NCBI RefSeq assembly: GCF_007990545.2
Contig: NZ_AP019829.2
Coordinates: forward strand, 1,922,001-1,986,000
DNA length: 64,000 bases
Direction: 5' to 3'
From: Leptotrichia wadei
GTDB taxonomy: Bacteria > Fusobacteriota > Fusobacteriia > Fusobacteriales > Leptotrichiaceae
In this document: positions 1 through 64,000 of the stretch, one piece after another
How the letters are laid out: the number at the start of each line of letters is the position of its first letter
How positions within the stretch are numbered: the stretch's first letter is position 1
The notes under the pieces: generated by a model
Database searches by the model: none
Seen by the model: the letters and a program-made list of their open reading frames with translations, nothing else
Told to the model about the DNA's origin: nothing
Position numbers and translations under genes: made by a program

Positions 1-1
1 T

Positions 2-361
2 GCATTAATTTTAGCATTAAATCAATCATTGAAAGATTTAATCAAAAATGGAATTGAAAATACAATAAAACAAAAACACGAGTTGAGAAAATATGTGGAA
101 GAAAAAGCAGAAAAACTTGGATTTAAATTATTAGTTAAAAATGAAGAAAATAGAACAAATACATTAATTTCTGTTTACAGAGAAGGAATCGTAATAAAAT
201 CAATTATTGCCGCTCTTGAGGAAAAGGGTTATACTGTTACAGGCGGAAAAGGAAAATATGCTGAAAGCCTTATGAGAATTGGTATTTTGGGACAAATTTC
301 AAAAGAACAAATTGATGACTTCTTTGTTATCTTTGAAGAAGAATTAAAAAAACAATTATAA
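2..361 (+). CDS. Class V aminotransferase, C-terminal part (cut by window edge)
   Basis: The reading frame is open to the left edge, so only the last ~119 residues are present and the true start lies outside. The visible part looks like the small C-terminal domain of PLP-dependent class V aminotransferases (serine-pyruvate / alanine-glyoxylate / phosphoserine type), including the late segment VTGGKGKYAESLMRIG followed by a helical tail ending EELKKQL. The PLP lysine would lie upstream of the window, so substrate cannot be judged. A TTG at position 29 lies inside this frame and is not a real start. A hairpin follows the stop and lgt begins 72 bases downstream on the same strand. Confidence 0.75.
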   Translation, partial: ALILALNQSLKDLIKNGIENTIKQKHELRKYVEEKAEKLGFKLLVKNEENRTNTLISVYREGIVIKSIIAALEEKGYTVTGGKGKYAESLMRIGILGQISKEQIDDFFVIFEEELKKQL

Positions 362-370
362 AACTTAAAA

Positions 371-409
371 AATAGGGGCTTGTTTTTAAAAAAATCAGAA
401 GCCCTTATT
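371..409 (+). terminator. Hairpin between aminotransferase gene and lgt
   Basis: The arms GGGCTT and AAGCCC, extended by weaker pairs on the outside, enclose an A/T-rich loop just after the aminotransferase stop. No clean T-run follows, so this is a weak or partial terminator. Confidence 0.4.
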
Positions 410-433
410 ACATAATATTGAAAAGGAGCGTAA

Positions 434-1333
434 ATGAGACCATATTTATTTAAAATTGGAGGTTTTGAACTTAGAATTTACAGTTTGATGTATATTTTAG
501 CTTTTCTTTTTGGAATGTTTATCGCACTTTCAGATGATGTTGCTGAAAAAAGAGGAGTTAATGATCGAAAAATTATTGAAGATTTTGCATTTACAACGAT
601 AGTATCAGGATTAATTGGAGCAAGGCTATATTATGTTATTTTTAAATTTGCCGATTATATTGGAAATCCTTTATCCATATTTTATATTTGGGAAGGCGGT
701 CTTGCAATTCATGGCGGAATTATCGGAGCATTTATTGGTGCATGTTTTTATGCTAAAAAAAATAAAATGAATTTATGGGTGCTTACAGATATGGCTGTTG
801 GACCTTTATTATTTGGACAATTTTTAGGAAGATTTGGAAACTTGGCAAATGGCGAAGTTCATGGAGTTCCTACATTTACTCCACTTAGCATAATTTTTTC
901 AGGAAAATTCAATGAATGGTGGATAAAATACCAATCAATGAGCACTACTGCACAAGCTCAATTTAAGCAGCTTGTACCTTGGGGATTAGTTTTTCCGCTA
1001 AATACACCAGCTGGATCAGAATTTCCAAATTTGCCGTTACATCCTGCTATGCTTTACGAAGCATTTTTAAATTTAATTGGATTTACAATTCTCTGGTTTT
1101 ATTTTAGAAAAAAAGAATATAATCCTGGAGTTTTATCAATGATTTATTTAATTATGTATGCGATTATAAGAACATTTGTAAGTACATTTAGAGCAGAAGA
1201 TTTATTAATTTTTGGAATAAGACTCCCATATTTAATAAGTATAGTTATGATTATTGTTGCGATTATTGGAATAAAATTCTTTAGCAATCCAGAAAGAAAA
1301 TTTGTGCCTGCTAAAAATGAAGAAAAACAATAA
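434..1333 (+). CDS. lgt: Prolipoprotein diacylglyceryl transferase
   Basis: Lgt transfers diacylglycerol from phosphatidylglycerol to the lipobox cysteine of prolipoproteins, the first step of lipoprotein maturation in the inner membrane. The 299-residue protein is polytopic and carries the family signatures GGLAIHGGIIGA (about residues 93-104) and GRFGNLANGEVHG (about 136-148), which contain the catalytic and lipid-binding residues. Length is normal for the family. AAAGGAG lies a few bases before the ATG. Likely clients in this window are the two lipobox-bearing binding proteins near 58.5-60.2 kb. The fit to the family is clear; the neighbours do not suggest a shared pathway. Confidence 0.95.
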   Translation: MRPYLFKIGGFELRIYSLMYILAFLFGMFIALSDDVAEKRGVNDRKIIEDFAFTTIVSGLIGARLYYVIFKFADYIGNPLSIFYIWEGGLAIHGGIIGAFIGACFYAKKNKMNLWVLTDMAVGPLLFGQFLGRFGNLANGEVHGVPTFTPLSIIFSGKFNEWWIKYQSMSTTAQAQFKQLVPWGLVFPLNTPAGSEFPNLPLHPAMLYEAFLNLIGFTILWFYFRKKEYNPGVLSMIYLIMYAIIRTFVSTFRAEDLLIFGIRLPYLISIVMIIVAIIGIKFFSNPERKFVPAKNEEKQ

Positions 1334-1476
1334 CTTAATACTAAATAGACTAATACTGTTCTTTCTTAAAATAATGGATTTATTATAAATTCTGTTTAAA
1401 AAAAAATTTTAACTCCTTGTCAGAAAATAATAAAATACGTTTTTTATTTTAAAAATAGGAATTATTGTAAATAAAA

Positions 1477-1511
1477 ACTGTCATTTTCATCTTATCAATG
1501 AATTTGACAGT
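1477..1511 (-). terminator. Intrinsic terminator after the OrfA-like gene
   Basis: Arms ACTGTCA and TGACAGT (7 bp) have an inner TTCAT/ATGAA extension. Read on the minus strand the stem is followed by TTTTTATTT, as expected of an intrinsic terminator for the gene ending at 1533. It may also stop plus-strand transcription from lgt. Confidence 0.6.
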
Positions 1512-1532
1512 CATTTCTTTTAATACTCAATA

Positions 1533-2090
1533 CTATTTTTCTGTTTTAGAACGTCTTTTTCCACGATTATCTATCAATGCATCAACTCCGCCATTTTCAT
1601 ATTTTTTTACCCACGAATAAATTTGTTGGTATGAAATTCCAAATTTACGGATAGTTAAATTATAATCATGATTATTATTTTGACAGAATTGAACAGCTTC
1701 AACTTTAGCCTCAATAGTTTTTCTTATATGTTTCTTTAATAATGAGATTTTTCCATTTTCATCAATACTTCTTCTATAATCTCTAATCCAGTAATTTAGT
1801 ACACTTACAGAGGCAATATCATATTTTTTACAAATTTCAAATAATGAACCTTCATTATTTAAATAACTTTTAACAGCTTTTTCTTTAGTTTCGCGAGAGT
1901 AATGTCTATTTTTATTTTCAACTTTTATACTTTCTTCACCTATTTCAAGATACTTTTTCTTCCATGTCATTAATGATGACTTTGCAACATTATATTCCTT
2001 TGATAATCCTTGAATAGTTCCCTTTCCTTCTAATATCTTTTTTACAAGTTCAATTTTTAGTTCGTTAGATACTTTCGATTTTCTTCCCAT
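1533..2090 (-). CDS. IS3/IS150-type OrfA-like helix-turn-helix protein, orphan
   Basis: This 185-residue protein has three successive helix-turn-helix segments (about residues 5-50, 66-112 and 125-175). Each has the pattern of OrfA (InsJ type) of IS150-like IS3 elements, for example the C-terminal segment with ISYQQIYSWVKKYENGG. OrfA is the DNA-binding half of an OrfAB transposase. No DDE-type OrfB lies on either side, so transposition from here is not expected. The gene is intact, with an AAAGGG ribosome site before its ATG and its own terminator. It is either a recent remnant or a domesticated DNA-binding protein; the sequence alone cannot decide. Confidence 0.8.
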   Translation of the reverse strand: MGRKSKVSNELKIELVKKILEGKGTIQGLSKEYNVAKSSLMTWKKKYLEIGEESIKVENKNRHYSRETKEKAVKSYLNNEGSLFEICKKYDIASVSVLNYWIRDYRRSIDENGKISLLKKHIRKTIEAKVEAVQFCQNNNHDYNLTIRKFGISYQQIYSWVKKYENGGVDALIDNRGKRRSKTEK

Positions 2091-2141
2091 TAAATTACCC
2101 TTTCTAAAATAAAATATATTCTTTGTTTTTTATTTTTTTGC

Positions 2142-2819
2142 TTATATTAAATAATACACAGCTAAAAAGTGTGAAATACTACCTAGAATTACAAAAATAT
2201 GCCATATCATGTGATTAAACTTGCAAATTTTCCACGAATAAAAAATTGTGCCAAGCGAATATAAAACTCCACCTAAAATCAAATAAATTAATGAAACTCT
2301 ATTTATATTATTTATTAAATCCTTCCAGGCAAATACAATCATCCAACCCATTACTAAATAAAGCAATGTTGAAAATAATTTAAATTTACCAGTAAAAAAT
2401 ACTTTAAATACAATTCCCAAAATACAAACTACCCATTGAATTGTCAATATAATTTTATTCATTGGAGAATTAACAACTAAATATAAAAATGGAGTATAAG
2501 AAGCTGCTATCAAAATATAAATTGCCGAATGATCAAAAATTTCAAATATTGATTTGGCTGTTCCTGGTTTTAATCCATGATATATAGCTGACATTGTGTA
2601 CAAAACTATTAATCCAAATCCAAATGCCATAAAAGACATTATCGTTCCAGCATCGCGTGTCCAGCTTGCACGTATTGTTAATATTAAAAAAGCTAATATT
2701 GCCAACCCTGCTCCTACAGTATGACTTACAAAATTAGCAATTTCTTCTCCATGTGAAAAATTTTCTGCCCGTTTATGTATTTCATGTAATGTATTATTTT
2801 TTTTATTTTTTTTTTTCAT
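2142..2819 (-). CDS. Hemolysin III / PAQR-family membrane protein
   Basis: The protein is a polytopic member of the hemolysin III (YqfA/TrhA) branch of the PAQR family. Family motifs are visible: an early EEIANFVSHTVGAG with the conserved histidine, MSAIYHG and FDHSAIYILIAASYTPF in the middle, and H..W.HIFVI..SISHF near the C terminus. Seven membrane segments fit the hydropathy. The name is historical; the bacterial family is linked to membrane homeostasis, and hemolysis is not expected. I chose the ATG at 2819 over an upstream start at 2840 because AAGGGGG precedes it by a normal distance. The N terminus is lysine-rich. Confidence 0.85.
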   Translation of the reverse strand: MKKKNKKNNTLHEIHKRAENFSHGEEIANFVSHTVGAGLAILAFLILTIRASWTRDAGTIMSFMAFGFGLIVLYTMSAIYHGLKPGTAKSIFEIFDHSAIYILIAASYTPFLYLVVNSPMNKIILTIQWVVCILGIVFKVFFTGKFKLFSTLLYLVMGWMIVFAWKDLINNINRVSLIYLILGGVLYSLGTIFYSWKICKFNHMIWHIFVILGSISHFLAVYYLI

Positions 2820-3272
2820 ATTTTCCCCCTTCAAATACAAAAATATTTTTATACGATTTTTTAGTTATTTACAAAATATAATCGAATTTTTTTTTGATAT
2901 TATTTTTTTATTAACTAAACTTAGAAATTAAGTAAAATAATTATAATTTTCAAATTCAATTTTTAAGTTATATTACAATAAAATAGCTTAATATAAAAAA
3001 TCTGCATTATAATAATATCATATAAATTTTAATACCATATTTTTTATTATAAATTAATTACTGTTTTTTTTAGTGTATTAAAAATATTTTAATTTAAAAA
3101 TAATGAATTAAAACAGAATCAGTACTCTTTTGAAATACTCATATCTCTTTAGTTTAGAAGTAAAATTAATTTTCATAATTTATTATAACAGATGTTTTAA
3201 TTATATTCAACTAAAAATCTGATTATTATTGAGTTTTTTTTATATAATATATTTATGATCAATAAACTCAAA

Positions 3273-3297
3273 AAAGAGGCTAGTGCCCCTTTTAATA
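3273..3297 (-). terminator. Intrinsic terminator downstream of the Nramp gene
   Basis: On the minus strand AAAAGGGGC, a 4-base loop and GCCTCTTTT form a 9 bp stem with one G-U pair, continuing into a run of six Ts. It lies about 160 bases after the Nramp stop. A weaker hairpin (TTGAGTTT/AAACTCAA, 3229-3271) adjoins it. Confidence 0.65.
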
Positions 3298-3409
3298 CTA
3301 AACCCTATTTAAACAACAGATATAATATAAATCTTTTTAGTAGTTTAAACTTGATATTTATTTTCAAATAATTAAAATAATCTTTCACTTTTTAAATGGG
3401 GAATAGTAT
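3295..3409. repeat. MITE-like element, copy 1 (115 bp, inverted ends)
   Basis: The 19-base ends 3295-3313 and 3391-3409 are inverted repeats of each other at 16 of 19 positions; the right end read outward is ATACTATTCCCCATTTAAA. The interior contains TTTTCAAATAATTAAAATA (3361-3379), which recurs exactly at 56813-56831 inside copy 2. There is no coding capacity. It occupies part of the otherwise gene-free stretch 2841-3456, in which the rest is featureless A/T-rich DNA. Confidence 0.6.
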
Positions 3410-3456
3410 AAGTTTATAAAATATACCAGTATGTACTAAAAATATATTATTTTTAT

Positions 3457-4731
3457 TTATTTTAAAATTCCTAATAAATAAACAAGGAAAAATATTGTAA
3501 ATCCTGCTAAATATACAATTCCTGCAACTGACAAAAACCATAGCCAAACAGGTAATTTACTATTATCCTTAACAAGTGAAAAATTAAGGTAAGAATAAAC
3601 AGGAGCTGAAACAAATGAAAATATCATTGCAAAATTCATCATCGCAGCTACATTTCCAGCAAAGAAAAATACTATAATCATTGCAAAAATCACAGTTACA
3701 ATCATCCATATATTAAAATGTGCAGTTGTTACTTCCTTTTTTCTAAGAATTAAACGTAAACTTTCAGCATTAGCACGTGAATAACCATCCACAACTGTAA
3801 TTGTCGTACCAAAAATACACATAAATGCGATAAATGCAATAAGAAGTCCTGACCAATTTCCAATTACACTTGAATACATTTTTATAAATTGAGCAATATA
3901 AGCTGCACTTGCTCCTTTAATCGCAGTTCCTGTACCATATTGAATCAATGCTCCAAGTGCCAAGAATACAAAGGCTAATACTGTTGTAACAAAATAACCT
4001 ACGTTAAAGTCAAGCATTGCAATTTTACGAGGCACTTTCATTTCTTGCTGCTTTTCAACTGTCCACATTGAATTAATTGCTGAAATTTCAATTGGTGCAG
4101 GCATCCATCCCATTAATGATATGATAAATGGCAATGCCTTTAATTTCCATGGAGATGGAGCTACAAAATCTGGTGCCATTGGATGATGCTTAAATAATGC
4201 TATAATAACAGCAATAATTGTTGCTACTGTCAATGAAATAACAATAAATTTTGATGAACTGTCTAAAAGTTTATAACCTCCAAATATCATCATTGCAAGT
4301 GATCCCACAAGAACAATTGTAGTGAGCATATTAATCATTGAAGCCATTGCTGCAGGAGTAAGACTAGGTAAAATCGTCAGTTTTAAGATGTTTGCCAAAA
4401 TTGCTGCTGTCAAAATACCTACTGCTGCAATGTTAATAATTGCTGAAAATATATTCATAATGAAAAATACCCATAAATAGATCTTTCCTTTTTCTTCATA
4501 ACCTTCAATTAATGAATGCTTACGTTCCAGTGTATATTGAGTTCCAAAACGGAAAAATGGATATTTAAAAATATTTACTAAAATTACAATAACTGCTAAC
4601 TGCCAGCCATATAATGCTCCTGCTTGTGTAGATGCTACAATATGAGAACCCCCAATAGCTGCCGAAGCCATAAGAATACCAGGACCAAAAGCCTTAAATT
4701 TACTATACCAACCTGCTTGAGTCTTTGCCAT
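3457..4731 (-). CDS. Nramp-family divalent-metal transporter, non-canonical metal site
   Basis: This is a 424-residue membrane protein with about 11 segments and the fold signatures of Nramp (Mn/Fe symporters; COG1914): GPGIL at the start of TM1 and a TM6 region with GWMPAPIEIS. In canonical Nramp proteins TM1 carries DPGN, which coordinates the metal, and TM6 carries MPH. Here the aligned residues read GGSH and MPA, so the aspartate, the asparagine and the histidine are all absent. Nramp-related Mg transporters and other divergent branches also alter these positions, so substrate cannot be assumed to be Mn or Fe. It is a single gene with its own downstream terminator. Confidence 0.85.
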   Translation of the reverse strand: MAKTQAGWYSKFKAFGPGILMASAAIGGSHIVASTQAGALYGWQLAVIVILVNIFKYPFFRFGTQYTLERKHSLIEGYEEKGKIYLWVFFIMNIFSAIINIAAVGILTAAILANILKLTILPSLTPAAMASMINMLTTIVLVGSLAMMIFGGYKLLDSSSKFIVISLTVATIIAVIIALFKHHPMAPDFVAPSPWKLKALPFIISLMGWMPAPIEISAINSMWTVEKQQEMKVPRKIAMLDFNVGYFVTTVLAFVFLALGALIQYGTGTAIKGASAAYIAQFIKMYSSVIGNWSGLLIAFIAFMCIFGTTITVVDGYSRANAESLRLILRKKEVTTAHFNIWMIVTVIFAMIIVFFFAGNVAAMMNFAMIFSFVSAPVYSYLNFSLVKDNSKLPVWLWFLSVAGIVYLAGFTIFFLVYLLGILK

Positions 4732-5026
4732 AAAAAATACCTTCCTTTTCTTTTATTTATTTCAAAAATTATAGTAAATTTCCCAAGATTTAAAGGTTAT
4801 AACTAAACTCTAAATTTATATAATTTCTATTGAACAAATTAGTTCTAATTATAGAAGTCATAGACTTACTGTTAATTATGTTAAAATTTTATAAGTTTGA
4901 ATATATTTTGATTACCAAATTTTTGAAATTATATAGTTATTATAGCACTTTGTCTTAAATATTCAAAATTTTTTTGCTTAATTTTAGTATATTTTTAGAT
5001 TCCTTTTAATATTTTTAAAAAAAATT

Positions 5027-5839
5027 TTATCCTAACTTAAATACTTCATCTTCAAAATGCCGTATCATTTCTCCTTTAAAAAATTTTTCCATTTTTTCCA
5101 TCATCAAATCCACAAATAGATATTCACTTTCAAAATGTCCAATGTCAACTAAAATACGTCCTTCCTCTAAAGCATCCAAAGCCTCATGATATCTCAAATC
5201 TCCAGTAAGAAATACATCTATCTTATTCGCCACTTCATACATAAACGAACTTCCGCCACCTGTAACAAGTCCAATTTTTCTAACATAGGAATTTTTATCC
5301 CCAACATATCTCACATAACCTATTCCAAGCGAGTCTTTTATTCTCTCTATTAAATCCCCAAGTTTCATTTTTTCATTTAATATTTTAATTCTAGCAAGTC
5401 CACCACAAACATGTTCCATTTTATTTTTTATTGGATTATAATCTTCAAATTCATGTTCATTAAAAATTATTTTTTCACCATCTAAATTCAATTTATCCAT
5501 TATAAAATCATTCAATCCATTTATTGCAAAATCTGAATTTGTATGAATTGAATAAACCGCTATTTTATTCTCTATTAATTTTAAAATTTTTCTTCCATGC
5601 ACAGTTTCATTCGTAATTTTCTTCAATCCTGAAAAAATAACTGGATGATGTGAGATTATCAAATCTACATTATTATCCAGAGCCTTCTGTACAGCCTTTT
5701 CCGTCACATCCAGACAAAATAAAATCTTGTTTATTTCTCTTGTGTTATCTCCCACAAGAAGCCCTACATTATCCCAGTCTTCTGCTATTTTAGGACTGAA
5801 AATTGTCTGCAGTTCTCCCATTATTTGCCATAATTTCAT
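5027..5839 (-). CDS. Nif3-like dinuclear metal-centre protein (YqfO family)
   Basis: The 270-residue protein matches the compact form of the Nif3/YqfO family (also called GTP cyclohydrolase I type 2-like). Metal-binding signatures are the double histidine in IISHHPVIF (H64, H65), GLVTGGGSSF in the middle, and DIGHFESE near the C terminus. The insert domain of longer Bacillus YqfO proteins is absent. The family forms toroidal hexamers with two metal ions per subunit; its cellular role is not settled. It is the last gene of the minus-strand run following rpoD and the sigma-like gene, an arrangement in which rpoD neighbours nif3 genes that is also seen in Firmicutes. Confidence 0.9.
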   Translation of the reverse strand: MKLWQIMGELQTIFSPKIAEDWDNVGLLVGDNTREINKILFCLDVTEKAVQKALDNNVDLIISHHPVIFSGLKKITNETVHGRKILKLIENKIAVYSIHTNSDFAINGLNDFIMDKLNLDGEKIIFNEHEFEDYNPIKNKMEHVCGGLARIKILNEKMKLGDLIERIKDSLGIGYVRYVGDKNSYVRKIGLVTGGGSSFMYEVANKIDVFLTGDLRYHEALDALEEGRILVDIGHFESEYLFVDLMMEKMEKFFKGEMIRHFEDEVFKLG

Positions 5840-5979
5840 AATTTTTACCCTTTCATAGTTCTTCTATTTTGTAATTTTCCCATCTATTTAATTCTTATAC
5901 TAAATATTCATAAAAATCTTATTTTTTATTTTTACAAAAGATATTTAACTTATCAAATTCTAATTTATGAACAAGACTA

Positions 5980-6930
5980 TTAATTTACCGTATAATTTAC
6001 CTCTTCGCTATTTTCCACAAAATCATTTCTCATCATATCAATGGAAAGTTTATTAAGTGCCTTTTCCTTTAAGATTTTCACATTATGTTTTGCAATGTTT
6101 AACGATTTTGCAATTTCCTTTTCTGTATAAACTTTGTCATCAAGCCCATAAGTCATAACTAAAATTTGTTCATCCAAATAATTTAATTTTTTTGGAATAT
6201 TTTCTAAAATATACATCTGTGTGATTTTATCTGCTTTTTCAAATATCTGTGTATTTTCCATCAATTCTTCAGGCTCAACCTCGTCAAATAACATTTCCAG
6301 CTGTTCAATATATTCTGTTGTAACATTCATTTGTCTACTTATTTCTTCCATTGAAAGTCCCATACTTTTATCCACTTTTACTTTCAAATATAAAATATAT
6401 GATAATTCTGAGGATTTAATATCCTTTAATAATTCCTTTTGATATTCCAAAATATATTTTACAGCAAAATTTTTTATAAAGAATTCAGGTTCTTTTGTAA
6501 TTTTTGTAATTTGACTATAATAACTCAGTCCCGACATAATTCCGAGCGTAGCCTCCTGAACTGTATCTAAAAATGAAAATCCATATTTTGAATAAAGCAG
6601 GCTTTCCCTCACAGCAATTTTTAAATATTTATCAATCAATTCCTCTTTTTCCCTCTCATCATCACTCTTTTTCTCAAATTCTTCGTATTTTTCCTTTATA
6701 TTTTCCAAATATGATTTTATCGTATCTTTTTCCGCAATAAAAACATTTTCATCCTCTAGCACAATAAAATCACTTCCATCAGTTGAATTTCTGACTTCGG
6801 GAATATTTTCCAAATGAACAAATTTTAGAAATTCAAAAAATTCATCATCGCTCATTGTATAATGCTCAATAATTTTTTCAAAACTAAAACTTCCCTTCTT
6901 CCTAATATCTTCAAAAATTTTTTTTAACAT
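5980..6930 (-). CDS. Degenerate RpoD-like sigma-factor paralogue
   Basis: A 316-residue protein lies directly downstream of rpoD. Residues 95-139 align with sigma region 2 of the neighbouring RpoD (LDTVQEATLGIMSGLSYY against [18 protein letters not shown]). Residues 180-225 resemble region 3, and 248-297 resemble region 4 (YLDEQILVMTYGLDD then a helix-turn-helix ending EKALNKL). The promoter -10 recognition helix of RpoD (TYATWWIRQ) has no counterpart, and the -35 recognition helix has lost the RERIR arginines. The N terminus (1-90) resembles a winged region 1.1. A TAGGAG ribosome site precedes the ATG. Core binding may persist while promoter reading has changed; function is unknown. Confidence 0.75.
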   Translation of the reverse strand: MLKKIFEDIRKKGSFSFEKIIEHYTMSDDEFFEFLKFVHLENIPEVRNSTDGSDFIVLEDENVFIAEKDTIKSYLENIKEKYEEFEKKSDDEREKEELIDKYLKIAVRESLLYSKYGFSFLDTVQEATLGIMSGLSYYSQITKITKEPEFFIKNFAVKYILEYQKELLKDIKSSELSYILYLKVKVDKSMGLSMEEISRQMNVTTEYIEQLEMLFDEVEPEELMENTQIFEKADKITQMYILENIPKKLNYLDEQILVMTYGLDDKVYTEKEIAKSLNIAKHNVKILKEKALNKLSIDMMRNDFVENSEEVNYTVN

Positions 6931-7003
6931 TTATTTCTCCTATTTTTTATTTATTTTAGACATAAAACTTTAATAATCATATTTTATACTAAATATATCT
7001 AAA

Positions 7004-7030
7004 AGGAGCTAAATAACAACTTTAGCTCCT
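7004..7030 (-). terminator. Intrinsic terminator overlapping the rpoD stop
   Basis: A perfect 10 bp stem AGGAGCTAAA / TTTAGCTCCT with a 7-base loop is followed on the minus strand by TTTTAG. It includes the rpoD stop codon. It should separate rpoD from the sigma-like gene unless there is read-through. Confidence 0.75.
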
Positions 7031-8200
7031 ATAATCTTCTAGTTTTTTTCTTCTACTCGGATGTCTTAATTTTCTTAATGCTTTTACCTCAATCTGTCTG
7101 ATACGTTCTCTTGTTACATTAAAAATTTTACCTACTTCTTCCAAAGTCTTTTGAGAACCATCATCCAGTCCATATCTATATCTAAGTACCATCTCTTCCC
7201 GCTCATTTAATGTTTTCAGCACATCATTAAGCTGTTCCTTTAAAAGAACTCTCGTTGTTGCATCATAAGGATTTGAAAATTTGTCATCTTCTACAAAATC
7301 TCCCAGTTCACTGTCTTCTTCACTTCCAACTGGTGTTTCCAGCGAGATTGGATCTTGATTCATTTCAAGAATACTTTTTACTTTTTCTACAGGTAATTCA
7401 AGTTTTGTAGCCAGCTCTTCTGCAGTCGGCTCTTTTCCAGTTTCCTGAAGAATTATTCTACTCTCCTTTTTGATTTTATTAATCGTTTCAATCATATGAA
7501 CAGGTATTCTTATTGTTCTTCCTTGATCTGCAATCGCACGTGTTATAGCTTGTCTAATCCACCAAGTTGCATAAGTTGAAAATTTAAACCCTTTCTCATA
7601 TTCAAATTTTTCCACAGCCTTCATAAGACCCATATTCCCTTCTTGAATTAAATCCAACATTTTCAACCCACGATTAGTATGTTTTTTTGCAATACTGACA
7701 ACAAGTCTTAAATTTGACTCAATCAATTTTTGTTTAGCTTCCTCTTCGCCATTTAAAACCCTCTGAGCATAATCAATTTCTTCTTCATAGCTAAGTAGTG
7801 GAATCTGACCAATTTCTCTCAAATACATCTTTATCGGCTCATCCACATCCATACTTTCTGCCATTTTCAATAGATCTGTCTGCAATAACTTATCCACTTC
7901 CGAATCGTCAATTTCATTCTCAACAAACTCATCATGTGAATCTTCAAAATCTGATAATTCCATTTTCTCAATTTCTTCCATGGAATCAGGAATTTTTAAT
8001 AAATCTTCTTTTTCTTTTATAGTATCTACGATTTGAACACCGTCATCAGTCAATTTTTTTATTAGCTGATCAATTTTTTCAGTCGAAAATCCAATAGATA
8101 AAACAGAATTTATTTCTTCGTAACTTACAACTTTTTGCTCTCGTGCCTGTTTTATAAAATTTGCGAGACTATTTTTTAAATTTTGTTTTTTATCAGACAT
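7022..8200 (-). CDS. rpoD: Principal RNA polymerase sigma factor (sigma70)
   Basis: RpoD directs core RNA polymerase to housekeeping promoters. The 392-residue protein has a region 1.1-like N terminus (1-60), an acidic linker, region 1.2 ([17 protein letters not shown], about 119-135), region 2 with the -10 helix [11 protein letters not shown] (about 210-220), region 3, and region 4 with [22 protein letters not shown] (about 360-381). All key motifs are intact and the length is typical of Firmicute-like SigA. Its ATG lies inside the last codons of dnaG (8-base overlap), so the two are translationally coupled. A terminator overlaps its stop. Confidence 0.98.
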
Positions 8201-10031
8201 AACCCAGTCTCCTTATCAATATAAATTCATCATATAATTTCTTTATTTCATCAATTTTATTAATATTTTTTATTTTTAACAACAATTTTCTTAACTCAAT
8301 TTTTTTTATTTTATTATTTTCCTCTTCTGACTTTTTACTTTCTTCTCTTATTTCACGCTCAAACCATCCAGAATAAACTTCCATAAAATATCTATCTTTA
8401 AAATAGCTATCCTTGTACTTAATATCCTTATCAGCTTGTAATTTCAACTGTGTTACAATTTCCCTGCTTTCTTCATTAATACCATTTTTTTCAAGCCGTA
8501 CTATATCAAAATTTACAAGTTTCAATTTTTCTATTAACTCATTAAACAATGAATGGCTAAATTTCTTATTTAACAATTCTTCACATCTTTTCCTTTCAGA
8601 ATCATAAAATTCTAGAATGTACATAAGCGTCTGCTCTTCCAATTCAATATTCAAGTCTTCCTTTAATTTTTTATACTGAACTTTTTGACTTCCATAATTT
8701 TTTCTTTTTTTTCTTCTTAAAGTTTCACTTGATATATTTTTTAACGATTCTTCCAATACAAATTCATTGATTCCAAAATTGACCGATAATCGTTGTAAAT
8801 ATAAGTTTTTACTAAGATTATTTGTAATATTTGAAAAAAATGGCTTTAATCTTTCAATAAAATTTTTTTCACCATTTATATTATTCAGATCAAGATCCTT
8901 TGAAATTTCCTTCGTTAAAAAGTCAAAAATCTCTTCCGATTTTTTTACAACTTCTATAAAAGACTTTTTACCATTTTTTCTCAAAAACTCATCAGGATCC
9001 TTCTCACTCCCATCCATAACTAGGCATTTTACATCAAAATCATATCTTTTCAAAATATACCCAGCTTTTATAACTGCACTTTTTCCTGCTTCATCATTAT
9101 CATATGAAATCAATACCTTATCTGTATATCTTCTTAAAAGTTCTGCCTGCTCTTCAGTAAATGCTGTTCCAAGACTTGCTACTGCATTTTCAAACCCATT
9201 TTTCTGGGCTGTCAGCACATCAAGATAACCTTCCATCAGCATCGCAAAACCTTTTTTCCTAATATTTTCCCCTCGATATTTTATCCCAAAAAGCTCATTT
9301 CCTTTTTTAAAAATAGGTGAATCTGGAGAATTTAAATATTTAGGCAAGTTAGTATTTTTCTCAATTATCCGTCCTCCGAATCCAACGATTTGGGCATCTG
9401 CATTATAAATTGGAAAGGTTACTCTATTTCTGAAACTGTCATAGATTTCTCCGTTTTCATTTCTTTTGACAAGTCCCAGTTCCATTATTTTTTCTTCTGG
9501 AAAATCCTTTTTTAGTAAATATTGAAATAAATCATCTCGTGAACTTGAAGCAAATCCAATTCCAAACTTTTTTACTTCCTCCAGCGAAAAATCCCGTTCC
9601 TTCATATATTCCAACGCTTCATTATGCTTTTCAATATTTTCTTTAAAAAATACTTGAGCTTCCTTCATTATTTCAAAATATTCTCTATTCACAGTCTTTT
9701 TCTTTTCAATTTCCTGATTAACCGTTTCATATCTCCTATTTTTTTTTAATGGAATATTATATTTCTGTGATAATTCCTCCACTGCTTGAACAAATCCAAT
9801 GTCATTAATTTTCATATAAAATGAAATTACATTTCCACCAATTTGAGTACTGAAATCTTTAAAAATATTTTTTACTGGACTGACTGTGAAGGAAGGAGTT
9901 TTTTCTTCCTTAAAAGGAGAAAGCCCCTTATAATCTGAACCTGCCTTTTTCAAATTAACATATTCACCAATCACTTGAACAATGTCCAGATTGTCAATTA
10001 ACTTTTGTATTTCTTTTTTACTGTAAAACAT
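8193..10031 (-). CDS. dnaG: DNA primase with degenerate zinc-binding domain
   Basis: DnaG makes RNA primers at the replication fork. The 612-residue protein has the CHC2-like N-terminal domain (1-100), the RNA polymerase/TOPRIM core (about 120-370; EGYLD near 266 and YDNDEAG) and a C-terminal helicase-interaction region. In the N-terminal domain the usual zinc ligands C-x2-H...C-x2-C are replaced: the motif reads SPFK (S38, K41) and then D59 and T62. The TPSF segment and GGN that flank the ligands remain, so alignment is secure and the fold is likely kept without zinc. It is followed by rpoD with an 8-base overlap, has a GGAGG site before its ATG, and a consensus promoter upstream. Confidence 0.96.
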
Positions 10032-10077
10032 TATTTTTTCCTCCGCAAAACAGTCATAAAAAAATACTTACACTATT

Positions 10078-10105
10078 AGTATAATTTATTTTTTTAAATA
10101 GTCAA
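10078..10105 (-). promoter_or_regulatory. Sigma70-type promoter for dnaG-rpoD
   Basis: Minus strand: TTGACT (10105-10100), 16-base spacer, TATACT (10083-10078), about 47 bases before the dnaG ATG. It lies between rpoZ and dnaG, giving the primase-sigma pair its own promoter. Confidence 0.7.
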
Positions 10106-10124
10106 TACTTTTTAAATAAATTTT

Positions 10125-10331
10125 TTAAATTTCTTCATTTTTTTCATCATTTTCTCTAATAATTACTACTTCATCTTCCATAATGTCCTTAAAAACTTCA
10201 TCCATTATTTCTGATTTTGGTTTTCCTTCAGCAAATTCTTTTTTTGCAATTTTTCCTGAAATAATTGCAAGTTCGTATTTATTAGGTACTTTAGTCAATA
10301 ATTCATCTATTGTTATTTTTTCTTTTTTCAT
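10125..10331 (-). CDS. rpoZ: RNA polymerase omega subunit
   Basis: The 68-residue protein carries the omega core: an N-terminal ITIDELLTKVPNKYELAIISGKIAKKE, with the conserved N-K-Y/F-x-L motif and helix. Omega supports folding and assembly of beta'. It lies 41 bases downstream of gmk, the gmk-rpoZ order common in bacteria, and upstream of dnaG. The acidic tail (DEKNEEI) is not conserved in the family. Confidence 0.92.
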   Translation of the reverse strand: MKKEKITIDELLTKVPNKYELAIISGKIAKKEFAEGKPKSEIMDEVFKDIMEDEVVIIRENDEKNEEI

Positions 10332-10372
10332 TTTCTATAATTTCTCCTGTTATTTTAGAATTTATATTAACT

Positions 10373-10918
10373 TTAGGAATTAATAATATTTATTAATTCT
10401 TTACAAGATTCCTCAATGTCATTATTTATTATTGTATAATCATATTTTTTTTCATATTCCATCTCTCTTAGTGCATTCTTTAAACGTGTCTGAATAACTT
10501 CCTCTGTGTCAGTATTTCTATTGCGAAGCCTTTTTTCAAGTGTTTCCATATCTTTTGTACGAAAAAACACCAAAACAGCATCATTTTTCTTTTTCTTCGC
10601 AATTAATGCACCTTGAACATCAATTTCCAAAATTACATTTAACCCTTTATTCAAGTTGCTTTCCACAACTTCCTTTAATGTTCCATAATAATTGCCGTGA
10701 ACATTTGCATATTCATAAAATTCATCATTTTTTATTTTTTGTTCAAAAGTTTCCTTAGTTAAAAAGAAGTAATCTTTTCCGTCGATTTCTCCATTTCTTG
10801 GCTTGCGAGTTGTAGCTGATATTGATAATGGGATATTTAATCTATCTTTTACTAATTTTGTGACTGTTGATTTTCCTGAGCCTGAAGGCCCTGAGACAAT
10901 AAATAGTTTTCCTTTCAT
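10373..10918 (-). CDS. gmk: Guanylate kinase
   Basis: Gmk phosphorylates GMP to GDP with ATP. The 181-residue protein begins with the P-loop GPSGSGKST (10-18), followed by the GMP-binding region (SATTRKPRNGEIDGKDYFF, 34-52, and the GNYYGT motif about 75-80) and a lid with R.R......VIQTRL. Length is normal. AAAGGTGG precedes the ATG. It is the first gene of the gmk-rpoZ pair and lies downstream of rpoC with a 282-base gap that shows no clear terminator. Confidence 0.97.
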   Translation of the reverse strand: MKGKLFIVSGPSGSGKSTVTKLVKDRLNIPLSISATTRKPRNGEIDGKDYFFLTKETFEQKIKNDEFYEYANVHGNYYGTLKEVVESNLNKGLNVILEIDVQGALIAKKKKNDAVLVFFRTKDMETLEKRLRNRNTDTEEVIQTRLKNALREMEYEKKYDYTIINNDIEESCKELINIINS

Positions 10919-11200
10919 TAAAAGACCACCTTTATTTTTAAGCGAACAAGGGGAAATTCATATTTATAAATCCCCCTATTCATCCAATTTATTTTTCCTT
11001 TTTTTAATTATATACTATCTTCTATTTAACAGTATATTTTTTTGACAAGAATCTGAAAATTCTTACTAATTAACTAAACTATAATTTTTATTTTTTTATA
11101 AAATTTAGTATTTAATATTTTTTATCTTTGAATTAGTAACTGACAAATTGATTTAATTTAAAAAAATTTTTGCCAGCCACTCCACTTAATTCAATTTTTA

Positions 11201-14200
11201 TTAAACTTCTGTTCCTTCTGTACTTTCTATAGTTTCTACAAATTCATTTTCTTCATCTGTATTAACTTCTACATCCACTTCAGATTCTTCTATAATATCA
11301 CTTTTCAAAGTTGCATCCAAATATTTATAATCTTTGAAACCAGTACCTCCTGGTATTTTCTTACCAATAATTACATTTTCCTTAAGCCCTTCAAGTCTGT
11401 CTGTTTTTCCTTCAACTGCAGCATTTGCAAGAACCTTTGTTGTTTCTTGGAATGATGATGCAGAAATAAAACTTTCTGTGTTTACTGCTGCTTTTGTAAT
11501 ACCTTGTATTACAGGTTCATAAGTTGCAGGACGTTTTCCATTTGCAATAAGTTTTTCATTTTCACGTTCCACGATTTTCTTATCAACTAATTCATCTTCA
11601 AGGAATAATGAATCTCCAGCTTCCTTAATCTTAATTTTTTGGAACATTTGTTTTACAATTATTTCAATATGCTTGTCATTAACTGCAACTCCTTGTTCAC
11701 GATAAACTTGTTGTACAGACTCAAGTATAAATTGCTGTGCTTCCACAAGCCCTTTAATTTTTAAAATATCATGAGGTGAAACCGGTCCATCAGTAATTTT
11801 TGCACCTTTTTCAATTAACATTTCATTTGTTACAACCAGATGTTCTCCAACTGGAACTGTATATTCCTGAATTAATTCCCCTGTTTCAGGATCTTCCACA
11901 AGAATTAGACGCATTCCTTTTTTCTTTTTATCCGAAAATACAATTCTTCCAGATACTTCTGACAATATTGCTTTTCCTTTAGGATTTCTTGCCTCAAACA
12001 ATTCCTGTACACGTGGAAGACCTCCAGTAATATCCTTGTTTCCTTCCCCTGTTTTCAAAATTTTTGTTATAGTTTGACCTTTTTTAACAGTATCTCCTTC
12101 ATTTACCATCAAATATGCACCGTATGGAACTGCATATTCCACTTTTCTGCCATCATCTGTATAAATGATAATTCTAGGGTTTACATCATTACTTTCAACT
12201 GGTTTAATTGCAATTTTTTCAGTAACACCGTATTTAACATCAATATTTTCTTTCACATAAATATCTCTAAATTCTACTTTACCTTCTTCAGATGTGATAA
12301 TCGGTGTTTGATAAGGATCAAATTCAACAAGCACCTGTCCTTTTTTAACTGTATCTCCATCCTTTACATGTAAAGTCGAACCAGACTGAATTTCATATCT
12401 ATGTTTTCCAATTATCAGACGTCCATTTTGTGAGACAACGATTTCTTTTCCTTCTTCATTTACAAGTGTTTCAATATTTCTAAACTTAACTTTTCCAGAA
12501 ACATCCGCTTTATAGTCAGATTGGACTGATGCTGCTGTGGCAACCCCTCCAGTGTGGAAAGTACGCATTGTAAGCTGTGTACCAGGTTCTCCAATTGATT
12601 GAGCCGCAATTACTCCAACTGCTTCTCCTTTCAAAATTTCCTTATGATTGGACAAATCAAGTCCATAACATTTTCTACAAACACCTTTTTCCAACTTACA
12701 AGTTAGAGGTGTTCTGATTTCCACTTCACGAATTTCCAATTCTTCGATTTTCTTAATCAATTCATCATTAATCAAAGTATTTCTAGTTGCGATAACTTCT
12801 CCGTTATGAACTAAATCTTTTGCAAGTGTTCTACCATAAATTCTTTCACTTAATTTTTCAATAACTTCCCCAGCGTCCATCAAATCCGATACGACAATTC
12901 CGTGTTCACATCCGCAGTCATCGTGATTTACAATAACTTCGTGCGAAATATCAACCAGTCTTCTTGTCAAATATCCTGAATCCGCCGTTCTTAATGCAGT
13001 ATCCGCAAGTCCTTTTCTTGCTCCATGCGATGACATAAAGAATTCCAATATGTTAAGTCCTTCTCTAAAGTTCGCTTTAATCGGCATTTCAATAATTCTA
13101 CCTTGTGTATCCGCCATAAGTCCACGCATTCCACCTAATTGACGCATCTGTGCAATTGACCCTCTGGCTCCTGAATTTGCCATCATATAAACTGGATTAA
13201 ATTCATCTAGATTATCCATCATATCCTTTGTCACTTTTTCAGTCGCTTCTGCCCAGATACTTACTGTTTTTCTATATCTTTCTTCATTAATAATTTCTCC
13301 AGCTTTATATTGCTTTTCAACTTCTGCCACACTTTTTTCAGCATTTTCTAGTATTTCTTTTTTAGTTTCAGGAATTTTCAAATCTTCAATTCCAACTGTA
13401 ATTCCAGCAAGCGTACCATAATGGTATCCAAATTCTTTAATATCATCCAGTAATTTTGAAGTTTTTTCGAATCCATATCTCTTATAAAGTTCAGCAATCA
13501 AATTTTTCAATTCTTTTTTACCAAATGTAATTCCATAATTTCTAACTTCTTTTGGCAAGATCAAATTAAACATTAATCTTCCAGGTGTTGTTTCAATAAG
13601 GTTACCATCTACCCTAACTTTTACTACAGCATGAACCGATACTTTTCCACTTTGGTAAGCAGTGATTAATTGATTTCTGCTAGAAAATAATTTCCCTTCT
13701 CCTTTTGAACCTTTTTTCTCTTTTGTCATATAATAACAACCCATTACCATATCTTGCGATGGAACTGCTATCGGTCCACCATTTGATGGAGCTATAATAT
13801 TATTTGTAGCAAGCATAAGTAATTTTGCTTCCATTTGTGCTTCTTGCGACAATACCAAGTGAACTGCCATTTGGTCACCATCAAAATCCGCATTAAATGC
13901 AGAACATACAAGCGGATGAAGCCTAATTGCTTTTCCTTCTATCAAAATTGGCTCAAATGCTTGAATTGAAAGTCTATGCAATGTCGGAGCACGATTTAAA
14001 AGTACTGGGTGATTTTTAATAATTTCCTCAATCAATTCCCATACGTTTTCATCTTCTTCTTCAACCATTTTCTTAGCAACTTTAATATTTGAAGCCAATT
14101 CCCTTTTTACAAGCTCTCTCATCAAGAATGGCTTATACAGCTCAAGTGCCATTTTTTTAGGAAGTCCACATTGATTCATTTTCAGACTTGGTCCAACGAC

Positions 14201-15232
14201 AATAACCGATCTTCCTGAATAATCCACACGTTTCCCCAATAAATTTTGTCTAAAACGTCCTTGTTTCCCTTTTAACATATCAGAAAGTGATTTTAATTCT
14301 CTGTTGCTTTGATTAACAACTGGCTTTCCACGTCTACCATTATCAATTAACGCATCCACAGCTTCCTGCAACATTCTCTTTTCATTTTTTATGACAATTT
14401 CAGGTGCTTTTATTGACATCAATTTTTTAAGTCTGATATTTCTGTTGATTACTCTTCTATACAAATCATTCAAGTCAGAAGTAGCAAATCTTCCACCATC
14501 TAACTGAACCATCGGTCTTAAATCAGCTGGAATAACTGGCAACACAGTTAAAATCATCCATTCAGGTCTATTTCCGGCTTCTATCAGATCTCTTACTACT
14601 TTTAATCTTTTTATAACTTTTCTTCTTTTTTGTGTAGAGTGTTCTGTATCCATTTCATTTTGAAGTTTAACTTCCAATTCATGCAAATCAATTTCTTCAA
14701 GTAAAGCTAAAACTCCTTCAGCACCCATTTTCGCTGTAAACTCTCCTTTAAATTGACTTTCATGCAATTTGTATTCTCTTTCTGTTAAAATTTGTCCTTT
14801 TTCAAGCTCAGTTTCTCCAGGATCAGTTACGATATATCTTGAAAAATACAAAACTGATTCCAATTCCTTCGTACTAATTCCCAACAAAAGGCTCATTTTA
14901 TTAGGCGTACCTTTAGAATACCAAATATGTGCAATTGGTGTTGCAAGTTTAATGTGTCCCATTCTTTCACGTCTAACCTTTGAAGTTGTCACTTCAACAC
15001 CACATTTTTCACACACCATACCTTTGTAACGCATTCTCTTATATTTCCCGCAGGCACACTCATAGTCCTTAGACGGTCCAAATATTCTCTCACAGAATAA
15101 TCCGTCCATTTCAGGTTTTAAAGTTCTATAATTTATTGTTTCGGCTTTTGTAATCTCACCATACGACCATTCCAAAATCTTTTCTGGTGATGCCAATTTT
15201 ATTTGAATACTGTCAAAATCTCTTATACTCAT
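11201..15232 (-). CDS. rpoC: RNA polymerase beta' subunit
   Basis: This is the 1343-residue catalytic largest subunit. The N-terminal zinc finger is intact (CACGKYKR...CEKCG, about 57-76), the catalytic NADFDGD lies near residue 448, and the second cysteine cluster CGCEHG ... CRKCYG follows around 770-860. Trigger-loop and bridge-helix segments ([16 protein letters not shown]) are present. It follows rpoB after 132 bases with a GGAGG-like site before the ATG. The last ~25 residues are acidic and poorly conserved. No large lineage-specific insertion is evident. Confidence 0.99.
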
Positions 15233-15364
15233 TCGTTAAGAGCCTCCTCAATTCTTTATTCCACTTTTTTTGAAAAGTAAAGCGGGAAAACTTTTTTGTA
15301 TTTTATTTTTTTACTAAGAACTAAAATTTATATACAAAACTTCTGTTTTCAAAAACAATTTTCA

Positions 15365-18300
15365 CTAAGCATCTACATTTTTATCTAATTCAATTTGTTT
15401 TCCATCTTTATCGTAAAGAGCCACATCTAGTCCAAGTGACTGGAATTCTTTAATTAATACTCTAAATGATTCCGGAGCGTCTGCTTCTGGCATTTCTTGT
15501 CCTTTTACGATGGCTTCATAAGTTTTTGTTCTTCCGCTGATGTCATCTGATTTAACTGTAAGCATTTCTTGAAGGATATTTGACGCACCGTAGGCTTCCA
15601 ATGCCCAAACTTCCATTTCTCCAAGTCTTTGTCCACCAAACTGAGCTTTTCCTCCAAGTGGCTGTTGTGTTACTAATGAATATGGTCCAATAGCTCTGGC
15701 ATGCATTTTGTCTTCTACCAAGTGGTGAAGTTTTAACATATACATTCTTCCAACTGTCACAGGATTGTCAAAAGGTTTTCCTGTTCTTCCGTCAATTAAT
15801 TTTACTTTACCAGTTCTACTGTACCCAGCTTCTTCCAAGTAATTTTTTACATCTTCTTCACTTGCCCCATCAAATACTGGCGTTGCAATATATTTATTAA
15901 TATCTCCAATTGCAAGTCCCAAGTGAACCTCTAATACCTGCCCGATATTCATACGAGATGGCACCCCAAGTGGATTAAGGCAGACATCAATTGGTGTTCC
16001 GTCTTCCAAATGTGGCATATCTTCAATTGGCAACACTCTTGAGATTACCCCTTTATTTCCATGACGTCCAGACATTTTATCCCCAACCATTATTTTCCTT
16101 TTTTCAGCGATGTAAATTCTGATTAATTTGTTTACTCCAGCCTTCAAGTCATCTCCATTTTCCTTAGATAACTCAAGTACATCCACAACAGTCCCTTTCA
16201 CTCCGTGTGGAAGTCTAAGTGATGTATCTCTTACATCTTTTGCCTTTTCCCCAAAGATTGCACGTAATAATTTTTCTTCTGCTGGCGGTTCAGTTTCTCC
16301 TTTAGGAGTTACTTTTCCGACAAGAATATCATCAGGAGTTACGTGTGCTCCAATTCTTATAATTCCATTTTCATCAAGGTTTCTCAAGGCTTCTTCAGAA
16401 ACATTAGGAATTTCCCTTGTAATTTCCTCATCACCTAATTTTGTTGTTCTTGCTTCAATGTCAAATTCTTCAATATGGATTGAAGTAAATACATCATCTT
16501 TTCTAAGTCTTTCTGAAATAAGGATTCCATCTTCAAAATTATATCCTTCCCAAGGCATAAATGCTAGCAGGATATTTTTACCTAATGCTAAATCTCCACC
16601 TGCAGTAGATGGTCCATCTGCAATAATATCTCCCTTTTGAACTTTATCTCCCAAATCAATGATTGGTTTTTGATGTAAACACATTGACTGGTTAGATTTT
16701 TCAAAGTTTAATAATCTATGAGAATATTCTTTCCCATCTTCATCAGTTACAATAATCTTTCTTGCATCTACAAAAGTTACAGTTCCAGTTGCCTTTGAAG
16801 TAATAACTGCCCCTGAATCCACGGCAACTTTTCTTTCAAGTCCAGTTCCAACATAAGGTGCTTCTGTTTTTAATAAAGGCACCGCTTGACGTTGCATATT
16901 TGATCCCATTAACGCACGATTGGCATCATCGTGTTCCAAAAATGGAATTAATCCTGCTGAAACAGACACTAATTGTTTTGGCGAAACGTCTAGAATATCA
17001 ACTTTAGATTTATCAATATGCACAATTTCATCTCCATAACGGCAAACAACTTCATCAGTCAAGAAGTTTCCATCCTTGTCAATTGGAGTATCGGCTTGGG
17101 CGATAAATAATCCTTCTTCTTCATCAGCCGCTAAATATCTAATATCATTAAAATCAGCTTTTCCATCATTTATTTTTACAAACGGAGTTTCAATAAATCC
17201 ATATTTATTAACTTTTCCATAAGTTGAAAGTGAAGCAATAAGTCCGATATTTGGTCCTTCTGGAGTTTCTATTGGACAAATTCTTCCATAATGCGAGTTA
17301 TGAACGTCCCGAACCTCAAATCCTGCTCTGTCTCTTGAAAGTCCTCCAGGTCCTAACGCTGAAATTCTTCTCTTATGAGTTAATTCCGACAATGGATTTG
17401 ACTGATCCATAAATTGTGACAACTGTCCACTTCCGAAAAATTCAAGAATTAATGCATTTAACGGTTTCGTATTTAATAAACTTTGTGGAGTTAATGTTGT
17501 AATATCTTGAATAGTCATTTTTTCTCTGACCATTTTAGACATTTTAAGCATTCCACCTTTTATTTGGATGGAAAGCAGTTCTCCAACACCTCTTACACGT
17601 CTATTTGACAAATTGTCAATATCATCTGTAAATCCTTCTCCACTTACAAGATTTTTCACATATTCAATAGTTTGCAAAACATCTTCCTTTGTCAATACAA
17701 TCACATCTGCTGGAACATCTAACTTTAATCTTTTATTAACTTTATATCTTCCAACATCTGCCAAATCATATCTTTGCGGATTAAAGAACATCTGCTTAAC
17801 AAGCGATCTGGCACTGTCAACAGTTACTAAATCCCCTGGACGCAATTTTCTAAATACTTCTATAACTGCCTCATCACTATTTTTAGTACTATCGTGTACT
17901 AAAGCATTTGCAATTATCCTGTCTTCAGGTTTTACTTCCCAAATACTTAACTTTTCTACTTTAGCATCTATTATTCTTTGAATAACAGGCATATCAATAA
18001 TTTCTTCAGCTTCTGCAACAAATTCTCCAGTTTCTTCATCCAAAATATCTTCTCTTACAAAACTTCCTTCGAGTCTTGAACGTAAAATTTCCTCCAGTTC
18101 AGTATCGCTATATTTTGAATAAAATTCTGATAATTCTGCTTCCTTTGGCTCAAAAAACTCATTCATAATTTCTTCATTGCTGTGGAAAAAATCAACTGCT
18201 TTAAGGAAAACAGGTAACAAAACTTTCTTTCTTCTATCAATTTTTACATTTAAAATATCATTCTTGTCAGTTTCAAATTCAAGCCATGTTCCTTTATAAG

Positions 18301-18811
18301 GAATAATTTTCCCAATAAACACATCTTTTCCCGTTTGAATATTCAATTCCTTGTTAAAAGTAATTCCTGGTGATCTGTGTAATTGGGAAATAACGACTCT
18401 TTCTGCACCATTTATAATAAATGTTGCCTTATCAGTCATAAGCGGTATATCTCCAAAATGAACTAATGTTTCTTGAATTTCTCCTGTTCTTTTATTAGTT
18501 AATTTTAATCTAACTTTTAATTGACCAGAATACGTTTTACCTCTTTTTTTACATTCTAATTCATCATTTAAAGGCTCATCATTATCGTGAATTTCATACC
18601 ATAAGTATTCTAACTTTAATAATCCATTACTGGATTCAATTGGAAAAATTTCATTAAAGATCGCTTCAAACCCTTTATTTTCTCTTTTTTGAGGTGGTAC
18701 TTTTGTCTGCAAAAAATCTTCATAAGAATTTATTTGAAATTCTAAAAAGTGTGGCATCTCTCCTCTATCTACTATTCTTCCGAAACTATATCTTTCAATA
18801 AGTTTGTTCAT
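15365..18811 (-). CDS. rpoB: RNA polymerase beta subunit
   Basis: The 1148-residue second-largest subunit contains the rifampicin-binding region ([23 protein letters not shown]...[18 protein letters not shown]) with serine and histidine residues typical of sensitive enzymes, the [10 protein letters not shown] motif, and the C-terminal [24 protein letters not shown] that contacts beta'. The AGGGAGG ribosome site is clear. It is separated from rplL by 477 bases containing two hairpins that probably set the ratio of L7/L12 to polymerase. Confidence 0.99.
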
Positions 18812-18974
18812 TTAAAAAATTCCTCCCTATAAAGAACACATTTTTCTTTAATTCAAATCAAAAATTAAACTTTCATAAACTTTTAAATTTAAACTTCATC
18901 TAAAAATGTTCTCATAATTTCGATTTGTTATTTTAATAAAATTACATTTATCATATTATAAAAAACTAAAAAAT

Positions 18975-19023
18975 AGACTAAAAATACTTCGGTTTTAAAC
19001 ATTCGAACCTCTATATTTAGTCT
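18975..19023 (-). promoter_or_regulatory. Hairpin / attenuator ahead of rpoB
   Basis: Arms AGACTAAA and TTTAGTCT (8 bp perfect) enclose an inner GGTT/AACC stem. On the minus strand the stem is followed by ATTTTTTAGTTTTTT, so it can act as an intrinsic attenuator between rplL and rpoB. RNase III processing of such stems is known in other rplL-rpoB spacers; here that is only inference. Confidence 0.6.
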
Positions 19024-19236
19024 TAGAGTTATTATACCAAAACTACTTTTTCTAATTTAATTATTTGAAATAATCAAATTTATCTAAAAAACAATCTATT
19101 TTTTCAATGTCCATATTCTTATACAAGTAGCTTTACCATATTATAATTATGAATTTGTTTTGATTTATTTTCATTTCTAAAAATTAATACAAAAAAGAAT
19201 AAATTGTCTATCAATTTTAAAGTTTTATAGTGGAAA

Positions 19237-19268
19237 AAGACACTCTCTACAACGTTTAAGAGTGTCTT
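19237..19268 (-). terminator. Partial terminator after rplL
   Basis: Perfect 10 bp arms AAGACACTCT / AGAGTGTCTT with a 12-base loop begin 21 bases after the rplL stop and are followed on the minus strand by TTTCC (five Ts in all counting the stem end). It fits the known rplL-rpoB attenuator position. Confidence 0.75.
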
Positions 19269-19288
19269 CACTATTGATTTGATTTTGA

Positions 19289-19657
19289 CTATTTAACTTC
19301 TACAGTTGCTCCTGCCGCTTCTAATTTACCTTTAATTTCTTCAGCTTCTTCTTTAGATGCTCCTTCTTTAACTGCTTTTCCTCCAGCTTCAACTAATTCT
19401 TTAGCTTCTTTAAGTCCTAATCCTGTAATTGCTCTTACTTCTTTAATTACTGCTAATTTAGCTCCACCTGCAGATACTAAGATTACGTCAAATTCAGTTT
19501 TTTCTTCAGCTGCTCCACCTGCTGCTGCACCTCCTGCAACTGCTACTGGCTGAGCTGATACTCCAAATGTTTCTTCAATAGCTTCAACTACTTCTTTTAA
19601 TTCTAATACAGACATAGCTTTTAAGTCTTCTATAAATTGTTCTTTATTAAATGCCAT
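19289..19657 (-). CDS. rplL: 50S ribosomal protein L7/L12
   Basis: The 122-residue stalk protein has an N-terminal dimerisation domain (1-35), an Ala/Gly-rich hinge (about 38-52) and the C-terminal factor-binding domain with [24 protein letters not shown]. Length and hinge are typical. It lies 76 bases after rplJ with a GGAGG site, and is followed by a strong hairpin that probably limits read-through into rpoB. Confidence 0.98.
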
Positions 19658-19732
19658 TATTTTATTTCCTCCTATTTTTTTAATTGATTTATTTTTTATT
19701 ATTTTATTTCGTTAATATTTCTATTTAAATGG

Positions 19733-20239
19733 TTATTCAGCCGCTGCTCCAGTTCCTTTTTGTTCTGCAACATTTGTTAATGCCACAGCCAACATTCTAA
19801 CTGGCGACAACAATCCATAAGCAATTTGACCAAGTAATTCATCTCTAGACGGTAATTTAGCCAATGCTTCAACAGTAGATACTTCAACTCTTTCAGTTTC
19901 TACTAATCCACCTTTAATTATTAATTTATCTTTTAATTTTTTCCCAAAATCAAAAACTAATTTAGATGGTGCAACTCCATCTTCATATCCTACTGCAAAT
20001 GATGTAGTTCCTTCCAACAAATCATCAACATTTGTATCAAATCCTGCTTCCTTCAACGCTATTTTAAACAATCTGTTTTTAGCAACAAAATATTCTACTC
20101 CTGCTTCCCTAGCATTTTTACGAAGTTCAGTATCTTCATTAACACTAATTCCTTTATAATCAACAAATACTACAGCTTTAGCGTCTTTTAATTTTTCAAC
20201 TAAACCTTTAACAACTTCTAATTTTTCTTGTGCTGGCAA
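19733..20239 (-). CDS. rplJ: 50S ribosomal protein L10
   Basis: The 168-residue L10 anchors the L7/L12 stalk. The start is TTG at 20239: GGAGG lies nine bases upstream, the first residues (MPAQEKLEVVKGLVEKLKDAKAVV) match the family's N terminus, and the only nearby ATG (20244) is out of frame. L10 (with L7/L12) typically represses its own operon by binding the leader; a matching leader is seen upstream. Confidence 0.96.
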   Translation of the reverse strand: MPAQEKLEVVKGLVEKLKDAKAVVFVDYKGISVNEDTELRKNAREAGVEYFVAKNRLFKIALKEAGFDTNVDDLLEGTTSFAVGYEDGVAPSKLVFDFGKKLKDKLIIKGGLVETERVEVSTVEALAKLPSRDELLGQIAYGLLSPVRMLAVALTNVAEQKGTGAAAE

Positions 20240-20264
20240 CTCATTTCACCTCCTTATAATAAAA

Positions 20265-20296
20265 ACCTCTGAAACAAAAACAATAAGCCCAGAGGT
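20265..20296 (-). terminator. Attenuator terminator in the rplJ leader
   Basis: Arms ACCTCTG / CAGAGGT are followed on the minus strand by TTTTATT and then the rplJ ribosome site. It lies downstream of the L10-binding fold and could stop transcription when L10 is in excess. In many bacteria the L10 leader works this way or through translation; which applies here is inference. Confidence 0.65.
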
Positions 20297-20351
20297 ATCA
20301 TACTATATGAAATATCTATTATTTAATTTTAATATCTATTTTTAATAATAT

Positions 20352-20403
20352 TTACCTCGGTAGGGTTTAAAGAATTTTCATTCTACCTACTGTCTTTGGT
20401 TAT
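20352..20403 (-). ncRNA. L10 leader (ribosomal protein leader RNA)
   Basis: The minus strand reads CCAAAGACAGTAGGT ... CCTACCGAGGTAAA. The CAGTAGGT and CCTACCGAGGT segments pair and match the kink-turn-bearing L10 leader found upstream of rplJ in many bacteria. It lies about 110 bases before the rplJ start, with the attenuator hairpin between them. Confidence 0.8.
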
Positions 20404-20513
20404 ATTTATTATATATGATCTAAATATCATAAACTAATATTTATTATTATACAACAACTTTTGCAAAATTGCAAGTATATTTTAAAAATTTCTATTAATT
20501 TTCATATTTTTTT

Positions 20514-20547
20514 AAATTACCGAACAGAAAAAACCACTCGGTAATTT
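20514..20547 (-). terminator. Hairpin after rplA
   Basis: Perfect 10 bp arms AAATTACCGA / TCGGTAATTT follow the rplA stop by 19 bases. On the minus strand an A-run, not a T-run, follows, so it may protect the 3' end or stop transcription inefficiently rather than act as a textbook terminator. Confidence 0.5.
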
Positions 20548-20566
20548 ATATTATTAAGATTATTCA

Positions 20567-21274
20567 CTATTTAGCAACAAATGCTCCAGCTAATAATGGA
20601 TCAATTTTGATTCCAGGTCCCATAGTTAGTGAGATTGCAACTGTTCTTAAATATTGTCCTTTTGAACTAGCTGGTTTTAATTTGATAATTTGATCTAATG
20701 CTACTTTGAAATTTTCTACGATAGCTTCTTTTGTAAAGTCAACTTTACCAATTGGTAAGTGAATTGATCCTAATTTATCAACTTTAAAGGCAACTTTTCC
20801 TTTTTTAAATTCTTGAACTGTTTGTTCAATATTTGTTGTAACTGTTCCTGATTTAGGGTTAGGCATTAATCCTTTGGTTCCTAAAATTCTTCCTAATCTT
20901 CCTAATTTAGGCATCATATCAGGTGTAGCAATTACTAAGTCAAAATCAAGCCATCCACCTTGGATTTTGTTAATATATTCGTCATCTCCAGCAAAATCTG
21001 CTCCTGCTGCTAATGCCTTATCAATATTTTCTCCACTTGTAATAGCTAAGATTCTTACTGTTTTACCTGTTCCGTTTGGTAATGAAACTGTACTTCTTAC
21101 TTGTTGATCAGCATGTCTTGGATCTACTCCCAATCTAATTGCTAATTCTACTGTTTCCACAAATTTTGCACTTTTAGTTTCAAAAACTAAATCCAATGCT
21201 TCTTCTGGTGTGTAAACTTTCATTTTATCTACTTTTTGAGAAATGTTATCGTATCTTTTTCCTCTTTTTGCCAT
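20567..21274 (-). CDS. rplA: 50S ribosomal protein L1
   Basis: The 235-residue protein has the two-domain L1 architecture and signature motifs: KFVETVELAIRLGVDPRHADQQVR near the start, the GLMPNPKSGTVT loop, and the C-terminal LRTVAISLTMGPGIKID. It follows rplK by 94 bases with GGAGG. L1 binds 23S rRNA at the E-site stalk and in many bacteria represses rplKA translation. Confidence 0.98.
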   Translation of the reverse strand: MAKRGKRYDNISQKVDKMKVYTPEEALDLVFETKSAKFVETVELAIRLGVDPRHADQQVRSTVSLPNGTGKTVRILAITSGENIDKALAAGADFAGDDEYINKIQGGWLDFDLVIATPDMMPKLGRLGRILGTKGLMPNPKSGTVTTNIEQTVQEFKKGKVAFKVDKLGSIHLPIGKVDFTKEAIVENFKVALDQIIKLKPASSKGQYLRTVAISLTMGPGIKIDPLLAGAFVAK

Positions 21275-21368
21275 TTATTATTTCCTCCTCTGTGGTCATT
21301 GGTTTTATAACCTTCCACTTGTTCTAATAATCGTTTAATTCTTTATTTCTTATATTTTATATATTTAA

Positions 21369-21794
21369 TTATTCAGAAATTTTAATTCCCATACTTCTTG
21401 CAGTCCCTGCAATAATGTTCATAGCTGCTTCAACACTTCCAGCATTTAAGTCTGGCATTTTAGTTTCTGCAATTTCTTGTAATTGAGCTTTAGTTATAGT
21501 CCCGGCAACTTCTTTTAATGAATTTCCAGCACCTTTTTTAACTTTAGCTGCTTTTTTCAACAAGTCTGATGCAGGTGGTGTTTTTAATACAAATGTAAAA
21601 CTTCTATCTGCATAAACAGTAATTTCTACTGGAATTACAAATCCCATTTTATCTTGTGTTTGAGCGTTGAATGATTTACAAAATTCTGCAATGTTTACCC
21701 CATGTTGTCCTAATGCAGGTCCTACTGGTGGTGCAGGATTTGCTTTCCCCGCTTCTAATTGTAATTTAATCTTCCCGATTACTTCTTTAGCCAT
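21369..21794 (-). CDS. rplK: 50S ribosomal protein L11
   Basis: The 141-residue L11 has the proline-rich N-terminal domain ([19 protein letters not shown]) and the rRNA-binding C-terminal domain ([10 protein letters not shown]). Length is typical. It lies between nusG and rplA in the standard secE-nusG-rplK-rplA order. Confidence 0.98.
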
Positions 21795-21910
21795 TTATTA
21801 TTTCCTCCTCTGTGGTAATTGAATTTTTAAAATCTCCCACTTTTTCTTTCAAATTAAAATTTCGCTAATTGTTATTCTTTAATAATACTTTTCTTTAAAA
21901 TAATATCTTT

Positions 21911-22537
21911 TTAATAATCTATTTTTTCTATTTCAGTATGCTCTACTTCCACAGGAGTCAAACGCCCCAATACTTCAAGCATTACTTTTATTTTACCATG
22001 TTCATGGTCAATTTCTGAAATTTCTCCCTGTTGCCCATCAAATGAACCACCTTTAACAGCAACAACTTCACCAACTTTAAAATTAATATCAAGTCTTGGG
22101 GGTTTTTCTTCTCCATCAATATCAATTCCAATTTTAGAAAGTAAATCTGCAGCTTCTTTATCAGACAACGGTATCGGATCACTTCCAACTCCGACAAATC
22201 CAGTAACTCCGTTAGTATTTCTTATTACATACCAAGCATCACTGTCAACACGATATCCTAGTCCCAATTCATTTTCTTCCCTAACAGAAAGCATTTCTAT
22301 CATTACATAGCTTGGGAAAAGTTTTCTTGGAACCTTTACCATTTTTCCACGTTTTTCCTCCAGTACCTCTTCTTCAGGCACCAAAATTCTAAAAACTCTA
22401 TCTGTTAAGTCAAGTGACTCTATTCTTTTTTCCAAATCAGCAGCCACTTTTTTTTCATAACCAGAATAAGTGTGAATTATATACCATTTTTTTTCGTATG
22501 CAACTTCATCTTCAACTTTTTCTTTTGCTCCAGTCAC
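21911..22537 (-). CDS. nusG: Transcription termination/antitermination factor NusG
   Basis: The N-terminal NGN domain (WYIIHTYSGYEKKVAADLEKRIESL, then the VFRILVPEEEVLE and PSYVMIEM strands) is followed by a KOW domain (FKVGEVVAVKGGSFDGQQGEISEI). At 208 residues it is about 25-30 longer than many NusG proteins; the extra length lies in a N-terminal acidic extension and in the linker between domains. It follows secE by one base, so the pair is coupled. Confidence 0.96.
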   Translation of the reverse strand: MTGAKEKVEDEVAYEKKWYIIHTYSGYEKKVAADLEKRIESLDLTDRVFRILVPEEEVLEEKRGKMVKVPRKLFPSYVMIEMLSVREENELGLGYRVDSDAWYVIRNTNGVTGFVGVGSDPIPLSDKEAADLLSKIGIDIDGEEKPPRLDINFKVGEVVAVKGGSFDGQQGEISEIDHEHGKIKVMLEVLGRLTPVEVEHTEIEKIDY

Positions 22538-22538
22538 T

Positions 22539-22754
22539 TTACGCGCCTCCTAAAATATTTCTTAAAACTTCACTTATTTTTGCCAACACAAAATTAAATG
22601 CCGTATCAAAAAGAAGTGTATATATAGCTATAAAAGCTGTCATCAAGATCACGATTACAGTAACGTGATAAACTTCAATTTTATCTGGCCAGTATATTTT
22701 TTTATATTCCTCACGTAAATTTCTGATAGCATCTTCTAAATTAAATTTACTCAT
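22539..22754 (-). CDS. secE: Preprotein translocase subunit SecE
   Basis: The 71-residue protein has an amphipathic N-terminal segment (LREEYKKIYWPDK, the conserved surface helix) and a single membrane helix (about 30-58), the minimal SecE form. It is part of the SecYEG channel. Its place directly before nusG is standard. Confidence 0.93.
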   Translation of the reverse strand: MSKFNLEDAIRNLREEYKKIYWPDKIEVYHVTVIVILMTAFIAIYTLLFDTAFNFVLAKISEVLRNILGGA

Positions 22755-22916
22755 AATTATCTCCTAGAATTATCCAAGAATTTTAACTAAAAAAACCAAA
22801 TTCTCCCACTTTAATAAAGAAATTTAATTTAAAAAATCAAATAGTTTTTATAAAACTATACGTGAAATCAAATTCATAACTAATTCCTTTATTAAAAAAA
22901 CTCTCATAAAATAAAA

Positions 22917-22992
22917 TGGCAGGCCAGGCAGGAATCGAACCCGCAACTTTCGGTTTTGGAGACCGACGCTCTACCAATTGAACTACTGACCT
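22917..22992 (-). tRNA. tRNA-Trp (anticodon CCA)
   Basis: The 76-nt cloverleaf has acceptor arms AGGTCAG / CTGGCCT, a T-arm with GGTTCGATTCC, and anticodon loop CTCCAAA giving CCA. The 3' CCA is encoded. It lies between rpmG and secE, as in many Firmicutes. Confidence 0.97.
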
Positions 22993-23008
22993 ATCTATTT
23001 TTATGAGA

Positions 23009-23158
23009 TTATTTAACTTCTCTGTAAAGAGAATGTCTTTTAAGCACTGGATTATATTTTCTCATCTCTAATCTTTCAGGATGAGTTTTTTTATTTTTAG
23101 TTGTTACATAATGTCTCAACTTAGTTTCAGTGCACTCTAAAATAACTTGTACTCTCAT
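23009..23158 (-). CDS. rpmG: 50S ribosomal protein L33
   Basis: The 49-residue protein starts MRVQVILEC and ends RHSLYREVK, a typical L33. The open frame extends upstream, but the ATG at 23158 is preceded by GGGAGGG at good spacing. It lacks the paired CxxC motifs of zinc-binding L33 (only the first single Cys is present), so it is a zinc-free form. Confidence 0.95.
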
Positions 23159-23213
23159 TGTTTCTATCCCTCCCAATAAAATATTGGTATTACCAGAATA
23201 AACTAGCTCATTT

Positions 23214-23242
23214 ATAATACCATACTCTATAGCTTTTGTCAA
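23214..23242 (-). promoter_or_regulatory. Strong promoter for rpmG-trnW-secE-nusG
   Basis: Minus strand: TTGACA (23242-23237), 17-base spacer, TATTAT (23219-23214), 56 bases before the rpmG ATG. The -35 box is perfect. Confidence 0.8.
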
Positions 23243-23444
23243 CACTATTTTCTTCGTTTTTTTTAAATTTCTGCTATTTTTTTATAAAGTAATTAAATAA
23301 TCATATAATTTCAAACCATAATTTACTTTATATATATATCATATTTAAAATATTTATTTGATACTATTTTCTATTTAGTAATCAAAGTTGGTTAAAACTA
23401 TTTTTTATAGAATTTATACAAAAGTTTAGTAGGAATTAATATAA

Positions 23445-23500
23445 ATAAAAAAAATATGCCATTTATCCTAATAACTTAAAGTTACAAATGTTCTGGCATA
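23445..23500 (-). terminator. Intrinsic terminator of the DUF262-DUF441 pair
   Basis: Outer arms TATGCCA / TGGCATA enclose an inner TAACTT/AAGTTA stem, followed on the minus strand by a run of eight Ts. It lies 80 bases after the DUF441 stop. The rest of the 23246-23580 gap holds the rpmG promoter region and A/T-rich sequence only. Confidence 0.75.
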
Positions 23501-23580
23501 ATTAATAAATTTAAATCACTAAATAGTCTTTTCAATTATAAAAGTCATAAACTTTATAAAAAAACAACTCTCAAATAAAA

Positions 23581-24075
23581 TCAATGTCTTAAAAATAACT
23601 CCAGCACCTTTAAAATACAAAATGTAATTCCACTGGCAATAACTGGTCCCGCTGCAATTCCTTTAAAAAATACAACTCCCATTATTGTCCCAATTACAAG
23701 GGCAACGGTGATTTCAGGCTGCCCAGAAAGAAGTCCAACTCCTTTGGAAGAAAGGATGGAAACTGTAATTCCACTTATAATCGCAACCCATCCAACTGGA
23801 GATTTAAAGGCAGAAAGTAAATGGGAAAAGCCAATTTCTCCAGTTGCAATAGGAATTAAAATTGCAATTGTAATTATCAGCACACCCCAACTTATCCCTT
23901 CTTTCCTAAATTGAGTCATAAATTCTTCAATATTGATTCCTTTTATTTTATAATATTCAGTAATATTAAACAAAGATTTTAAAATTAGCACAAAAATTGT
24001 CGCAAAAACGATAGACTTATTATTGGTTATCGCTCCAACTAACAAAATAATTCCTAAAAAAATAAAGCTTTCCAA
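23581..24075 (-). CDS. DUF441 (UPF0756) membrane protein
   Basis: The 164-residue protein is mostly hydrophobic with four or five membrane segments and the family's features: GVLIITIAILIPIATGEIG, FKSPVGWVAIISGI, and GLLSGQPEITVALVIGTIMGV. The function of this family (YeaL/YtwI group) is not known. It follows the DUF262 gene by 12 bases and shares a terminator, so the two are probably co-transcribed; nothing else links their roles. Confidence 0.88.
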   Translation of the reverse strand: MESFIFLGIILLVGAITNNKSIVFATIFVLILKSLFNITEYYKIKGINIEEFMTQFRKEGISWGVLIITIAILIPIATGEIGFSHLLSAFKSPVGWVAIISGITVSILSSKGVGLLSGQPEITVALVIGTIMGVVFFKGIAAGPVIASGITFCILKVLELFLRH

Positions 24076-24087
24076 AATTTTTCTCCT

Positions 24088-25797
24088 TTAAAATTCATAT
24101 TCTCCATTCCAAGTAATAAACAATTTAACAAGTTCTTCTGCAACTTTTTTATTTCTATTTTCAATATCTTCAAAAGTCCAGTCATTTTTATCATCTGGAA
24201 TTAATTCCCTAACATATTTAATTTTAGATTTTTTATAACTTACCTTTTTCTTTTCAAAAAAGTTTTCTGTAGCCTTAATTGACAATCTTCTTTCAAAAGG
24301 AATTTTATTTCCTATATAATTTATATGTTCCTTAACTTCTTTATTTTCCACACTTTCTGTAAACCTGTCACTCCATTTTTGTGGCAATATATATTCAACT
24401 TCCCATTTTTCAGGCAACAGTTCATCTTGATTATTATAGACAACCATTTTTAAAATCATACGCACAAGATTTTTATTGGGTGTTTTAACTCTTTCCTGCA
24501 ATATCGTAATCGGAATATTTTTAAATGCGACTTTTGGAGAAATATTGTCAATTATATCAACATTTAATTTGAGAATATCCGCTTTTACTGCTGAAACACT
24601 TGGTGTTACAAGATAATTGGCAGTTAATTCTAAAAACAGCTTTCTTAAAAATTTTAGAAAACACGCTTCAAAATTTTCTTTTTCACCATGCGACAAATAA
24701 TACACAACAACTGGATATTTCCAAGATTCATTTGGATACGCCGACAAAGTATCTAAAATTTTAATAATATTTACATTTTCAGTCCAAGGTTTGTCGTCAA
24801 TAGATTCGTGTCTATTCATTACAACCCACAAATCCAGAATTTGATCCAGATGTTTTAATAAATTTGATTTATACAGCCTTGTAAATCCATTTTTAGAATA
24901 AAAACGTCTAAGTCCAAGTGTAGTTGTTGCAATATCCTTTTCTACTGCCCTTAGATAGAACATATAATAATAAAACAGCTGTTTTACATTCTCTCTAGCG
25001 TAAGTTGCCCGTTCACTTAAATTTTTCCATTGTTTAATGAACATTTTCTTATATTCTTTTTTTATTCTATTATACATTTTTGCCTTAAATATATCTGCTT
25101 CAGATAATGGCAATCCTCTGTCATTCAAAGTGGAAAATACACTTAATGCATCATCTTGAGAATCTGTTTTTATTGGAAAGACTACTACTTTATTTAAAGT
25201 ATAGTAAATAAATTCTAACATTAAAGTTGGGCTTAATTCACAAAGTTTATCAAATAATCTTTGGAATAAAATATAATTTTTAGAATAATTGTCCATTCTC
25301 TTATGATCAGCGATTCCTGTTTCTAGAATATCCTGTAAAATTTTATTCCCTTCATTATCTATAACTCTTGATGTAATTAATACACTTGTATAATCAACTT
25401 CTCCAGTCAACTTTTCCTGTTTCCAAAGTGCAGGCTGAATCTGTCTTATAAAATTTTCCTGTTCAACGGTTTTTTCTTCATAAGAAGTCAATTTTGTATA
25501 AATAGCACGAAGAAGCAGGAATAAAGATGTAATTCTCTGTTGACCATCAATAATTTCCTGTTCTCCTTCTTCATTTTCATAAGAAACGATACTTCCTAAA
25601 AAATATGTCCCTTCGACTTCACTATTTTTTTTTGACTCATTTTCTGTAAATTCCAAAAGATCATAAAATAATGTTTTAGTTTCATTTTCAGTCCAGGAAT
25701 ATGGTCTTTGATATTCAGGTATTAAAAACATCTGTTCTTTTCCGCTTTCCAGCAGGCGTTTTATACTTTGTTTATTAACTTGTATTGTTGCAACCAT
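24088..25797 (-). CDS. DUF262/DUF1524 (GmrSD-like) protein with altered nuclease motif
   Basis: The 569-residue protein has an N-terminal DUF262 domain (1-260; IPEYQRPYSW, and the ParB-like DGQQR at 84-88, the nucleotide-binding motif of GmrS) and a C-terminal DUF1524 domain (about 450-530). Such fusions are type IV restriction or other anti-phage nucleases. DUF1524 is a His-Me finger: the usual (V)EHIxPQ reads VEYILPQ here (467-473), so the catalytic histidine is tyrosine (Y469), while the later N-x-GN, N and K residues remain (NYIGNK; ENFFEKK). An AGGAGG site precedes the ATG. It stands outside any visible defence island. Confidence 0.85.
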   Translation of the reverse strand: MVATIQVNKQSIKRLLESGKEQMFLIPEYQRPYSWTENETKTLFYDLLEFTENESKKNSEVEGTYFLGSIVSYENEEGEQEIIDGQQRITSLFLLLRAIYTKLTSYEEKTVEQENFIRQIQPALWKQEKLTGEVDYTSVLITSRVIDNEGNKILQDILETGIADHKRMDNYSKNYILFQRLFDKLCELSPTLMLEFIYYTLNKVVVFPIKTDSQDDALSVFSTLNDRGLPLSEADIFKAKMYNRIKKEYKKMFIKQWKNLSERATYARENVKQLFYYYMFYLRAVEKDIATTTLGLRRFYSKNGFTRLYKSNLLKHLDQILDLWVVMNRHESIDDKPWTENVNIIKILDTLSAYPNESWKYPVVVYYLSHGEKENFEACFLKFLRKLFLELTANYLVTPSVSAVKADILKLNVDIIDNISPKVAFKNIPITILQERVKTPNKNLVRMILKMVVYNNQDELLPEKWEVEYILPQKWSDRFTESVENKEVKEHINYIGNKIPFERRLSIKATENFFEKKKVSYKKSKIKYVRELIPDDKNDWTFEDIENRNKKVAEELVKLFITWNGEYEF

Positions 25798-25998
25798 AAA
25801 ACCTCCTATAATTTCTCTTTATTTTAATTTCATATAAAAGTTTATATAATTTTCGCAGACTTCACTTTTATAATTTGTTATTTTTTTTTCTCAATTATTT
25901 TCATCTATAATAATTCTAAATATTCTAAAATATATTATACTCTAAAATCTATAAGATTGCAATTTTTTGACGATATTAAAAAAATTATTTATTTACTC

Positions 25999-26034
25999 TG
26001 AACCTCCCATGACTAAAGTCGCAAGTGTTCTTGC
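25999..26034 (-). mobile_element. Scar resembling the right end of an IS200/IS605 (TnpB) element
   Basis: The minus strand reads GCAAGAACACTTGC, then GACTTTAGTCATGGGAGG and TTCAG. Small hairpin GCAAG/CTTGC plus the GACTTTAGTCATGGGAGGTTCA string resemble the right end (3' end of the omega-RNA scaffold) of IS605-type elements. No tnpA or tnpB sequence lies on either side. The rest of the 25798-26308 gap is A/T-rich and featureless. Identification is by pattern memory and needs a database match. Confidence 0.4.
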
Positions 26035-26308
26035 ACTATTTAATAAAATTACTAATATTTTTTTTAATTTTTTATTAGTTTTTAGTACTGTTTTATCTAT
26101 TTCATAAATTGTATAATATATTGTGACAAATTAAAAAAATTTGGTAAAATGTCGCAATTAATATTGCAATTTATGATTTTAAAAAATATTTTGATAAACA
26201 AAATAAAAATATTTAATTGTAAAAATTACAAAAACATTATATAATTAAAATAACAAGTGTTGTATAGACAAATTTTTTAGTATCAAAATAAATAATAAAG
26301 GAGGTTTT

Positions 26309-26788
26309 ATGTTTGAAAAATTTCGGCTAAAAAAACTCTCAAAAGTTATACAGTCGGCTATATCAAATCTTTTTGATCAAATAATAAAAAAAGATTACTT
26401 TGGTACTTTTTCTAAAATAAATTTTTTAAATATTGAAAACGTTGCTTTATTATATAAAAAAAATAAAAATATTGTTATTAGCAAAAGCGATGGATTCCTA
26501 AAGGCTTTGGATAAATATATTTCCAATTCAGGGATTGATTTATCCTTTTTGGAAAATGTTGATTTAAAAAAGCTCGTTGAAAAATTTGAGAAGCTTTGTG
26601 CCAATGGATATAAAAATTTTATTGAAAATGATATTAGAAATAAGATTTTTGAAAGAATAAAAAAAATATTAGAGGTTTTACAAAAACTATATTTATTTTT
26701 TTACATTCTTTTAAATTACGCTTCAATAAGTTCAAACACAAAAATTTGCAGAGCTCCTCCATATAATTTTTATAAAAATAACTACTAA
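26309..26788 (+). CDS. Unknown protein, 159 residues
   Basis: Not recognised. A strong AAAGGAGG site sits five bases before the ATG, which argues for real translation. The protein is Lys/Ile/Asn-rich and mainly helical to about residue 125. After residue 125 the composition changes (aromatic stretch LYLFFYILL, then a Cys/Pro-rich tail with ICRAPPYNFY) and a run of seven Ts lies at that point, so the C terminus may be out of frame and the gene truncated or shifted. No signal peptide. It is 30 bases upstream of the nitronate monooxygenase gene on the same strand. Confidence 0.5.
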   Translation: MFEKFRLKKLSKVIQSAISNLFDQIIKKDYFGTFSKINFLNIENVALLYKKNKNIVISKSDGFLKALDKYISNSGIDLSFLENVDLKKLVEKFEKLCANGYKNFIENDIRNKIFERIKKILEVLQKLYLFFYILLNYASISSNTKICRAPPYNFYKNNY

Positions 26789-26818
26789 TATAAATTATAA
26801 AATTTGGAGGAAATCAAA

Positions 26819-27979
26819 GTGAAGGAAATATCAGAAGTAAAAAAAGAAAATTCTGTAAATTTAAATGAAGAAAAAGCAAATGAAAACAAAAAAATCGAAT
26901 TAAAGGGAATTAAAATAGGAAAATATTTTATTGAAAAACCAATTGTCCAAGGTGGAATGGGAGTTGGAATCAGTTGGGACAGACTTGCTGGAAATGTAGC
27001 AAAGAATGGATGTCTTGGAACAATAAGCGCAATTTGTACTGGATATTACCAAAATATGAAATTCGTAAAAAAGGCTGTAAATGGACGTCCTCTTGGAACA
27101 GAAAACACCTACAACCGTGAAGCTCTTTTTGAAATATTTAAGAATGCAAGAAAAATCTGCGGGGATAGACCGCTTGCCTGTAACATTCTTCATGCTATAA
27201 ATGATTATGCTAGAGTTGTAAAGGATGCCCTTGAGGCAGGAGCAAATATTATTGTTACAGGAGCTGGACTTCCGCTGGAACTTCCAAAGCTTGTAAAGGA
27301 TTATCCAGATGTAGAAATTGTTCCAATAGTTTCATCAGCTAGAGCATTAAAAATAATATGTAAAAAATGGAAGGCTGCTGGAAAAATGCCAGGAGCAGTA
27401 ATTGTAGAAGGTCCAAAAAGTGGAGGACACCAAGGTGCAAAATATGAAGAACTATTTGCTCCCGAACATCAGCTGGAAGCAATCTTGCCTCCAATAAAAG
27501 AAGAACGTGACAAATGGGGAGATTTTCCTATTATTGCAGCTGGTGGAATATGGGACAATAACGATATTAAAAATATTATGGCACTTGGAGCAGATGCCGT
27601 TCAAATGGGAACAAGATTTATCGGTACTTACGAATGTGATGCAAGTGACGTGTTAAAACAAGTATTACTTAATGCAAAAGAAGAAGATATTGTGATTGTA
27701 AGTTCTCCAGTTGGTTATCCTGGACGTGCAGTAAAAACAAATCTAATTAAAACATTGGAACCAAATACAAAAAAAATTAAATGTATAAGTAATTGTATCT
27801 TTCCTTGTGAACGTGGAAAAGGTGCAAATAGAGTAGGATACTGTATTGCTGACAGCTTGGGAGATGCTTATTTAGGTAGACTTCAAAGCGGATTATTTTT
27901 CTCAGGGGCTAACGGCTGGAGATTAAATAAAATTGTACATGTAAAAGATTTAATAGATGAACTTATGACAACAAACTAA
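26819..27979 (+). CDS. Nitronate monooxygenase / FabK-like flavoprotein
   Basis: This is an FMN TIM-barrel protein of the 2-nitropropane dioxygenase family. Motifs are PIVQGGMGVGISWDRLAG near the N terminus, VTGAGLPLELP, VEGPKSGGHQGAK (with the catalytic-type histidine region), IAAGGIWDNNDI and GADAVQMGTRF for phosphate binding. Members oxidise alkyl nitronates or act as enoyl-ACP reductase (FabK); which applies is unclear from sequence, and no fatty-acid genes are adjacent. I chose GTG at 26819 (386 residues) because GGAGG lies eight bases upstream; an in-frame TTG at 26804 precedes that site. A terminator follows. Confidence 0.88.
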   Translation: MKEISEVKKENSVNLNEEKANENKKIELKGIKIGKYFIEKPIVQGGMGVGISWDRLAGNVAKNGCLGTISAICTGYYQNMKFVKKAVNGRPLGTENTYNREALFEIFKNARKICGDRPLACNILHAINDYARVVKDALEAGANIIVTGAGLPLELPKLVKDYPDVEIVPIVSSARALKIICKKWKAAGKMPGAVIVEGPKSGGHQGAKYEELFAPEHQLEAILPPIKEERDKWGDFPIIAAGGIWDNNDIKNIMALGADAVQMGTRFIGTYECDASDVLKQVLLNAKEEDIVIVSSPVGYPGRAVKTNLIKTLEPNTKKIKCISNCIFPCERGKGANRVGYCIADSLGDAYLGRLQSGLFFSGANGWRLNKIVHVKDLIDELMTTN

Positions 27980-28005
27980 TTAATAATTTGATAATATAGT
28001 TCAAG

Positions 28006-28029
28006 AACGAGGGGCAAAAACCCCTTGTT
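28006..28029 (+). terminator. Intrinsic terminator after nitronate monooxygenase
   Basis: Arms AACGAGGGG and CCCCTTGTT (one G-T pair) with a 6-base loop, followed by TTCT, lie 27 bases after the stop. Confidence 0.65.
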
Positions 28030-28166
28030 TTCTGCTTATTGACTAAAATTTACTTTAAATCTGAAGTTCTTAAAGTTATTAACTCTTTTTATTAAAAGAG
28101 TTTACTTTATTATATAAATTTACTAAAATTAAAACTAAAAATTAACAAAAAAAAATGGAGATAAAA

Positions 28167-29552
28167 ATGGTTAGAAGAATAAGTTTTAGACGGATAGCAA
28201 ACATCCTTTTTAGCAAAAATATTGATGAAGATGAAAAAACTATAAAAAAAAATACAAATAAAGAACATCAACCAATGAAACCTATGACTAAAAATACCAA
28301 AATAAAAGAAATTGAAGATCCTAACCTTCTTTACATACCTCTTTCACAACACATAGGAAGTCCAGCTATTCCAACAGTGGAAATTGGAGACCGTGTAAAA
28401 AAATATGAAAAAATAGGAGAAATTTCAGGAAATATTTCGGCTAATATTCATTCGCCAGTTTCTGGAGATGTTGTCGATGTTGTCGAACATCTTGTGGCAA
28501 ATGGAAAGAAAGTTAAAACAGTTATTATTGTAAATGATTTTCAAAATACTGAAGAAACTCTGACAAAAAGAAAACTGAGTGACTTAAGGCTAATAAAAAA
28601 AGAAGAAATTCTTAAAATAATTAGAGAAGCGGGAATAGTTGGACTTGGAGGAGCACAATTTCCCACACATGCAAAATATGACATAAAATTTAAAAAAGTA
28701 GAAACTTTTATAATAAATGGTGCCGAATGTGAGCCATATTTAACTTCTGATTATTCTGTTATGAAAAATTTTACAAAAGAAATATTTCAGGGTTTAAAAG
28801 TTATACAAAAATTATTAAATCCAAAAGAAATTGTGATTGGAATAGAAGAAGAAAACAAGGAATTAATTGAAATATTTGAAAAAATACAAAAAGAAGAAAA
28901 ATTTGAAATAAAAGTAAAATTACTTCCTGCAATTTATCCTCAAGGAAGCGAATTGCAACTAGTAAATACTATTACAGGAAAAAAATTGAAAAAAGGTGAA
29001 CTACCACTTGAAAAGGGTGTAATTGTAAGTAATGTAAGTACAGTTAAAGCTATCTATGATGCTTTTTTTGAAGGGAAACCATTAATCGAAAGAATTATTA
29101 CAATTTCCGGAGAAGAAGCAAAAAATATTGGAAATTATAAATTAAAATTTGGAACTCCAGTTTATCACATTGTAAAAGAATTAAAAATTACTAATGAAGA
29201 TAAAATAATTTTTGGTGGACCAATGATGGGAACAGAAGTTTTTGATTCTAGAGTACCAACAGTAAAAGGAACTTCTGGAATATTGTTTTTAGATGTGGAG
29301 AAAATTGAAAGAAAAAACTGTATTTCTTGTGGATATTGTGTTGAAACCTGCCCAATGAATCTAATGCCTTTTGAATTTGCAGATTACTATAAAAATGGAA
29401 AATATGAAAAAATGGTAACTGCTAATATTCAGAACTGTATCGAATGTGGAGCTTGTGAATTTGTGTGTCCTTCAAGGGTTCCATTGATGGAAAGTATAAA
29501 AACTGGGAAATTACTTTTGTCGGAATTGGAGGTAAAAAATAATGAAAAATAA
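28167..29552 (+). CDS. rnfC: Rnf electron-transport complex subunit C
   Basis: RnfC is the NADH-binding peripheral subunit of the ion-pumping Rnf ferredoxin:NAD oxidoreductase. Seen: a barrel-sandwich N-terminal segment (IHSPVSGDVVDV), the NADH/FMN region GLGGAQFPTHAKYDIK, a central SLBB-like part, and two [4Fe-4S] motifs, CISCGYCVETCPMN (about 385) and CIECGACEFVCPSR (about 422). ATG at 28167 is preferred over an upstream ATG (28155) because GGAG sits six bases before it. The 461-residue protein is complete. It overlaps rnfD by 11 bases; the usual rnfG, E, A and B are not next to it. Confidence 0.93.
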   Translation: MVRRISFRRIANILFSKNIDEDEKTIKKNTNKEHQPMKPMTKNTKIKEIEDPNLLYIPLSQHIGSPAIPTVEIGDRVKKYEKIGEISGNISANIHSPVSGDVVDVVEHLVANGKKVKTVIIVNDFQNTEETLTKRKLSDLRLIKKEEILKIIREAGIVGLGGAQFPTHAKYDIKFKKVETFIINGAECEPYLTSDYSVMKNFTKEIFQGLKVIQKLLNPKEIVIGIEEENKELIEIFEKIQKEEKFEIKVKLLPAIYPQGSELQLVNTITGKKLKKGELPLEKGVIVSNVSTVKAIYDAFFEGKPLIERIITISGEEAKNIGNYKLKFGTPVYHIVKELKITNEDKIIFGGPMMGTEVFDSRVPTVKGTSGILFLDVEKIERKNCISCGYCVETCPMNLMPFEFADYYKNGKYEKMVTANIQNCIECGACEFVCPSRVPLMESIKTGKLLLSELEVKNNEK

Positions 29553-31005
29553 GGAAAAATCATTAATGGAAGAAATATTAAATAGAGAAAAAAGCAATGG
29601 GAAAAATGGACTTTTAGACAATGATGATACACTTTTAAATTCTACAGTTAAAAATCTTCCAGAAGCTAAAAAAACTGAACAATTACAAAACAATTATTTT
29701 AAAAACTCTGAAATATACAAAACCGACAGTGAAATAAAAAATTTAAATAATCTGAATACAATTGAAAAAGTTAAAAAAAATGAGAATAAAAAAGAAACAG
29801 AAACTATAAAAAAAATATTCTCTAAAAAAGAAACTACGGAAAGTGATGAAGAAATTAAAAGAAAAAAAATAATAAAGAAATTCTTTAAAAAAAGAAAATT
29901 ACAAGTGTTATCATTTACACCATATATAAGAACTGAAATTGAAATACGAAATATTATGAAAGATGTAATTATAGCATTATTTCCAGCTATCATTTCCTCA
30001 GCTTTAGTTTATGGAACAAGAGCACTTCTTTTAATAGCGTTTTCTGTTTTATCCGCTGTTGTGACTGAAAAACTTTTTTCGAAATATTTCCTAAATGACA
30101 ATAATTCTGTTCATGATTTATCAGCAGTTATAACAGGTATCTTGCTGGCTATGACACTTGCTCCATTAACTCCATTACCTATAGTTATTTTTGGAGCTTG
30201 TATGGCAGTTATTTTTGGAAAATTAATTTATGGCGGAATTGGAAAAAATATTTTTAATCCTGCAGTAATTGGTCGGGAATTTATGACTGTATTTTTTTCA
30301 TCCACAATGTCCTCTGGAGCTATCTGGTTCAGCCAAGAATTACTGCAATTATCGGGAATAAAATTTTTTACAGGATTTACTAATTCTCCATTTACAAACT
30401 ATCTAGATGGATTACTGCTGACATCTTCAGGCTCTGTCGGATCTTATTCTGTATTTTCTCTAATTTTAGGAGGATTATATTTATTATTGAAAAATCGGAT
30501 TTCATGGCATATTCCAGTAAGTTTGTTTGCTACATTTTTTATAATTACAATATTTGGTAATATTCCCGTTTCAATTGGTGGATTACTATTAACAGGAATC
30601 TTTATGGCGACAGATATGCCAACTAGCCCATCATCTGCACCAGGAAAAATTTACTATGGAATAATGTTAGGATTGATAATTGGACTTTTATCTATGTTTG
30701 GAATAAAGAATGAAATTTTATCCTATGTTCTATTAATATTAAATCCTTTTGCAAGAATTATAAACAAAGTTTTCCGTCCTGTGGTCTTTGGTTACGATGT
30801 GAAGGAAGAAATATTAAAACAGTCTGAAAAAATGATTTTACTTACTCTTGGAATTTTTGCTTTTGCAATAATTTTCCTTGGATTTCATAAAATAGGAGCT
30901 ATGCCGTATTTAGTATATCTCTATATTCTAATATCTACATTAAATTTAATTTCAAGTAAAAATAAAAATAAAATAATCCATAAAAATCTAAAAAATGCAA
31001 TATAA
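29542..31005 (+). CDS. rnfD: Rnf complex subunit D with long N-terminal extension
   Basis: RnfD is a membrane subunit that carries covalently bound FMN. From about residue 120 the protein matches RnfD/NqrB: nine or so membrane segments, GGIGKNIFNPAVIGREFM and, near 355-362, ATDMPTSP, which corresponds to the flavinylation site ATDPVTSP in other RnfD proteins with the acceptor threonine kept. The first ~115 residues are a Lys/Glu/Asn-rich, probably disordered extension not usual in the family. GGAGG precedes the ATG within the rnfC end. A bidirectional terminator follows; no rnfG is present downstream. Confidence 0.93.
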   Translation: MKNKEKSLMEEILNREKSNGKNGLLDNDDTLLNSTVKNLPEAKKTEQLQNNYFKNSEIYKTDSEIKNLNNLNTIEKVKKNENKKETETIKKIFSKKETTESDEEIKRKKIIKKFFKKRKLQVLSFTPYIRTEIEIRNIMKDVIIALFPAIISSALVYGTRALLLIAFSVLSAVVTEKLFSKYFLNDNNSVHDLSAVITGILLAMTLAPLTPLPIVIFGACMAVIFGKLIYGGIGKNIFNPAVIGREFMTVFFSSTMSSGAIWFSQELLQLSGIKFFTGFTNSPFTNYLDGLLLTSSGSVGSYSVFSLILGGLYLLLKNRISWHIPVSLFATFFIITIFGNIPVSIGGLLLTGIFMATDMPTSPSSAPGKIYYGIMLGLIIGLLSMFGIKNEILSYVLLILNPFARIINKVFRPVVFGYDVKEEILKQSEKMILLTLGIFAFAIIFLGFHKIGAMPYLVYLYILISTLNLISSKNKNKIIHKNLKNAI

Positions 31006-31135
31006 ACTCCTGTATTTACTTCTAAAAATATTATATTCCTTTTAAATGAGCAATTTAGCTTGACTGATATAACTAATATGGAAAATTATTTACAAATATT
31101 TTTTAGCTAAAGATTTTGATAAAAATAAAAAAAAT

Positions 31136-31170
31136 GGCTGTCTCATAAAATTAATTTATAAAATACAGCC
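31136..31170. terminator. Bidirectional intrinsic terminator
   Basis: Arms GGCTGT / ACAGCC are flanked by an A-run on the left and TTTTTT on the right, so the structure works for rnfD (plus) and the cupin gene (minus). Confidence 0.8.
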
Positions 31171-31183
31171 TTTTTTAATTTTC

Positions 31184-31465
31184 TTATTTTTTTATTAATG
31201 TAACACTAACTTCAGAATCCTCCAAAGCAAAACCATTAATAAAATTTACTCCATCAAAATATAAAATATCTCCTGGAACTAAAATATGTTTTTCAGTTTC
31301 ATTTAAAAATATTTCCATTTTTCCCTTTAAAACTGTAAAAATAATTTCTTCGTTTTCATGATTATGTTTAGCAATTTTTTTCATCTTTTTTTAAAACTTT
31401 TTTATCAATTTAAAATTTTCCTTGTTAAACAGCAATCCAGCTTCATCTTTCACATTCCTAAACAT
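31184..31465 (-). pseudogene. Small cupin-domain protein, interrupted by an in-frame stop
   Basis: From ATG 31465 (AAAGGAA upstream) the frame encodes MFRNVKDEAGLLFNKENF and ends in TAA after 24 codons. The same frame resumes three codons later at ATG 31384 and continues for 66 residues with cupin features (H-N-H then E; G-K-M; VPGDILYF). One added A in the A-run before the stop and one lost A in the run after it would restore a single ~94-residue protein, so two opposite indels in homopolymers are the likely cause. The 66-residue part may still be made by itself. It lies 20 bases after rho and would share its transcript. Confidence 0.6.
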
Positions 31466-31485
31466 TTTTATGTTCCTTTTATTTT

Positions 31486-32940
31486 TTATTTATTTATTTT
31501 TTTCGTTTTATACAAATCTTCCAATAATTCATCATTATTTTTATATTTTTTTATAAGTTCAATTAAATTTCTTATTCCTTCGACTTCAGACATTTCACTT
31601 AATTCTCTTCGTAATTTCCATATTTTTTCCAAATTTTTTCTTGGAATTAAAAGCTCCTCACGTCTTGTACCACTTTTCAATACATCAATTGCCGGAAATA
31701 TTCTCAATTGCTCAAGTGTTCTGCTTAAAATGATTTCCATATTTCCTGTCCCTTTAAATTCCTCAAAAATCACTTCATCCATTCTACTTCCAGTTTCAAC
31801 AAGAGCCGTCGCAATAATTGTTAAACTTCCGCCATTTTTTATATTTCTTGCAGCTCCCAAAAATCTTTTTGGATAATAAAGAGCATTTGGATCAATTCCA
31901 CCTGAAATTAACTTCCCGCTTGATGGAATAGTAATGTTATACGAACGTGCAAGCCTTGTCAAGCTATCCATAAGAATTAAAATATCCTTTCCACGTTCCA
32001 CTTGCCTTTTTGCCATTTGCAGCACATTTTCCGTAACTTCCGTATGCACTCTCGGATCTTCATCAAAAGTAGCTGAATACACTTCCGCATCTTTTACATT
32101 TTCCTTAATATCCGTAACTTCCTCTGGTCGCTCATCAATTAGCAATATCCAAACGTCAATTTCTGGATTATATTTTATAATATCATTTGCAAGTGTTGAA
32201 AGAAGCATAGTTTTTCCAGCTTTTGGTGGTGAAACTATAAGTCCTCTTTGCCCTTTCCCAATAGGTGAAACAAGATCTATAATCCTAGATGAAATTTCCC
32301 CACCTCCTAAATTTAACTTTTCATCTGGATAAGATGGCACTAAATCATCAAAATACGGACGTTCCAGCGATTTTTCAGGCAAATCTCCATTTACAAGCAA
32401 AACCTTTAAAATTCCATAATTTTTCTCTGTTCCAATAGGAATTCTTAATTCTCCAAATACAATATCTTCATTTCTTAAAAAAAATCTCTTTATTTGTGAA
32501 ATTGACACGTACACATCAGGTCCAATTGAAGTATCTCTCAAAAATCCATAATTTCCATCACCTATTACATCCAGTTTCCCAAATCCATAGGTTTTTCCTT
32601 TTTCTTCACCTTTTTTTATCAAAATAGCATTTATAAGTTCAAGTTTTGACATTCCTGAAAAACCTTCAATTTTATATTCCTTTGCCATTTTTTTTAATTT
32701 AGTTACATTTTCAGAAAGAATATCCTTTATCATTTTCTCTTCATGATTTGAATTCTCAGGGGCACTTTTTTTACTTGAATCTTCTTCATCGTACTTTTGT
32801 TTTTTTTCTTCAGTAGATTCTACATTTTCTAACGATTTATCTATTTCAATCTTTCTTGGCCGTCCTCTTCTCGGTCTTACTGTTTCAGACTGCTCTTCCA
32901 ACATTTTTTCAGCTTCAATCTCTTTTTCTTTTTTTAACAT
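31486..32940 (-). CDS. rho: Transcription termination factor Rho
   Basis: Rho is a hexameric RNA-dependent helicase that ends transcription. The 484-residue protein has a charged extension (1-70) with an AT-hook-like RPRRGRPRK (22-30), a Rho N-terminal helical domain (about 75-110), the cold-shock RNA-binding domain (about 115-190) and the ATPase core with Walker A SPPKAGKT (about 237-244) and the Q-loop/R-loop region (PSSGKLISGGIDPNAL). Its ATG follows the miaB stop with no gap and the ribosome site GGAGGAG lies in the miaB end, so translation is coupled. Confidence 0.97.
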   Translation of the reverse strand: MLKKEKEIEAEKMLEEQSETVRPRRGRPRKIEIDKSLENVESTEEKKQKYDEEDSSKKSAPENSNHEEKMIKDILSENVTKLKKMAKEYKIEGFSGMSKLELINAILIKKGEEKGKTYGFGKLDVIGDGNYGFLRDTSIGPDVYVSISQIKRFFLRNEDIVFGELRIPIGTEKNYGILKVLLVNGDLPEKSLERPYFDDLVPSYPDEKLNLGGGEISSRIIDLVSPIGKGQRGLIVSPPKAGKTMLLSTLANDIIKYNPEIDVWILLIDERPEEVTDIKENVKDAEVYSATFDEDPRVHTEVTENVLQMAKRQVERGKDILILMDSLTRLARSYNITIPSSGKLISGGIDPNALYYPKRFLGAARNIKNGGSLTIIATALVETGSRMDEVIFEEFKGTGNMEIILSRTLEQLRIFPAIDVLKSGTRREELLIPRKNLEKIWKLRRELSEMSEVEGIRNLIELIKKYKNNDELLEDLYKTKKINK

Positions 32941-34281
32941 TTACTCCTCCACCAACTCTCCATATAATGTCCATGTTTTAGCATCATAGATTCTTGTTTT
33001 TACAAATTTTCCCTTTAAATCTTTTCTATCACTTTTAAACAAAACTATTTTATGTGTAGAACTTCTTCCAGTCAACATTTCAGGATTCTTTTTACTTGGT
33101 CCTTCAACTAAAACTTTTACAATTTTTCCCAAATATTTTTGACTTTCTTCCTTTGCCTTCATATTCTGTAATCTCATAAGCTGCTGCAATCTTTCATTTT
33201 TTGTATGCTCATCAACTTGTTCTTCCATTGTAGCCGCAGGAGTTCCTGTTCTCTTAGAATACATAAACATAAACGCATTTTCAAATCCAACTTCATTTAC
33301 AACATCCATCGTATCTTGAAAATCCTCATCAGTTTCCCCTGGAAATCCTACAATAATATCTGTAGTAAGTCCTATATCAGGTACTTTTTCTTTAATTTTC
33401 TTAGCAAGTGCGATAAATTCCTCTTTTGTATATCCTCTGTTCATTGCATCCAAAATTTTCGTAGATCCTGATTGTAGTGGTAAATGTAACATTCTCGCTA
33501 TTTTAGGATTTCTTGCAATTGTATCAATTACTTCGTCACTAAAGTCTTTTGGATGTGGCGACACATATTTTATCCAAAAATCCCCTTCCACATTTGCACT
33601 TTGCTCCAAAAGTTCAGCAAAATTATCCTGTCCATTTGCAAAATCACTTCCATAGGAATTTACATTTTGCCCCAAGAATAATATTTCCCTATATCCTTTT
33701 TTAGTATACTGCTCAACATCTTTCACAACTTCATTAAGCGGCACAGAACGCTCCATTCCACGCACATAAGGCACAATACAGAAAGTACAGTAATTATTAC
33801 ATCCATAAGTTATCGAAATAGAAGCTACAATATCATCACCAAAGTCAGCATCCACTCTAGTTGGCAGTTCATCCTCATCATCCACCATAACAATATGTGT
33901 TTCTTCCCCAGCTTCAATTCTTTCCAATAGATCAGGAATTCTCCCAATATTCTGATTCCCAAGCACCAAGTCAACATAAGGCGTCTTTTTAATAAACTCC
34001 TCTCTCACTTCCTGAGCCAAGCACCCCGTAACTCCAATAATCATTTTCCCATCTTTTTCTTCCTTAATTCTCTTCAAATCTCCAAGCTTTCCATATACCT
34101 TAACAGCTGCACCTTCTCTAACCGTACAAGTATTCAAAAATACCAAATCTGTATTTTCAATGTCTTCTGTCATACTGTATCCCATTGTCTGTAACATCTG
34201 TTTCATTTTTGCACTTTCATTTACGTTCATCTGACAACCATAAGTTATTATTGTCGCTCTTTTTTCCACTTTTCCCTCCAA
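32941..34281 (-). CDS. miaB: tRNA-2-methylthio-N6-dimethylallyladenosine synthase
   Basis: MiaB adds the methylthio group to A37 of tRNAs that read UNN codons. The 446-residue protein has the UPF0004 domain (1-125; cysteines in YGCQMN, NTCTVRE and TGCLAQ bind the auxiliary cluster), the radical-SAM core with CNNYCTFCIVPYVRG (about 160-174) and a C-terminal TRAM domain. All six cluster cysteines are present. The start is GTG or ATG at 34281 with GGAGGG upstream. It is followed immediately by rho. Confidence 0.97.
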   Translation of the reverse strand: MEGKVEKRATIITYGCQMNVNESAKMKQMLQTMGYSMTEDIENTDLVFLNTCTVREGAAVKVYGKLGDLKRIKEEKDGKMIIGVTGCLAQEVREEFIKKTPYVDLVLGNQNIGRIPDLLERIEAGEETHIVMVDDEDELPTRVDADFGDDIVASISITYGCNNYCTFCIVPYVRGMERSVPLNEVVKDVEQYTKKGYREILFLGQNVNSYGSDFANGQDNFAELLEQSANVEGDFWIKYVSPHPKDFSDEVIDTIARNPKIARMLHLPLQSGSTKILDAMNRGYTKEEFIALAKKIKEKVPDIGLTTDIIVGFPGETDEDFQDTMDVVNEVGFENAFMFMYSKRTGTPAATMEEQVDEHTKNERLQQLMRLQNMKAKEESQKYLGKIVKVLVEGPSKKNPEMLTGRSSTHKIVLFKSDRKDLKGKFVKTRIYDAKTWTLYGELVEE

Positions 34282-34288
34282 ATTTTAA

Positions 34289-34408
34289 TTATTTTTTAGC
34301 TTTTTTTGATTTTTCCTGAATAGATTTTGAATTGCTGTAAATATAATATATCTTCCCACTCAAATAGTTCTCCAATACTCTATCCAAGCTAAAATCTATA
34401 TTCTTCAA
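34289..34408 (-). CDS. Possible small ORF (39 residues) upstream of miaB
   Basis: On the minus strand a frame from TTG 34408 to TAA 34289 encodes a peptide with DRVLENYLSGKIYYIYSN and a Lys-rich end, stopping eight bases before miaB. The segment is less A/T-biased than its surroundings and the codons look natural. There is no ATG and only a weak AGAG site, and a stop lies six codons upstream. It could be a small conserved gene, the end of a decayed gene, or chance. Confidence 0.25.
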   Translation of the reverse strand: MKNIDFSLDRVLENYLSGKIYYIYSNSKSIQEKSKKAKK

Positions 34409-34562
34409 GTTTATTTTCTCTTGTCATAATGGTATCATTTTTATTTTAAAATTTCAAGAAATTTTTGTTATTATTTTCTCTTAACATTCTGAATGATAAT
34501 AAGAAAATTCTAACTATAATATAAATAAAATTAACTTTTAAAATAACATTCAGAAGTTATGA

Positions 34563-35489
34563 CCATTTTGTTCAAATTTAATTTTAATAAACAAGAAAAA
34601 TAATATCGCCAACAGTCACCTTAAATATATTAAGCTTTCTATTGATAAATTTCTTGCCTGCAGGGATATTTCAAAAGGTTTTGTCAAGTTCAAATGTCCT
34701 CACTGTCCTGTTACACACCTATTCCCCATTACTTGTAAGTTTAAGCTCTGCCCTTCTTGCGGTTACAGGTATTCTATGACAATGGACTGAAAATATTCAA
34801 AGGCGTATTCTCAATATTGAACACTGCCATGTCCTTTTTACTATCCCTCAAGAATGCAGAAAGTTCTTCTTTTATGACAGATCCCTTCTGTCAAAACTTT
34901 CTGCCGCCGTTAACCAGGTATTCAAGTTCATCTTTCACAATGTCAGCAGGAAAAGAAAAAGAAAAAACAAAATTTCTGAACATTCCAAATACTACTTTAC
35001 TGATTCCGATATTGTACATTACAGCCTCATTTCCGTCATTCATACTTTTGGCAGGGACCTGAAAATGGAACCCTCATGTTCATGCCATTGTTTCATTAGG
35101 AGGATTCAATAAAAATCTTGAGTTCAGGAAAATGAGACACTTCCAAGGAGGTCACTTTCTTTTTTAACGACCTGGCTAATAATAAAAAGAAAACTTACAT
35201 TGCTATGCCTTCCGAGAGATTTATTTCCCATATTTTAATTCATCTTCCTCCAAAAAATTTTAAGATGGTAAATCGATATGGATTTTACTCAAGACGTATT
35301 TCCGACAAACTCAAAAAAGCAATTGAACCTTTTAAAAGAAATGTTGCAGTATCAAAATATTCATTTTATCAAAGGCAGGTGTACAAGACTTTTGGGATGA
35401 ATCCTTTTTACTGTCCAGCATGCAAGGTTAAAATGATTGTATGGGAATTTTATCATTACAGATATCCGCCCCTCAAAAAATACTATTAA
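34563..35489 (+). pseudogene. Decayed IS91-family (HUH, Y2-type) transposase
   Basis: Three reading frames each keep part of one protein. Frame a (34563-34789): zinc-binding N terminus with CPHC ... C ... CPSCGYR. Frame b (about 34800-35060): the HxxFTIPQE region and helices up to HTFGRDLK. Frame c: the HUH motif HVHAIV with SLGGF (about 35066-35095). Frame d (35205-35489): the catalytic-tyrosine region YGFYSRRI and the CPACKVKM zinc pair near the end. At least three frameshifts or deletions and a missing stretch after 35165 make it inactive. An ISCR/IS91 element moves by rolling-circle transposition; its ends cannot be fixed here. Confidence 0.75.
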
Positions 35490-35499
35490 TATTTTATTA

Positions 35500-35516
35500 A
35501 TCCAACCAGGTTGGAT
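35500..35516. repeat. Palindrome at the downstream side of the IS91 remnant
   Basis: ATCCAAC-CAG-GTTGGAT is a perfect 7 bp stem 10 bases after the last transposase codon. IS91-type elements carry a hairpin near their ends; this is a candidate for that site, unproven. Confidence 0.4.
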
Positions 35517-35560
35517 ATTTTGTCGTAGACATTTATATATTTATTTGACAAAAGAAGAGA

Positions 35561-35583
35561 AAAAGAGGCTGACGCCTCTTTTA
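35561..35583. terminator. Bidirectional terminator-like hairpin
   Basis: AAAAGAGGC-TGAC-GCCTCTTTT is a perfect 9 bp stem with a 4-base loop and T-rich flanks in both directions. It sits between the IS91 remnant and the tRNA-Leu terminator. Confidence 0.65.
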
Positions 35584-35646
35584 AAATTATCAAATATATC
35601 ATTAAATGCCTAAAAAATATGAATTTAATTTCCTTATAAATAAAAA

Positions 35647-35667
35647 ACACTCTAAAATGTAGAGTGT
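35647..35667 (-). terminator. Intrinsic terminator of tRNA-Leu
   Basis: Minus strand ACACTCTA, 5-base loop, TAGAGTGT followed by TTTTTA, beginning 32 bases after the tRNA 3' end. Confidence 0.8.
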
Positions 35668-35698
35668 AATTTATTATGAAAAAATTTAATTATATTAT

Positions 35699-35784
35699 TG
35701 GTGCCCGAGGCCGGAGTCGAACCGGCACGATATAAAATCGACGGATTTTGAGTCCGTTGCGTCTACCAATTTCACCACTCGGGC
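35699..35784 (-). tRNA. tRNA-Leu (anticodon CAA)
   Basis: The 86-nt cloverleaf has acceptor arms GCCCGAG / CTCGGGC, a long variable arm (class II), a GGTTCGACTCC T-arm, and anticodon loop CTCAAAA giving CAA. The 3' CCA is encoded. The 35785-36092 stretch on its 5' side contains only A/T-rich sequence and the porin terminator. Confidence 0.96.
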
Positions 35785-36036
35785 AAATTTTGAATTACTT
35801 AATTAGTATAATATATTTTTTTAAATTTGTCAACCTATTTTGAAAATTTTTTTGATATTTTTTACTAAATCTAAAATGCTCTATATTAAAATCCTACTCG
35901 AAAAATTAAGAAGTCTTATTATTCTAACTTTTATTCGAATAACAAAATTATTACAAATTTTCCAACAAGAAATAAAAATTCAATATTTCAAAATAATAAA
36001 ATATAATTTCTTCTTTCTTTTAAGAAAAATAAATAG

Positions 36037-36068
36037 AAAAGAGATGAAATAATTTTCTCATCTCTTTT
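36037..36068 (-). terminator. Intrinsic terminator of the outer-membrane protein gene
   Basis: Arms AAAAGAGATGA / TCATCTCTTTT (11 bp perfect) with a 10-base loop, 24 bases after the stop on the minus strand and followed by CTATTT. Confidence 0.8.
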
Positions 36069-36092
36069 AAATATGAATCTAATTAAAATAAA

Positions 36093-37196
36093 TTATTTAA
36101 CTTCTAAACCAAGGTTTAACCCTGCTCTTAATTCATTGTATTCTCTTGTATACTTATCAGTGTTATAACGTCCATCGTTAGCATATCCTTTAACAGTTTC
36201 TTTATTAACAACTCTGTATTTAACTTCAGGATTTACTGTCAATGTTCCTACTGACAAATCAATTCCTGTTTTATATCCTAATCCAGTCCATACTGAGAAA
36301 TTGTTTTTAAATCCGTGTCTAGCAGTTTGTTTTTCCCATTCATTTTCTGTATTAATTAATCCGTAAAATCCTGCTAATTCAGGTGTTTTATAAGTTGCTC
36401 CAGTTACATAATCCAAATACACAGTAGATTTAGCATCTTTTCCAGTTTCAGTTAATTTACCTTTTGCATCTCTTAAATGGTTATTTAATGTAACATAGTA
36501 ATTTAAATTCCCTGCTCCATTATCAAAAATTTTACCATTAGTTGCTAAATCGAAATTAGCACCTACACCACTTGTTTTTCCATTTCTGAAATCATTTCCA
36601 GACCATGCATTATCTCCGTCTTTTTCTCCTGATTGATCAAAGTATACAAATTGAGCTTTTCCATCAAAATGTTGACCGAAGAAGTTGATTCCAAATGTTG
36701 GTCCTAAATAGATTTCATTTAATGTTCCTCTATGCCCTGCATATTTACCGTTACCATTTGTAGTTTTGTATTTCCATCCTAAATCCCATTTAGAAGTCCA
36801 AGAACCTAATGTAACATCTCTGTATAATGCGATGTCATTTTCCCAAGTTTGAGATTTGTCATAAGTTCCATTTTTTACTAATTTTTTATTTTGGTAATCA
36901 AAATCATTTTTTACTCTATCTTGATCATTTTGGAATTCAAATCTTAATCCCATGTTTCCTTCATCTACTAAATGTAAATCTCCACCAAGGATGTTTCTCC
37001 ATCTAGTTTTTTCTTTGTTTTCTCCTTTGAATCCTGCAATTCCTAATCCATTTCCTGTATTCGATTTTTTGTCTGTGTAAGTTTGTCTTAATTCTGAAGA
37101 GAAATGAATTTCTTTTAATGTATCTTGTTCTTGATCAGCAATTGCTAAACTAGATACGCTTAAAACTAATGCTAATACTCCTAATACTTTTTTCAT
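36093..37196 (-). CDS. Outer-membrane beta-barrel protein (porin-like)
   Basis: The 367-residue protein has a clear signal peptide (MKKVLGVLALVLSVSSLAIA, cleavage after about residue 20) and then alternating polar/hydrophobic strands rich in Asn, Gly, Tyr and Lys, typical of a 14-16-strand beta-barrel. The style (IHFSSELRQTYTDK near the start, repeated strand-turn units) resembles fusobacterial OM porin-like proteins. It ends GLNLGLEVK, with lysine where many OM proteins have an aromatic residue. AGGAGG precedes the ATG. Probably abundant: single gene, strong site, perfect terminator. Specific substrate unknown. Confidence 0.8.
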   Translation of the reverse strand: MKKVLGVLALVLSVSSLAIADQEQDTLKEIHFSSELRQTYTDKKSNTGNGLGIAGFKGENKEKTRWRNILGGDLHLVDEGNMGLRFEFQNDQDRVKNDFDYQNKKLVKNGTYDKSQTWENDIALYRDVTLGSWTSKWDLGWKYKTTNGNGKYAGHRGTLNEIYLGPTFGINFFGQHFDGKAQFVYFDQSGEKDGDNAWSGNDFRNGKTSGVGANFDLATNGKIFDNGAGNLNYYVTLNNHLRDAKGKLTETGKDAKSTVYLDYVTGATYKTPELAGFYGLINTENEWEKQTARHGFKNNFSVWTGLGYKTGIDLSVGTLTVNPEVKYRVVNKETVKGYANDGRYNTDKYTREYNELRAGLNLGLEVK

Positions 37197-37458
37197 TGTT
37201 TTTTCCTCCTAAAAATAATTTTAACAAATATATATCTTATCATTTCACAGTTAATTTTACCACAATAATATGAATTTGTAAAGTTTTTTTTAAAAATTAG
37301 AAAATAATTTTAATAATTTTACCAAATTAATCAATATAATCACTTAATAATAATCTTATTTTCAATCTAAAATTCTATTTATTAATCTATGACTTTAAAC
37401 TAAAATTTTTTTGTCATATAAAATTAATATTATAACAAGCTTTATTTTCTTCAAAACA

Positions 37459-37506
37459 ATAGCACTACGACAAATTCAATGAAAATCTTATTTAATCGAG
37501 TGCTAT
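37459..37506 (-). terminator. Terminator of tuf
   Basis: Arms ATAGCACT / AGTGCTAT extended by CGA/TCG with a one-base bulge; on the minus strand TGTTTTG follows. It lies 63 bases after the tuf stop. The rest of 37197-37568 is promoter-like A/T-rich DNA with nothing else visible. Confidence 0.65.
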
Positions 37507-37568
37507 GTAAATTATTTTTTTATTATAAAATCATTATTTTAATAAATTAATCTTAAAAAGATATAAAA

Positions 37569-38753
37569 CTATTTAGTAATAGTTGCAACAACTCCTGAAG
37601 CTACTGTTCTTCCACCTTCTCTTATCGCAAATCTTAATCCTTCTTCCATTGCAATTGGGTGAATCAGTTCCACTGTCATTTCAATGTTATCTCCTGGCAT
37701 TACCATTTCTACACCTTCTGGCAGGTTTACTTCTCCTGTAATGTCAGTTGTTCTGAAATAGAATTGTGGTTTGTATCCTGTGAAGAATGGAGTATGTCTT
37801 CCTCCTTCATCTTTTGTCAATACGTATACTTCTGACTTGAATCCTGTATGTGGAGTGATTGTTCCTGGTTTTGCAAGTACTTGCCCTCTTTCCACTTCTT
37901 CTTTCTTAGTTCCTCTTAACAATGCTCCTATATTATCTCCAGCTTGTCCTGAATCCAATAATTTTCTGAACATTTCTACTCCTGTTACTGTTGTTTTTGA
38001 AGTCGGCTTGATTCCTACGATTTCTACTTCTTCCCCAACTTTTACTACTCCTCTTTCTACTCTTCCTGTTACTACTGTTCCTCTTCCTGTAATTGTGAAC
38101 ACATCTTCAATTGGCATAAGGAATGGTTGGTCAATTGGTCTTTCTGGTGTTGGAATATATTCATCCACTGCATCCATCAGTTCTACAATTGCATCTATCC
38201 ATTTTTGTTCTCCATTTAATGCTCCTAATGAAGATCCTTTGATTACTGGTACGTCATCTCCCGGGAATCCGTATTCGTTTAATAATTCTCTTACTTCCAT
38301 TTCTACTAATTCTAATAATTCTTCGTCATCTACCATGTCTACTTTGTTCAAGTATACTACGATGTAAGGTACTCCTACTTGTCTTGCAAGCAAGATGTGT
38401 TCCCTTGTTTGAGGCATTGGACCGTCAGCTGCTGATACTACTAGGATTGCTCCATCCATTTGAGCTGCTCCTGTAATCATATTTTTTACATAGTCAGCAT
38501 GTCCTGGACAGTCTACGTGAGCGTAGTGTCTTTTTTCTGTTTCATACTCAATGTGAGCTGTGTTAATTGTAATCCCTCTTTCTCTTTCTTCAGGAGCTTG
38601 GTCGATGTTTTCAAAATCAACTTTTTCAGCTAGCCCTTTTTCAGACAATACTTTTGAAATTGCTGCTGTTGTTGTTGTCTTTCCGTGGTCAACGTGACCA
38701 ATTGTTCCTATGTTTACGTGTGGTTTACTTCTCTCGAATTTAGCTTTTGCCAT
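37569..38753 (-). CDS. tuf: Elongation factor Tu
   Basis: EF-Tu (394 residues) brings aminoacyl-tRNA to the ribosome. All GTPase motifs are intact: GHVDHGKTT (P-loop), RGITINTAH (switch I), DCPGHADYV (G3), NKVDMVD (G4) and domain 2/3 signatures. It is a stand-alone copy, not within a str operon, with GGAGG, its own strong promoter and terminator. tktB-like gene lies upstream in transcription order. Confidence 0.99.
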
Positions 38754-38819
38754 TTTAATTTTTCCTCCATTTTATTTTATTTTTTTTTGTTTTTTATTAA
38801 TGTATTTTATATCGCACTT

Positions 38820-38848
38820 ATTATAACATATTAAAAAGACAAATGCAA
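38820..38848 (-). promoter_or_regulatory. Promoter of tuf
   Basis: Minus strand TTGCAT (38848-38843), 17-base spacer, TATAAT (38825-38820), 67 bases before the tuf ATG. Confidence 0.75.
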
Positions 38849-38877
38849 GTGCATAAAAAATACAAATATTTTTTAAA

Positions 38878-39804
38878 TTAAATATTTTTTAAAACTATTT
38901 CTACAATATTTTTAGCTCTCAATCCATAATTTGTAAGCATAGTTTCCCCATCTGCACTTTGTCCAAAAACATCTTGTATTCCGTGTTTTATCACTTTAGT
39001 AGGATAAGCTTCTGATAAATATTCTGAAACTGCACTTCCTAATCCTCCAATTACCGAATGTTCTTCACTTGTTACAATAAATTTACATTCTTTTGCTGCT
39101 TTTAGAACTGTTTCTGTGTCTAACGGTTTTATCGTAGAAACATTAATCACTCTTGCTTTTATTCCTTTTTCTTCCAATAATTTTGCAGCTTCAAGAGCTT
39201 CTGAAACCATTAGTCCTGTCGCTAATATTGCCACATCATCACCTTGTGTCAAAGTTATAGCTTTTCCTATTTCAAATTTATAATTTTCATCAAATAATAC
39301 TGGTATATTTAATCTTCCAAGCCTTACATAAACAGGTCCTTTGTAGTCTGCTACTGCAAAAATCATTTTTTCTGTTTCAATTGCATCTGCTGGAGATAAT
39401 ACAACCATTCCTGGAATTGCACGCATTAAAGCTATATCCTCAACTGACTGGTGCGAACCTCCATCTTCTCCTAATGAAACTCCTGCATGAGTTGGACAAA
39501 TCTTGACATTTAACTGTGGATATGCCACTGAGTTTCTAATCTGATCAAAAGCACGTCCTGCTGCAAAATGTGCAAAAGTTGAAGCAAATGGTATTTTCCC
39601 AGTTGTTGCGATTCCCGCTGCAGTTGCAACCATATCAGCTTCAGCAATCCCAACATTTATATGTCTTTCTGGAAATTCCTTTTTAAAATATGCAGTCATT
39701 GTCGATTTTGACAAGTCAGCTTCTAGCACAACTACATCTTTATTTATTTTCCCCAATTTAACCAATGTTTCCCCATAAGCTACTCTAGTTGATTTTTTTT
39801 CCAT
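38878..39804 (-). CDS. Transketolase, C-terminal subunit
   Basis: The ~308-residue protein is the pyrimidine-binding plus C-terminal half of a split transketolase (COG3958): ADLSKSTMTAYFKKEFPERHINVGIAEADMVATAAGIA, with the catalytic-type glutamate in GIAEAD, and FASTFAHFAAGRAFDQIRNS. I chose ATG 39804 (nine bases after AGGAG) over an in-frame GTG at 39810. With the partner upstream it transfers two-carbon ketol units in the non-oxidative pentose phosphate pathway. Confidence 0.93.
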   Translation of the reverse strand: MEKKSTRVAYGETLVKLGKINKDVVVLEADLSKSTMTAYFKKEFPERHINVGIAEADMVATAAGIATTGKIPFASTFAHFAAGRAFDQIRNSVAYPQLNVKICPTHAGVSLGEDGGSHQSVEDIALMRAIPGMVVLSPADAIETEKMIFAVADYKGPVYVRLGRLNIPVLFDENYKFEIGKAITLTQGDDVAILATGLMVSEALEAAKLLEEKGIKARVINVSTIKPLDTETVLKAAKECKFIVTSEEHSVIGGLGSAVSEYLSEAYPTKVIKHGIQDVFGQSADGETMLTNYGLRAKNIVEIVLKNI

Positions 39805-40039
39805 TCTCACATTCTCCTATTTTTTTATTTTGGTCATTTTTAAAGTTTATAAAATTCGATTAATGTAATATTTTAAATTTTTACTTATTTCTCTTTTCTT
39901 CTTTTTCAAAATCTTAAAACTCTTTGCTTTTTATTTTTCAATTTTTATATTTGCATATTAAATAAAAAAAATTATAACTTTAAATATTTGTATTTTTTAT
40001 TGCAATCCTTAAATTTTAATTTCCTTCAACACCAGCCTT

Positions 40040-40858
40040 TCAGCTTAATTCTTCCATCGCTTTTTTATATTCTTCCTCATTTGGAGCAGCTCCATGGAAT
40101 CCTGCATTATTTTCCATAAATGAAACACCTTTACCTTTTACAGTATTTGCCACAATAACTGTTGGCTGACCTTTAACTGTTCTTGCTGTATCAAGTGCAT
40201 TTATGATTTCTTCATAATTATGCCCGTCAATCTCAATTACATTCCAGCTAAATGCCTTAAATTTTTCTCCAACTGGAGCAACATCCATTACATCCGAAAC
40301 TTTTCCGTCAATTTGCAAATTATTATAATCAACTATTGCAACTAAATTATCAAGTTTATAATGTGCAGCTGTCATAACAGCTTCCCAAACTTGTCCTTCC
40401 TGCAATTCTCCATCTCCTAAAATTACATAAACTCTATAGTCATTTTTATAAATTTTCGCACTCAAAGCCATTCCATTTGCCGCTGAAAGTCCTTGTCCAA
40501 GTGAACCAGTTGACATTTCAACTCCAGCCAATTTTTTCATATCAGGATGCCCTTGAAGTGGAGAATGCCATTTTCTCAATGTAGGAATAAGATCCCTTCC
40601 TTCTTTTCCTAAAAATCCTTTTTCAATTAAAGCCGCATAAAGTGCAGGAGCTGCATGCCCTTTACTAAGCACAAGCCTGTCACGGTTTTCCATTTTTGGA
40701 TTTTCTGGGTCAATATTCATTTCTTTCCAGTAAAGTACAGCCAAAATATCAGCAATCGAAAGTGAACCACCTGGATGCCCTGACTTTGCCCCATAAATCA
40801 TTTCAATAATGTCTTTTCTCAATGTTTTTGCCTTTTTTTGCAAATTTTCAATTTTCAT
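40040..40858 (-). CDS. Transketolase, N-terminal (TPP-binding) subunit
   Basis: The 272-residue protein is the thiamine-diphosphate domain of a split transketolase (COG3959): [48 protein letters not shown] and [13 protein letters not shown], with the cofactor motif GDG...N (about 146-175). GGAGG precedes the ATG. The C-terminal subunit gene follows after 235 bases of A/T-rich sequence, further apart than in many split operons. Confidence 0.94.
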
Positions 40859-40977
40859 AAAAACCTCCGTTATTATATTGAATTATCAATTTTTTGATTT
40901 TATTATTCAATTATTAAAACAACCATAAACTCGATTAAAAAAAACTTTTCACATCCTAATTTTCAATATTTCTTATT

Positions 40978-42306
40978 CTAATCTTCCTTTTTCAAATTAT
41001 AAAAAAACAAAGAAACACCAAATAATGCCAATGCCACAACAAGTGTTACCTTAACTCCCAGTTCAGTAGCACCCTTTACACCATTTTGAATATTTTGATT
41101 TCCAGCAACTAATAAAGTTGACTGAACAACCTGCTGAACTAGAAATGCCAATTTTAAAAACATTCCCTGTATTCCAAACATAAAGCCTTCCAAACTTACT
41201 TTTTTTGTTTCTGACAGCTTTGCAGAAATTTCACTAAGCATTGCCTGCGGGAAAATAAACGCTGCACCACTTAATCCTGTTCCACAAATCACAAAAAGCA
41301 AATATGCAAAAATCGAATTATTTTTATTAATAAACAGCAGTCCAAAAGTACCTATTATCAAAAGCATCATATCCACAATCAATATTTTCTTATACGAATA
41401 TTTTTTCCCAAACTTGTTTGTAATTGGAAAAAACAGCCCCGCCATTCCAAATAGCACAACTGATATTACAGTCAAATACTTTATGTCCTTTTGCATTACA
41501 GCACTTAAATAATATGTCAAATCCCCACGAAGTATATTAAATCCACAAAAGAAAAAGAAATATCCTAAAAAATATAAAATAATTTCCTTATCCTTCAAAT
41601 GTGAAATTGATTTCATAAACCCTAGCGATTCCGTCTTAGGACGATTTTGTGTAAGTTTCTTTTCCTTTAGAAAAAATACACATGCATAAATTCCTAAAAC
41701 TGACAATATTGTAATCAAAATTACTGTTTTACGTATTCCAACTTCTGTATTCAGCACCCCATTTACCATACCTAATTTTGAAATCAAAATACCTGGCAGA
41801 ACCATCGCAACCCCAGTAAATATGAGCCTAAAAGTTGACTGCATTGTAGACAGGTTAAGCCTCTCCTCCTTATTTGAAGCCAAGTCTGGAATTAAAGCGT
41901 TATATGGGGCTGCAACTAGAGTATAAGCTGTAAAATACAGCCCTCCAACGATTGACAAATAAATAAGTGTCGCCAGCTGCGAACTTTTAACTGGATAAAA
42001 ATACATAATCGTAAGAATCCCAAGCGGCAATCCTCCAATTAGCATAAATATTGACCTTTTTCCAAAACGAAATTTGGAATTATCTGATAAAAATCCCACT
42101 ACAGGATCTGAGATTGCATCAATAATCCTCGCAAAAATAAAGGCCAAAACCAAATATTGCGGCTTTAACAACGGAACTAGGTTTTTTTCCGTTTCAGGCG
42201 GTAAATAATAATACGACAGCCATTGATTATAGATCTGGTCAATCATAAAATATGAAACACCAAGCCCGTAAATTATATAACTTTTCTTCGTTAATCTTGA
42301 ACTCAT
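40978..42306 (-). CDS. MFS transporter of the GPH (sugar:cation symport) type
   Basis: The 442-residue protein has 12 membrane segments and the MelB-type features: RIIDAISDPVVGFLSDNSKFRFGKRSIF in the first half, with the conserved D of TM2 and the cytoplasmic RFGKR loop, and AAPYNALIPDLASN after TM5. GPH transporters move sugars or glycosides with Na or H. I chose ATG 42306, preceded by AAAGG, over a TTG 48 bases upstream without a site. It precedes the transketolase pair on the same strand, consistent with a sugar-use operon; the actual sugar is unknown. Confidence 0.85.
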   Translation of the reverse strand: MSSRLTKKSYIIYGLGVSYFMIDQIYNQWLSYYYLPPETEKNLVPLLKPQYLVLAFIFARIIDAISDPVVGFLSDNSKFRFGKRSIFMLIGGLPLGILTIMYFYPVKSSQLATLIYLSIVGGLYFTAYTLVAAPYNALIPDLASNKEERLNLSTMQSTFRLIFTGVAMVLPGILISKLGMVNGVLNTEVGIRKTVILITILSVLGIYACVFFLKEKKLTQNRPKTESLGFMKSISHLKDKEIILYFLGYFFFFCGFNILRGDLTYYLSAVMQKDIKYLTVISVVLFGMAGLFFPITNKFGKKYSYKKILIVDMMLLIIGTFGLLFINKNNSIFAYLLFVICGTGLSGAAFIFPQAMLSEISAKLSETKKVSLEGFMFGIQGMFLKLAFLVQQVVQSTLLVAGNQNIQNGVKGATELGVKVTLVVALALFGVSLFFYNLKKED

Positions 42307-42404
42307 TAAATTTTCTACCTTTCTGTTTTTTATATTGCTTAAAACCAAGCTCAAAAGTTATAACTCATCTCTTTAAACTTTATATCTATTCAGTTTTTAT
42401 CACT

Positions 42405-43364
42405 TTAATTTGTCAAAAACTCTTTTACTGCCTCAGCATATTCATCTTTACACTCAGGATCTGCATAAATTCTTGTGTGCGAACCTTTTTCAAAAACTTT
42501 TAGCTTGATATTTTCATTCTGTGCAAGCTCGTTATACTCTTCCATAAGCATTCCATAAGTTGTAGCCTTATCATTTTTAGACTGAATTATCAATGTAGGT
42601 ATTCTTTTTAGCAAATACGACAATCTCAATTTATCAAGATGGCTTCCAACTCTTAAATTAAAAATTCTTACAATAACACTTACAATAAATTTTGGAACAC
42701 GACGTTTTCTTGCATCTTCCTTAATTCTCTTTCTTATATTTGAAATTGAACTATCCAATATTAGTTTTTCAATAATTATCCCTTTTTTTCTAAGTGTCTT
42801 TATATACATTTTAGAAGCAATGGCAGATCCCATTCCTCCTTGTGAAAACCCATACAACGTAAAATTATTCTTCCCAAATCTTTCTTTTAACATTTCCATA
42901 GTATGAAAAATATCCTGCCCAAAACAATATCCCATCTTAGTTCTAGCTACATCAGACTTCCCAGAATTTCTCAAATCTGGAATAAAAAAATTATACTCCT
43001 TATCAAGCCCAATATCCTTAAACATCCCCAAATACTGTAATGCCGCCAATCTATTCACACCACGTCCATGAGAAATAATCATAGTTTTTGCAGCTTCCTT
43101 ATTTTCAATAAGCCATCCATAAAGCTGAATTTTCCCCGATTTATACTCAATTTCCTTAAAATTGTAACCATAATCATAAGGATTTGCCTTATTATTCTCA
43201 ATATTATACTTCTGTCTTAACTTTTTACTATTATACACCTCTTCAAATGTGATTCTTGGATATTTCTCAATTTGATTAATAAAATACCGTATTGACAAAT
43301 ATGCAATCACAAAGAAAAATATCATAAATAGTACATTAACTATTATTAATAACTCCGCTCCCAT
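42405..43364 (-). CDS. Membrane-anchored alpha/beta hydrolase
   Basis: The 319-residue protein has one N-terminal membrane helix (about 5-27) and an alpha/beta-hydrolase domain: the oxyanion region ISHGRGVNR (97-105), the nucleophile elbow GFSQGG (S174), an aspartate in QSKNDKAT and the histidine in KGSHTRIY near the C terminus. BAAT/Abhd-type or family S9-like esterases have this layout. Substrate unknown. An AGGAG site precedes the ATG. It lies between tmcAL and the transporter gene on the same strand. Confidence 0.85.
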   Translation of the reverse strand: MGAELLIIVNVLFMIFFFVIAYLSIRYFINQIEKYPRITFEEVYNSKKLRQKYNIENNKANPYDYGYNFKEIEYKSGKIQLYGWLIENKEAAKTMIISHGRGVNRLAALQYLGMFKDIGLDKEYNFFIPDLRNSGKSDVARTKMGYCFGQDIFHTMEMLKERFGKNNFTLYGFSQGGMGSAIASKMYIKTLRKKGIIIEKLILDSSISNIRKRIKEDARKRRVPKFIVSVIVRIFNLRVGSHLDKLRLSYLLKRIPTLIIQSKNDKATTYGMLMEEYNELAQNENIKLKVFEKGSHTRIYADPECKDEYAEAVKEFLTN

Positions 43365-43523
43365 AATTCACTCCTATTCTACTTTGATTTTTTTACATTT
43401 ATAAAAGTATATAAAAGCACTTTAAACAATATCATTTTTTAATAATTTTTGACAAGGGAAATTTTAATTCCTTACTGCTATTGCTTAATTTTTAAAGATT
43501 TTACTTTTATAATTGCCTGTATT

Positions 43524-44885
43524 TTAATTTTGATTATTTAAATAAACAATTGGATTCAATTTTTCTCTTTTTCCTAAAAATAATTCTTTTAATAAAAATC
43601 CATTTTTCTCAATTTTTATTTTTTCAAAAAAATTTTCTTGAATTTTAAAATTTTTTATATTTTCTTTTTTTTCTATATTTCCATTATTTTCAAAAAAATT
43701 TCCAAATTTTTCAATATCCTTCCAATTTACAAAAATATTCTTTTTCTCAAAACTATTTTTCCCCTCAATATTTTCAAAATTATTATTTTCTCGAATTTTC
43801 TTCAAATATTCCCGTCCCTTTTTATCAAATCCCAAAATTCTGACATAATTTATCTCAAAATCCATCATTTCAGCCTTTATGTTTAGCAAAATATTTAAAA
43901 TAATCCGCTCCACACGCCTATTTGACAAGTTTCTTGACTTCGTATTTTCCAAAAATTCCCTATAATTTTTTGAAATTTCCGCTCCCCTATATATTCTAGC
44001 ATAAATTTCACAATTAATGTCATATATTTTCATTATTTTTTCTTTTTTTTCAGTCAAAATCTTATATTTTACGATTTTAAAGATTTCTTCCTTTATTTTT
44101 CCCCCATCAATTCCATTTTTTATTTTAAATTCTAAATTTTCAAGAATTATTTCAAAAGACTTTTCTGGCACAAATTTCTGAATTTTTTTCAACTTTTCCA
44201 AAATAAGTTTTTTTGATTTTAAATTTTTATCGCCACAAAATTCTTCTAATATTTTTTCCAGTTCATTCCGTAAAAACGAAGCACTGGCAAACTCTTCCCT
44301 CTCTTTTTCAACTTTTTCTTCATTATATTCTGAAATTTCCCTTTTTACAATAAACGGCTTTATTTTAAGATTACTTTTCTCAATCTCACGCATATATTCC
44401 AAAGCCAAAATATTATTCGACTTCACAATTCCATCCAGTTCATATTCCTTCAAAGCCAATCTTTGAGAAGTACTGTAACTATTACCTTTTTTCATATATC
44501 CCATAAGTTTGTCCTTGTAATCCTGCCTTTTCTGTAAATCAAGCACCTTTTGCAAAAGCTCAATATTTTCCTCCTCTGCTCCAAAAACCTGAATATCCAT
44601 TCCCAAATAATCCAAAATTCGTGTTGCCATCTTTGAAAAAATCTCAGCATTTTGAATCGAACAGTAAAGTGGAAGCTCCGCAACTAAATTAACTCCATAC
44701 TCTAAATTAACCTGCGTTTTTTCCCATTTATCCAAAAACGAAATTTCTCCCCGCTGAACAAAATCCCCACTTACTACAACAGCAATAAAGACATCTTTAC
44801 CAAATATTTCCCTAATTTTCCTGATTTGATACAAATGTCCATTGTGAAACGGATTGTATTCAGCTACAATTCCTATTTTTAACAA
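43524..44885 (-). CDS. tmcAL: tRNA(Met) cytidine acetate ligase (TmcAL/YlbM family)
   Basis: TmcAL activates acetate with ATP and acetylates C34 of elongator tRNA-Met. The N terminus has the HIGH-like nucleotidyltransferase motif AEYNPFHNGHLYQI (8-21), then VSGDFVQRGEI and ELPLYCSIQNAEIFS, all as in the family. The start is TTG with AGGAG upstream. At 453 residues it is about 40-50 longer than Bacillus TmcAL; the extra part is the last ~70 residues, rich in Asn, Lys, Phe and Glu, and probably not conserved. Confidence 0.9.
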   Translation of the reverse strand: MLKIGIVAEYNPFHNGHLYQIRKIREIFGKDVFIAVVVSGDFVQRGEISFLDKWEKTQVNLEYGVNLVAELPLYCSIQNAEIFSKMATRILDYLGMDIQVFGAEEENIELLQKVLDLQKRQDYKDKLMGYMKKGNSYSTSQRLALKEYELDGIVKSNNILALEYMREIEKSNLKIKPFIVKREISEYNEEKVEKEREEFASASFLRNELEKILEEFCGDKNLKSKKLILEKLKKIQKFVPEKSFEIILENLEFKIKNGIDGGKIKEEIFKIVKYKILTEKKEKIMKIYDINCEIYARIYRGAEISKNYREFLENTKSRNLSNRRVERIILNILLNIKAEMMDFEINYVRILGFDKKGREYLKKIRENNNFENIEGKNSFEKKNIFVNWKDIEKFGNFFENNGNIEKKENIKNFKIQENFFEKIKIEKNGFLLKELFLGKREKLNPIVYLNNQN

Positions 44886-45112
44886 TTTTTTCTCCTAAAA
44901 ACTTTTCTTATTGCTACACATATTATATCATATATCCACCTAATTTTTATAAGTTTTTTTATTTCTTTCTAAAATTTCTTAAAATTCCTTATTTAAATCC
45001 TTTTCTTGAATTTTTTTGACGAAAATTATATAATGTATCCAATCTCTTTAATATTAAACTTAAATAATATTGAAATTTGAATAAAAATCTAAAATTTAAA
45101 GGAGCACAAAAA

Positions 45113-45820
45113 ATGAAAATACACTTTATATTACACGAAACATTTGAAGTCCCAGGAGCTTATCTTGCTTGGGCAGCACTTTCTGGACATGATGTTACAA
45201 TGACAAAAGTCTATCAAGATGAAAAGTTACCTGAAAATGCCGATTCATTTGATTTTCTAATAATAATGGGAGGCCCTCAAAGTCCAATTGGAGATAATAG
45301 CGAGTTTCCTTATTTTAATCCAAAAGCTGAAATTGATTTGATTAAAAAGGCTATAAAAGCTGATAAATACATAGTTGGAGTTTGTCTTGGAGCTCAACTT
45401 TTAGGAGAAGCCTACGGTGGAACTACAGAAAAAAGCCCTTCTTGCGAAATTGGGAATTTTCCAATTGAACTAACTGAAGCTGGATTGGAAGATGAAAATA
45501 TTAAACATTTTGGAAAACAAGCGATAACAGGACATTGGCACAGCGATATGCCAGGACTTCCTGATACAGCAAAAGTTTTAGCAAAAAGCGAAGGATGCCC
45601 ACGACAAATCATTAAATACAGCAAAAAGCACTACGGCTTTCAATGCCATCTTGAATTTACAAAAAAAGTTGCAGAATTACTAATTGATTCAGATAAAGAT
45701 CTTGAGAAGAAAAGCCAAACTTTACCTTATGTCCAATCACCTCAAACAATCCGTGATAACGATTACAATGAGATGAATAATCTTCTTTATGAATTTTTGG
45801 ATAATTTTACAAAAAAATAA
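45113..45820 (+). CDS. Class I glutamine amidotransferase-like protein
   Basis: The 235-residue protein has the triad of a class I glutamine amidotransferase: GVCLGAQLLGEAYGG (C91), with H179 and E181 in FQCHLEF. It resembles the stand-alone GATase group (YfeJ/GMP-synthase-like) rather than a biosynthetic subunit; the acceptor of ammonia or the gamma-glutamyl substrate is unknown. I chose ATG 45113 with AAGGAG upstream rather than a TTG at 45077. It is the first plus-strand gene after a divergent junction with tmcAL. Confidence 0.88.
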   Translation: MKIHFILHETFEVPGAYLAWAALSGHDVTMTKVYQDEKLPENADSFDFLIIMGGPQSPIGDNSEFPYFNPKAEIDLIKKAIKADKYIVGVCLGAQLLGEAYGGTTEKSPSCEIGNFPIELTEAGLEDENIKHFGKQAITGHWHSDMPGLPDTAKVLAKSEGCPRQIIKYSKKHYGFQCHLEFTKKVAELLIDSDKDLEKKSQTLPYVQSPQTIRDNDYNEMNNLLYEFLDNFTKK

Positions 45821-45870
45821 AATAAATTTGTAAAGAACAACTAAATTAAATTTGGAATACTTTTTAAATC

Positions 45871-45898
45871 TTGTTTTTAAAATATTTTAAGGTATAAT
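45871..45898 (+). promoter_or_regulatory. Promoter of the first 2H-type gene
   Basis: TTGTTT (45871-45876), 16-base spacer, TATAAT (45893-45898), 45 bases before the ATG. The block AAATCTTGTTTTTA...AAGGTATAAT recurs before the second paralogue with the same spacing. Confidence 0.7.
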
Positions 45899-45942
45899 TA
45901 TAGTAAAAGTAATCTGAAACAAAAAATTTAGGAGGTTTTATT

Positions 45943-46596
45943 ATGAAAAAGTTATTTTTTTCAATTTTTTTAATGTTTTGTATCAATGTTTTTTCCAATG
46001 TAAATTATAATGTTTTTGTAATTATGGATAACAATGCGACTAAAAATGTGGAAAACATTTCAAAAGGGCTTAAAGATGTAGGAATTGAAAGCCTTTATTC
46101 CAAAGGATATGCCGTTCATCTGACACTTTATCTTACAGAATACAAGCCTGAAACACTAAAAACAATAAAAGATACTGTCAACAAAATTGCAAATCAGACA
46201 AAGCCTTTTGATATAGAATTTTACAGATTAAGAAAAACTGGCGGAAACTGGTTTATGCTTGATGCTCAAAACAATGAAGCTATACAACAGCTTGCAGATG
46301 AAATAACAGTTAGCTTAAACAAATATCGTGCAAAGGACGCAAAAGTTCCTGACTGGGCAAAATCTATTCCTGAAAAAGTAAAATCCTTCAATTTGTATGG
46401 CTCTCCAAACGTATTTACAAGTTTTGATCCGCACATAACTTTACTTACTCCAGAAGATTCAGCAAAAATAGATGCATTTACTTCAAAATATGATTTTAAA
46501 CCCTTTAAATCTAAAGTCATTGGTATCGGAATCGCTCAAGTTGACGATTTAGGACAAGCAAAAAATATAATTTATTCAGTAAAATTTAAAAAATAA
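45943..46596 (+). CDS. Secreted 2H-phosphoesterase-like protein, copy 1
   Basis: The 217-residue protein has a Sec signal peptide (1-19, cleavage near VFS-N). It carries two H-x-T-L motifs, VHLTLYL (H59, T61) and PHITLLT (H164, T166), 105 residues apart. Paired H-h-[ST]-h motifs are the catalytic signature of 2H phosphoesterases (LigT, CPDase, RNA ligase-like), which cleave cyclic phosphodiesters or 2'-5' bonds. Only the motifs and their spacing support this; I did not recognise a named subfamily. GGAGG precedes the ATG. The Trx-like gene follows 15 bases after the stop; a paralogue lies 435 bases downstream. Confidence 0.7.
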   Translation: MKKLFFSIFLMFCINVFSNVNYNVFVIMDNNATKNVENISKGLKDVGIESLYSKGYAVHLTLYLTEYKPETLKTIKDTVNKIANQTKPFDIEFYRLRKTGGNWFMLDAQNNEAIQQLADEITVSLNKYRAKDAKVPDWAKSIPEKVKSFNLYGSPNVFTSFDPHITLLTPEDSAKIDAFTSKYDFKPFKSKVIGIGIAQVDDLGQAKNIIYSVKFKK

Positions 46597-46611
46597 AAAA
46601 GGAAAAATTAT

Positions 46612-46926
46612 ATGAAAAAACTTGAAAATTATGAACAAATACTGAATAAAATAAAAGAAGAAAAATATTTTTTATTATATGTTTCAATGAATAATTGCAG
46701 CATTTGTCAGATTGATATGCCAAAAGTTGAGAAAATTGTTAATGAACAAAATTTTACTGCTTATTATATCGAAGCATCTGAAATTCCTGAAGCAGTCGGA
46801 CAATTAAGCCTATTTTCAGTTCCAGTAGTTATTCTATTTTATGAAGGCAAGGAGATACATAGACAGGCTAAAATTATTGATTTTGAAGAATTAAATTATA
46901 GAATGGAACAAATACACAAAAAATAA
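46612..46926 (+). CDS. Thioredoxin-fold protein with CxxC
   Basis: This is a 104-residue protein with the thioredoxin pattern: a beta-strand LLYVSM followed by NNCSICQID (C29, C32), and the cis-proline segment FSVPVVILFYEGKEI. No signal peptide is visible, so it is cytoplasmic. The CSIC active site differs from the usual CGPC. AAAGGAAAA precedes the ATG. It sits between two secreted 2H-like proteins and probably shares the transcript of the first. Confidence 0.8.
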   Translation: MKKLENYEQILNKIKEEKYFLLYVSMNNCSICQIDMPKVEKIVNEQNFTAYYIEASEIPEAVGQLSLFSVPVVILFYEGKEIHRQAKIIDFEELNYRMEQIHKK

Positions 46927-46955
46927 TCAAAGTTAATTAAAATATTTGTTAAATC

Positions 46956-46983
46956 TTGTTTTTAGATTTTTTTAAGGTATAAT
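46956..46983 (+). promoter_or_regulatory. Promoter of the second 2H-type gene
   Basis: TTGTTT (46956-46961), 16-base spacer, TATAAT (46978-46983), 48 bases before the ATG. It is a diverged duplicate of the promoter at 45871-45898. Confidence 0.7.
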
Positions 46984-47031
46984 GATAATAAATAAAGGTA
47001 ATCTAAAACAGGAAATCTAGGAGGTTTTATT

Positions 47032-47823
47032 ATGATAAAAAAAATATTTTTTTTAGCTTTTATACTATTTTGTTTTAATATTTTTTCCAATGCAGATTAC
47101 AGTACTTCTAATGACAATTCTAACGTTTCTGCTTCAGATCAAAGTTTTAGTGATGCAGAGATATTCTTCATTATTATTGGAGGAGCGATTTTATTTAATT
47201 TTTTTAGTTCCAATTCCAGTACAAATGAAAATTATAACGTTTTCATAATTATGGATAATAGTGCAACTAAAAATATTAAAAATATTTCAAAGAAATTAGA
47301 GAAAAATGAAATTGAAAGCCTTTATACACAAGGATATGTTATACATGTGACATTATATCTTACAAAATATGAAAAAAATTCTCTATATAAAATCAAGGAA
47401 ACTGTCGAAAAAATTGCAAGCCAGACAAAATCTTTTGATATGGAATTTTACAAGTTAGAAAAAACAGAAAGAAAAACGCTTGCAGTTTATGCCAAAAATA
47501 ATCAAAATATTCAGCAGCTTGCAGATGAAATTACAGTCAACCTAACTAAGTACCGTAAGAAAGACATAGAAACTCCTGAGTGGGTAAGGTATTTTCCTGA
47601 AAAAGAAAAATTGTTCAATTTATATGGCTCTCCAGATGTATTTATAAACTTTAATCCGCATGTAACCTTGCTTACTCAGGAAAATTCATCTAAAATAAAT
47701 TCATTTATCTTAAATTACAATTTTACCCCCTTCAAAACTAAAGCAATTAGTATAGGGATTGGCAAGGCAAATAACTTAGGACAGATAAAAGAGATAATTT
47801 ATTCACAAAGTTTAATCAGCTAA
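47032..47823 (+). CDS. 2H-phosphoesterase-like membrane protein, copy 2
   Basis: The 263-residue paralogue of the gene at 45943 has a signal-like N terminus (1-20), a Ser/Asn/Asp-rich stretch and then an extra membrane helix (about 42-58) before the domain. It keeps both motifs: IHVTLYL (H105, T107) and PHVTLLT (H210, T212), with the same 105-residue spacing as copy 1. About half the residues of the shared part are identical by eye, including NYNVFIIMDN, QQLADEITV and FNLYGSP. Role unknown; the extra helix suggests tethering rather than release. A bidirectional terminator follows. Confidence 0.7.
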   Translation: MIKKIFFLAFILFCFNIFSNADYSTSNDNSNVSASDQSFSDAEIFFIIIGGAILFNFFSSNSSTNENYNVFIIMDNSATKNIKNISKKLEKNEIESLYTQGYVIHVTLYLTKYEKNSLYKIKETVEKIASQTKSFDMEFYKLEKTERKTLAVYAKNNQNIQQLADEITVNLTKYRKKDIETPEWVRYFPEKEKLFNLYGSPDVFINFNPHVTLLTQENSSKINSFILNYNFTPFKTKAISIGIGKANNLGQIKEIIYSQSLIS

Positions 47824-47913
47824 TTGAAATATGCTCAAACTCCTTTTTTAAATAAAATTTAATGTAAGTTGACTAATAAAAGAATCACATGAAAATATAA
47901 TTGAAATAAATCA

Positions 47914-47963
47914 AAAGGGAATCATTTCTAAATTTTAACAAAAAACTAGAACCAATTCCCTTT
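47914..47963. terminator. Bidirectional hairpin between 2H copy 2 and pflA
   Basis: Arms AAAGGGAAT / ATTCCCTTT (9 bp) enclose a 32-base loop, with T-rich sequence on the right and A/T-rich on the left. It starts beside the pflA stop. Confidence 0.55.
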
Positions 47964-47966
47964 ATT

Positions 47967-48701
47967 TTATTTATCCAATAATTTCAACCCATAAGATCTA
48001 AAAATTCCTTCAGCTTTTTCAACTAATTCTCTCGTTGGTGTTGGCGTATCTTTCAGTTTATATTCTTTTCCAACTTTTTCCCATTTATACTGCCCCATTT
48101 GGTGAAATGGCAAAACATCCACTCTTTCCACATTCTTTAACTGGGAAGTAAATTTTGCCCACTCATGCAAATCATTTTCATCATCAGAATATCCAGGAAC
48201 TAACACATATCTTAGCCAAGTCGGCTTATTAATCTCATTCAAATATTTTGCAAATTTTAATGTATTGTCAAGCTCCACCGAAGTCAATATTTTATATTTT
48301 TCAGGATTTATGTGCTTAATATCGAGAAGCACCATATCAACAAGTTCCAGCACTTTTTTCGCCTTTTCATTAAAAATATATCCAGATGTGTCAAGTGCCG
48401 TATGAATCTTATTTTCACGGCAAAGTTTAAATAATTCCATCAGAAATTCAGGCTGCATCAAAGGTTCCCCACCAGACACAGTAACTCCACCAGTTTTTAT
48501 AAATCCTTTCACTTTTAAAATTTCCTTCATAACTTCCTGTGCAGTCATCACCATTTTTTTGTCTTTAATCTCCCACGTGTCAACATTATGACAATACAGA
48601 CATCTGAGCGGACATCCCTGCAAAAACAGCACAAATCTAATTCCCGGTCCATCTTTTGTCCCAAAAGATTCAAATGAATGAATATACCCTTTTGCTTCCA
48701 T
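47967..48701 (-). CDS. pflA: Pyruvate formate-lyase activating enzyme
   Basis: PflA is a radical-SAM enzyme that makes the glycyl radical on PflB. Visible are HSFESFGTKDGPGIRFVLFLQGCPLRCLYCHN with CxxxCxxC (the [4Fe-4S] site), GGVTVSGGEP for SAM binding and VLLDIKHINPEKY. I chose the ATG at 48701 (MEAKGYIHS) rather than a TTG further up, since the family starts here and AGAGAGA precedes it. It follows pflB on the same strand after 228 bases containing the pflB terminator. Confidence 0.96.
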   Translation of the reverse strand: MEAKGYIHSFESFGTKDGPGIRFVLFLQGCPLRCLYCHNVDTWEIKDKKMVMTAQEVMKEILKVKGFIKTGGVTVSGGEPLMQPEFLMELFKLCRENKIHTALDTSGYIFNEKAKKVLELVDMVLLDIKHINPEKYKILTSVELDNTLKFAKYLNEINKPTWLRYVLVPGYSDDENDLHEWAKFTSQLKNVERVDVLPFHQMGQYKWEKVGKEYKLKDTPTPTRELVEKAEGIFRSYGLKLLDK

Positions 48702-48800
48702 ATTAATTTTCTCTCTCTTTCTATTCAATAACTTAAGTTTATTTTAAATCTATTGGCTATGATTGTCAACATTAAATTTCAAATCGCACAATAGAAAATA

Positions 48801-48839
48801 ATGCCGCATAACTCATATTTTTATGAAACTATGCGACAT
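48801..48839 (-). terminator. Terminator of pflB
   Basis: On the minus strand ATGTCGCATA / TATGCGGCAT forms a 10 bp stem with one G-U pair, followed by TATTTTC. It lies 90 bases after the pflB stop, so pflA may depend on read-through or its own promoter. Confidence 0.6.
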
Positions 48840-48928
48840 TTTTCATATTTTAACAATTTATTGAATTTGCTTAAATTGAATTTGTTTAACAGCTAAATTT
48901 AAATTTTAAATTTTTAAACTTCCAAAAA

Positions 48929-51160
48929 TTACATTTTGTTTGAAATTGTTCTGTTAATTACATCTAATTGTTGTTCTCTAGTCAATTTAACAAAGTTTAC
49001 TGCATATCCAGAAACTCTGATTGTCAATTGTGGATAATTTTCAGGATGTTCCATTGCATCTTCTAATAAATCTCTTCCAAATACATTTACATTTAAGTGG
49101 TGTCCTGTTTGGTTGAAGTATCCGTCCATTAATCCAACTAGGTTAGTTTGTTTTTCATTTGCATTTTTACCTAATGTTTCTGGTGTAATTGCGAATGTAT
49201 AAGAAATTCCATCATTTGCATCTTCAAACGGAATTTTAGCTACTGAAGCAAGTGAAGCAACAGCTCCTCTTGTATCTCGTCCATGCATAGGGTTTGCTCC
49301 TGGACCAAATGGTGCTCCAGCTCTTCTTCCATCAGGTGTATTTCCTGTTTTCTTACCGTATACAACATTTGAAGTAATAGTTAATACTGATTGTGTAGGG
49401 ATTGCATCTCTATACATCTTGTGAGTTCTCAATTTGTTCATAAATCTTCTTGTAATATCTACTGCAAATTGGTCAGTTGCATCATCATTATTTCCGAATG
49501 GAACATAATCTTTTTCATTGATGTAGTCAACAGCATCTCCATCTTCATCTCTTACAACTTTAACTCTACCATATTTAATAGCCGCAAGTGAATCTGCAAT
49601 AATTGAAAGTCCAGCAATTCCAAATGCTTCTGTTCTTCTGATGTTGATGTCGTGTAATGACATTTCCAATGCTTCATAAGAATATTTATCATGCATATAG
49701 TGAATGATATTTAGTGCTTTAACATAAGTTGAAGCTAACCAGTCTAACACTTTATCTAATTTTTCCCATACTTCGTCAAATTCCAAGTATTCACCTTTGA
49801 TTGGCTCAAATTGTCCAACTGGTGTAACTTGAATCTTAGATTTTTCATCTTTACCACCATTAATTGCGTATAATAATGCTTTTGGCAAGTTTACTCTCGC
49901 TCCGAAGAATTGCATTTGATGTCCAATTGTCATTGGAGATACACAACATGCGATTCCGTAGTCGTTTCCAAATTGTGGTCTCATAATGTCGTCATTTTCA
50001 TATTGTACTGATGAAGTATCAATTGACACTTTGGCACAGAATTTTTTCCAAGTTTCAGGTAATTTTTCACTCCATAATACTGTTAAGTTTGGTTCAGGTG
50101 AAGTTCCCATGTTGTACAATGTGTGTAAGATTCTAAATGAATTTTTTGTAACCATTGATCTTCCATCTGCTCCCATTCCTCCAATTGATTCAGTTACCCA
50201 AACTGGATCTCCTGAGAACAATGCATCGTATTCAGGTGTTCTTAAAAATCTTATGATTCTTAATTTCATAACAAAATGGTCCATTATTTCCTGAGCTTCT
50301 TTTTCAGTCAAAGTTCCTTCCTGCAAATCTCTTTCCAAGAAAATATCTAGGAATGTAGAAGTTCTACCAATACTCATTGCAGCTCCATTTTGATCTTTTG
50401 TAGCGGCTAAGTATGCAAAATACAACCATTGTACCGCTTCTCTACCATTAGTAGCTGGTCCTGAAATGTCAAATCCATAAGCTGCTGCCATTCTCTTTAA
50501 TGCTTTTAGTGCTTTAATTTGTTCAAAAACTTCTTCTCTAAGTCTAATTACATCTTCAGTCATTTCAGCTGGATCCAAGTTTTTGTATTGTTCTTCCCTG
50601 TCAGCTATCAGTCTGTCAACTCCGTAAAGAGCAACTCTTCTGTAATCTCCGATAATTCTTCCACGACCATAAGCGTCTGGAAGTCCTGTAATAATTCCTG
50701 TATGTCTTGCTTTTCTTATTTGTTCAGTATAAGCTGAGAAAACTCCATCATTGTGAGTTTTTCTGTATTTAGTAAAAATTTCTTCAGTTTCTGGATCTAA
50801 TTTATAACCAAAAGCTTCCAAGCTGTTTTTTACCATTCTTAATCCACCATTTGGGAAGATTGCTCTTTTTAGAGGTGCATCAGTTTGAAGTCCTACAATT
50901 TTTTCCAAATCCTTGTCGATGTATCCAGCACCATAAGCATCTATTTGAGATGGTATTTTAGTTTCAGCGTCATAAATACCCTTTTCTCTTTCTACTTTAA
51001 ATTTTTCAGAAAGTTCTTTCCACAATTTAGTCGTAGCTTCGGTTGGACCTTCCAAAAAGCTGTCATCTCCTAAATATTCTGTGTAGTTTAATCTGATAAA
51101 TTCTGTAACATCAATGTTGTCTTTCCAATTTCCTTCTTTAAATCCTCTCCATGCATCCAT
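48929..51160 (-). CDS. pflB: Pyruvate formate-lyase
   Basis: PflB splits pyruvate with CoA into acetyl-CoA and formate without oxygen. The 743-residue protein has the catalytic cysteine pair in [10 protein letters not shown] and the C-terminal glycyl-radical loop RVSGYAVNF. The family regions [27 protein letters not shown] and [18 protein letters not shown] are present. It has a clear promoter and AGGAAG site. Confidence 0.98.
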
Positions 51161-51249
51161 AATATTATAAACTTCCTTTCAAAAAAAATTTTTTTTACTT
51201 TGTATTTTGTTTGTAATCATTTTAATATTGTAATCTTAAGTCCACAAGT

Positions 51250-51278
51250 ATTATACCCCATATTTTTTATAAAAGCAA
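51250..51278 (-). promoter_or_regulatory. Promoter of pflB
   Basis: Minus strand TTGCTT (51278-51273), 17-base spacer, TATAAT (51255-51250), 90 bases before the ATG. Confidence 0.75.
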
Positions 51279-51398
51279 ATATATTATTAAATTTTTTAAA
51301 AAAATTTTTCTATAAAAAAGATCGCTCAAATACTGTAAAATAGTGAAAAAAATAACTTGTAAAATTTAAGTACTTAAGCGATTATTCTGCAATAAAAT

Positions 51399-52817
51399 TT
51401 ACTTATGAATTATTTTTCTATCTTTTTTAAATTCCAAATATTGAAACATCATTCTACGTAAATATATCATTTGTTTCAAAATATTTGTTCTGCTTTGTAA
51501 AGCTCCCTTTTCTTTTCCCAATACAAAATTAAAAATTGGAATATCTGAAAAATTTCTTATTGTATTTAAAAATTTTGAATTGGAAATTATGAGTACTTGT
51601 TCATAGCCAGTATTCTTTTTCGTAATAACCTTCTTAAAATTATTTAAATGTTCCACTTTAACCACTTCTAAAAAATTAAAAAATCTCATTACTTTATTAA
51701 ATGACTTTAAAATCTGATTTTCTTCCACATCAACTAAAACTAATGTCTTTATTTTAGCAGCTTCATTCAAATGAATATACTTTTTTACTAGTTTTTTGTT
51801 TAATAAATTTTCATTTTCAAAATTTACAGATATTTCAGCAATACTGTAAACTTCCACTTTATCTTCTTTTTTTCTTCTAGTTTCCACTTTTTTTATTTTA
51901 GATGTTTCTTGACTTTTCTCAATCATCACAGCTTTATTAATTTCACTTAATATTTTTTCAGGATTTCTCTTTTTTCTGTGTAATTTTCTATAAAATAAAG
52001 TAATAAACTTATAATCCATCTTTAGTTTTTCCCTTTTACAAATTTTATCTATCATTATAAAAAATTCTTCATTTTTATCAGTTCTCTTTATACGATATTT
52101 AAATTTTATATTTGTATTTTTCATATTTAAAATAAAATATGTTAATATCGAATATTTTTCATCCATTGAAATTATGTCAGTATACTGATCAATGTATAAA
52201 AAAAGGAGTTTTTTCATATATTTAATCCCTTTTAACTCCAGAATTTCTTGTAATATTTTGAAATAAAAATTTTCCTGATATGTACTTTTTCCAATATAAA
52301 TTTTTTCCATTCTTCTCATTAGTATTTCTCTTAAATAGTTTTCTCTTAACTCTTTAAGGTCATAATTTTTATTTTCAAATAATTTTTCTATATTTGCTGA
52401 TTTTACATATTCTGAATGTTTTATATTATAAATTTTTAATATCTGCTTTAAATCATTTTGAATATTTTTAGTATTTTGTTCATTCCTTCTGATTTGCTTA
52501 TTAAATTTATAAATATTTAGCTTTTCTTTTCCAAGTAGTAAGATAAGCGTGATAAGTTCTCGTCTGAATGACATTTTCATATTTATATCTCTATCATCCA
52601 TCTTAAATAATTTTTCATGATATTTTCCAAAATAATATAAGTAATTCTTACTTTTATGTATTATTCCATTATTATTTCTAGATAAAAATTTATTTATATG
52701 TCCAATTGTATGATCTATTATTTTAAATTCGTATTTTTCTTCTAACTTTCTTCTATTGACAATTTTAAAATTCAAAATATCTTTTAATATATCACTTTCA
52801 TTAAAATCCAGCCCCAT
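51399..52817 (-). CDS. BglG/Mga-like multidomain regulator (putative)
   Basis: The 472-residue, Lys/Ile-rich protein has two helix-turn-helix-like segments: residues 10-50, and 84-130 (RRELITLILLLGKEKLNIYKFNKQI...). A long helical middle follows (140-300). A C-terminal part (about 345-445, NEAAKIKTLVLVDVEENQILKSFNK... and YEQVLIISNSKFL) resembles the EIIB-like domain of BglG/Mga-type regulators. No conserved PRD histidines or EIIB cysteine are obvious. It is upstream of pflB on the same strand, so it might act there, but nothing shows this. The assignment rests on domain layout, not on recognised motifs. Confidence 0.5.
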   Translation of the reverse strand: MGLDFNESDILKDILNFKIVNRRKLEEKYEFKIIDHTIGHINKFLSRNNNGIIHKSKNYLYYFGKYHEKLFKMDDRDINMKMSFRRELITLILLLGKEKLNIYKFNKQIRRNEQNTKNIQNDLKQILKIYNIKHSEYVKSANIEKLFENKNYDLKELRENYLREILMRRMEKIYIGKSTYQENFYFKILQEILELKGIKYMKKLLFLYIDQYTDIISMDEKYSILTYFILNMKNTNIKFKYRIKRTDKNEEFFIMIDKICKREKLKMDYKFITLFYRKLHRKKRNPEKILSEINKAVMIEKSQETSKIKKVETRRKKEDKVEVYSIAEISVNFENENLLNKKLVKKYIHLNEAAKIKTLVLVDVEENQILKSFNKVMRFFNFLEVVKVEHLNNFKKVITKKNTGYEQVLIISNSKFLNTIRNFSDIPIFNFVLGKEKGALQSRTNILKQMIYLRRMMFQYLEFKKDRKIIHK

Positions 52818-53378
52818 TGATTATTTTCTCCTCATAATTCTTAATTAAACTCGTAAGATTAACATTTACGAATATTTCCATAATAACAATTATGAGTTTA
52901 TTTTTTTAGATGATATTTTTAACTTTCTTATTTTGGGAAAATGCCCCTTAAATACTGGTTTCCAACGATTTAATTAAATTAATTTAAAATTAAAGTATAT
53001 AATAATTAATTGTAAATTTATACTAATAAAGTACTATTTTTTTTAAAAAATATTATTATAAGTATTTTCAAATTTTTTGATTTTTTTTATTAAAATTTAA
53101 GAAATAACAAAATAAATATATATAACTCAATTAAAACCCTTTATTTTCAAGATCTTTTTGTCAATATAAAATTTACTATTCTAAAATTTTATTTTTTAAT
53201 AAAAAGTTTCATAATTAAGCTAAACAAATCATAAATATCTTTATTTTTATTAATTTGTGTAAACAAAACAAAATTTCTCTTCTATTAATTTTTAATAATT
53301 TAAAATATGAAACAATACAAAATTGCTTAAACCTAGTTTTATTTTAAAAGTGCTTATATAAAAGAAAAAAATTTGTAA

Positions 53379-53407
53379 TTGCAAAAAAAATAATATTGTA
53401 TTATAAT
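53379..53407 (+). promoter_or_regulatory. Promoter in the 52818-53548 gap
   Basis: TTGCAA (53379-53384), 17-base spacer, TATAAT (53402-53407). It faces the lipase-like gene at 53549, leaving a ~135-base leader. The remainder of this 731-base gap is very A/T-rich; I see no gene or clear RNA in it. Confidence 0.55.
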
Positions 53408-53548
53408 AAATATATACATTACATAAGACTACTTTAAAACTAAACTCTAGGATTATAACTGTTCTACTTATTTAATAAAATGTAGACTTCTACAAGCGGG
53501 AATAATTTACGTTAATAAATAGAATAATGTTTTTTAGGAAGGGAAATA

Positions 53549-54439
53549 ATGAAAAAACAGTATTTTGAAAGTTTTGATGGAAAAAAGGTTCCTTATTTAT
53601 TTTTTGAATCAAAAAGATATAAATATAAAAATAATATTGTAATATTTCACGGAATGACCGAATCTATTGACAGATATGCTGAATTTGGGGAATTTTTGGC
53701 TTCAAATGGATATAATGTGTTTGTTATGGAAATTCGTGGTCATGGGGAATTAAAAGATAGTGAAATTGGAGATTTTGGAAAAGGGGGAATAAAATCTGTC
53801 TTTAAAGATATTGATTCCTTTTTTAAAAAAGTTTTGAGCAAAGTTGGAGCAACTCCAAACAATACTACAATTTTTGGGCATAGTATGGGTTCTTTGATTG
53901 GAACAGAATGGGGAATTAGAAATAAATATAAATATTTTATTTTATCAGGTTTTCCATTGAAAAGTCAGTTAATAGCTATAGGTGGAAAATTTGCCACTTT
54001 TTTAGAAAAAGTGATTTTTAGAAAAGTTTCTGTATTTAATAAAATTTCAGAAAAGTGGAACGCAAATTTTGAGCCAAATAAAACAAAATTTGACTGGCTT
54101 ACAAGAGATGAAATTGAAAATAAAAAATATGAAAATAATGAGCTTTGTGGTTATTCTGTCACACCAAAGTTTTATTCTGGAATTTTTTCTACAATAGGAT
54201 TTATCAATAGAAACTATAAAAAATTAGATGAACATGTGAGAATATTATCTGTTTATGGAACAGATGACAAAGTAATAGACATTCCATATATTAATCAAAT
54301 TTTTAATACATTAAGAAAGAAAAAAAGAAGAATAAACATTCTTGAAAACAAGAATGGACGACATGAATCCCTTAATGAAACAAATAAATATGAAATTTAT
54401 GATGAAATCTTGAAATGGTTAAATGCAAAGGACTTTTAA
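53549..54439 (+). CDS. Alpha/beta hydrolase (monoacylglycerol lipase-like)
   Basis: The 296-residue protein matches the serine-hydrolase subfamily (Hydrolase_4): VIFHGMTESIDRYAEFGEFLASNGYNV, with oxyanion HG; EIRGHG; nucleophile GHSMG (S112); aspartate in VYGTDDKVI and the histidine in NGRHESLNE near the C terminus. These enzymes hydrolyse lysophospholipids or monoacylglycerol. No signal peptide, so it is cytoplasmic. A GGAAGGG site precedes the ATG. Confidence 0.88.
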   Translation: MKKQYFESFDGKKVPYLFFESKRYKYKNNIVIFHGMTESIDRYAEFGEFLASNGYNVFVMEIRGHGELKDSEIGDFGKGGIKSVFKDIDSFFKKVLSKVGATPNNTTIFGHSMGSLIGTEWGIRNKYKYFILSGFPLKSQLIAIGGKFATFLEKVIFRKVSVFNKISEKWNANFEPNKTKFDWLTRDEIENKKYENNELCGYSVTPKFYSGIFSTIGFINRNYKKLDEHVRILSVYGTDDKVIDIPYINQIFNTLRKKKRRINILENKNGRHESLNETNKYEIYDEILKWLNAKDF

Positions 54440-54634
54440 GCTTTCACTTTATTAAATTAAATTATGTGTTTTTTTTTATAAAACTAAAAATAAAATCAAA
54501 TTAAGCAAAAAATATAGTAAAAATGTAAAAAAATAAATATTTATAGCAAAAATTTTTAAAAATTTTCAAAAAATAATAAATTTTTATTGAAAAATATGAT
54601 ATAATTAAGAAAGTTAATTTTAATAGGAGGAAAA

Positions 54635-55666
54635 ATGGGTGTATTTGATTTTGTAAAAATATTTAGAGTAAATAAAAGTATTTCGATAGATTTAGGAACT
54701 GCAAATATATTGATTTACGATAAGCAAAGAAAAAAAATAGTATTAAACGAGCCATCTGTTGTTGCACGTGATAGAAAAACAGGAAGATTAATTGCAGTTG
54801 GAAAAGAAGCTAGAGAAATGCTTGGGAAGACTCCTGAAAGTATTCAAGCTATTAAACCTTTGCAAGATGGAGTTATCGCAGATATTGACTCAACAAAGGA
54901 AATGATTACATACTTTATTCACAAAATTTATGGAAATTCGCTGTTCAAGCCTGAAGTAATGATTTGTGTGCCAATTGAAGTAACAAGTGTTGAAAGAAAA
55001 GCATTGTTTGATGCAGTAAAGGGCGCTAAAAAGACATACATTATTGAAGAAGGAAGAGCCGCTATTATTGGTTCCGGAGTGGATATTTCACAACCTGAAG
55101 GAAGCATGGTAATTGATATAGGTGGAGGTTCTACTGATATTGCAATTCTTTCGCTAGATGAAATTATCGCAAGTAAATCAATTAGAATTGCTGGAAACAG
55201 ATTTGATGAAGATATTGTAAGATATGTAAAAAGAAAATATAATTTATTAATTGGAGATAGAACTGCTGAAAAAATAAAAAAAGAATTAGGTTCAGCATTA
55301 AAAGTTCAATCGCCTGAAGTTATGGAAATAAAAGGTAGAGATTTGGAAACTGGAATTCCTAATACTGTGGAAGTCAATGCAAATGAAATTTACGAAGCAA
55401 TCGAAGATTCTCTATTCCAAATTGTAAACTCTACAAAAGAAGTTCTTGAAAAATGTCCGCCTGAATTGGCAGCAGATATTTTGGATAACGGAATTGTAAT
55501 GACTGGTGGAGGTTCTCTAATCAGAAACTTTATTGACATGATGGAAAAAGAAGTTGGAATCAAAGTATTCTTGTCTCCAAATCCATTGGATTCAGTAGTT
55601 TTAGGTGGAGGAGCCGCATTTGACAACAAGAAACTGTTAAGAACTCTTCAAATGAAGGAAAATTAA
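54635..55666 (+). CDS. mreB: Rod shape-determining protein MreB
   Basis: MreB is an actin-like filament that places cell-wall synthesis in rod-shaped cells. The 343-residue protein has the phosphate-1 motif SIDLGTANILIY (17-28), the phosphate-2 region VIDIGGGSTDIAIL and the adenosine motif IVMTGGGSLI. Length is normal. AGGAGG precedes the ATG. mreC and mreD do not follow; holB does. Confidence 0.97.
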   Translation: MGVFDFVKIFRVNKSISIDLGTANILIYDKQRKKIVLNEPSVVARDRKTGRLIAVGKEAREMLGKTPESIQAIKPLQDGVIADIDSTKEMITYFIHKIYGNSLFKPEVMICVPIEVTSVERKALFDAVKGAKKTYIIEEGRAAIIGSGVDISQPEGSMVIDIGGGSTDIAILSLDEIIASKSIRIAGNRFDEDIVRYVKRKYNLLIGDRTAEKIKKELGSALKVQSPEVMEIKGRDLETGIPNTVEVNANEIYEAIEDSLFQIVNSTKEVLEKCPPELAADILDNGIVMTGGGSLIRNFIDMMEKEVGIKVFLSPNPLDSVVLGGGAAFDNKKLLRTLQMKEN

Positions 55667-55711
55667 TATTTGTTGTTAATTTTAAAAAAGAAAAAAAGAA
55701 AATGAGAAAAA

Positions 55712-56665
55712 ATGAAATTACAGAAAATAACTGAAAAATTTAAAAATGAGGCAAATCAGGATAAAGTGAGCGCAAGTTATCTCTTTTACGGTGATAAGAG
55801 AGTTGACTTGCTTTCTTATGCACTAATGTTTTCAAAAATGATTATGACAAAAAATATCCAAACTGATGCTGAAAAAGAAAAAATAGAACGGCTTATCGAC
55901 ATTTCTCAGCATCCTGACATTGAAATAATAAATAAAAATAATGAAAACATAAAAATTGATGAAGTACGGGAAATCATCTATTCATCAATAGAATCCTCAT
56001 TTAATTCACCAAAAAAAATATTTATTCTGTGCGGAATTGAAAATTTGAGAAACGAATCTTCAAATGCACTTTTAAAAATTTTGGAAGAACCTCCAAAAAA
56101 CGTATATTTTATACTTTTATCGCGAACATTAAATATAATTTCTACAATAAAATCCCGTACAATCAAATTTCATTTATCTGGAATGAACAACGATGAACTG
56201 GGAGTCAGCAAGGAAATCTACTATTTTTTTGACGGAAATGAGAACGATATTTTAGAATTTAAAAGGCAAAATCTCTCTCTTGATGGTATTCAGTTTCAAG
56301 TTAATACTGTGGAAGATATTTTACAAATTATTTTTGAGATGAAAAATTACACAGCTGGAGAACTAGCTATAAAAAATAATCTGGATTTGACGATAAAATA
56401 TAATAAAAGTGTGGAATTACTGGCACGGCGAATACGTTTTTGGGATATTGAAAATGTATATTTTTTTGTAAATGAAATTGAGAATGAATTAAAAAAGGAA
56501 AAAGAATTTTTGATAAATTTTCTTTCAAAAATCATTATAAATGTAAAGTATTCTGTGAATTCAGAAGATTTAAAAAAACTGATAAATTTGAAAAATAGCA
56601 TTAGGAACAATGTAAATGTGAAAAGTGTAATTTTTAACTTTTTTGATATTTTACAAAGTTCTTAA
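55712..56665 (+). CDS. holB: DNA polymerase III delta' subunit-like
   Basis: The 317-residue protein is an AAA+ clamp-loader subunit: SYLFYGDKRVDLLSYAL at the position of the P-loop (no intact GxxGxGKT, as expected of delta'), KIFILCGIENLRNESSNALLKILEEPPKNVYFILLSR with the arginine-finger SRTLN region, and TIKSRTIKFHL. The zinc cysteines of E. coli HolB are absent. The C-terminal half is weakly conserved. It follows mreB by 45 bases; start ATG with a weak AATGAG site. Confidence 0.85.
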   Translation: MKLQKITEKFKNEANQDKVSASYLFYGDKRVDLLSYALMFSKMIMTKNIQTDAEKEKIERLIDISQHPDIEIINKNNENIKIDEVREIIYSSIESSFNSPKKIFILCGIENLRNESSNALLKILEEPPKNVYFILLSRTLNIISTIKSRTIKFHLSGMNNDELGVSKEIYYFFDGNENDILEFKRQNLSLDGIQFQVNTVEDILQIIFEMKNYTAGELAIKNNLDLTIKYNKSVELLARRIRFWDIENVYFFVNEIENELKKEKEFLINFLSKIIINVKYSVNSEDLKKLINLKNSIRNNVNVKSVIFNFFDILQSS

Positions 56666-56688
56666 ATTAAGAGAATAAAATTAAAAAT

Positions 56689-56733
56689 AAAATGGGAAAT
56701 AAACTGTACATTCAAAAAATCTCCCATTTTTTT
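56689..56733 (+). terminator. Intrinsic terminator of mreB-holB
   Basis: Arms AAAATGGGA and TCCCATTTT (9 bp), followed by TTT, 24 bases after the holB stop. Confidence 0.8.
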
Positions 56734-56761
56734 ATAACATTTAAATAGTAAAAATCAGATA

Positions 56762-56862
56762 ATATTAACCTCCATTTAAATAACTAATTTATTACAAACT
56801 TAAAATCTAATATTTTCAAATAATTAAAATATAATTTTTGTTTTTTAAATGGAAAATAATAT
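56762..56862. repeat. MITE-like element, copy 2 (101 bp)
   Basis: Ends 56762-56780 and 56844-56862 are inverted repeats at 16 of 19 positions and share ATTTAAA with copy 1 at 3295-3409. The interior 19-mer 56813-56831 is identical to 3361-3379. No coding capacity. Confidence 0.6.
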
Positions 56863-56924
56863 AATTTGGATTACTCTGTCTAATAATTGTTTATTCAATT
56901 TTATTTATATTTAGTTTTTTTAAC

Positions 56925-56954
56925 GTAAGGGCATCTCAAATACCATGCCCTTAC
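56925..56954. repeat. Isolated perfect 10 bp hairpin
   Basis: GTAAGGGCAT / ATGCCCTTAC with a 10-base loop stands in non-coding DNA, richer in G+C than its flanks. No T-run follows on either strand, so it is not a normal terminator. Confidence 0.5.
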
Positions 56955-57164
56955 AACCCCGCTTCTCAAATTTCAATTTTACATCAAAAGACAAAACTCG
57001 CTTTTAGCAAAAGTAATTTTAATTTCATAAGGTTATTATCAATTCAAATATAATAGAAAAGCTCAAACAAGTTGTCTTTTACTGAAAAATTAAAATCTCA
57101 GAAATTTATAATAAATATTTTTTCTTTAATAGGATAAATTTTTTAGCTTTAAAAACCGACGGAG

Positions 57165-57308
57165 CTTTTATTTGTTCAACTACGACTGTTTGACGACTAT
57201 AAGGAGAAGTTTCGAAGTTGGGCAAATAAAAGTCGTAGTCTAACCATAGGTATTGCGTAGCAATCTTGCCGTAATTTTAATTATCAGAATAAACCTTTAC
57301 TGCAAGAT
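57165..57308. other. Structured non-coding element with interlocked inverted repeats
   Basis: Within a 57.15-57.35 kb stretch of higher G+C, three inverted pairs occur: CTTTTATTTG (57165-57174) with CAAATAAAAG (57223-57232); ACTACGACT (57179-57187) with AGTCGTAGT (57231-57239); and ATCTTGCCGTAA (57263-57274) with TTACTGCAAGAT (57297-57308, one mismatch). The first two interlock in the order B-A-B'-A', the layout of a pseudoknot, and their right arms overlap by two bases so they compete. A small ATTGC/GCAAT stem lies at 57252-57264. No ORF of note covers the stretch. Nature unknown: RNA, degraded mobile DNA or regulatory region. Confidence 0.45.
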
Positions 57309-57478
57309 AAGGATTTGCGGCAATGAGCAATCCTGCAAACATAATAAAAATATTAAAAACTATTATTAAACAAAATAATATAATATTAAATCCTGTTAAA
57401 AAATAGAAACTGTTAAGGACAAGAAATTTTAATTCCTTGATAAACATATTTAATTCAAAATTTATTAAATATGCGCTA

Positions 57479-57497
57479 TTTAAATGGGAAATAGTAT
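57479..57497. repeat. Solo MITE-type right end
   Basis: TTTAAATGGGAAATAGTAT matches the right end of copy 1 (3391-3409) at 18 of 19 positions. Its last base is the first base of the AraC-type gene's stop codon on the plus strand. No good left end is seen within about 120 bases; the left end of copy 2 could pair with it over ~735 bp. Confidence 0.5.
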
Positions 57498-58363
57498 TAA
57501 TTTCTATCTTTTACTATCGGAACCCAAAGTTCCATTTCATAGTTAGGACTATACATATATCCTTCGCTATAAACTTCAAAATCAGGTGTCCCAGCGTGTC
57601 TATAACTTTGTTCTGGGAAAAATGTCCCTGTTACATATTTCCAGCCTTTGTGAATGCAATTTGGAACAATTCCTTTCAATTTTACTACAGCATATTCAGC
57701 TTCAGGAACTTCAAGAATACTTAATCCTAAATCTTTTGCCTTGTCAATATTTTGAACATCATATCCAGCCATATAGCTTACCGTATACTTACTTTCAGGA
57801 TTTTCTTTTTCATTTTTTTCGATTTCGTAGCATGCTCCATAACTTTGTCCATTTCCTAAGCTTTCCAATTTTTCTTCAGATACTTTTTTAAAAAGTTTGT
57901 CCCAGACATTAGGAAAATCACCGCCTTCTTCAACTCTTTCTGCTACGCCTGCAATTTTAAAAGCCGATTTTTTTATAATTTTGATGTCCATGTTTTTTCC
58001 TCCTTCAACACTTAAAGATAATCTTATAGGAGAAAAAATTTGAAATGCACTTCCTTTTCTGACTTCCTTTGGTGTATGTCCATGAAATTTTTTGAATGCT
58101 AAAGAGAATGAATCTTGAGATTCATAGCCATATTTAAAGGCTATTTCTATTATCTTTTCGTCAGTTTCACGTAAATCTATCGCAGCACAGCTTAACTTTC
58201 TAAAGCGAATATACTCACTTAACGGGTAACCCACCATAATTGAAAACATTCTGCTAAACAGCGGATATGAATATCCAGAAAGCAATGCAATCTTTCTCTC
58301 ATTAATTCTGTCAGTCAGGGTCTCTTCGATATATTTCATCGTTTCATTAAATGCCTTAATCAT
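57497..58363 (-). CDS. AraC-type regulator with GyrI-like effector domain
   Basis: The 288-residue protein has an N-terminal AraC DNA-binding domain (about 8-104: two HTH units, ending AFKKFHGHTPKEVRKG) and a C-terminal GyrI-like/SOUL-type ligand domain (about 124-288: VPEAEYAVVKLKG, FEVYSEGYMYSPNYEMELWVPI). Such proteins sense small or cationic compounds and often control efflux or stress genes. No obvious target gene lies beside it. AGGAGG precedes the ATG; the gap to the ABC operon is 155 bases. Confidence 0.9.
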   Translation of the reverse strand: MIKAFNETMKYIEETLTDRINERKIALLSGYSYPLFSRMFSIMVGYPLSEYIRFRKLSCAAIDLRETDEKIIEIAFKYGYESQDSFSLAFKKFHGHTPKEVRKGSAFQIFSPIRLSLSVEGGKNMDIKIIKKSAFKIAGVAERVEEGGDFPNVWDKLFKKVSEEKLESLGNGQSYGACYEIEKNEKENPESKYTVSYMAGYDVQNIDKAKDLGLSILEVPEAEYAVVKLKGIVPNCIHKGWKYVTGTFFPEQSYRHAGTPDFEVYSEGYMYSPNYEMELWVPIVKDRN

Positions 58364-58518
58364 ATATTTTTCCTCCTTACAACAAAATTATATATGATTT
58401 TTCGACTTTTTTCCCAATAATTCCTGTACAAATTTTATAGATTTTAAAATTCAAACAACTCTCTTACCTTCTCTATTTATAATAATTATTATTTATTCCA
58501 AATTTTATCAAATTTATG

Positions 58519-59367
58519 TTATTTATTTTCGATAATTACTGTTTTAGGATCAACTTTATTTCCATAAACAGGCTCAAGAGTTGCTTTATACGCTTTTTCA
58601 AAGAATCCTTCCTTAGTAAGAGCATCTATTTCAGTATTTAGCCAGTCTAACAGTTCCTTGTTCCCTTTTTTTACAGCTGGAGCAATGTAGTCCTGTTCCC
58701 CTAGCTGTTTAATATCTACAACAAATCCTGGATTTTCTGTTGCCCACGCGAATACAAGAGTATTGTCATGTGCAAGTGCTGCTCCCCTTTTATCTAACAA
58801 TGCGTTAAATGTTTCTGTGTTTTGATCATACTTCAATAATTCTATATCTGGATAATTCTTAGTAAAATAAATTTCTGCTGTTGTTCCTTTGTTAACTATT
58901 AATTTTTTACCTTTCAGCTCTTTAACATCTTTTATTGGAGCACCTTCTGGTGAAACAATTCCTAGCGACACTTTCATATAAGGTTTTGCAAAATCAACTT
59001 TTTGTTTTCTCTCGTCTGTTACTGTAAAGTTTGCCAAAGTAATGTCAACTTTATTTGATAACAAATACTCCACTCTATTTGCAGCTTCCATTGTAACAAA
59101 CTCTATTTTGTTTTCATCACCTAACAAATCTTTTGCCAGTCTTTTTGCCAAATAAATATCGTACCCTTGATTTTTTCCATTTTCATCAACAAACCCAAAT
59201 GGCGGCTTATCTCCAAATACTCCTATTCTTATTTTTCCTGCTTTTTTTATTGCCTCAATTGACCCTGGTTCAGCGCTTCCCTTTCCACCTTTTCCACAGC
59301 TTATTGTAAATACTCCTAAAACTAAGATTGCAATAATTTTTACAAGCCTTTCAAAATTCTTTTTCAT
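58519..59367 (-). CDS. Amino-acid ABC transporter substrate-binding lipoprotein
   Basis: The protein has a lipobox (signal peptide, C24 in TISC-GKGG) and a periplasmic-binding fold of the SBP_bac_3 family: GKIRIGVFGDKPPFGFVDENGKNQGYDIYLAKRLAKDLLG, and VDFAKPYMKVSLGI. It binds a polar amino acid or cystine-type ligand; exact ligand not readable. I chose ATG 59367, because GGAGG directly precedes it; the upstream TTG overlaps that site. It is the last gene of the operon, downstream of metQ. Confidence 0.9.
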   Translation of the reverse strand: MKKNFERLVKIIAILVLGVFTISCGKGGKGSAEPGSIEAIKKAGKIRIGVFGDKPPFGFVDENGKNQGYDIYLAKRLAKDLLGDENKIEFVTMEAANRVEYLLSNKVDITLANFTVTDERKQKVDFAKPYMKVSLGIVSPEGAPIKDVKELKGKKLIVNKGTTAEIYFTKNYPDIELLKYDQNTETFNALLDKRGAALAHDNTLVFAWATENPGFVVDIKQLGEQDYIAPAVKKGNKELLDWLNTEIDALTKEGFFEKAYKATLEPVYGNKVDPKTVIIENK

Positions 59368-59413
59368 AATTACCTCCAAGTTTATTTAATATTTTGTTAT
59401 TTCTTAACATTTT

Positions 59414-60244
59414 TTATTTGTTATTTGGTATAAACCATAATCCCTTATTATTTTGTTCCATATATTTTTTAAATTCATCTGAGTGGTAAGCTTCTACGAT
59501 AGCTTTTGCCCAATTGCTATTCTCATTTCCTTTTTTTACAACAACTTGTAATAGTAAGTGATTTAATATATCTTCCTGTAGCAATACTGTAGACGGGTTA
59601 ATTCCTGCACTATAAACAATACTTCCAGGAATAACTGCATAATCAAAATCGTCTAATGAACGTGGAATATTTGCCGAATCCATTTCTACAATTTCTAACT
59701 TATGCGTATTTTCCTTAATATCCTTTTGAGTAGCTTTTGCAACATTAATATTCTCATTCAATTTTATCCATCCTGCTTTTTGTAACAAATTATATCCTCT
59801 TGCAGCATTTGATGCATCACTTGGAATTGCAATTTTTGCACCATCTTTCAATTCATTAAGACTTTTATGCTTACTCGAAAATATTCCTGCCGGAACTGTT
59901 GGAATTGGACTTAATGCAACCAGATTTCCTTTTTGTGAATCATTAAAATTATTCATATACGCTGTGTGCTGTTCAACGTTCACATCAATATCTCCTTCAT
60001 TTAACGCAGTATCATTTTGCAATAAATCAGAAAATTCTACAACTTCAAATTTATATCCCTTTTTTTCCAAAATAGGAATAATTGCCTTTTCAAATAATAC
60101 TGTATAAGGACCGCTTGCCTTACCGTATTTTATAACTTTTTTATCTCCTGAATTAGTTTTATTCCCTTCAGTTTTTTTTCCACATCCTATTATTAGGAAA
60201 AATACTGATAATAACGTAATTATAACTAATGACTTTCTTTTCAT
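59414..60244 (-). CDS. metQ: Methionine-binding lipoprotein MetQ/NlpA family
   Basis: The 276-residue lipoprotein has the lipobox LIIGC (C21) and the NlpA fold: SGPYTVLFEKAIIPILEKKGYKFEVVEFSDLLQNDTALNEGDIDVNVEQHTAYMNNF, AIPSDASNAARGYNLLQKAGWI and DYAVIPGSIVYSAGI. It is the binding component for the MetNI importer encoded just upstream. GGAGG precedes the ATG. Confidence 0.92.
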   Translation of the reverse strand: MKRKSLVIITLLSVFFLIIGCGKKTEGNKTNSGDKKVIKYGKASGPYTVLFEKAIIPILEKKGYKFEVVEFSDLLQNDTALNEGDIDVNVEQHTAYMNNFNDSQKGNLVALSPIPTVPAGIFSSKHKSLNELKDGAKIAIPSDASNAARGYNLLQKAGWIKLNENINVAKATQKDIKENTHKLEIVEMDSANIPRSLDDFDYAVIPGSIVYSAGINPSTVLLQEDILNHLLLQVVVKKGNENSNWAKAIVEAYHSDEFKKYMEQNNKGLWFIPNNK

Positions 60245-60264
60245 GTTCTTACCTCCAATTTTTT

Positions 60265-60933
60265 TTAATTATTTTCTCTTAATTTTCCTGCAATATAATT
60301 ACCAAATGACTGTATTGCCTGAACAATTATAATCAGAATAATAACTGTTACTAGCATCAAGGTGTTATTAAATCTCTGATAACCGTAAGTCAGTGCTAAA
60401 TCTCCAACTCCGCCACCTCCGATTGTCCCAGCCATAGCTGTTGCACCAAGAAGACCTATCGTTCCAGTTGTAAATGCTAATATTAAAGAAGCTTTTGCTT
60501 CTGGTAATAAGAAATATACTATTATTTGCCATATATTTGCTCCCATGGCTTTTGCAGCTTCCAAAATTCCTGGTTTAACTTCCAGCAAGGAACTTTCTAT
60601 TAGTCTTGCTAAATAAGGCGCTATATAAAATACCAAAGGAACAATGGCTGCATTTGTACCGATTCTTGTTCCAACAATAACTTTAGTTAAAGGTGCTATA
60701 AATACAAGCAAAATTATAAATGGAACTGAACGTACTAAATTTACTGTCGTATTTATCAATAAATATACAATTTTATTTTCTCTCAAACCGTCTTTTTTAG
60801 TTAGAACCAGTATAAGCCCTAACGGAATTCCTATTACAGCTCCAAAAAATAATGACCATCCTACCATATAAATCGTTTGCCCCGCCGAAATCATTAATTT
60901 ATCAGAACTTATTTTTAGCCAGTTTTCAATCAT
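60265..60933 (-). CDS. metI: Methionine ABC transporter permease
   Basis: The 222-residue membrane protein has five helices and the EAA motif EAAKAMGANIWQIIVYFLLPEAK typical of MetI, plus LLGATAMAGTIGGGGVGDLALTYGYQRFN near the end. It overlaps metN by four bases, so translation is coupled. Confidence 0.95.
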   Translation of the reverse strand: MIENWLKISSDKLMISAGQTIYMVGWSLFFGAVIGIPLGLILVLTKKDGLRENKIVYLLINTTVNLVRSVPFIILLVFIAPLTKVIVGTRIGTNAAIVPLVFYIAPYLARLIESSLLEVKPGILEAAKAMGANIWQIIVYFLLPEAKASLILAFTTGTIGLLGATAMAGTIGGGGVGDLALTYGYQRFNNTLMLVTVIILIIIVQAIQSFGNYIAGKLRENN

Positions 60934-61946
60934 ATTATCTCCATCCTTTCAACCTTTACCCCACTTTTTACAATAAATTCTTCAACTTTTCCAATAAGCT
61001 CCAGATTTCCACCTAATTGGATAACTAACACTCCTAGTATAGTATCTCCTAGCTCATTTATTGAAGCTGACAATATTTTAGTAGTAATATCAAAATTTTT
61101 ATTTATTTCAGAGATTAATGACTGTCCCGAATTTTCTCCTAAAAATGTCAATCTTACTATTGGAAGCGTTAAATCTAGCTCTTTCAACAAAGAAACTGGA
61201 ATATCATTGTTAATAACTGAACTAATAAAGTCTTTTGTAATCCTTTCTTTTGGATTAGTAAAAATTTCAATTATATTTCCTTGTTCCTTAATTTCTCCAT
61301 CCTGCATTACTGCCACTTTATTACATATTTCCTTGACTACTTCCATTTCATGAGTAATAAGCAGTATAGTTATTCCAAATTCCTGATTTATTTTTTTTAA
61401 CAGCTCCAAGATAGATTTTGTTGTTTTTGGGTCTAATGCACTTGTAGCTTCGTCGCATAGTAATATTTTGGGGTGTGTTGCTAAGGCTCTTGCAATTCCT
61501 ATTCTCTGCTTCTGTCCTCCAGAAAGTTTTGACACAGAAACGTTTTTTTTATCCTTTAATCCAACAAAATCAAGCAGTTCATCTATTCTTTCATTTATTT
61601 CACTTTTTGGTGTCTTCGATATTACAAGTGGTATTTTTAAATTTTGATAAACTGTCTGAGTTTCCAGCAAATTAAACTGCTGAAAAACCATGCCTATATT
61701 TTTTCTTAATTCATTTAATTCCCCTTCAGACAATCCAATAATTTCTTTCCCTTCCAGTTTTACACTCCCACTATCAGGCTTTTCAAGCAAGTTTACTAAA
61801 CGAAGCAAAGTAGATTTGCCTGCTCCCGAATATCCAACTATCCCAAAAATATCTCCTTTTTCTACCTTCAAAGATACATCTTTTAAAGCATGAACTTTCA
61901 CTTTCTTATTTTTAAATACTTTTTTTACATTTGATATTTCAATCAT
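60930..61946 (-). CDS. metN: Methionine ABC transporter ATP-binding protein
   Basis: The 338-residue ATPase has Walker A GYSGAGKST, Q-loop MVFQQFNLL, signature [18 protein letters not shown], Walker B ILLCDEATSALD, and the C-terminal NIL domain (about 260-338), which senses methionine and inhibits transport. Its stop overlaps metI and its ATG overlaps the M20 gene end (four bases each). Confidence 0.96.
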   Translation of the reverse strand: MIEISNVKKVFKNKKVKVHALKDVSLKVEKGDIFGIVGYSGAGKSTLLRLVNLLEKPDSGSVKLEGKEIIGLSEGELNELRKNIGMVFQQFNLLETQTVYQNLKIPLVISKTPKSEINERIDELLDFVGLKDKKNVSVSKLSGGQKQRIGIARALATHPKILLCDEATSALDPKTTKSILELLKKINQEFGITILLITHEMEVVKEICNKVAVMQDGEIKEQGNIIEIFTNPKERITKDFISSVINNDIPVSLLKELDLTLPIVRLTFLGENSGQSLISEINKNFDITTKILSASINELGDTILGVLVIQLGGNLELIGKVEEFIVKSGVKVERMEII

Positions 61947-63106
61947 TTTTTATTTTCGCCACCTTTCCTTATTTCATTTGTGACTTTTATTAATAAATCT
62001 GATAAAAATTCAGATGTTAATGACAGAGCTTTTGGATTAATTTTAAATTTGGGATGGTGATTAGGGTAAGATTCATCTGTTCCTATATGAATAAATACCC
62101 CTTTTATTTTTTCTTGATAAAATGCAAAGTCTTCTCCACCCAATGTATCACTTGAAGGCTCTACAGCCAACTTTCTATCCAATGCAACCTTTTTTGCAAA
62201 TTCGCTCCATTTTTTATCATTATTTGCAGCAGGAGGCCCAGTTATCCATTCTATTTCAGGATTAACTTGATAAGTACTTGAAATATATTTAGTCATATCA
62301 ATTACTCTTTCCTTGATAAATTTTCTCTGCTCTTTATCTAATGTCCTTACTGTCCCTTCAATAAATGCTTTTTCAGGAATTACATTCCAAGTATTTCCAG
62401 CTGAAAAATGCGTTATACTTACCAGTCCAACTGAAAATGGATCTATATTTCTGCTCACTATTGTCTGTAATGAATTTACAAGAGCGCTCCCAGCTACAAT
62501 AGGGTCTTTTCCCAGTTCAGGATGTGCGGCATGTGTGCCAAAACCTTTTAATTCAATTTTGAATCTATCAACAGCAGCAGATACACTTCCTTCACGAATA
62601 CCTACTGTTCCTACAGGAAAATTTATAGTACAATGTATTCCAAAAATCAACTCAACATCATCAAGTACACCACTTTCCATTATTTGCAATGCACCTGCAA
62701 ACACTTCTTCTGCAGGCTGAAAAACTAACTTAACAGTTCCTTTTATTTTATCAGCATTATCTCTTAATAGTAATGTGGTACCGATAATTGATGTTAAATG
62801 ATAATCATGTCCGCATGCATGCATTTTCCCATCAACTTCTGATTTATAACTTAAATTTGTTTCTTCGTAAACAGGCAATGCATCAATATCTCCTCTAATC
62901 GCAACAACTGGTCCAGATTCCTGTCCTCTAATAACAGCAACTACTCCTGTTTTCAATGGTACATCCAATATTTCGATATTTTCTCTTTTCAAAATTTCCT
63001 TGATACGCCTAGTTGTTTCATATTCTTCCAAGGATAACTCAGGATGTTGATGAAACCATTTAAACTCCTTTTCAAGTATTTCCTGTAAATTTTCTATTGT
63101 TTTCAT
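61943..63106 (-). CDS. M20D-family amidohydrolase (N-acyl amino acid hydrolase-like)
   Basis: The 387-residue metalloenzyme of the M20D group (hippurate hydrolase/N-acetyl amino acid deacetylase type) has DIDALPVYEET, MHACGHDYHLT, FQPAEEVFAGA and the final HHPKFKINPKAL. The expected metal ligands (C, H, E, H, H) are in place. Bacillus homologues beside ABC genes (YxeP/SndA) deacetylate N-acetyl or S-substituted cysteine; by context this one may free a sulfur amino acid for the Met system, which is inference. It overlaps metN by four bases. Confidence 0.9.
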   Translation of the reverse strand: MKTIENLQEILEKEFKWFHQHPELSLEEYETTRRIKEILKRENIEILDVPLKTGVVAVIRGQESGPVVAIRGDIDALPVYEETNLSYKSEVDGKMHACGHDYHLTSIIGTTLLLRDNADKIKGTVKLVFQPAEEVFAGALQIMESGVLDDVELIFGIHCTINFPVGTVGIREGSVSAAVDRFKIELKGFGTHAAHPELGKDPIVAGSALVNSLQTIVSRNIDPFSVGLVSITHFSAGNTWNVIPEKAFIEGTVRTLDKEQRKFIKERVIDMTKYISSTYQVNPEIEWITGPPAANNDKKWSEFAKKVALDRKLAVEPSSDTLGGEDFAFYQEKIKGVFIHIGTDESYPNHHPKFKINPKALSLTSEFLSDLLIKVTNEIRKGGENKK

Positions 63107-63147
63107 TTAACTCATCTCCTTTCATTGCTGACATAAAAAATGAAAAT

Positions 63148-63930
63148 TTATATCAACAAAGCTGATTCCACATTATCTTTCTTTTCAAAATTAAATATAT
63201 TTAAAAATTTCTTAGCTCTTTCAGTTTTTGGATTTCTAAAAAATTCCAGCGGATAATTTGTTTCAACGATTTCTCCAGAATCCATAAATACTATTCTATC
63301 CGCAACTGCTTTAGCAAATTCCATTTCATGAGTAACGATTATCATTGTCATTCCTTCCTTTGCCAATTCCAGCATTACATCCAGCACTTCCCTTACCATC
63401 TCAGGATCAAGCGCCGCTGTAACTTCATCAAATAGCATTATTTCTGGATTCATACATAGTGATCTTATAATTGCTATTCTTTGTTTTTGTCCTCCTGACA
63501 GTTCTCTTGGATATGAGTTCTTTTTATCCAGAAGCCCTACTCTTTCGAGCAATTTTTCTGCTTGCTCCGTAACTTCCTTTTTATCCCTTTTCTGTACTTT
63601 AAGCGGTCCTAACAGAAGATTTTGCATAACTGTCATATGGTCAAATAATTCGTAACTTTGAAATACCATTCCTATTCTCTGGCGTATTAAATGCCATTTT
63701 GTCTTATCTTTATTAATAACATTTCCTTGTAATTTTATTTCTCCAGACTGAATTTCTTCAAGTCCGTTTATACATCTTAAAAGTGTACTTTTCCCACATC
63801 CAGAAGGCCCTAATATTACTACAACCTCACTTTTATTTACTGAAAGTGAAACTCCTTTTAGTGCGGGTATGCCTTTTTTATATTCTTTTTTTATATCAGA
63901 AAGTTCCAATAAAACTTCCGAATCTGCCAT
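63148..63930 (-). CDS. Polar amino-acid ABC transporter ATP-binding protein
   Basis: The 260-residue GlnQ-type ATPase has Walker [20 protein letters not shown]-loop [14 protein letters not shown], signature [18 protein letters not shown] and Walker [17 protein letters not shown]. It lacks a NIL domain, so it serves the SBP_bac_3-type transporter, not MetNIQ. Its partner binding protein is at the far end of the operon (58519), and the permease is probably upstream across the window edge. Confidence 0.93.
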
Positions 63931-63957
63931 TTTGCTTACCTCCGTTTCTTGTATTTT

Positions 63958-63999
63958 TTAAACAGCCCATTTTTTCTCCATTTTTTTTGATAATAACGT
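63958..63999 (-). CDS. Probable permease, last residues only (cut by window edge)
   Basis: On the minus strand one frame runs from the edge to TAA at 63958, encoding a short end TLLSKKMEKKWAV, the kind of basic tail that amino-acid ABC permeases have after their last helix. It stops 27 bases before the ATPase ATG. The identity rests on context. Confidence 0.35.
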   Translation of the reverse strand, partial: TLLSKKMEKKWAV

Positions 64000-64000
64000 A

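What the first reader, a model, noticed from the sequence alone, without database searches (positions are those of the whole stretch)
5980..6930. Degenerate sigma70 paralogue directly downstream of rpoD
Seen: residues 95-139, 180-225 and 248-297 follow regions 2, 3 and 4 of the adjacent RpoD in order, but the -10 recognition helix is gone and the -35 helix lacks its arginines. Known: sigma regions 2.1-2.2 bind core and 2.4/4.2 read DNA. Inference: the protein may bind core (or be an anti-/co-sigma device) without normal promoter reading, or be a decaying duplicate. An intact frame, a good ribosome site and a terminator separating it from rpoD argue that it is kept.
Basis: partly seen in the sequence, partly recalled or inferred. 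Interest (0 to 1): 0.7.

Follow-up and report, generated by a model that had tools for sequence, protein, structure and literature searches.

The report
Promoter-blind sigma-like protein of Fusobacteria
Next to the main sigma-factor gene of Fusobacteria sits an old, conserved copy that keeps the surface for gripping RNA polymerase but, in most of the phylum, has lost the parts that read promoters, so it probably works on the polymerase in some other way.

Summary
The 316-aa ORF (5980-6930, minus strand) of a Leptotrichia genome is homologous to sigma-70 regions 2-4 (Pfam Sigma70_r4 1.8e-9; hhalign against RpoD 94.8%, E 5e-8; all top PDB fold matches are sigma factors). It has no tryptophan, so no melting dyad, and no -35 arginines. 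It keeps the RpoD D403/Q406/E407 core-binding motif.

It is neither local nor decaying. One clade (100/100), separate from RpoD, occurs in 94 of 98 Fusobacteriota genomes, directly upstream of nif3/DUF34 and usually just after rpoD. Outside the core Leptotrichia group 61 of 64 junctions overlap nif3. Omega in Leptotrichia is 0.06, like nif3.

Deep genera encode a nearly complete sigma (WW dyad, basic HTH). Leptotrichiaceae and derived Fusobacteriaceae lost promoter-reading residues while region 2.2 core positions are kept 83-88% (pool mean about 20%, p<=5e-5). In several genera the DNA-facing helices have become acidic.

Best reading: a core-RNAP-binding, promoter-blind sigma-like regulator descended from an ancient group-2-type sigma, tied to Nif3. 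Core binding is inferred, not shown. I found no functional paper; the likely F. nucleatum orthologue, FN1317, has been detected by proteomics.

The parts
5980..6930 (-). rpoX: sigma-70-like paralogue, 316 aa
6649..6930 (-). residues 1-94: N-terminal part, weakly like sigma regions 1.1/1.2
   Evidence: alignments; helices
6514..6648 (-). residues 95-139: regions 2.1-2.2
6541..6573 (-). residues 120-130 FLDTVQEATLG: kept core-binding motif (E. coli L402, D403, Q406, E407, G411 equivalents)
6421..6513 (-). residues 140-170: place of regions 2.3-2.4, melting and -10 residues absent
6256..6420 (-). residues 171-225: region 3-like part
6040..6189 (-). residues 248-297: region 4 with HTH, -35 arginines replaced; the most constrained part within the genus
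6937..6941 (-). AGGAG ribosome-binding site of rpoX
   Evidence: sequence
7004..7030 (-). 10-bp hairpin over the rpoD stop codon, weak terminator-like element conserved in Leptotrichia
7022..8200 (-). rpoD, normal primary sigma factor
5027..5839 (-). nif3 (DUF34), the constant neighbour of rpoX

Best explanation
rpoX is an ancient group-2-type sigma factor of the Fusobacteriota that lost promoter reading in most lineages, including Leptotrichia, but kept the surface that docks on core RNA polymerase. Likely mechanism: region 2.2 binds the beta-prime clamp helices and region 4 the beta-flap region, so the protein occupies the sigma site on core. Because it cannot melt or read a normal promoter, it lowers or modulates RpoD holoenzyme, by competition or as a regulator riding on core or early elongation complexes. 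Its level is set together with nif3, usually by translational coupling. Shown here: homology, phylum-wide retention, purifying selection, selective retention of core-contact residues, loss of DNA-contact residues and charge, linkage to nif3. Inferred: core binding, competition, and any regulatory outcome.
For: Core positions kept 83% (Leptotrichiaceae) and 88% (derived Fusobacteriaceae) against pool means of 18% and 22%, permutation p<=5e-5; DNA-contact positions kept 0.8% in Leptotrichiaceae (table). Net charge of region 4.2 falls from +4.1 in RpoD to -2.2 to -3.7 in g12, g13, g15; region 2.3-2.4 from +5.0 to about -1 to -2.5. Omega 0.059 overall, 0.045 in 2.1-2.2, 0.020 in region 4, 0.093 in 2.3-2.4. 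94 of 98 genomes of the phylum. One clade 100/100. Sigma fold. Overlap with nif3 at 61 of 64 junctions.
Against: No binding or functional data. The motif may be kept partly for the fold of region 2. Region 4 is the most constrained part in Leptotrichia and still slightly basic there (+1.6), which could mean DNA binding. In derived Fusobacteriaceae DNA-contact positions are lost no faster than the average position (23%), and Y430 and W434 are often kept. In the smallest genomes (g2, g7, g10) the core motif is eroded too.
Confidence: 0.5

Rival explanations
1. A working but very divergent alternative sigma factor that melts and reads a different promoter, in a way convergent with ECF sigmas (region 2 plus region 4, little region 3, no WW dyad).
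For: Deep genera keep WW and a basic HTH and look like working sigmas. ECF sigmas also lack the WW dyad (own knowledge). Region 4 has omega 0.020 in Leptotrichia. Fusobacterium members lost most of region 3 and match the ECF superfamily model TIGR02937 at 2e-14.
Against: Both DNA-facing segments are acidic in g12, g13 and g15; 2.3-2.4 is the least constrained sigma region in Leptotrichia; no -10 or -35 contact residue is kept there.
Confidence: 0.27
2. A partner or regulator of Nif3 (DUF34), perhaps in metal handling, that no longer works on RNA polymerase.
For: Constant position before nif3, kept even where rpoD is elsewhere; overlapping reading frames; His- or Cys/His-rich loops in many g15 members, g17 and g14; DUF34 is a proposed metal chaperone or insertase (PMC8469502).
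Against: Core-binding residues are the best kept positions; G001 keeps rpoX without nif3 and G050 keeps nif3 without rpoX; the window protein has no metal-binding-like loop.
Confidence: 0.13
3. A sigma decoy that binds an anti-sigma factor or other sigma-binding protein and so frees RpoD or another sigma (as PhyR does with NepR).
For: A sigma fold without promoter reading is what such a decoy needs.
Against: No anti-sigma gene at the locus in any genome read; it would not need the beta-prime-contact residues in particular.
Confidence: 0.05
4. A decaying duplicate of rpoD without function.
For: Long branches and erosion in small genomes; an IS605-type insertion after about codon 58 in G014; loss in G050.
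Against: Omega 0.059 over 35 Leptotrichia pairs; nearly all frames intact in 94 genomes; at least as old as the phylum.
Confidence: 0.03

Closest known systems
Group 1/2 sigma-70 (RpoD/SigA, RpoS; TIGR02997, TIGR02393)
   Same: Descent, order of regions 2-4, core-binding motif in 2.2; deep members score best with these models
   Different: All members score far below the family cut-offs; Leptotrichia and derived Fusobacteriaceae lack melting, -10 and -35 residues
ECF sigma factors (TIGR02937)
   Same: No full WW dyad in derived members; region 2 and region 4 with little region 3 in Fusobacterium-type members
   Different: Reached from an RpoD-type ancestor; no anti-sigma gene beside it; acidic DNA-facing helices in several genera
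SigO/RsoA two-part sigma of Bacillus subtilis (own knowledge; named in PMC8103513 and PMC10028694)
   Same: Sigma-like proteins with reduced region sets that act on core polymerase
   Different: rpoX is one chain with regions 2 and 4, and no partner gene of that kind is seen
PhyR of alphaproteobacteria (own knowledge)
   Same: A sigma fold that no longer reads promoters
   Different: PhyR mimics an ECF sigma to bind an anti-sigma and has a receiver domain; none is seen here

Membership tests
Sigma-70 superfamily (by descent) | Homology to regions 2 and 4 in order | tested here: met
   hhalign E 5e-8 over residues 22-297; Pfam r4 1.8e-9; r2 in 59 of 87 members
Sigma-70 superfamily (by descent) | Sigma fold | tested here: met
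   pLDDT 85.7; all 36 PDB matches at E<=0.001 are sigma chains; low global TM because of domain packing
Working group 1/2 sigma factor | Core-binding motif in region 2.2 | tested here: met
   5 of 6 positions in Leptotrichia
Working group 1/2 sigma factor | Melting dyad W433/W434 and -10 residues | tested here: not met
   No Trp in the protein; 0% of positions kept. WW is met in the deep genera
Working group 1/2 sigma factor | -35 residues RERRQ in region 4.2 | tested here: not met
   2% kept in the genus
Working group 1/2 sigma factor | Score above curated RpoD/RpoS/SigB cut-offs | tested here: not met
   45.9 bits at best against 384.5
Working group 1/2 sigma factor | Promoter-specific transcription with core | not testable with these tools
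   needs in vitro transcription
ECF sigma factor | Score above the TIGR02937 cut-off (42.9 bits) | tested here: not met
   25.2 bits for the window protein; some relatives pass: 53.5 for L054
ECF sigma factor | Cognate anti-sigma gene nearby | tested here: not met
   neighbours are dnaG, rpoD, nif3
PhyR-type decoy | Fused receiver domain | tested here: not met
   no such Pfam match in the window protein or in the family tally

The most novel reading that the evidence does not exclude
A whole phylum carries a former sigma factor that was converted along its tree into a standing regulator of core polymerase, linked to metal homeostasis through nif3. In Fusobacterium-type genomes His/Cys-rich loops in place of region 3 would sense metal and set how much core polymerase is open to RpoD.
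Probability: 0.12. Interest if true: 0.85.

Novelty: new variant of a known kind. Interest (0 to 1): 0.64.

Why it matters
Sigma factors are treated as promoter readers. This family preserves graded intermediates, from near-complete sigma to apparently promoter-blind core binder, in one phylum at one locus. That makes a general question testable: what can a sigma do once it no longer reads DNA? It also bears on transcription control in Fusobacterium and Leptotrichia, where few regulators are known, and on annotation, since such genes are simply called 'sigma factor' (FN1317 in PMC4234264).

Tried and rejected
Recent local duplication of rpoD: rejected by the tree. Decay: rejected by omega and spread. 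A strong terminator between rpoD and rpoX: only a weak conserved hairpin. Promoter scan: the number of matches equals chance, so no use was made of it. A genome-contig scan with the single protein found nothing; one with A4 gave six loci, three of them ordinary sigma genes of other phyla. The structure model of the Fusobacterium mortiferum-type protein came out poor (pLDDT 62) and was not used. Link between the WW dyad and the YqfO-type insert of Nif3: a tidy table (11 of 11 WW members beside an insert-bearing Nif3) but only 1-3 independent pairs, kept as a lead. Paper searches for sigma paralogues that lost promoter reading, and for FN1317, found no functional study.

Full report
What is there. 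The window lies in a Leptotrichia genome: its second contig matches only Leptotrichia plasmids. On the minus strand the order is dnaG (8193-10031), rpoD (7022-8200), the ORF of the finding (5980-6930, 316 aa, called rpoX here) and nif3/DUF34 (5027-5839). Pfam gives Sigma70_r4 at 1.8e-9 for residues 248-295; region 2 is not significant in this sequence alone. The profile of 16 Leptotrichiaceae members against fusobacterial RpoD aligns residues 22-297 with probability 94.8% and E 5e-8. An AlphaFold model made with 87 relatives has mean pLDDT 85.7. All 36 PDB matches at E<=0.001 are sigma chains, the best a SigA-RpoC model; global TM-scores are low (about 0.2), most likely because the domains are packed differently from sigma in holoenzyme. 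The family profile finds SigA/RpoD chains in the PDB at E down to 2e-42.

Spread. In the family 33 of 33 genomes carry the gene. I read the DNA upstream of nif3 in the other Fusobacteriota genomes. Outside the family 61 of 65 genomes have a sigma-like ORF directly before nif3, two of these cut or split. Of the four without, three also lack nif3 (G033, G083, G084) and one (G050) has nif3 only. In total 94 of 98. The upstream neighbour is rpoD in 49 of the 68 loci tallied. In g7, g10, g11, g25 and g29 the gene has left rpoD but stays with nif3. 61 of 64 junctions overlap, 41 by exactly 4 nt, nearly all ATGA, a sign of translational coupling. In Leptotrichia and its nearest genera a gap separates the two genes (140 bp in the window).

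Age. A careful tree puts 29 rpoX proteins on one side of a branch (100/100), with all fusobacterial RpoDs, two Ruminococcus-MAG RpoDs and other sigmas on the other. The duplication therefore predates the split of the sampled Fusobacteriota. The tree flags long branches, so the order inside the rpoX clade is less sure.

What was kept and lost. Positions were mapped through RpoD onto E. coli sigma70 numbering; which residues bind core or DNA is taken from own knowledge. In all RpoDs tested the sets LDQEGG (core), RQT (-10) and RERRQ (-35) are invariant. In rpoX of deep genera (g18, g20, g21, g26, g27) the WW dyad and part of region 4.2 are kept, while RQT reads KKI or KKL. g19 and g24 keep WW. 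Derived Fusobacteriaceae mostly keep one W. Leptotrichiaceae have neither. Over 141 RpoD-invariant positions in regions 2-4, Leptotrichiaceae keep 18% on average but 83% of the six core positions (permutation p 5e-5) and 0.8% of 13 DNA-contact positions (p_low 0.02). Derived Fusobacteriaceae keep 22% on average and 88% of core positions (p below 5e-5); their DNA-contact positions (23%) do not differ from the pool. Net charge of region 4.2 goes from +4.1 in RpoD and about +3 in most deep rpoX to -2.2 to -3.7 in g12, g13 and g15; Leptotrichia lies between (+1.6). In the smallest genomes (g2, g7, g10) the core motif is eroded too.

Selection. In nine Leptotrichia genomes NG86 omega averages 0.059 for rpoX, 0.021 for rpoD and 0.076 for nif3 over 35 pairs. 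Inside rpoX it is lowest in region 4 (0.020), residues 226-247 (0.034) and 2.1-2.2 (0.045), highest in the tail (0.18) and in 2.3-2.4 (0.093). Many synonymous distances are near 1, so the values are approximate. One genome (G014) carries an IS605-type element after about codon 58.

Reading. The pattern fits a protein selected for binding core polymerase at the sigma docking sites and not for reading promoters. Steps shown: descent, retention, selective conservation. Steps inferred: binding, competition with RpoD, regulatory effect. The strongest rival is a divergent sigma with another promoter mode, since ECF sigmas also lack WW (own knowledge) and region 4 is strongly constrained in Leptotrichia. 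The link to nif3 is at least as firm as the link to rpoD. DUF34 proteins are proposed metal chaperones (PMC8469502), and disruption of B. subtilis yqfO changes about 420 genes (PMC8670212). His- or Cys/His-rich loops occur in many g15 members, g17 and g14, not in Leptotrichia.

Literature. F. nucleatum FN1317 and FN1318 are both listed as sigma factors whose protein levels differ between communities; FN1319 is listed under DNA replication (PMC4234264). By gene order FN1317 is the rpoX orthologue (inference). No other paper in the library names either locus tag. Presence outside Fusobacteriota was not properly tested.

Noticed in passing
L058, L059, L077, L078, L081, L083-L087 (rpoX linkers): His- or Cys/His-rich stretches (up to 11 in 20 residues) in the rpoX of g14, g15 and g17, absent from RpoD and from Leptotrichia rpoX; look like metal-binding loops.
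   Followed up: partly
nif3 of L043-L049, L062, L095-L097, L102-L108: Nif3 is long (326-366 aa, YqfO-type insert) beside every rpoX that keeps the WW dyad, and about 260 aa beside most that lost it; too few independent events to test.
   Followed up: partly
L119:1220-4514: Ruminococcus MAG contig with two near-normal rpoD genes flanking a third, very divergent sigma gene just after dnaG; a separate, parallel case.
   Followed up: no
L060:2509-5430 (G014): rpoX cut after about codon 58 by an IS605-type element carrying an OrfB/TnpB gene; the rest of the frame stays open.
   Followed up: yes
L079:3087-5200 (G050): rpoD and nif3 only 65 bp apart with no rpoX between them, the one clear loss beside a kept nif3.
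   Followed up: no
L017:2495-3306 (G012): nif3 is split into two overlapping frames (175 and 100 aa) beside an intact rpoX.
   Followed up: no
window 7004-7030: Hairpin formed by the last codons and stop of rpoD with the bases after it, conserved in Leptotrichia and nearby genera.
   Followed up: partly

Follow-up and report, generated by a model that had tools for sequence, protein, structure and literature searches.

The closest described relatives of the locus analysed here are two-subunit Nqr/Rnf-like complexes. PMC11334425 describes them as lacking the RnfD threonine and proposes that a partner's flavin visits the site, and Meheust 2021 and Huang 2024 (PMC8238504, PMC11334425) propose that electrons leave NAD(P)H by a short, one-way route. 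Our locus shares with these complexes an RnfD-like membrane domain without the FMN-carrying threonine and, by analogy, a covalent flavin that would come from a partner protein. It differs from them in having its NADH module as a separate RnfC rather than as an NqrF-type fused NAD domain (PF00175), a tail protein in which no domain is recognised in place of an extracytosolic partner with an FMN-bind domain, and an ApbE without a signal-like N-terminus. Compared with the Rnf complex itself (RnfCDGEAB), the RnfC and RnfD are homologous and share its fold and redox motifs; however, Rnf has RnfA, E and G, none of which are present here (nor is RnfB above noise), and its RnfD carries a covalent FMN whose site is lost here, in a protein of a separate clade. 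Where both systems co-occur, this one has its own, second apbE. PrdC and other stand-alone RnfC-like proteins also represent the RnfC type outside Rnf (TIGR04481, 190.7 bits), but our score is well under the cut-off of 490 and an RnfD partner is present. Finally, the cytoplasmic ApbE of Klebsiella also has no signal peptide; its target, in the review PMC12052999, is a soluble fumarate reductase, whereas the candidate here is a membrane-anchored tail. We call the present system a variant of flavinylation-linked, Rnf-derived electron transfer.

The window, that is, the whole 64,000-nucleotide stretch of Leptotrichia wadei DNA analysed, contains the following features in and around the rnfC-rnfD pair:

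26309..26788, + strand: 159-aa protein with no family assigned; a conserved neighbour, 5' of the NMO-like gene
26804..27979, + strand: nitronate-monooxygenase-like (NMO-like) FMN enzyme (PF03060, by profile); conserved rnfCD neighbour in Leptotrichia
28004..28031, + strand: terminator-like hairpin in the gap between the NMO-like gene and rnfC (scanner and fold)
28155..29552, + strand: rnfC-type subunit with RnfC_N barrel-sandwich, 51K FMN/NADH domain and two 4Fe-4S motifs (profile and alignment)
29542..31005, + strand: rnfD-type membrane subunit without the FMN-carrying threonine (profile, alignments and predicted fold)
29542..29898, + strand: K/E-rich N-terminal extension of RnfD, about 119 aa (alignment), in window-type Leptotrichia copies
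31136..31176, + strand: terminator-like hairpin with a T run, 3' of rnfD (read from the sequence, and fold)

Reading frames and family matches confirmed the earlier note's description of a complete rnfC and rnfD overlapping by 11 bases. Both genes are intact, and the end of the pair at 31005 stands; its start does not, as rnfC begins with the ATG at 28155 and the previously given 28167 is the second, internal in-frame ATG. In profile searches RnfC scored 466.8 bits against TIGR01945 (cut-off 246), and it aligned to the RnfC of 7zc6 with 330.9 bits. All eight cysteines of both 4Fe-4S motifs are kept across 11 alignment rows, as is, in the same alignment, the FMN/NADH motif. RnfD matched PF03116 with 235.6 bits (cut-off 27.7) and no other family, so that there is no fused PF00175 NAD-binding domain, and scored 197.9 against TIGR01946, slightly below the cut-off of 207. 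Three comparisons per gene with congeners gave dN/dS values of 0.09–0.12 for rnfC and 0.16–0.21 for rnfD, indicating purifying selection and therefore that both genes are in use, in line with the argument against decay that had been drawn from their kept frames. The terminators proposed on both sides also hold up as terminator-like hairpins, with fold z of -3.29 for 28004–28031 (3 of 200 shuffles equally good) and -3.54 for 31136–31176 (2 of 200). The evidence for both is in the folds, because the scanner's count of two terminators is not above the shuffle mean of 1.7; it listed none 3' of rnfD, where the loop of the hairpin exceeds the scanner limit. As had been noted, no Rnf gene other than rnfC and rnfD adjoins the pair in the window.

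The earlier note had offered two explanations for this isolation: that the other subunits lie elsewhere in the genome, or that C and D function on their own, possibly through a different flavin route. Profile searches of the whole genome (two contigs, 100% complete by estimate) argue against the first and favour the second. They gave no match in this genome to RnfA/E (PF02508), a search positive in 4 of 14 control genomes and in four family members, and none to FMN_bind/RnfG (PF04205), a search that finds RnfG in four Rnf-bearing family members; an FMN_bind protein elsewhere in the genome acting as RnfG is rejected on the same zero count. The sole RnfB match, ferredoxin-like, reached 27.5 bits over profile positions 104–161 against a cut-off of 68.7, a threshold that none of 33 family genomes reaches, even those bearing Rnf operons; the N-terminal half of RnfB, matched in four Rnf-operon family members, is absent from it. 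With no RnfA, E or G, three of the pair's four partners, at the least, are therefore missing. The search for ApbE, which the earlier note had called for, returned a single copy away from the pair (C1:1661660), and a second rnfD-like gene lies at C1:2279447.

This pattern extends beyond a single strain. Within the genus, RnfA/E and RnfG are absent from 13 of 13 genomes and RnfD is kept in all 13. Across the phylum, the claim that Rnf is present in many fusobacteria was borne out, with RnfA/E in 66 of 98 genomes and RnfD in 85. RnfD without RnfA/E occurs in 19 of the 98, every one of them in the Leptotrichiaceae (all 13 genomes of the genus, and also G002, G004, G020, G023, G024 and G026), and is thus a family-wide rule, not a single-strain accident. 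Four genomes of the family (G003, G017, G021 and G022) have RnfA/E and RnfG and a window-type RnfD besides; each has two apbE genes, one adjoining each type.

In a phylogenetic tree the 51 sequences of this type, counting rnfD2, formed a clade of 100/100 support to which none of the 39 canonical RnfDs belonged, not even those from the same genomes. It was built without L073, L083, L117, L118, L119, L128, L135 and proteins shorter than 300 aa, with RnfDs longer than 400 aa trimmed to their last 370 residues, and the program warned of long branches, chiefly L077_G023. The column of the FMN-carrying threonine was set from nine canonical rows that fit the motif search; all 39 canonical RnfDs have Thr there, whereas not one of the 51 of this type does, and pairwise alignments to solved RnfDs also showed it to be missing. 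We rejected a hidden FMN site elsewhere in RnfD, since an SGAT-like stretch was seen only in the divergent G023 copy among the 51, at another position. The structure model of RnfD (pLDDT 88) gave, among the best-ranked Foldseek matches, a Z of 32.5 to the RnfD of 9eri (Acetobacterium) and of 30–32 to RnfD, with other Rnf/NQR subunits also matching, and of about 12 to urea and ammonium transporters; the same fold is possible in other families. The last of these matches could suggest that RnfD is now a transporter or channel, with RnfC and ApbE as optional regulators or former partners, and rnfD is indeed the most persistent gene, kept without an adjoining rnfC in G009, G012, G023 and as rnfD2. 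At the same time, the likeness to urea and ammonium transporters is common to NqrB/RnfD proteins in general and the similarity to RnfD is far higher, RnfC keeps its redox motifs, and it adjoins rnfD in 31 of the 33 loci described below, all of which makes a transporter quite improbable.

In sister genera of the Leptotrichiaceae the window-type genes form a single operon, in the order small protein-apbE-rnfC-rnfD. (In several of them an mfd-like gene follows and an msbA-like gene precedes, names that come from reading the sequences rather than from a domain search.) A scan of 84,980 species recovered 33 loci, a floor that is biased towards our own type, as the scan used peptide patterns taken from it, and in which records very close to our own genome are possibly missing. 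By record name, the hosts are Leptotrichiaceae, Dysgonomonas, Prevotella, Parabacteroides, Flavobacterium, Myroides, Zunongwangia, Pustulibacterium, Pontibacter, Labilibaculum, Bacteroidaceae, Bacteroidales and Oxalobacter, so that this operon type is present in three phyla. The complete order was found at 28 of the 33 loci, in Leptotrichiaceae, Bacteroidota and Oxalobacter. The exceptions are L117, which lies at a contig edge with apbE, rnfC and rnfD present; L119 and L135, both Leptotrichia with no apbE alongside (L119 lacks rnfC too); L146, without rnfC; and L148, with rnfC-rnfD only. In L120, rnfC was read in two overlapping frames. RnfA/E was absent from 20 of 25 hosts outside the Leptotrichiaceae, a test that covered 25 of the 33 loci, the others being five from Leptotrichiaceae and three from MAGs. 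In nine Bacteroidota loci rnfD is followed by a nitroreductase-like gene (one product was scanned, PF00881) with, by eye, a lipoprotein-like N-terminus, and therefore probably a product outside the cytosol. We rejected the idea that the type is common in Bacteroidota, where it proved rare: across 296 genomes, with at most six candidates scored per genome, only the search centre reached 554 bits, and the next best, at 235 bits, was taken as canonical RnfD. The ancestral arrangement is likely to have been an operon of small membrane protein, signal-less ApbE, rnfC and rnfD.

Within Leptotrichia this operon is broken up. In our genome it is split, with tail protein and apbE at C1:1661564–1663096, about 290 kb from the pair and at a third place that is also used in L052. 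Where sister genera have the operon, Leptotrichia retains just a small protein and a divergent rnfD2 (L031–L033). The rnfCD pair lies next to the NMO-like gene in the window and in six other window-type loci, with rnfC lost in G009, where a genome search found no rnfC and rnfD is kept. G010 and G014 retain the four-gene operon and carry an extra rnfCD pair, with apbE split in G010. In G012 apbE and rnfC are gone from the operon but have left a scar, in the form of stretches that match the final 27 residues of apbE and the initial 17 of rnfC. Elsewhere rnfD2 and the tail protein persist without neighbouring rnfC or apbE, and in G002 and G012, which keep both, no ApbE was found genome-wide. The loss of rnfC in G009 and G012, together with an apbE that is in two pieces or has a gap in G010, G011 and G016, all of the same genus, could be taken to suggest that the pair is a decaying vestige of a lost Rnf operon. 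However, dN/dS stayed at 0.09–0.21 in all six comparisons, the clade is separate and stands alongside an Rnf operon in four genomes, and the same operon recurs across three phyla, which largely refutes decay and leaves a vestige very improbable. The best reading is that the pair is a half-Rnf of its own, not a decaying or broken Rnf.

The ApbE of this type adjoins a candidate target, the small protein. None of 40 ApbE rows has an N-terminal hydrophobic segment (maximum 1.45, against 2.64 in one Rnf-operon ApbE), and our own genome's copy is likewise signal-less; the 40 include same-genome near-copies and one broken piece, with starts taken as the first in frame. The Ser, His and Asp that alignment and spacing match to the catalytic residues named in the review PMC12052999 are invariant in 14 of 14. 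A small gene lies upstream of apbE in 37 of 42 rows, ending 4–26 bases before the apbE start or the conserved N-terminal Tyr codon in 33 of the 37; the other five are L138 and L140 (where a small gene is present on reading), the second piece of a split apbE, an unrelated ApbE, and L117 at its contig end.

The product of this small gene combines a single hydrophobic segment with a low-complexity linker and ends in a motif, with no domain above cut-off in six proteins searched against Pfam and three against NCBIfam. Once sequences containing X and near-copies had been removed, 38 non-redundant small proteins were left, and 32 of them carry the motif, [DE]x[AS][STH]x[ST]x-COOH, against a mean of 0.07 and a maximum of 2 in shuffles. 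The shuffle figure overstates the case because the 38 share ancestry and the motif was defined only once they had been inspected. The six misfits are G010, G014, G017, G023 and two Dysgonomonas. In Leptotrichia the tail carries repeats of E[KRG]A[ST], with three copies in our genome, whose extreme C-terminus is off the motif so that only the internal copies fit, and four in G014, where apbE is intact. In G012, where apbE and rnfC are gone, no intact repeat is left, a single case. G010, with its split apbE, keeps two of four repeats; G011 keeps three despite its two-piece apbE, which counts against the model below. The canonical ApbE motif D-x-x-[ST]-G-A-[ST] does not occur in the tails, which read E-x-[AS]-[STH]-x-[ST], and this too is a point against the model. 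Among the listed Leptotrichia copies, the last one of G014, S-E-G-A-T, comes nearest to it. The same review, PMC12052999, describes ApbE as modifying short tags at protein ends. Together with the adjacency of apbE, the C-terminal motif and the disappearance of the repeats in ApbE-less G012, this suggests that the tail of the small protein is the flavinylated part.

We therefore favour, with moderate confidence, a reading in which tail protein, ApbE, RnfC and RnfD make up a redox system of their own, the pair being its NADH-oxidising half and the tail carrying FMN. The composition and ancestry of this four-gene system are well supported; tail flavinylation, the route and direction of the electrons, the membrane side and the final acceptor we infer as follows. 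NADH would reduce the FMN of RnfC, from which electrons would pass through the two 4Fe-4S clusters to the membrane subunit RnfD, itself without a covalent FMN site, and from there to FMN that ApbE may attach to Ser/Thr in the tail of the small protein. The tail would act as a tethered, swinging flavin, standing in for RnfG and for RnfD's own FMN, and would hand electrons to a further acceptor beyond the core set, perhaps a lineage-specific one. The NMO-like enzyme is a possible partner of rnfCD, as a candidate only. This model leaves rnfD and the tail protein without rnfC or apbE (rnfD2; G002 and G012) unaccounted for, and since rnfD is kept without rnfC in G009 and G012, and rnfD2 without both rnfC and apbE, a role of RnfD that needs neither is possible.

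The charges flanking the hydrophobic segment predict the tail to be outside the membrane in 31 of 35 proteins, which is not easily reconciled with modification inside by a signal-less ApbE; either FMN would have to be attached before export or the tail is inside. In the latter case ApbE would flavinylate the tail in the cytosol, and the RnfC clusters would pass electrons directly to it and on to cytosolic flavoenzymes such as the NMO-like one, leaving RnfD mainly as an anchor or ion path. The uniformly signal-less ApbE rows are consistent with this, as are the NMO-like gene upstream of rnfCD in seven window-type Leptotrichia loci (one without rnfC) and the precedent, in PMC12052999, of a cytoplasmic ApbE whose target is a soluble fumarate reductase. 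At the same time, the flanking charges favour the outside, the lipoprotein-like nitroreductase-like product in the nine Bacteroidota loci points the same way, and rnfC is set off from the NMO-like gene by a terminator-like hairpin, so that we regard a cytosolic tail as rather unlikely.

We found no description of an apbE-rnfC-rnfD set with a tail protein in the open-licence PMC literature searched. Judging by sequence, what would be new is the combination, the parts belonging to known families except for the small protein. We put at about an even chance that this is an undescribed system in which a disordered, membrane-anchored tail bears FMN at one site or more, a dedicated ApbE without a signal attaches it through a new recognition motif, and RnfC-RnfD feeds it from NADH. 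If so, the flavin on the tail would be a swinging arm like the lipoyl arms of dehydrogenases, and half of Rnf would function alone once covalent flavin has moved from two folded subunits to a peptide tail, making it simpler to ask how these two subunits carry electrons across or along the membrane. The tail would also be a new kind of ApbE substrate, invisible to searches for FMN-bind domains, in a system small enough to be expressed and tested. For genome annotation, matches to rnfC and rnfD alone are insufficient to call an Rnf complex.

The Leptotrichia wadei genome carries a second, divergent rnfD-like gene, rnfD2, which together with a small membrane (tail) protein gene is flanked by msbA-like and mfd-like genes. 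The same arrangement was seen in the three other genomes we read (G002, G010 and G012), and neither rnfC nor apbE, the flavin transferase gene, adjoins rnfD2 at any of these four loci. A profile search found a second RnfD match as strong as that of rnfD2 in all 13 genomes of the genus, and an ApbE search of G002 and G012 gave no match in either.

C1 (own contig) 2279447-2280289 (locus L031 7283-8329, minus strand): rnfD2, RnfD match

In G012 (locus L076) a deletion scar retains a stretch resembling the ApbE C-terminus followed by one resembling the RnfC N-terminus, and some genomes, for example G021 (locus L072), have tandem tail-protein genes ahead of apbE, with cysteines present in one of the two proteins.

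L076 5994-6175: deletion scar between tail gene and rnfD
L072 6266-6529: first tail-protein gene of the tandem pair, before apbE
L072, immediately 5' of apbE at 6827: second tail-protein gene, 81-aa ORF

In our alignment, window-type Leptotrichia RnfDs bear a K/E-rich N-terminal extension, in most copies beginning with an EKSL-like peptide, while the sister-genus RnfDs lack the extension. In the neighbouring family, some genomes (among G073-G079 and G087-G092) show additional RnfD-like matches; the open frames that contain them are roughly 505-595 aa long.

Window 29542-29898: K/E-rich extension

Elsewhere in the window are a restriction nuclease gene and what is probably a transposase remnant.

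Window 24088-25797, minus strand: GmrSD-type restriction nuclease (PF03235, PF07510)
Window 35205-35489, plus strand: short ORF matching the end of transposase family Y2_Tnp, score just at cut-off

At L131 and eight other Bacteroidota loci, rnfD is immediately followed by a gene for a nitroreductase-like protein with a lipoprotein-like N-terminus, a candidate electron acceptor.

L131 9106-9750: nitroreductase-like protein gene, directly 3' of rnfD
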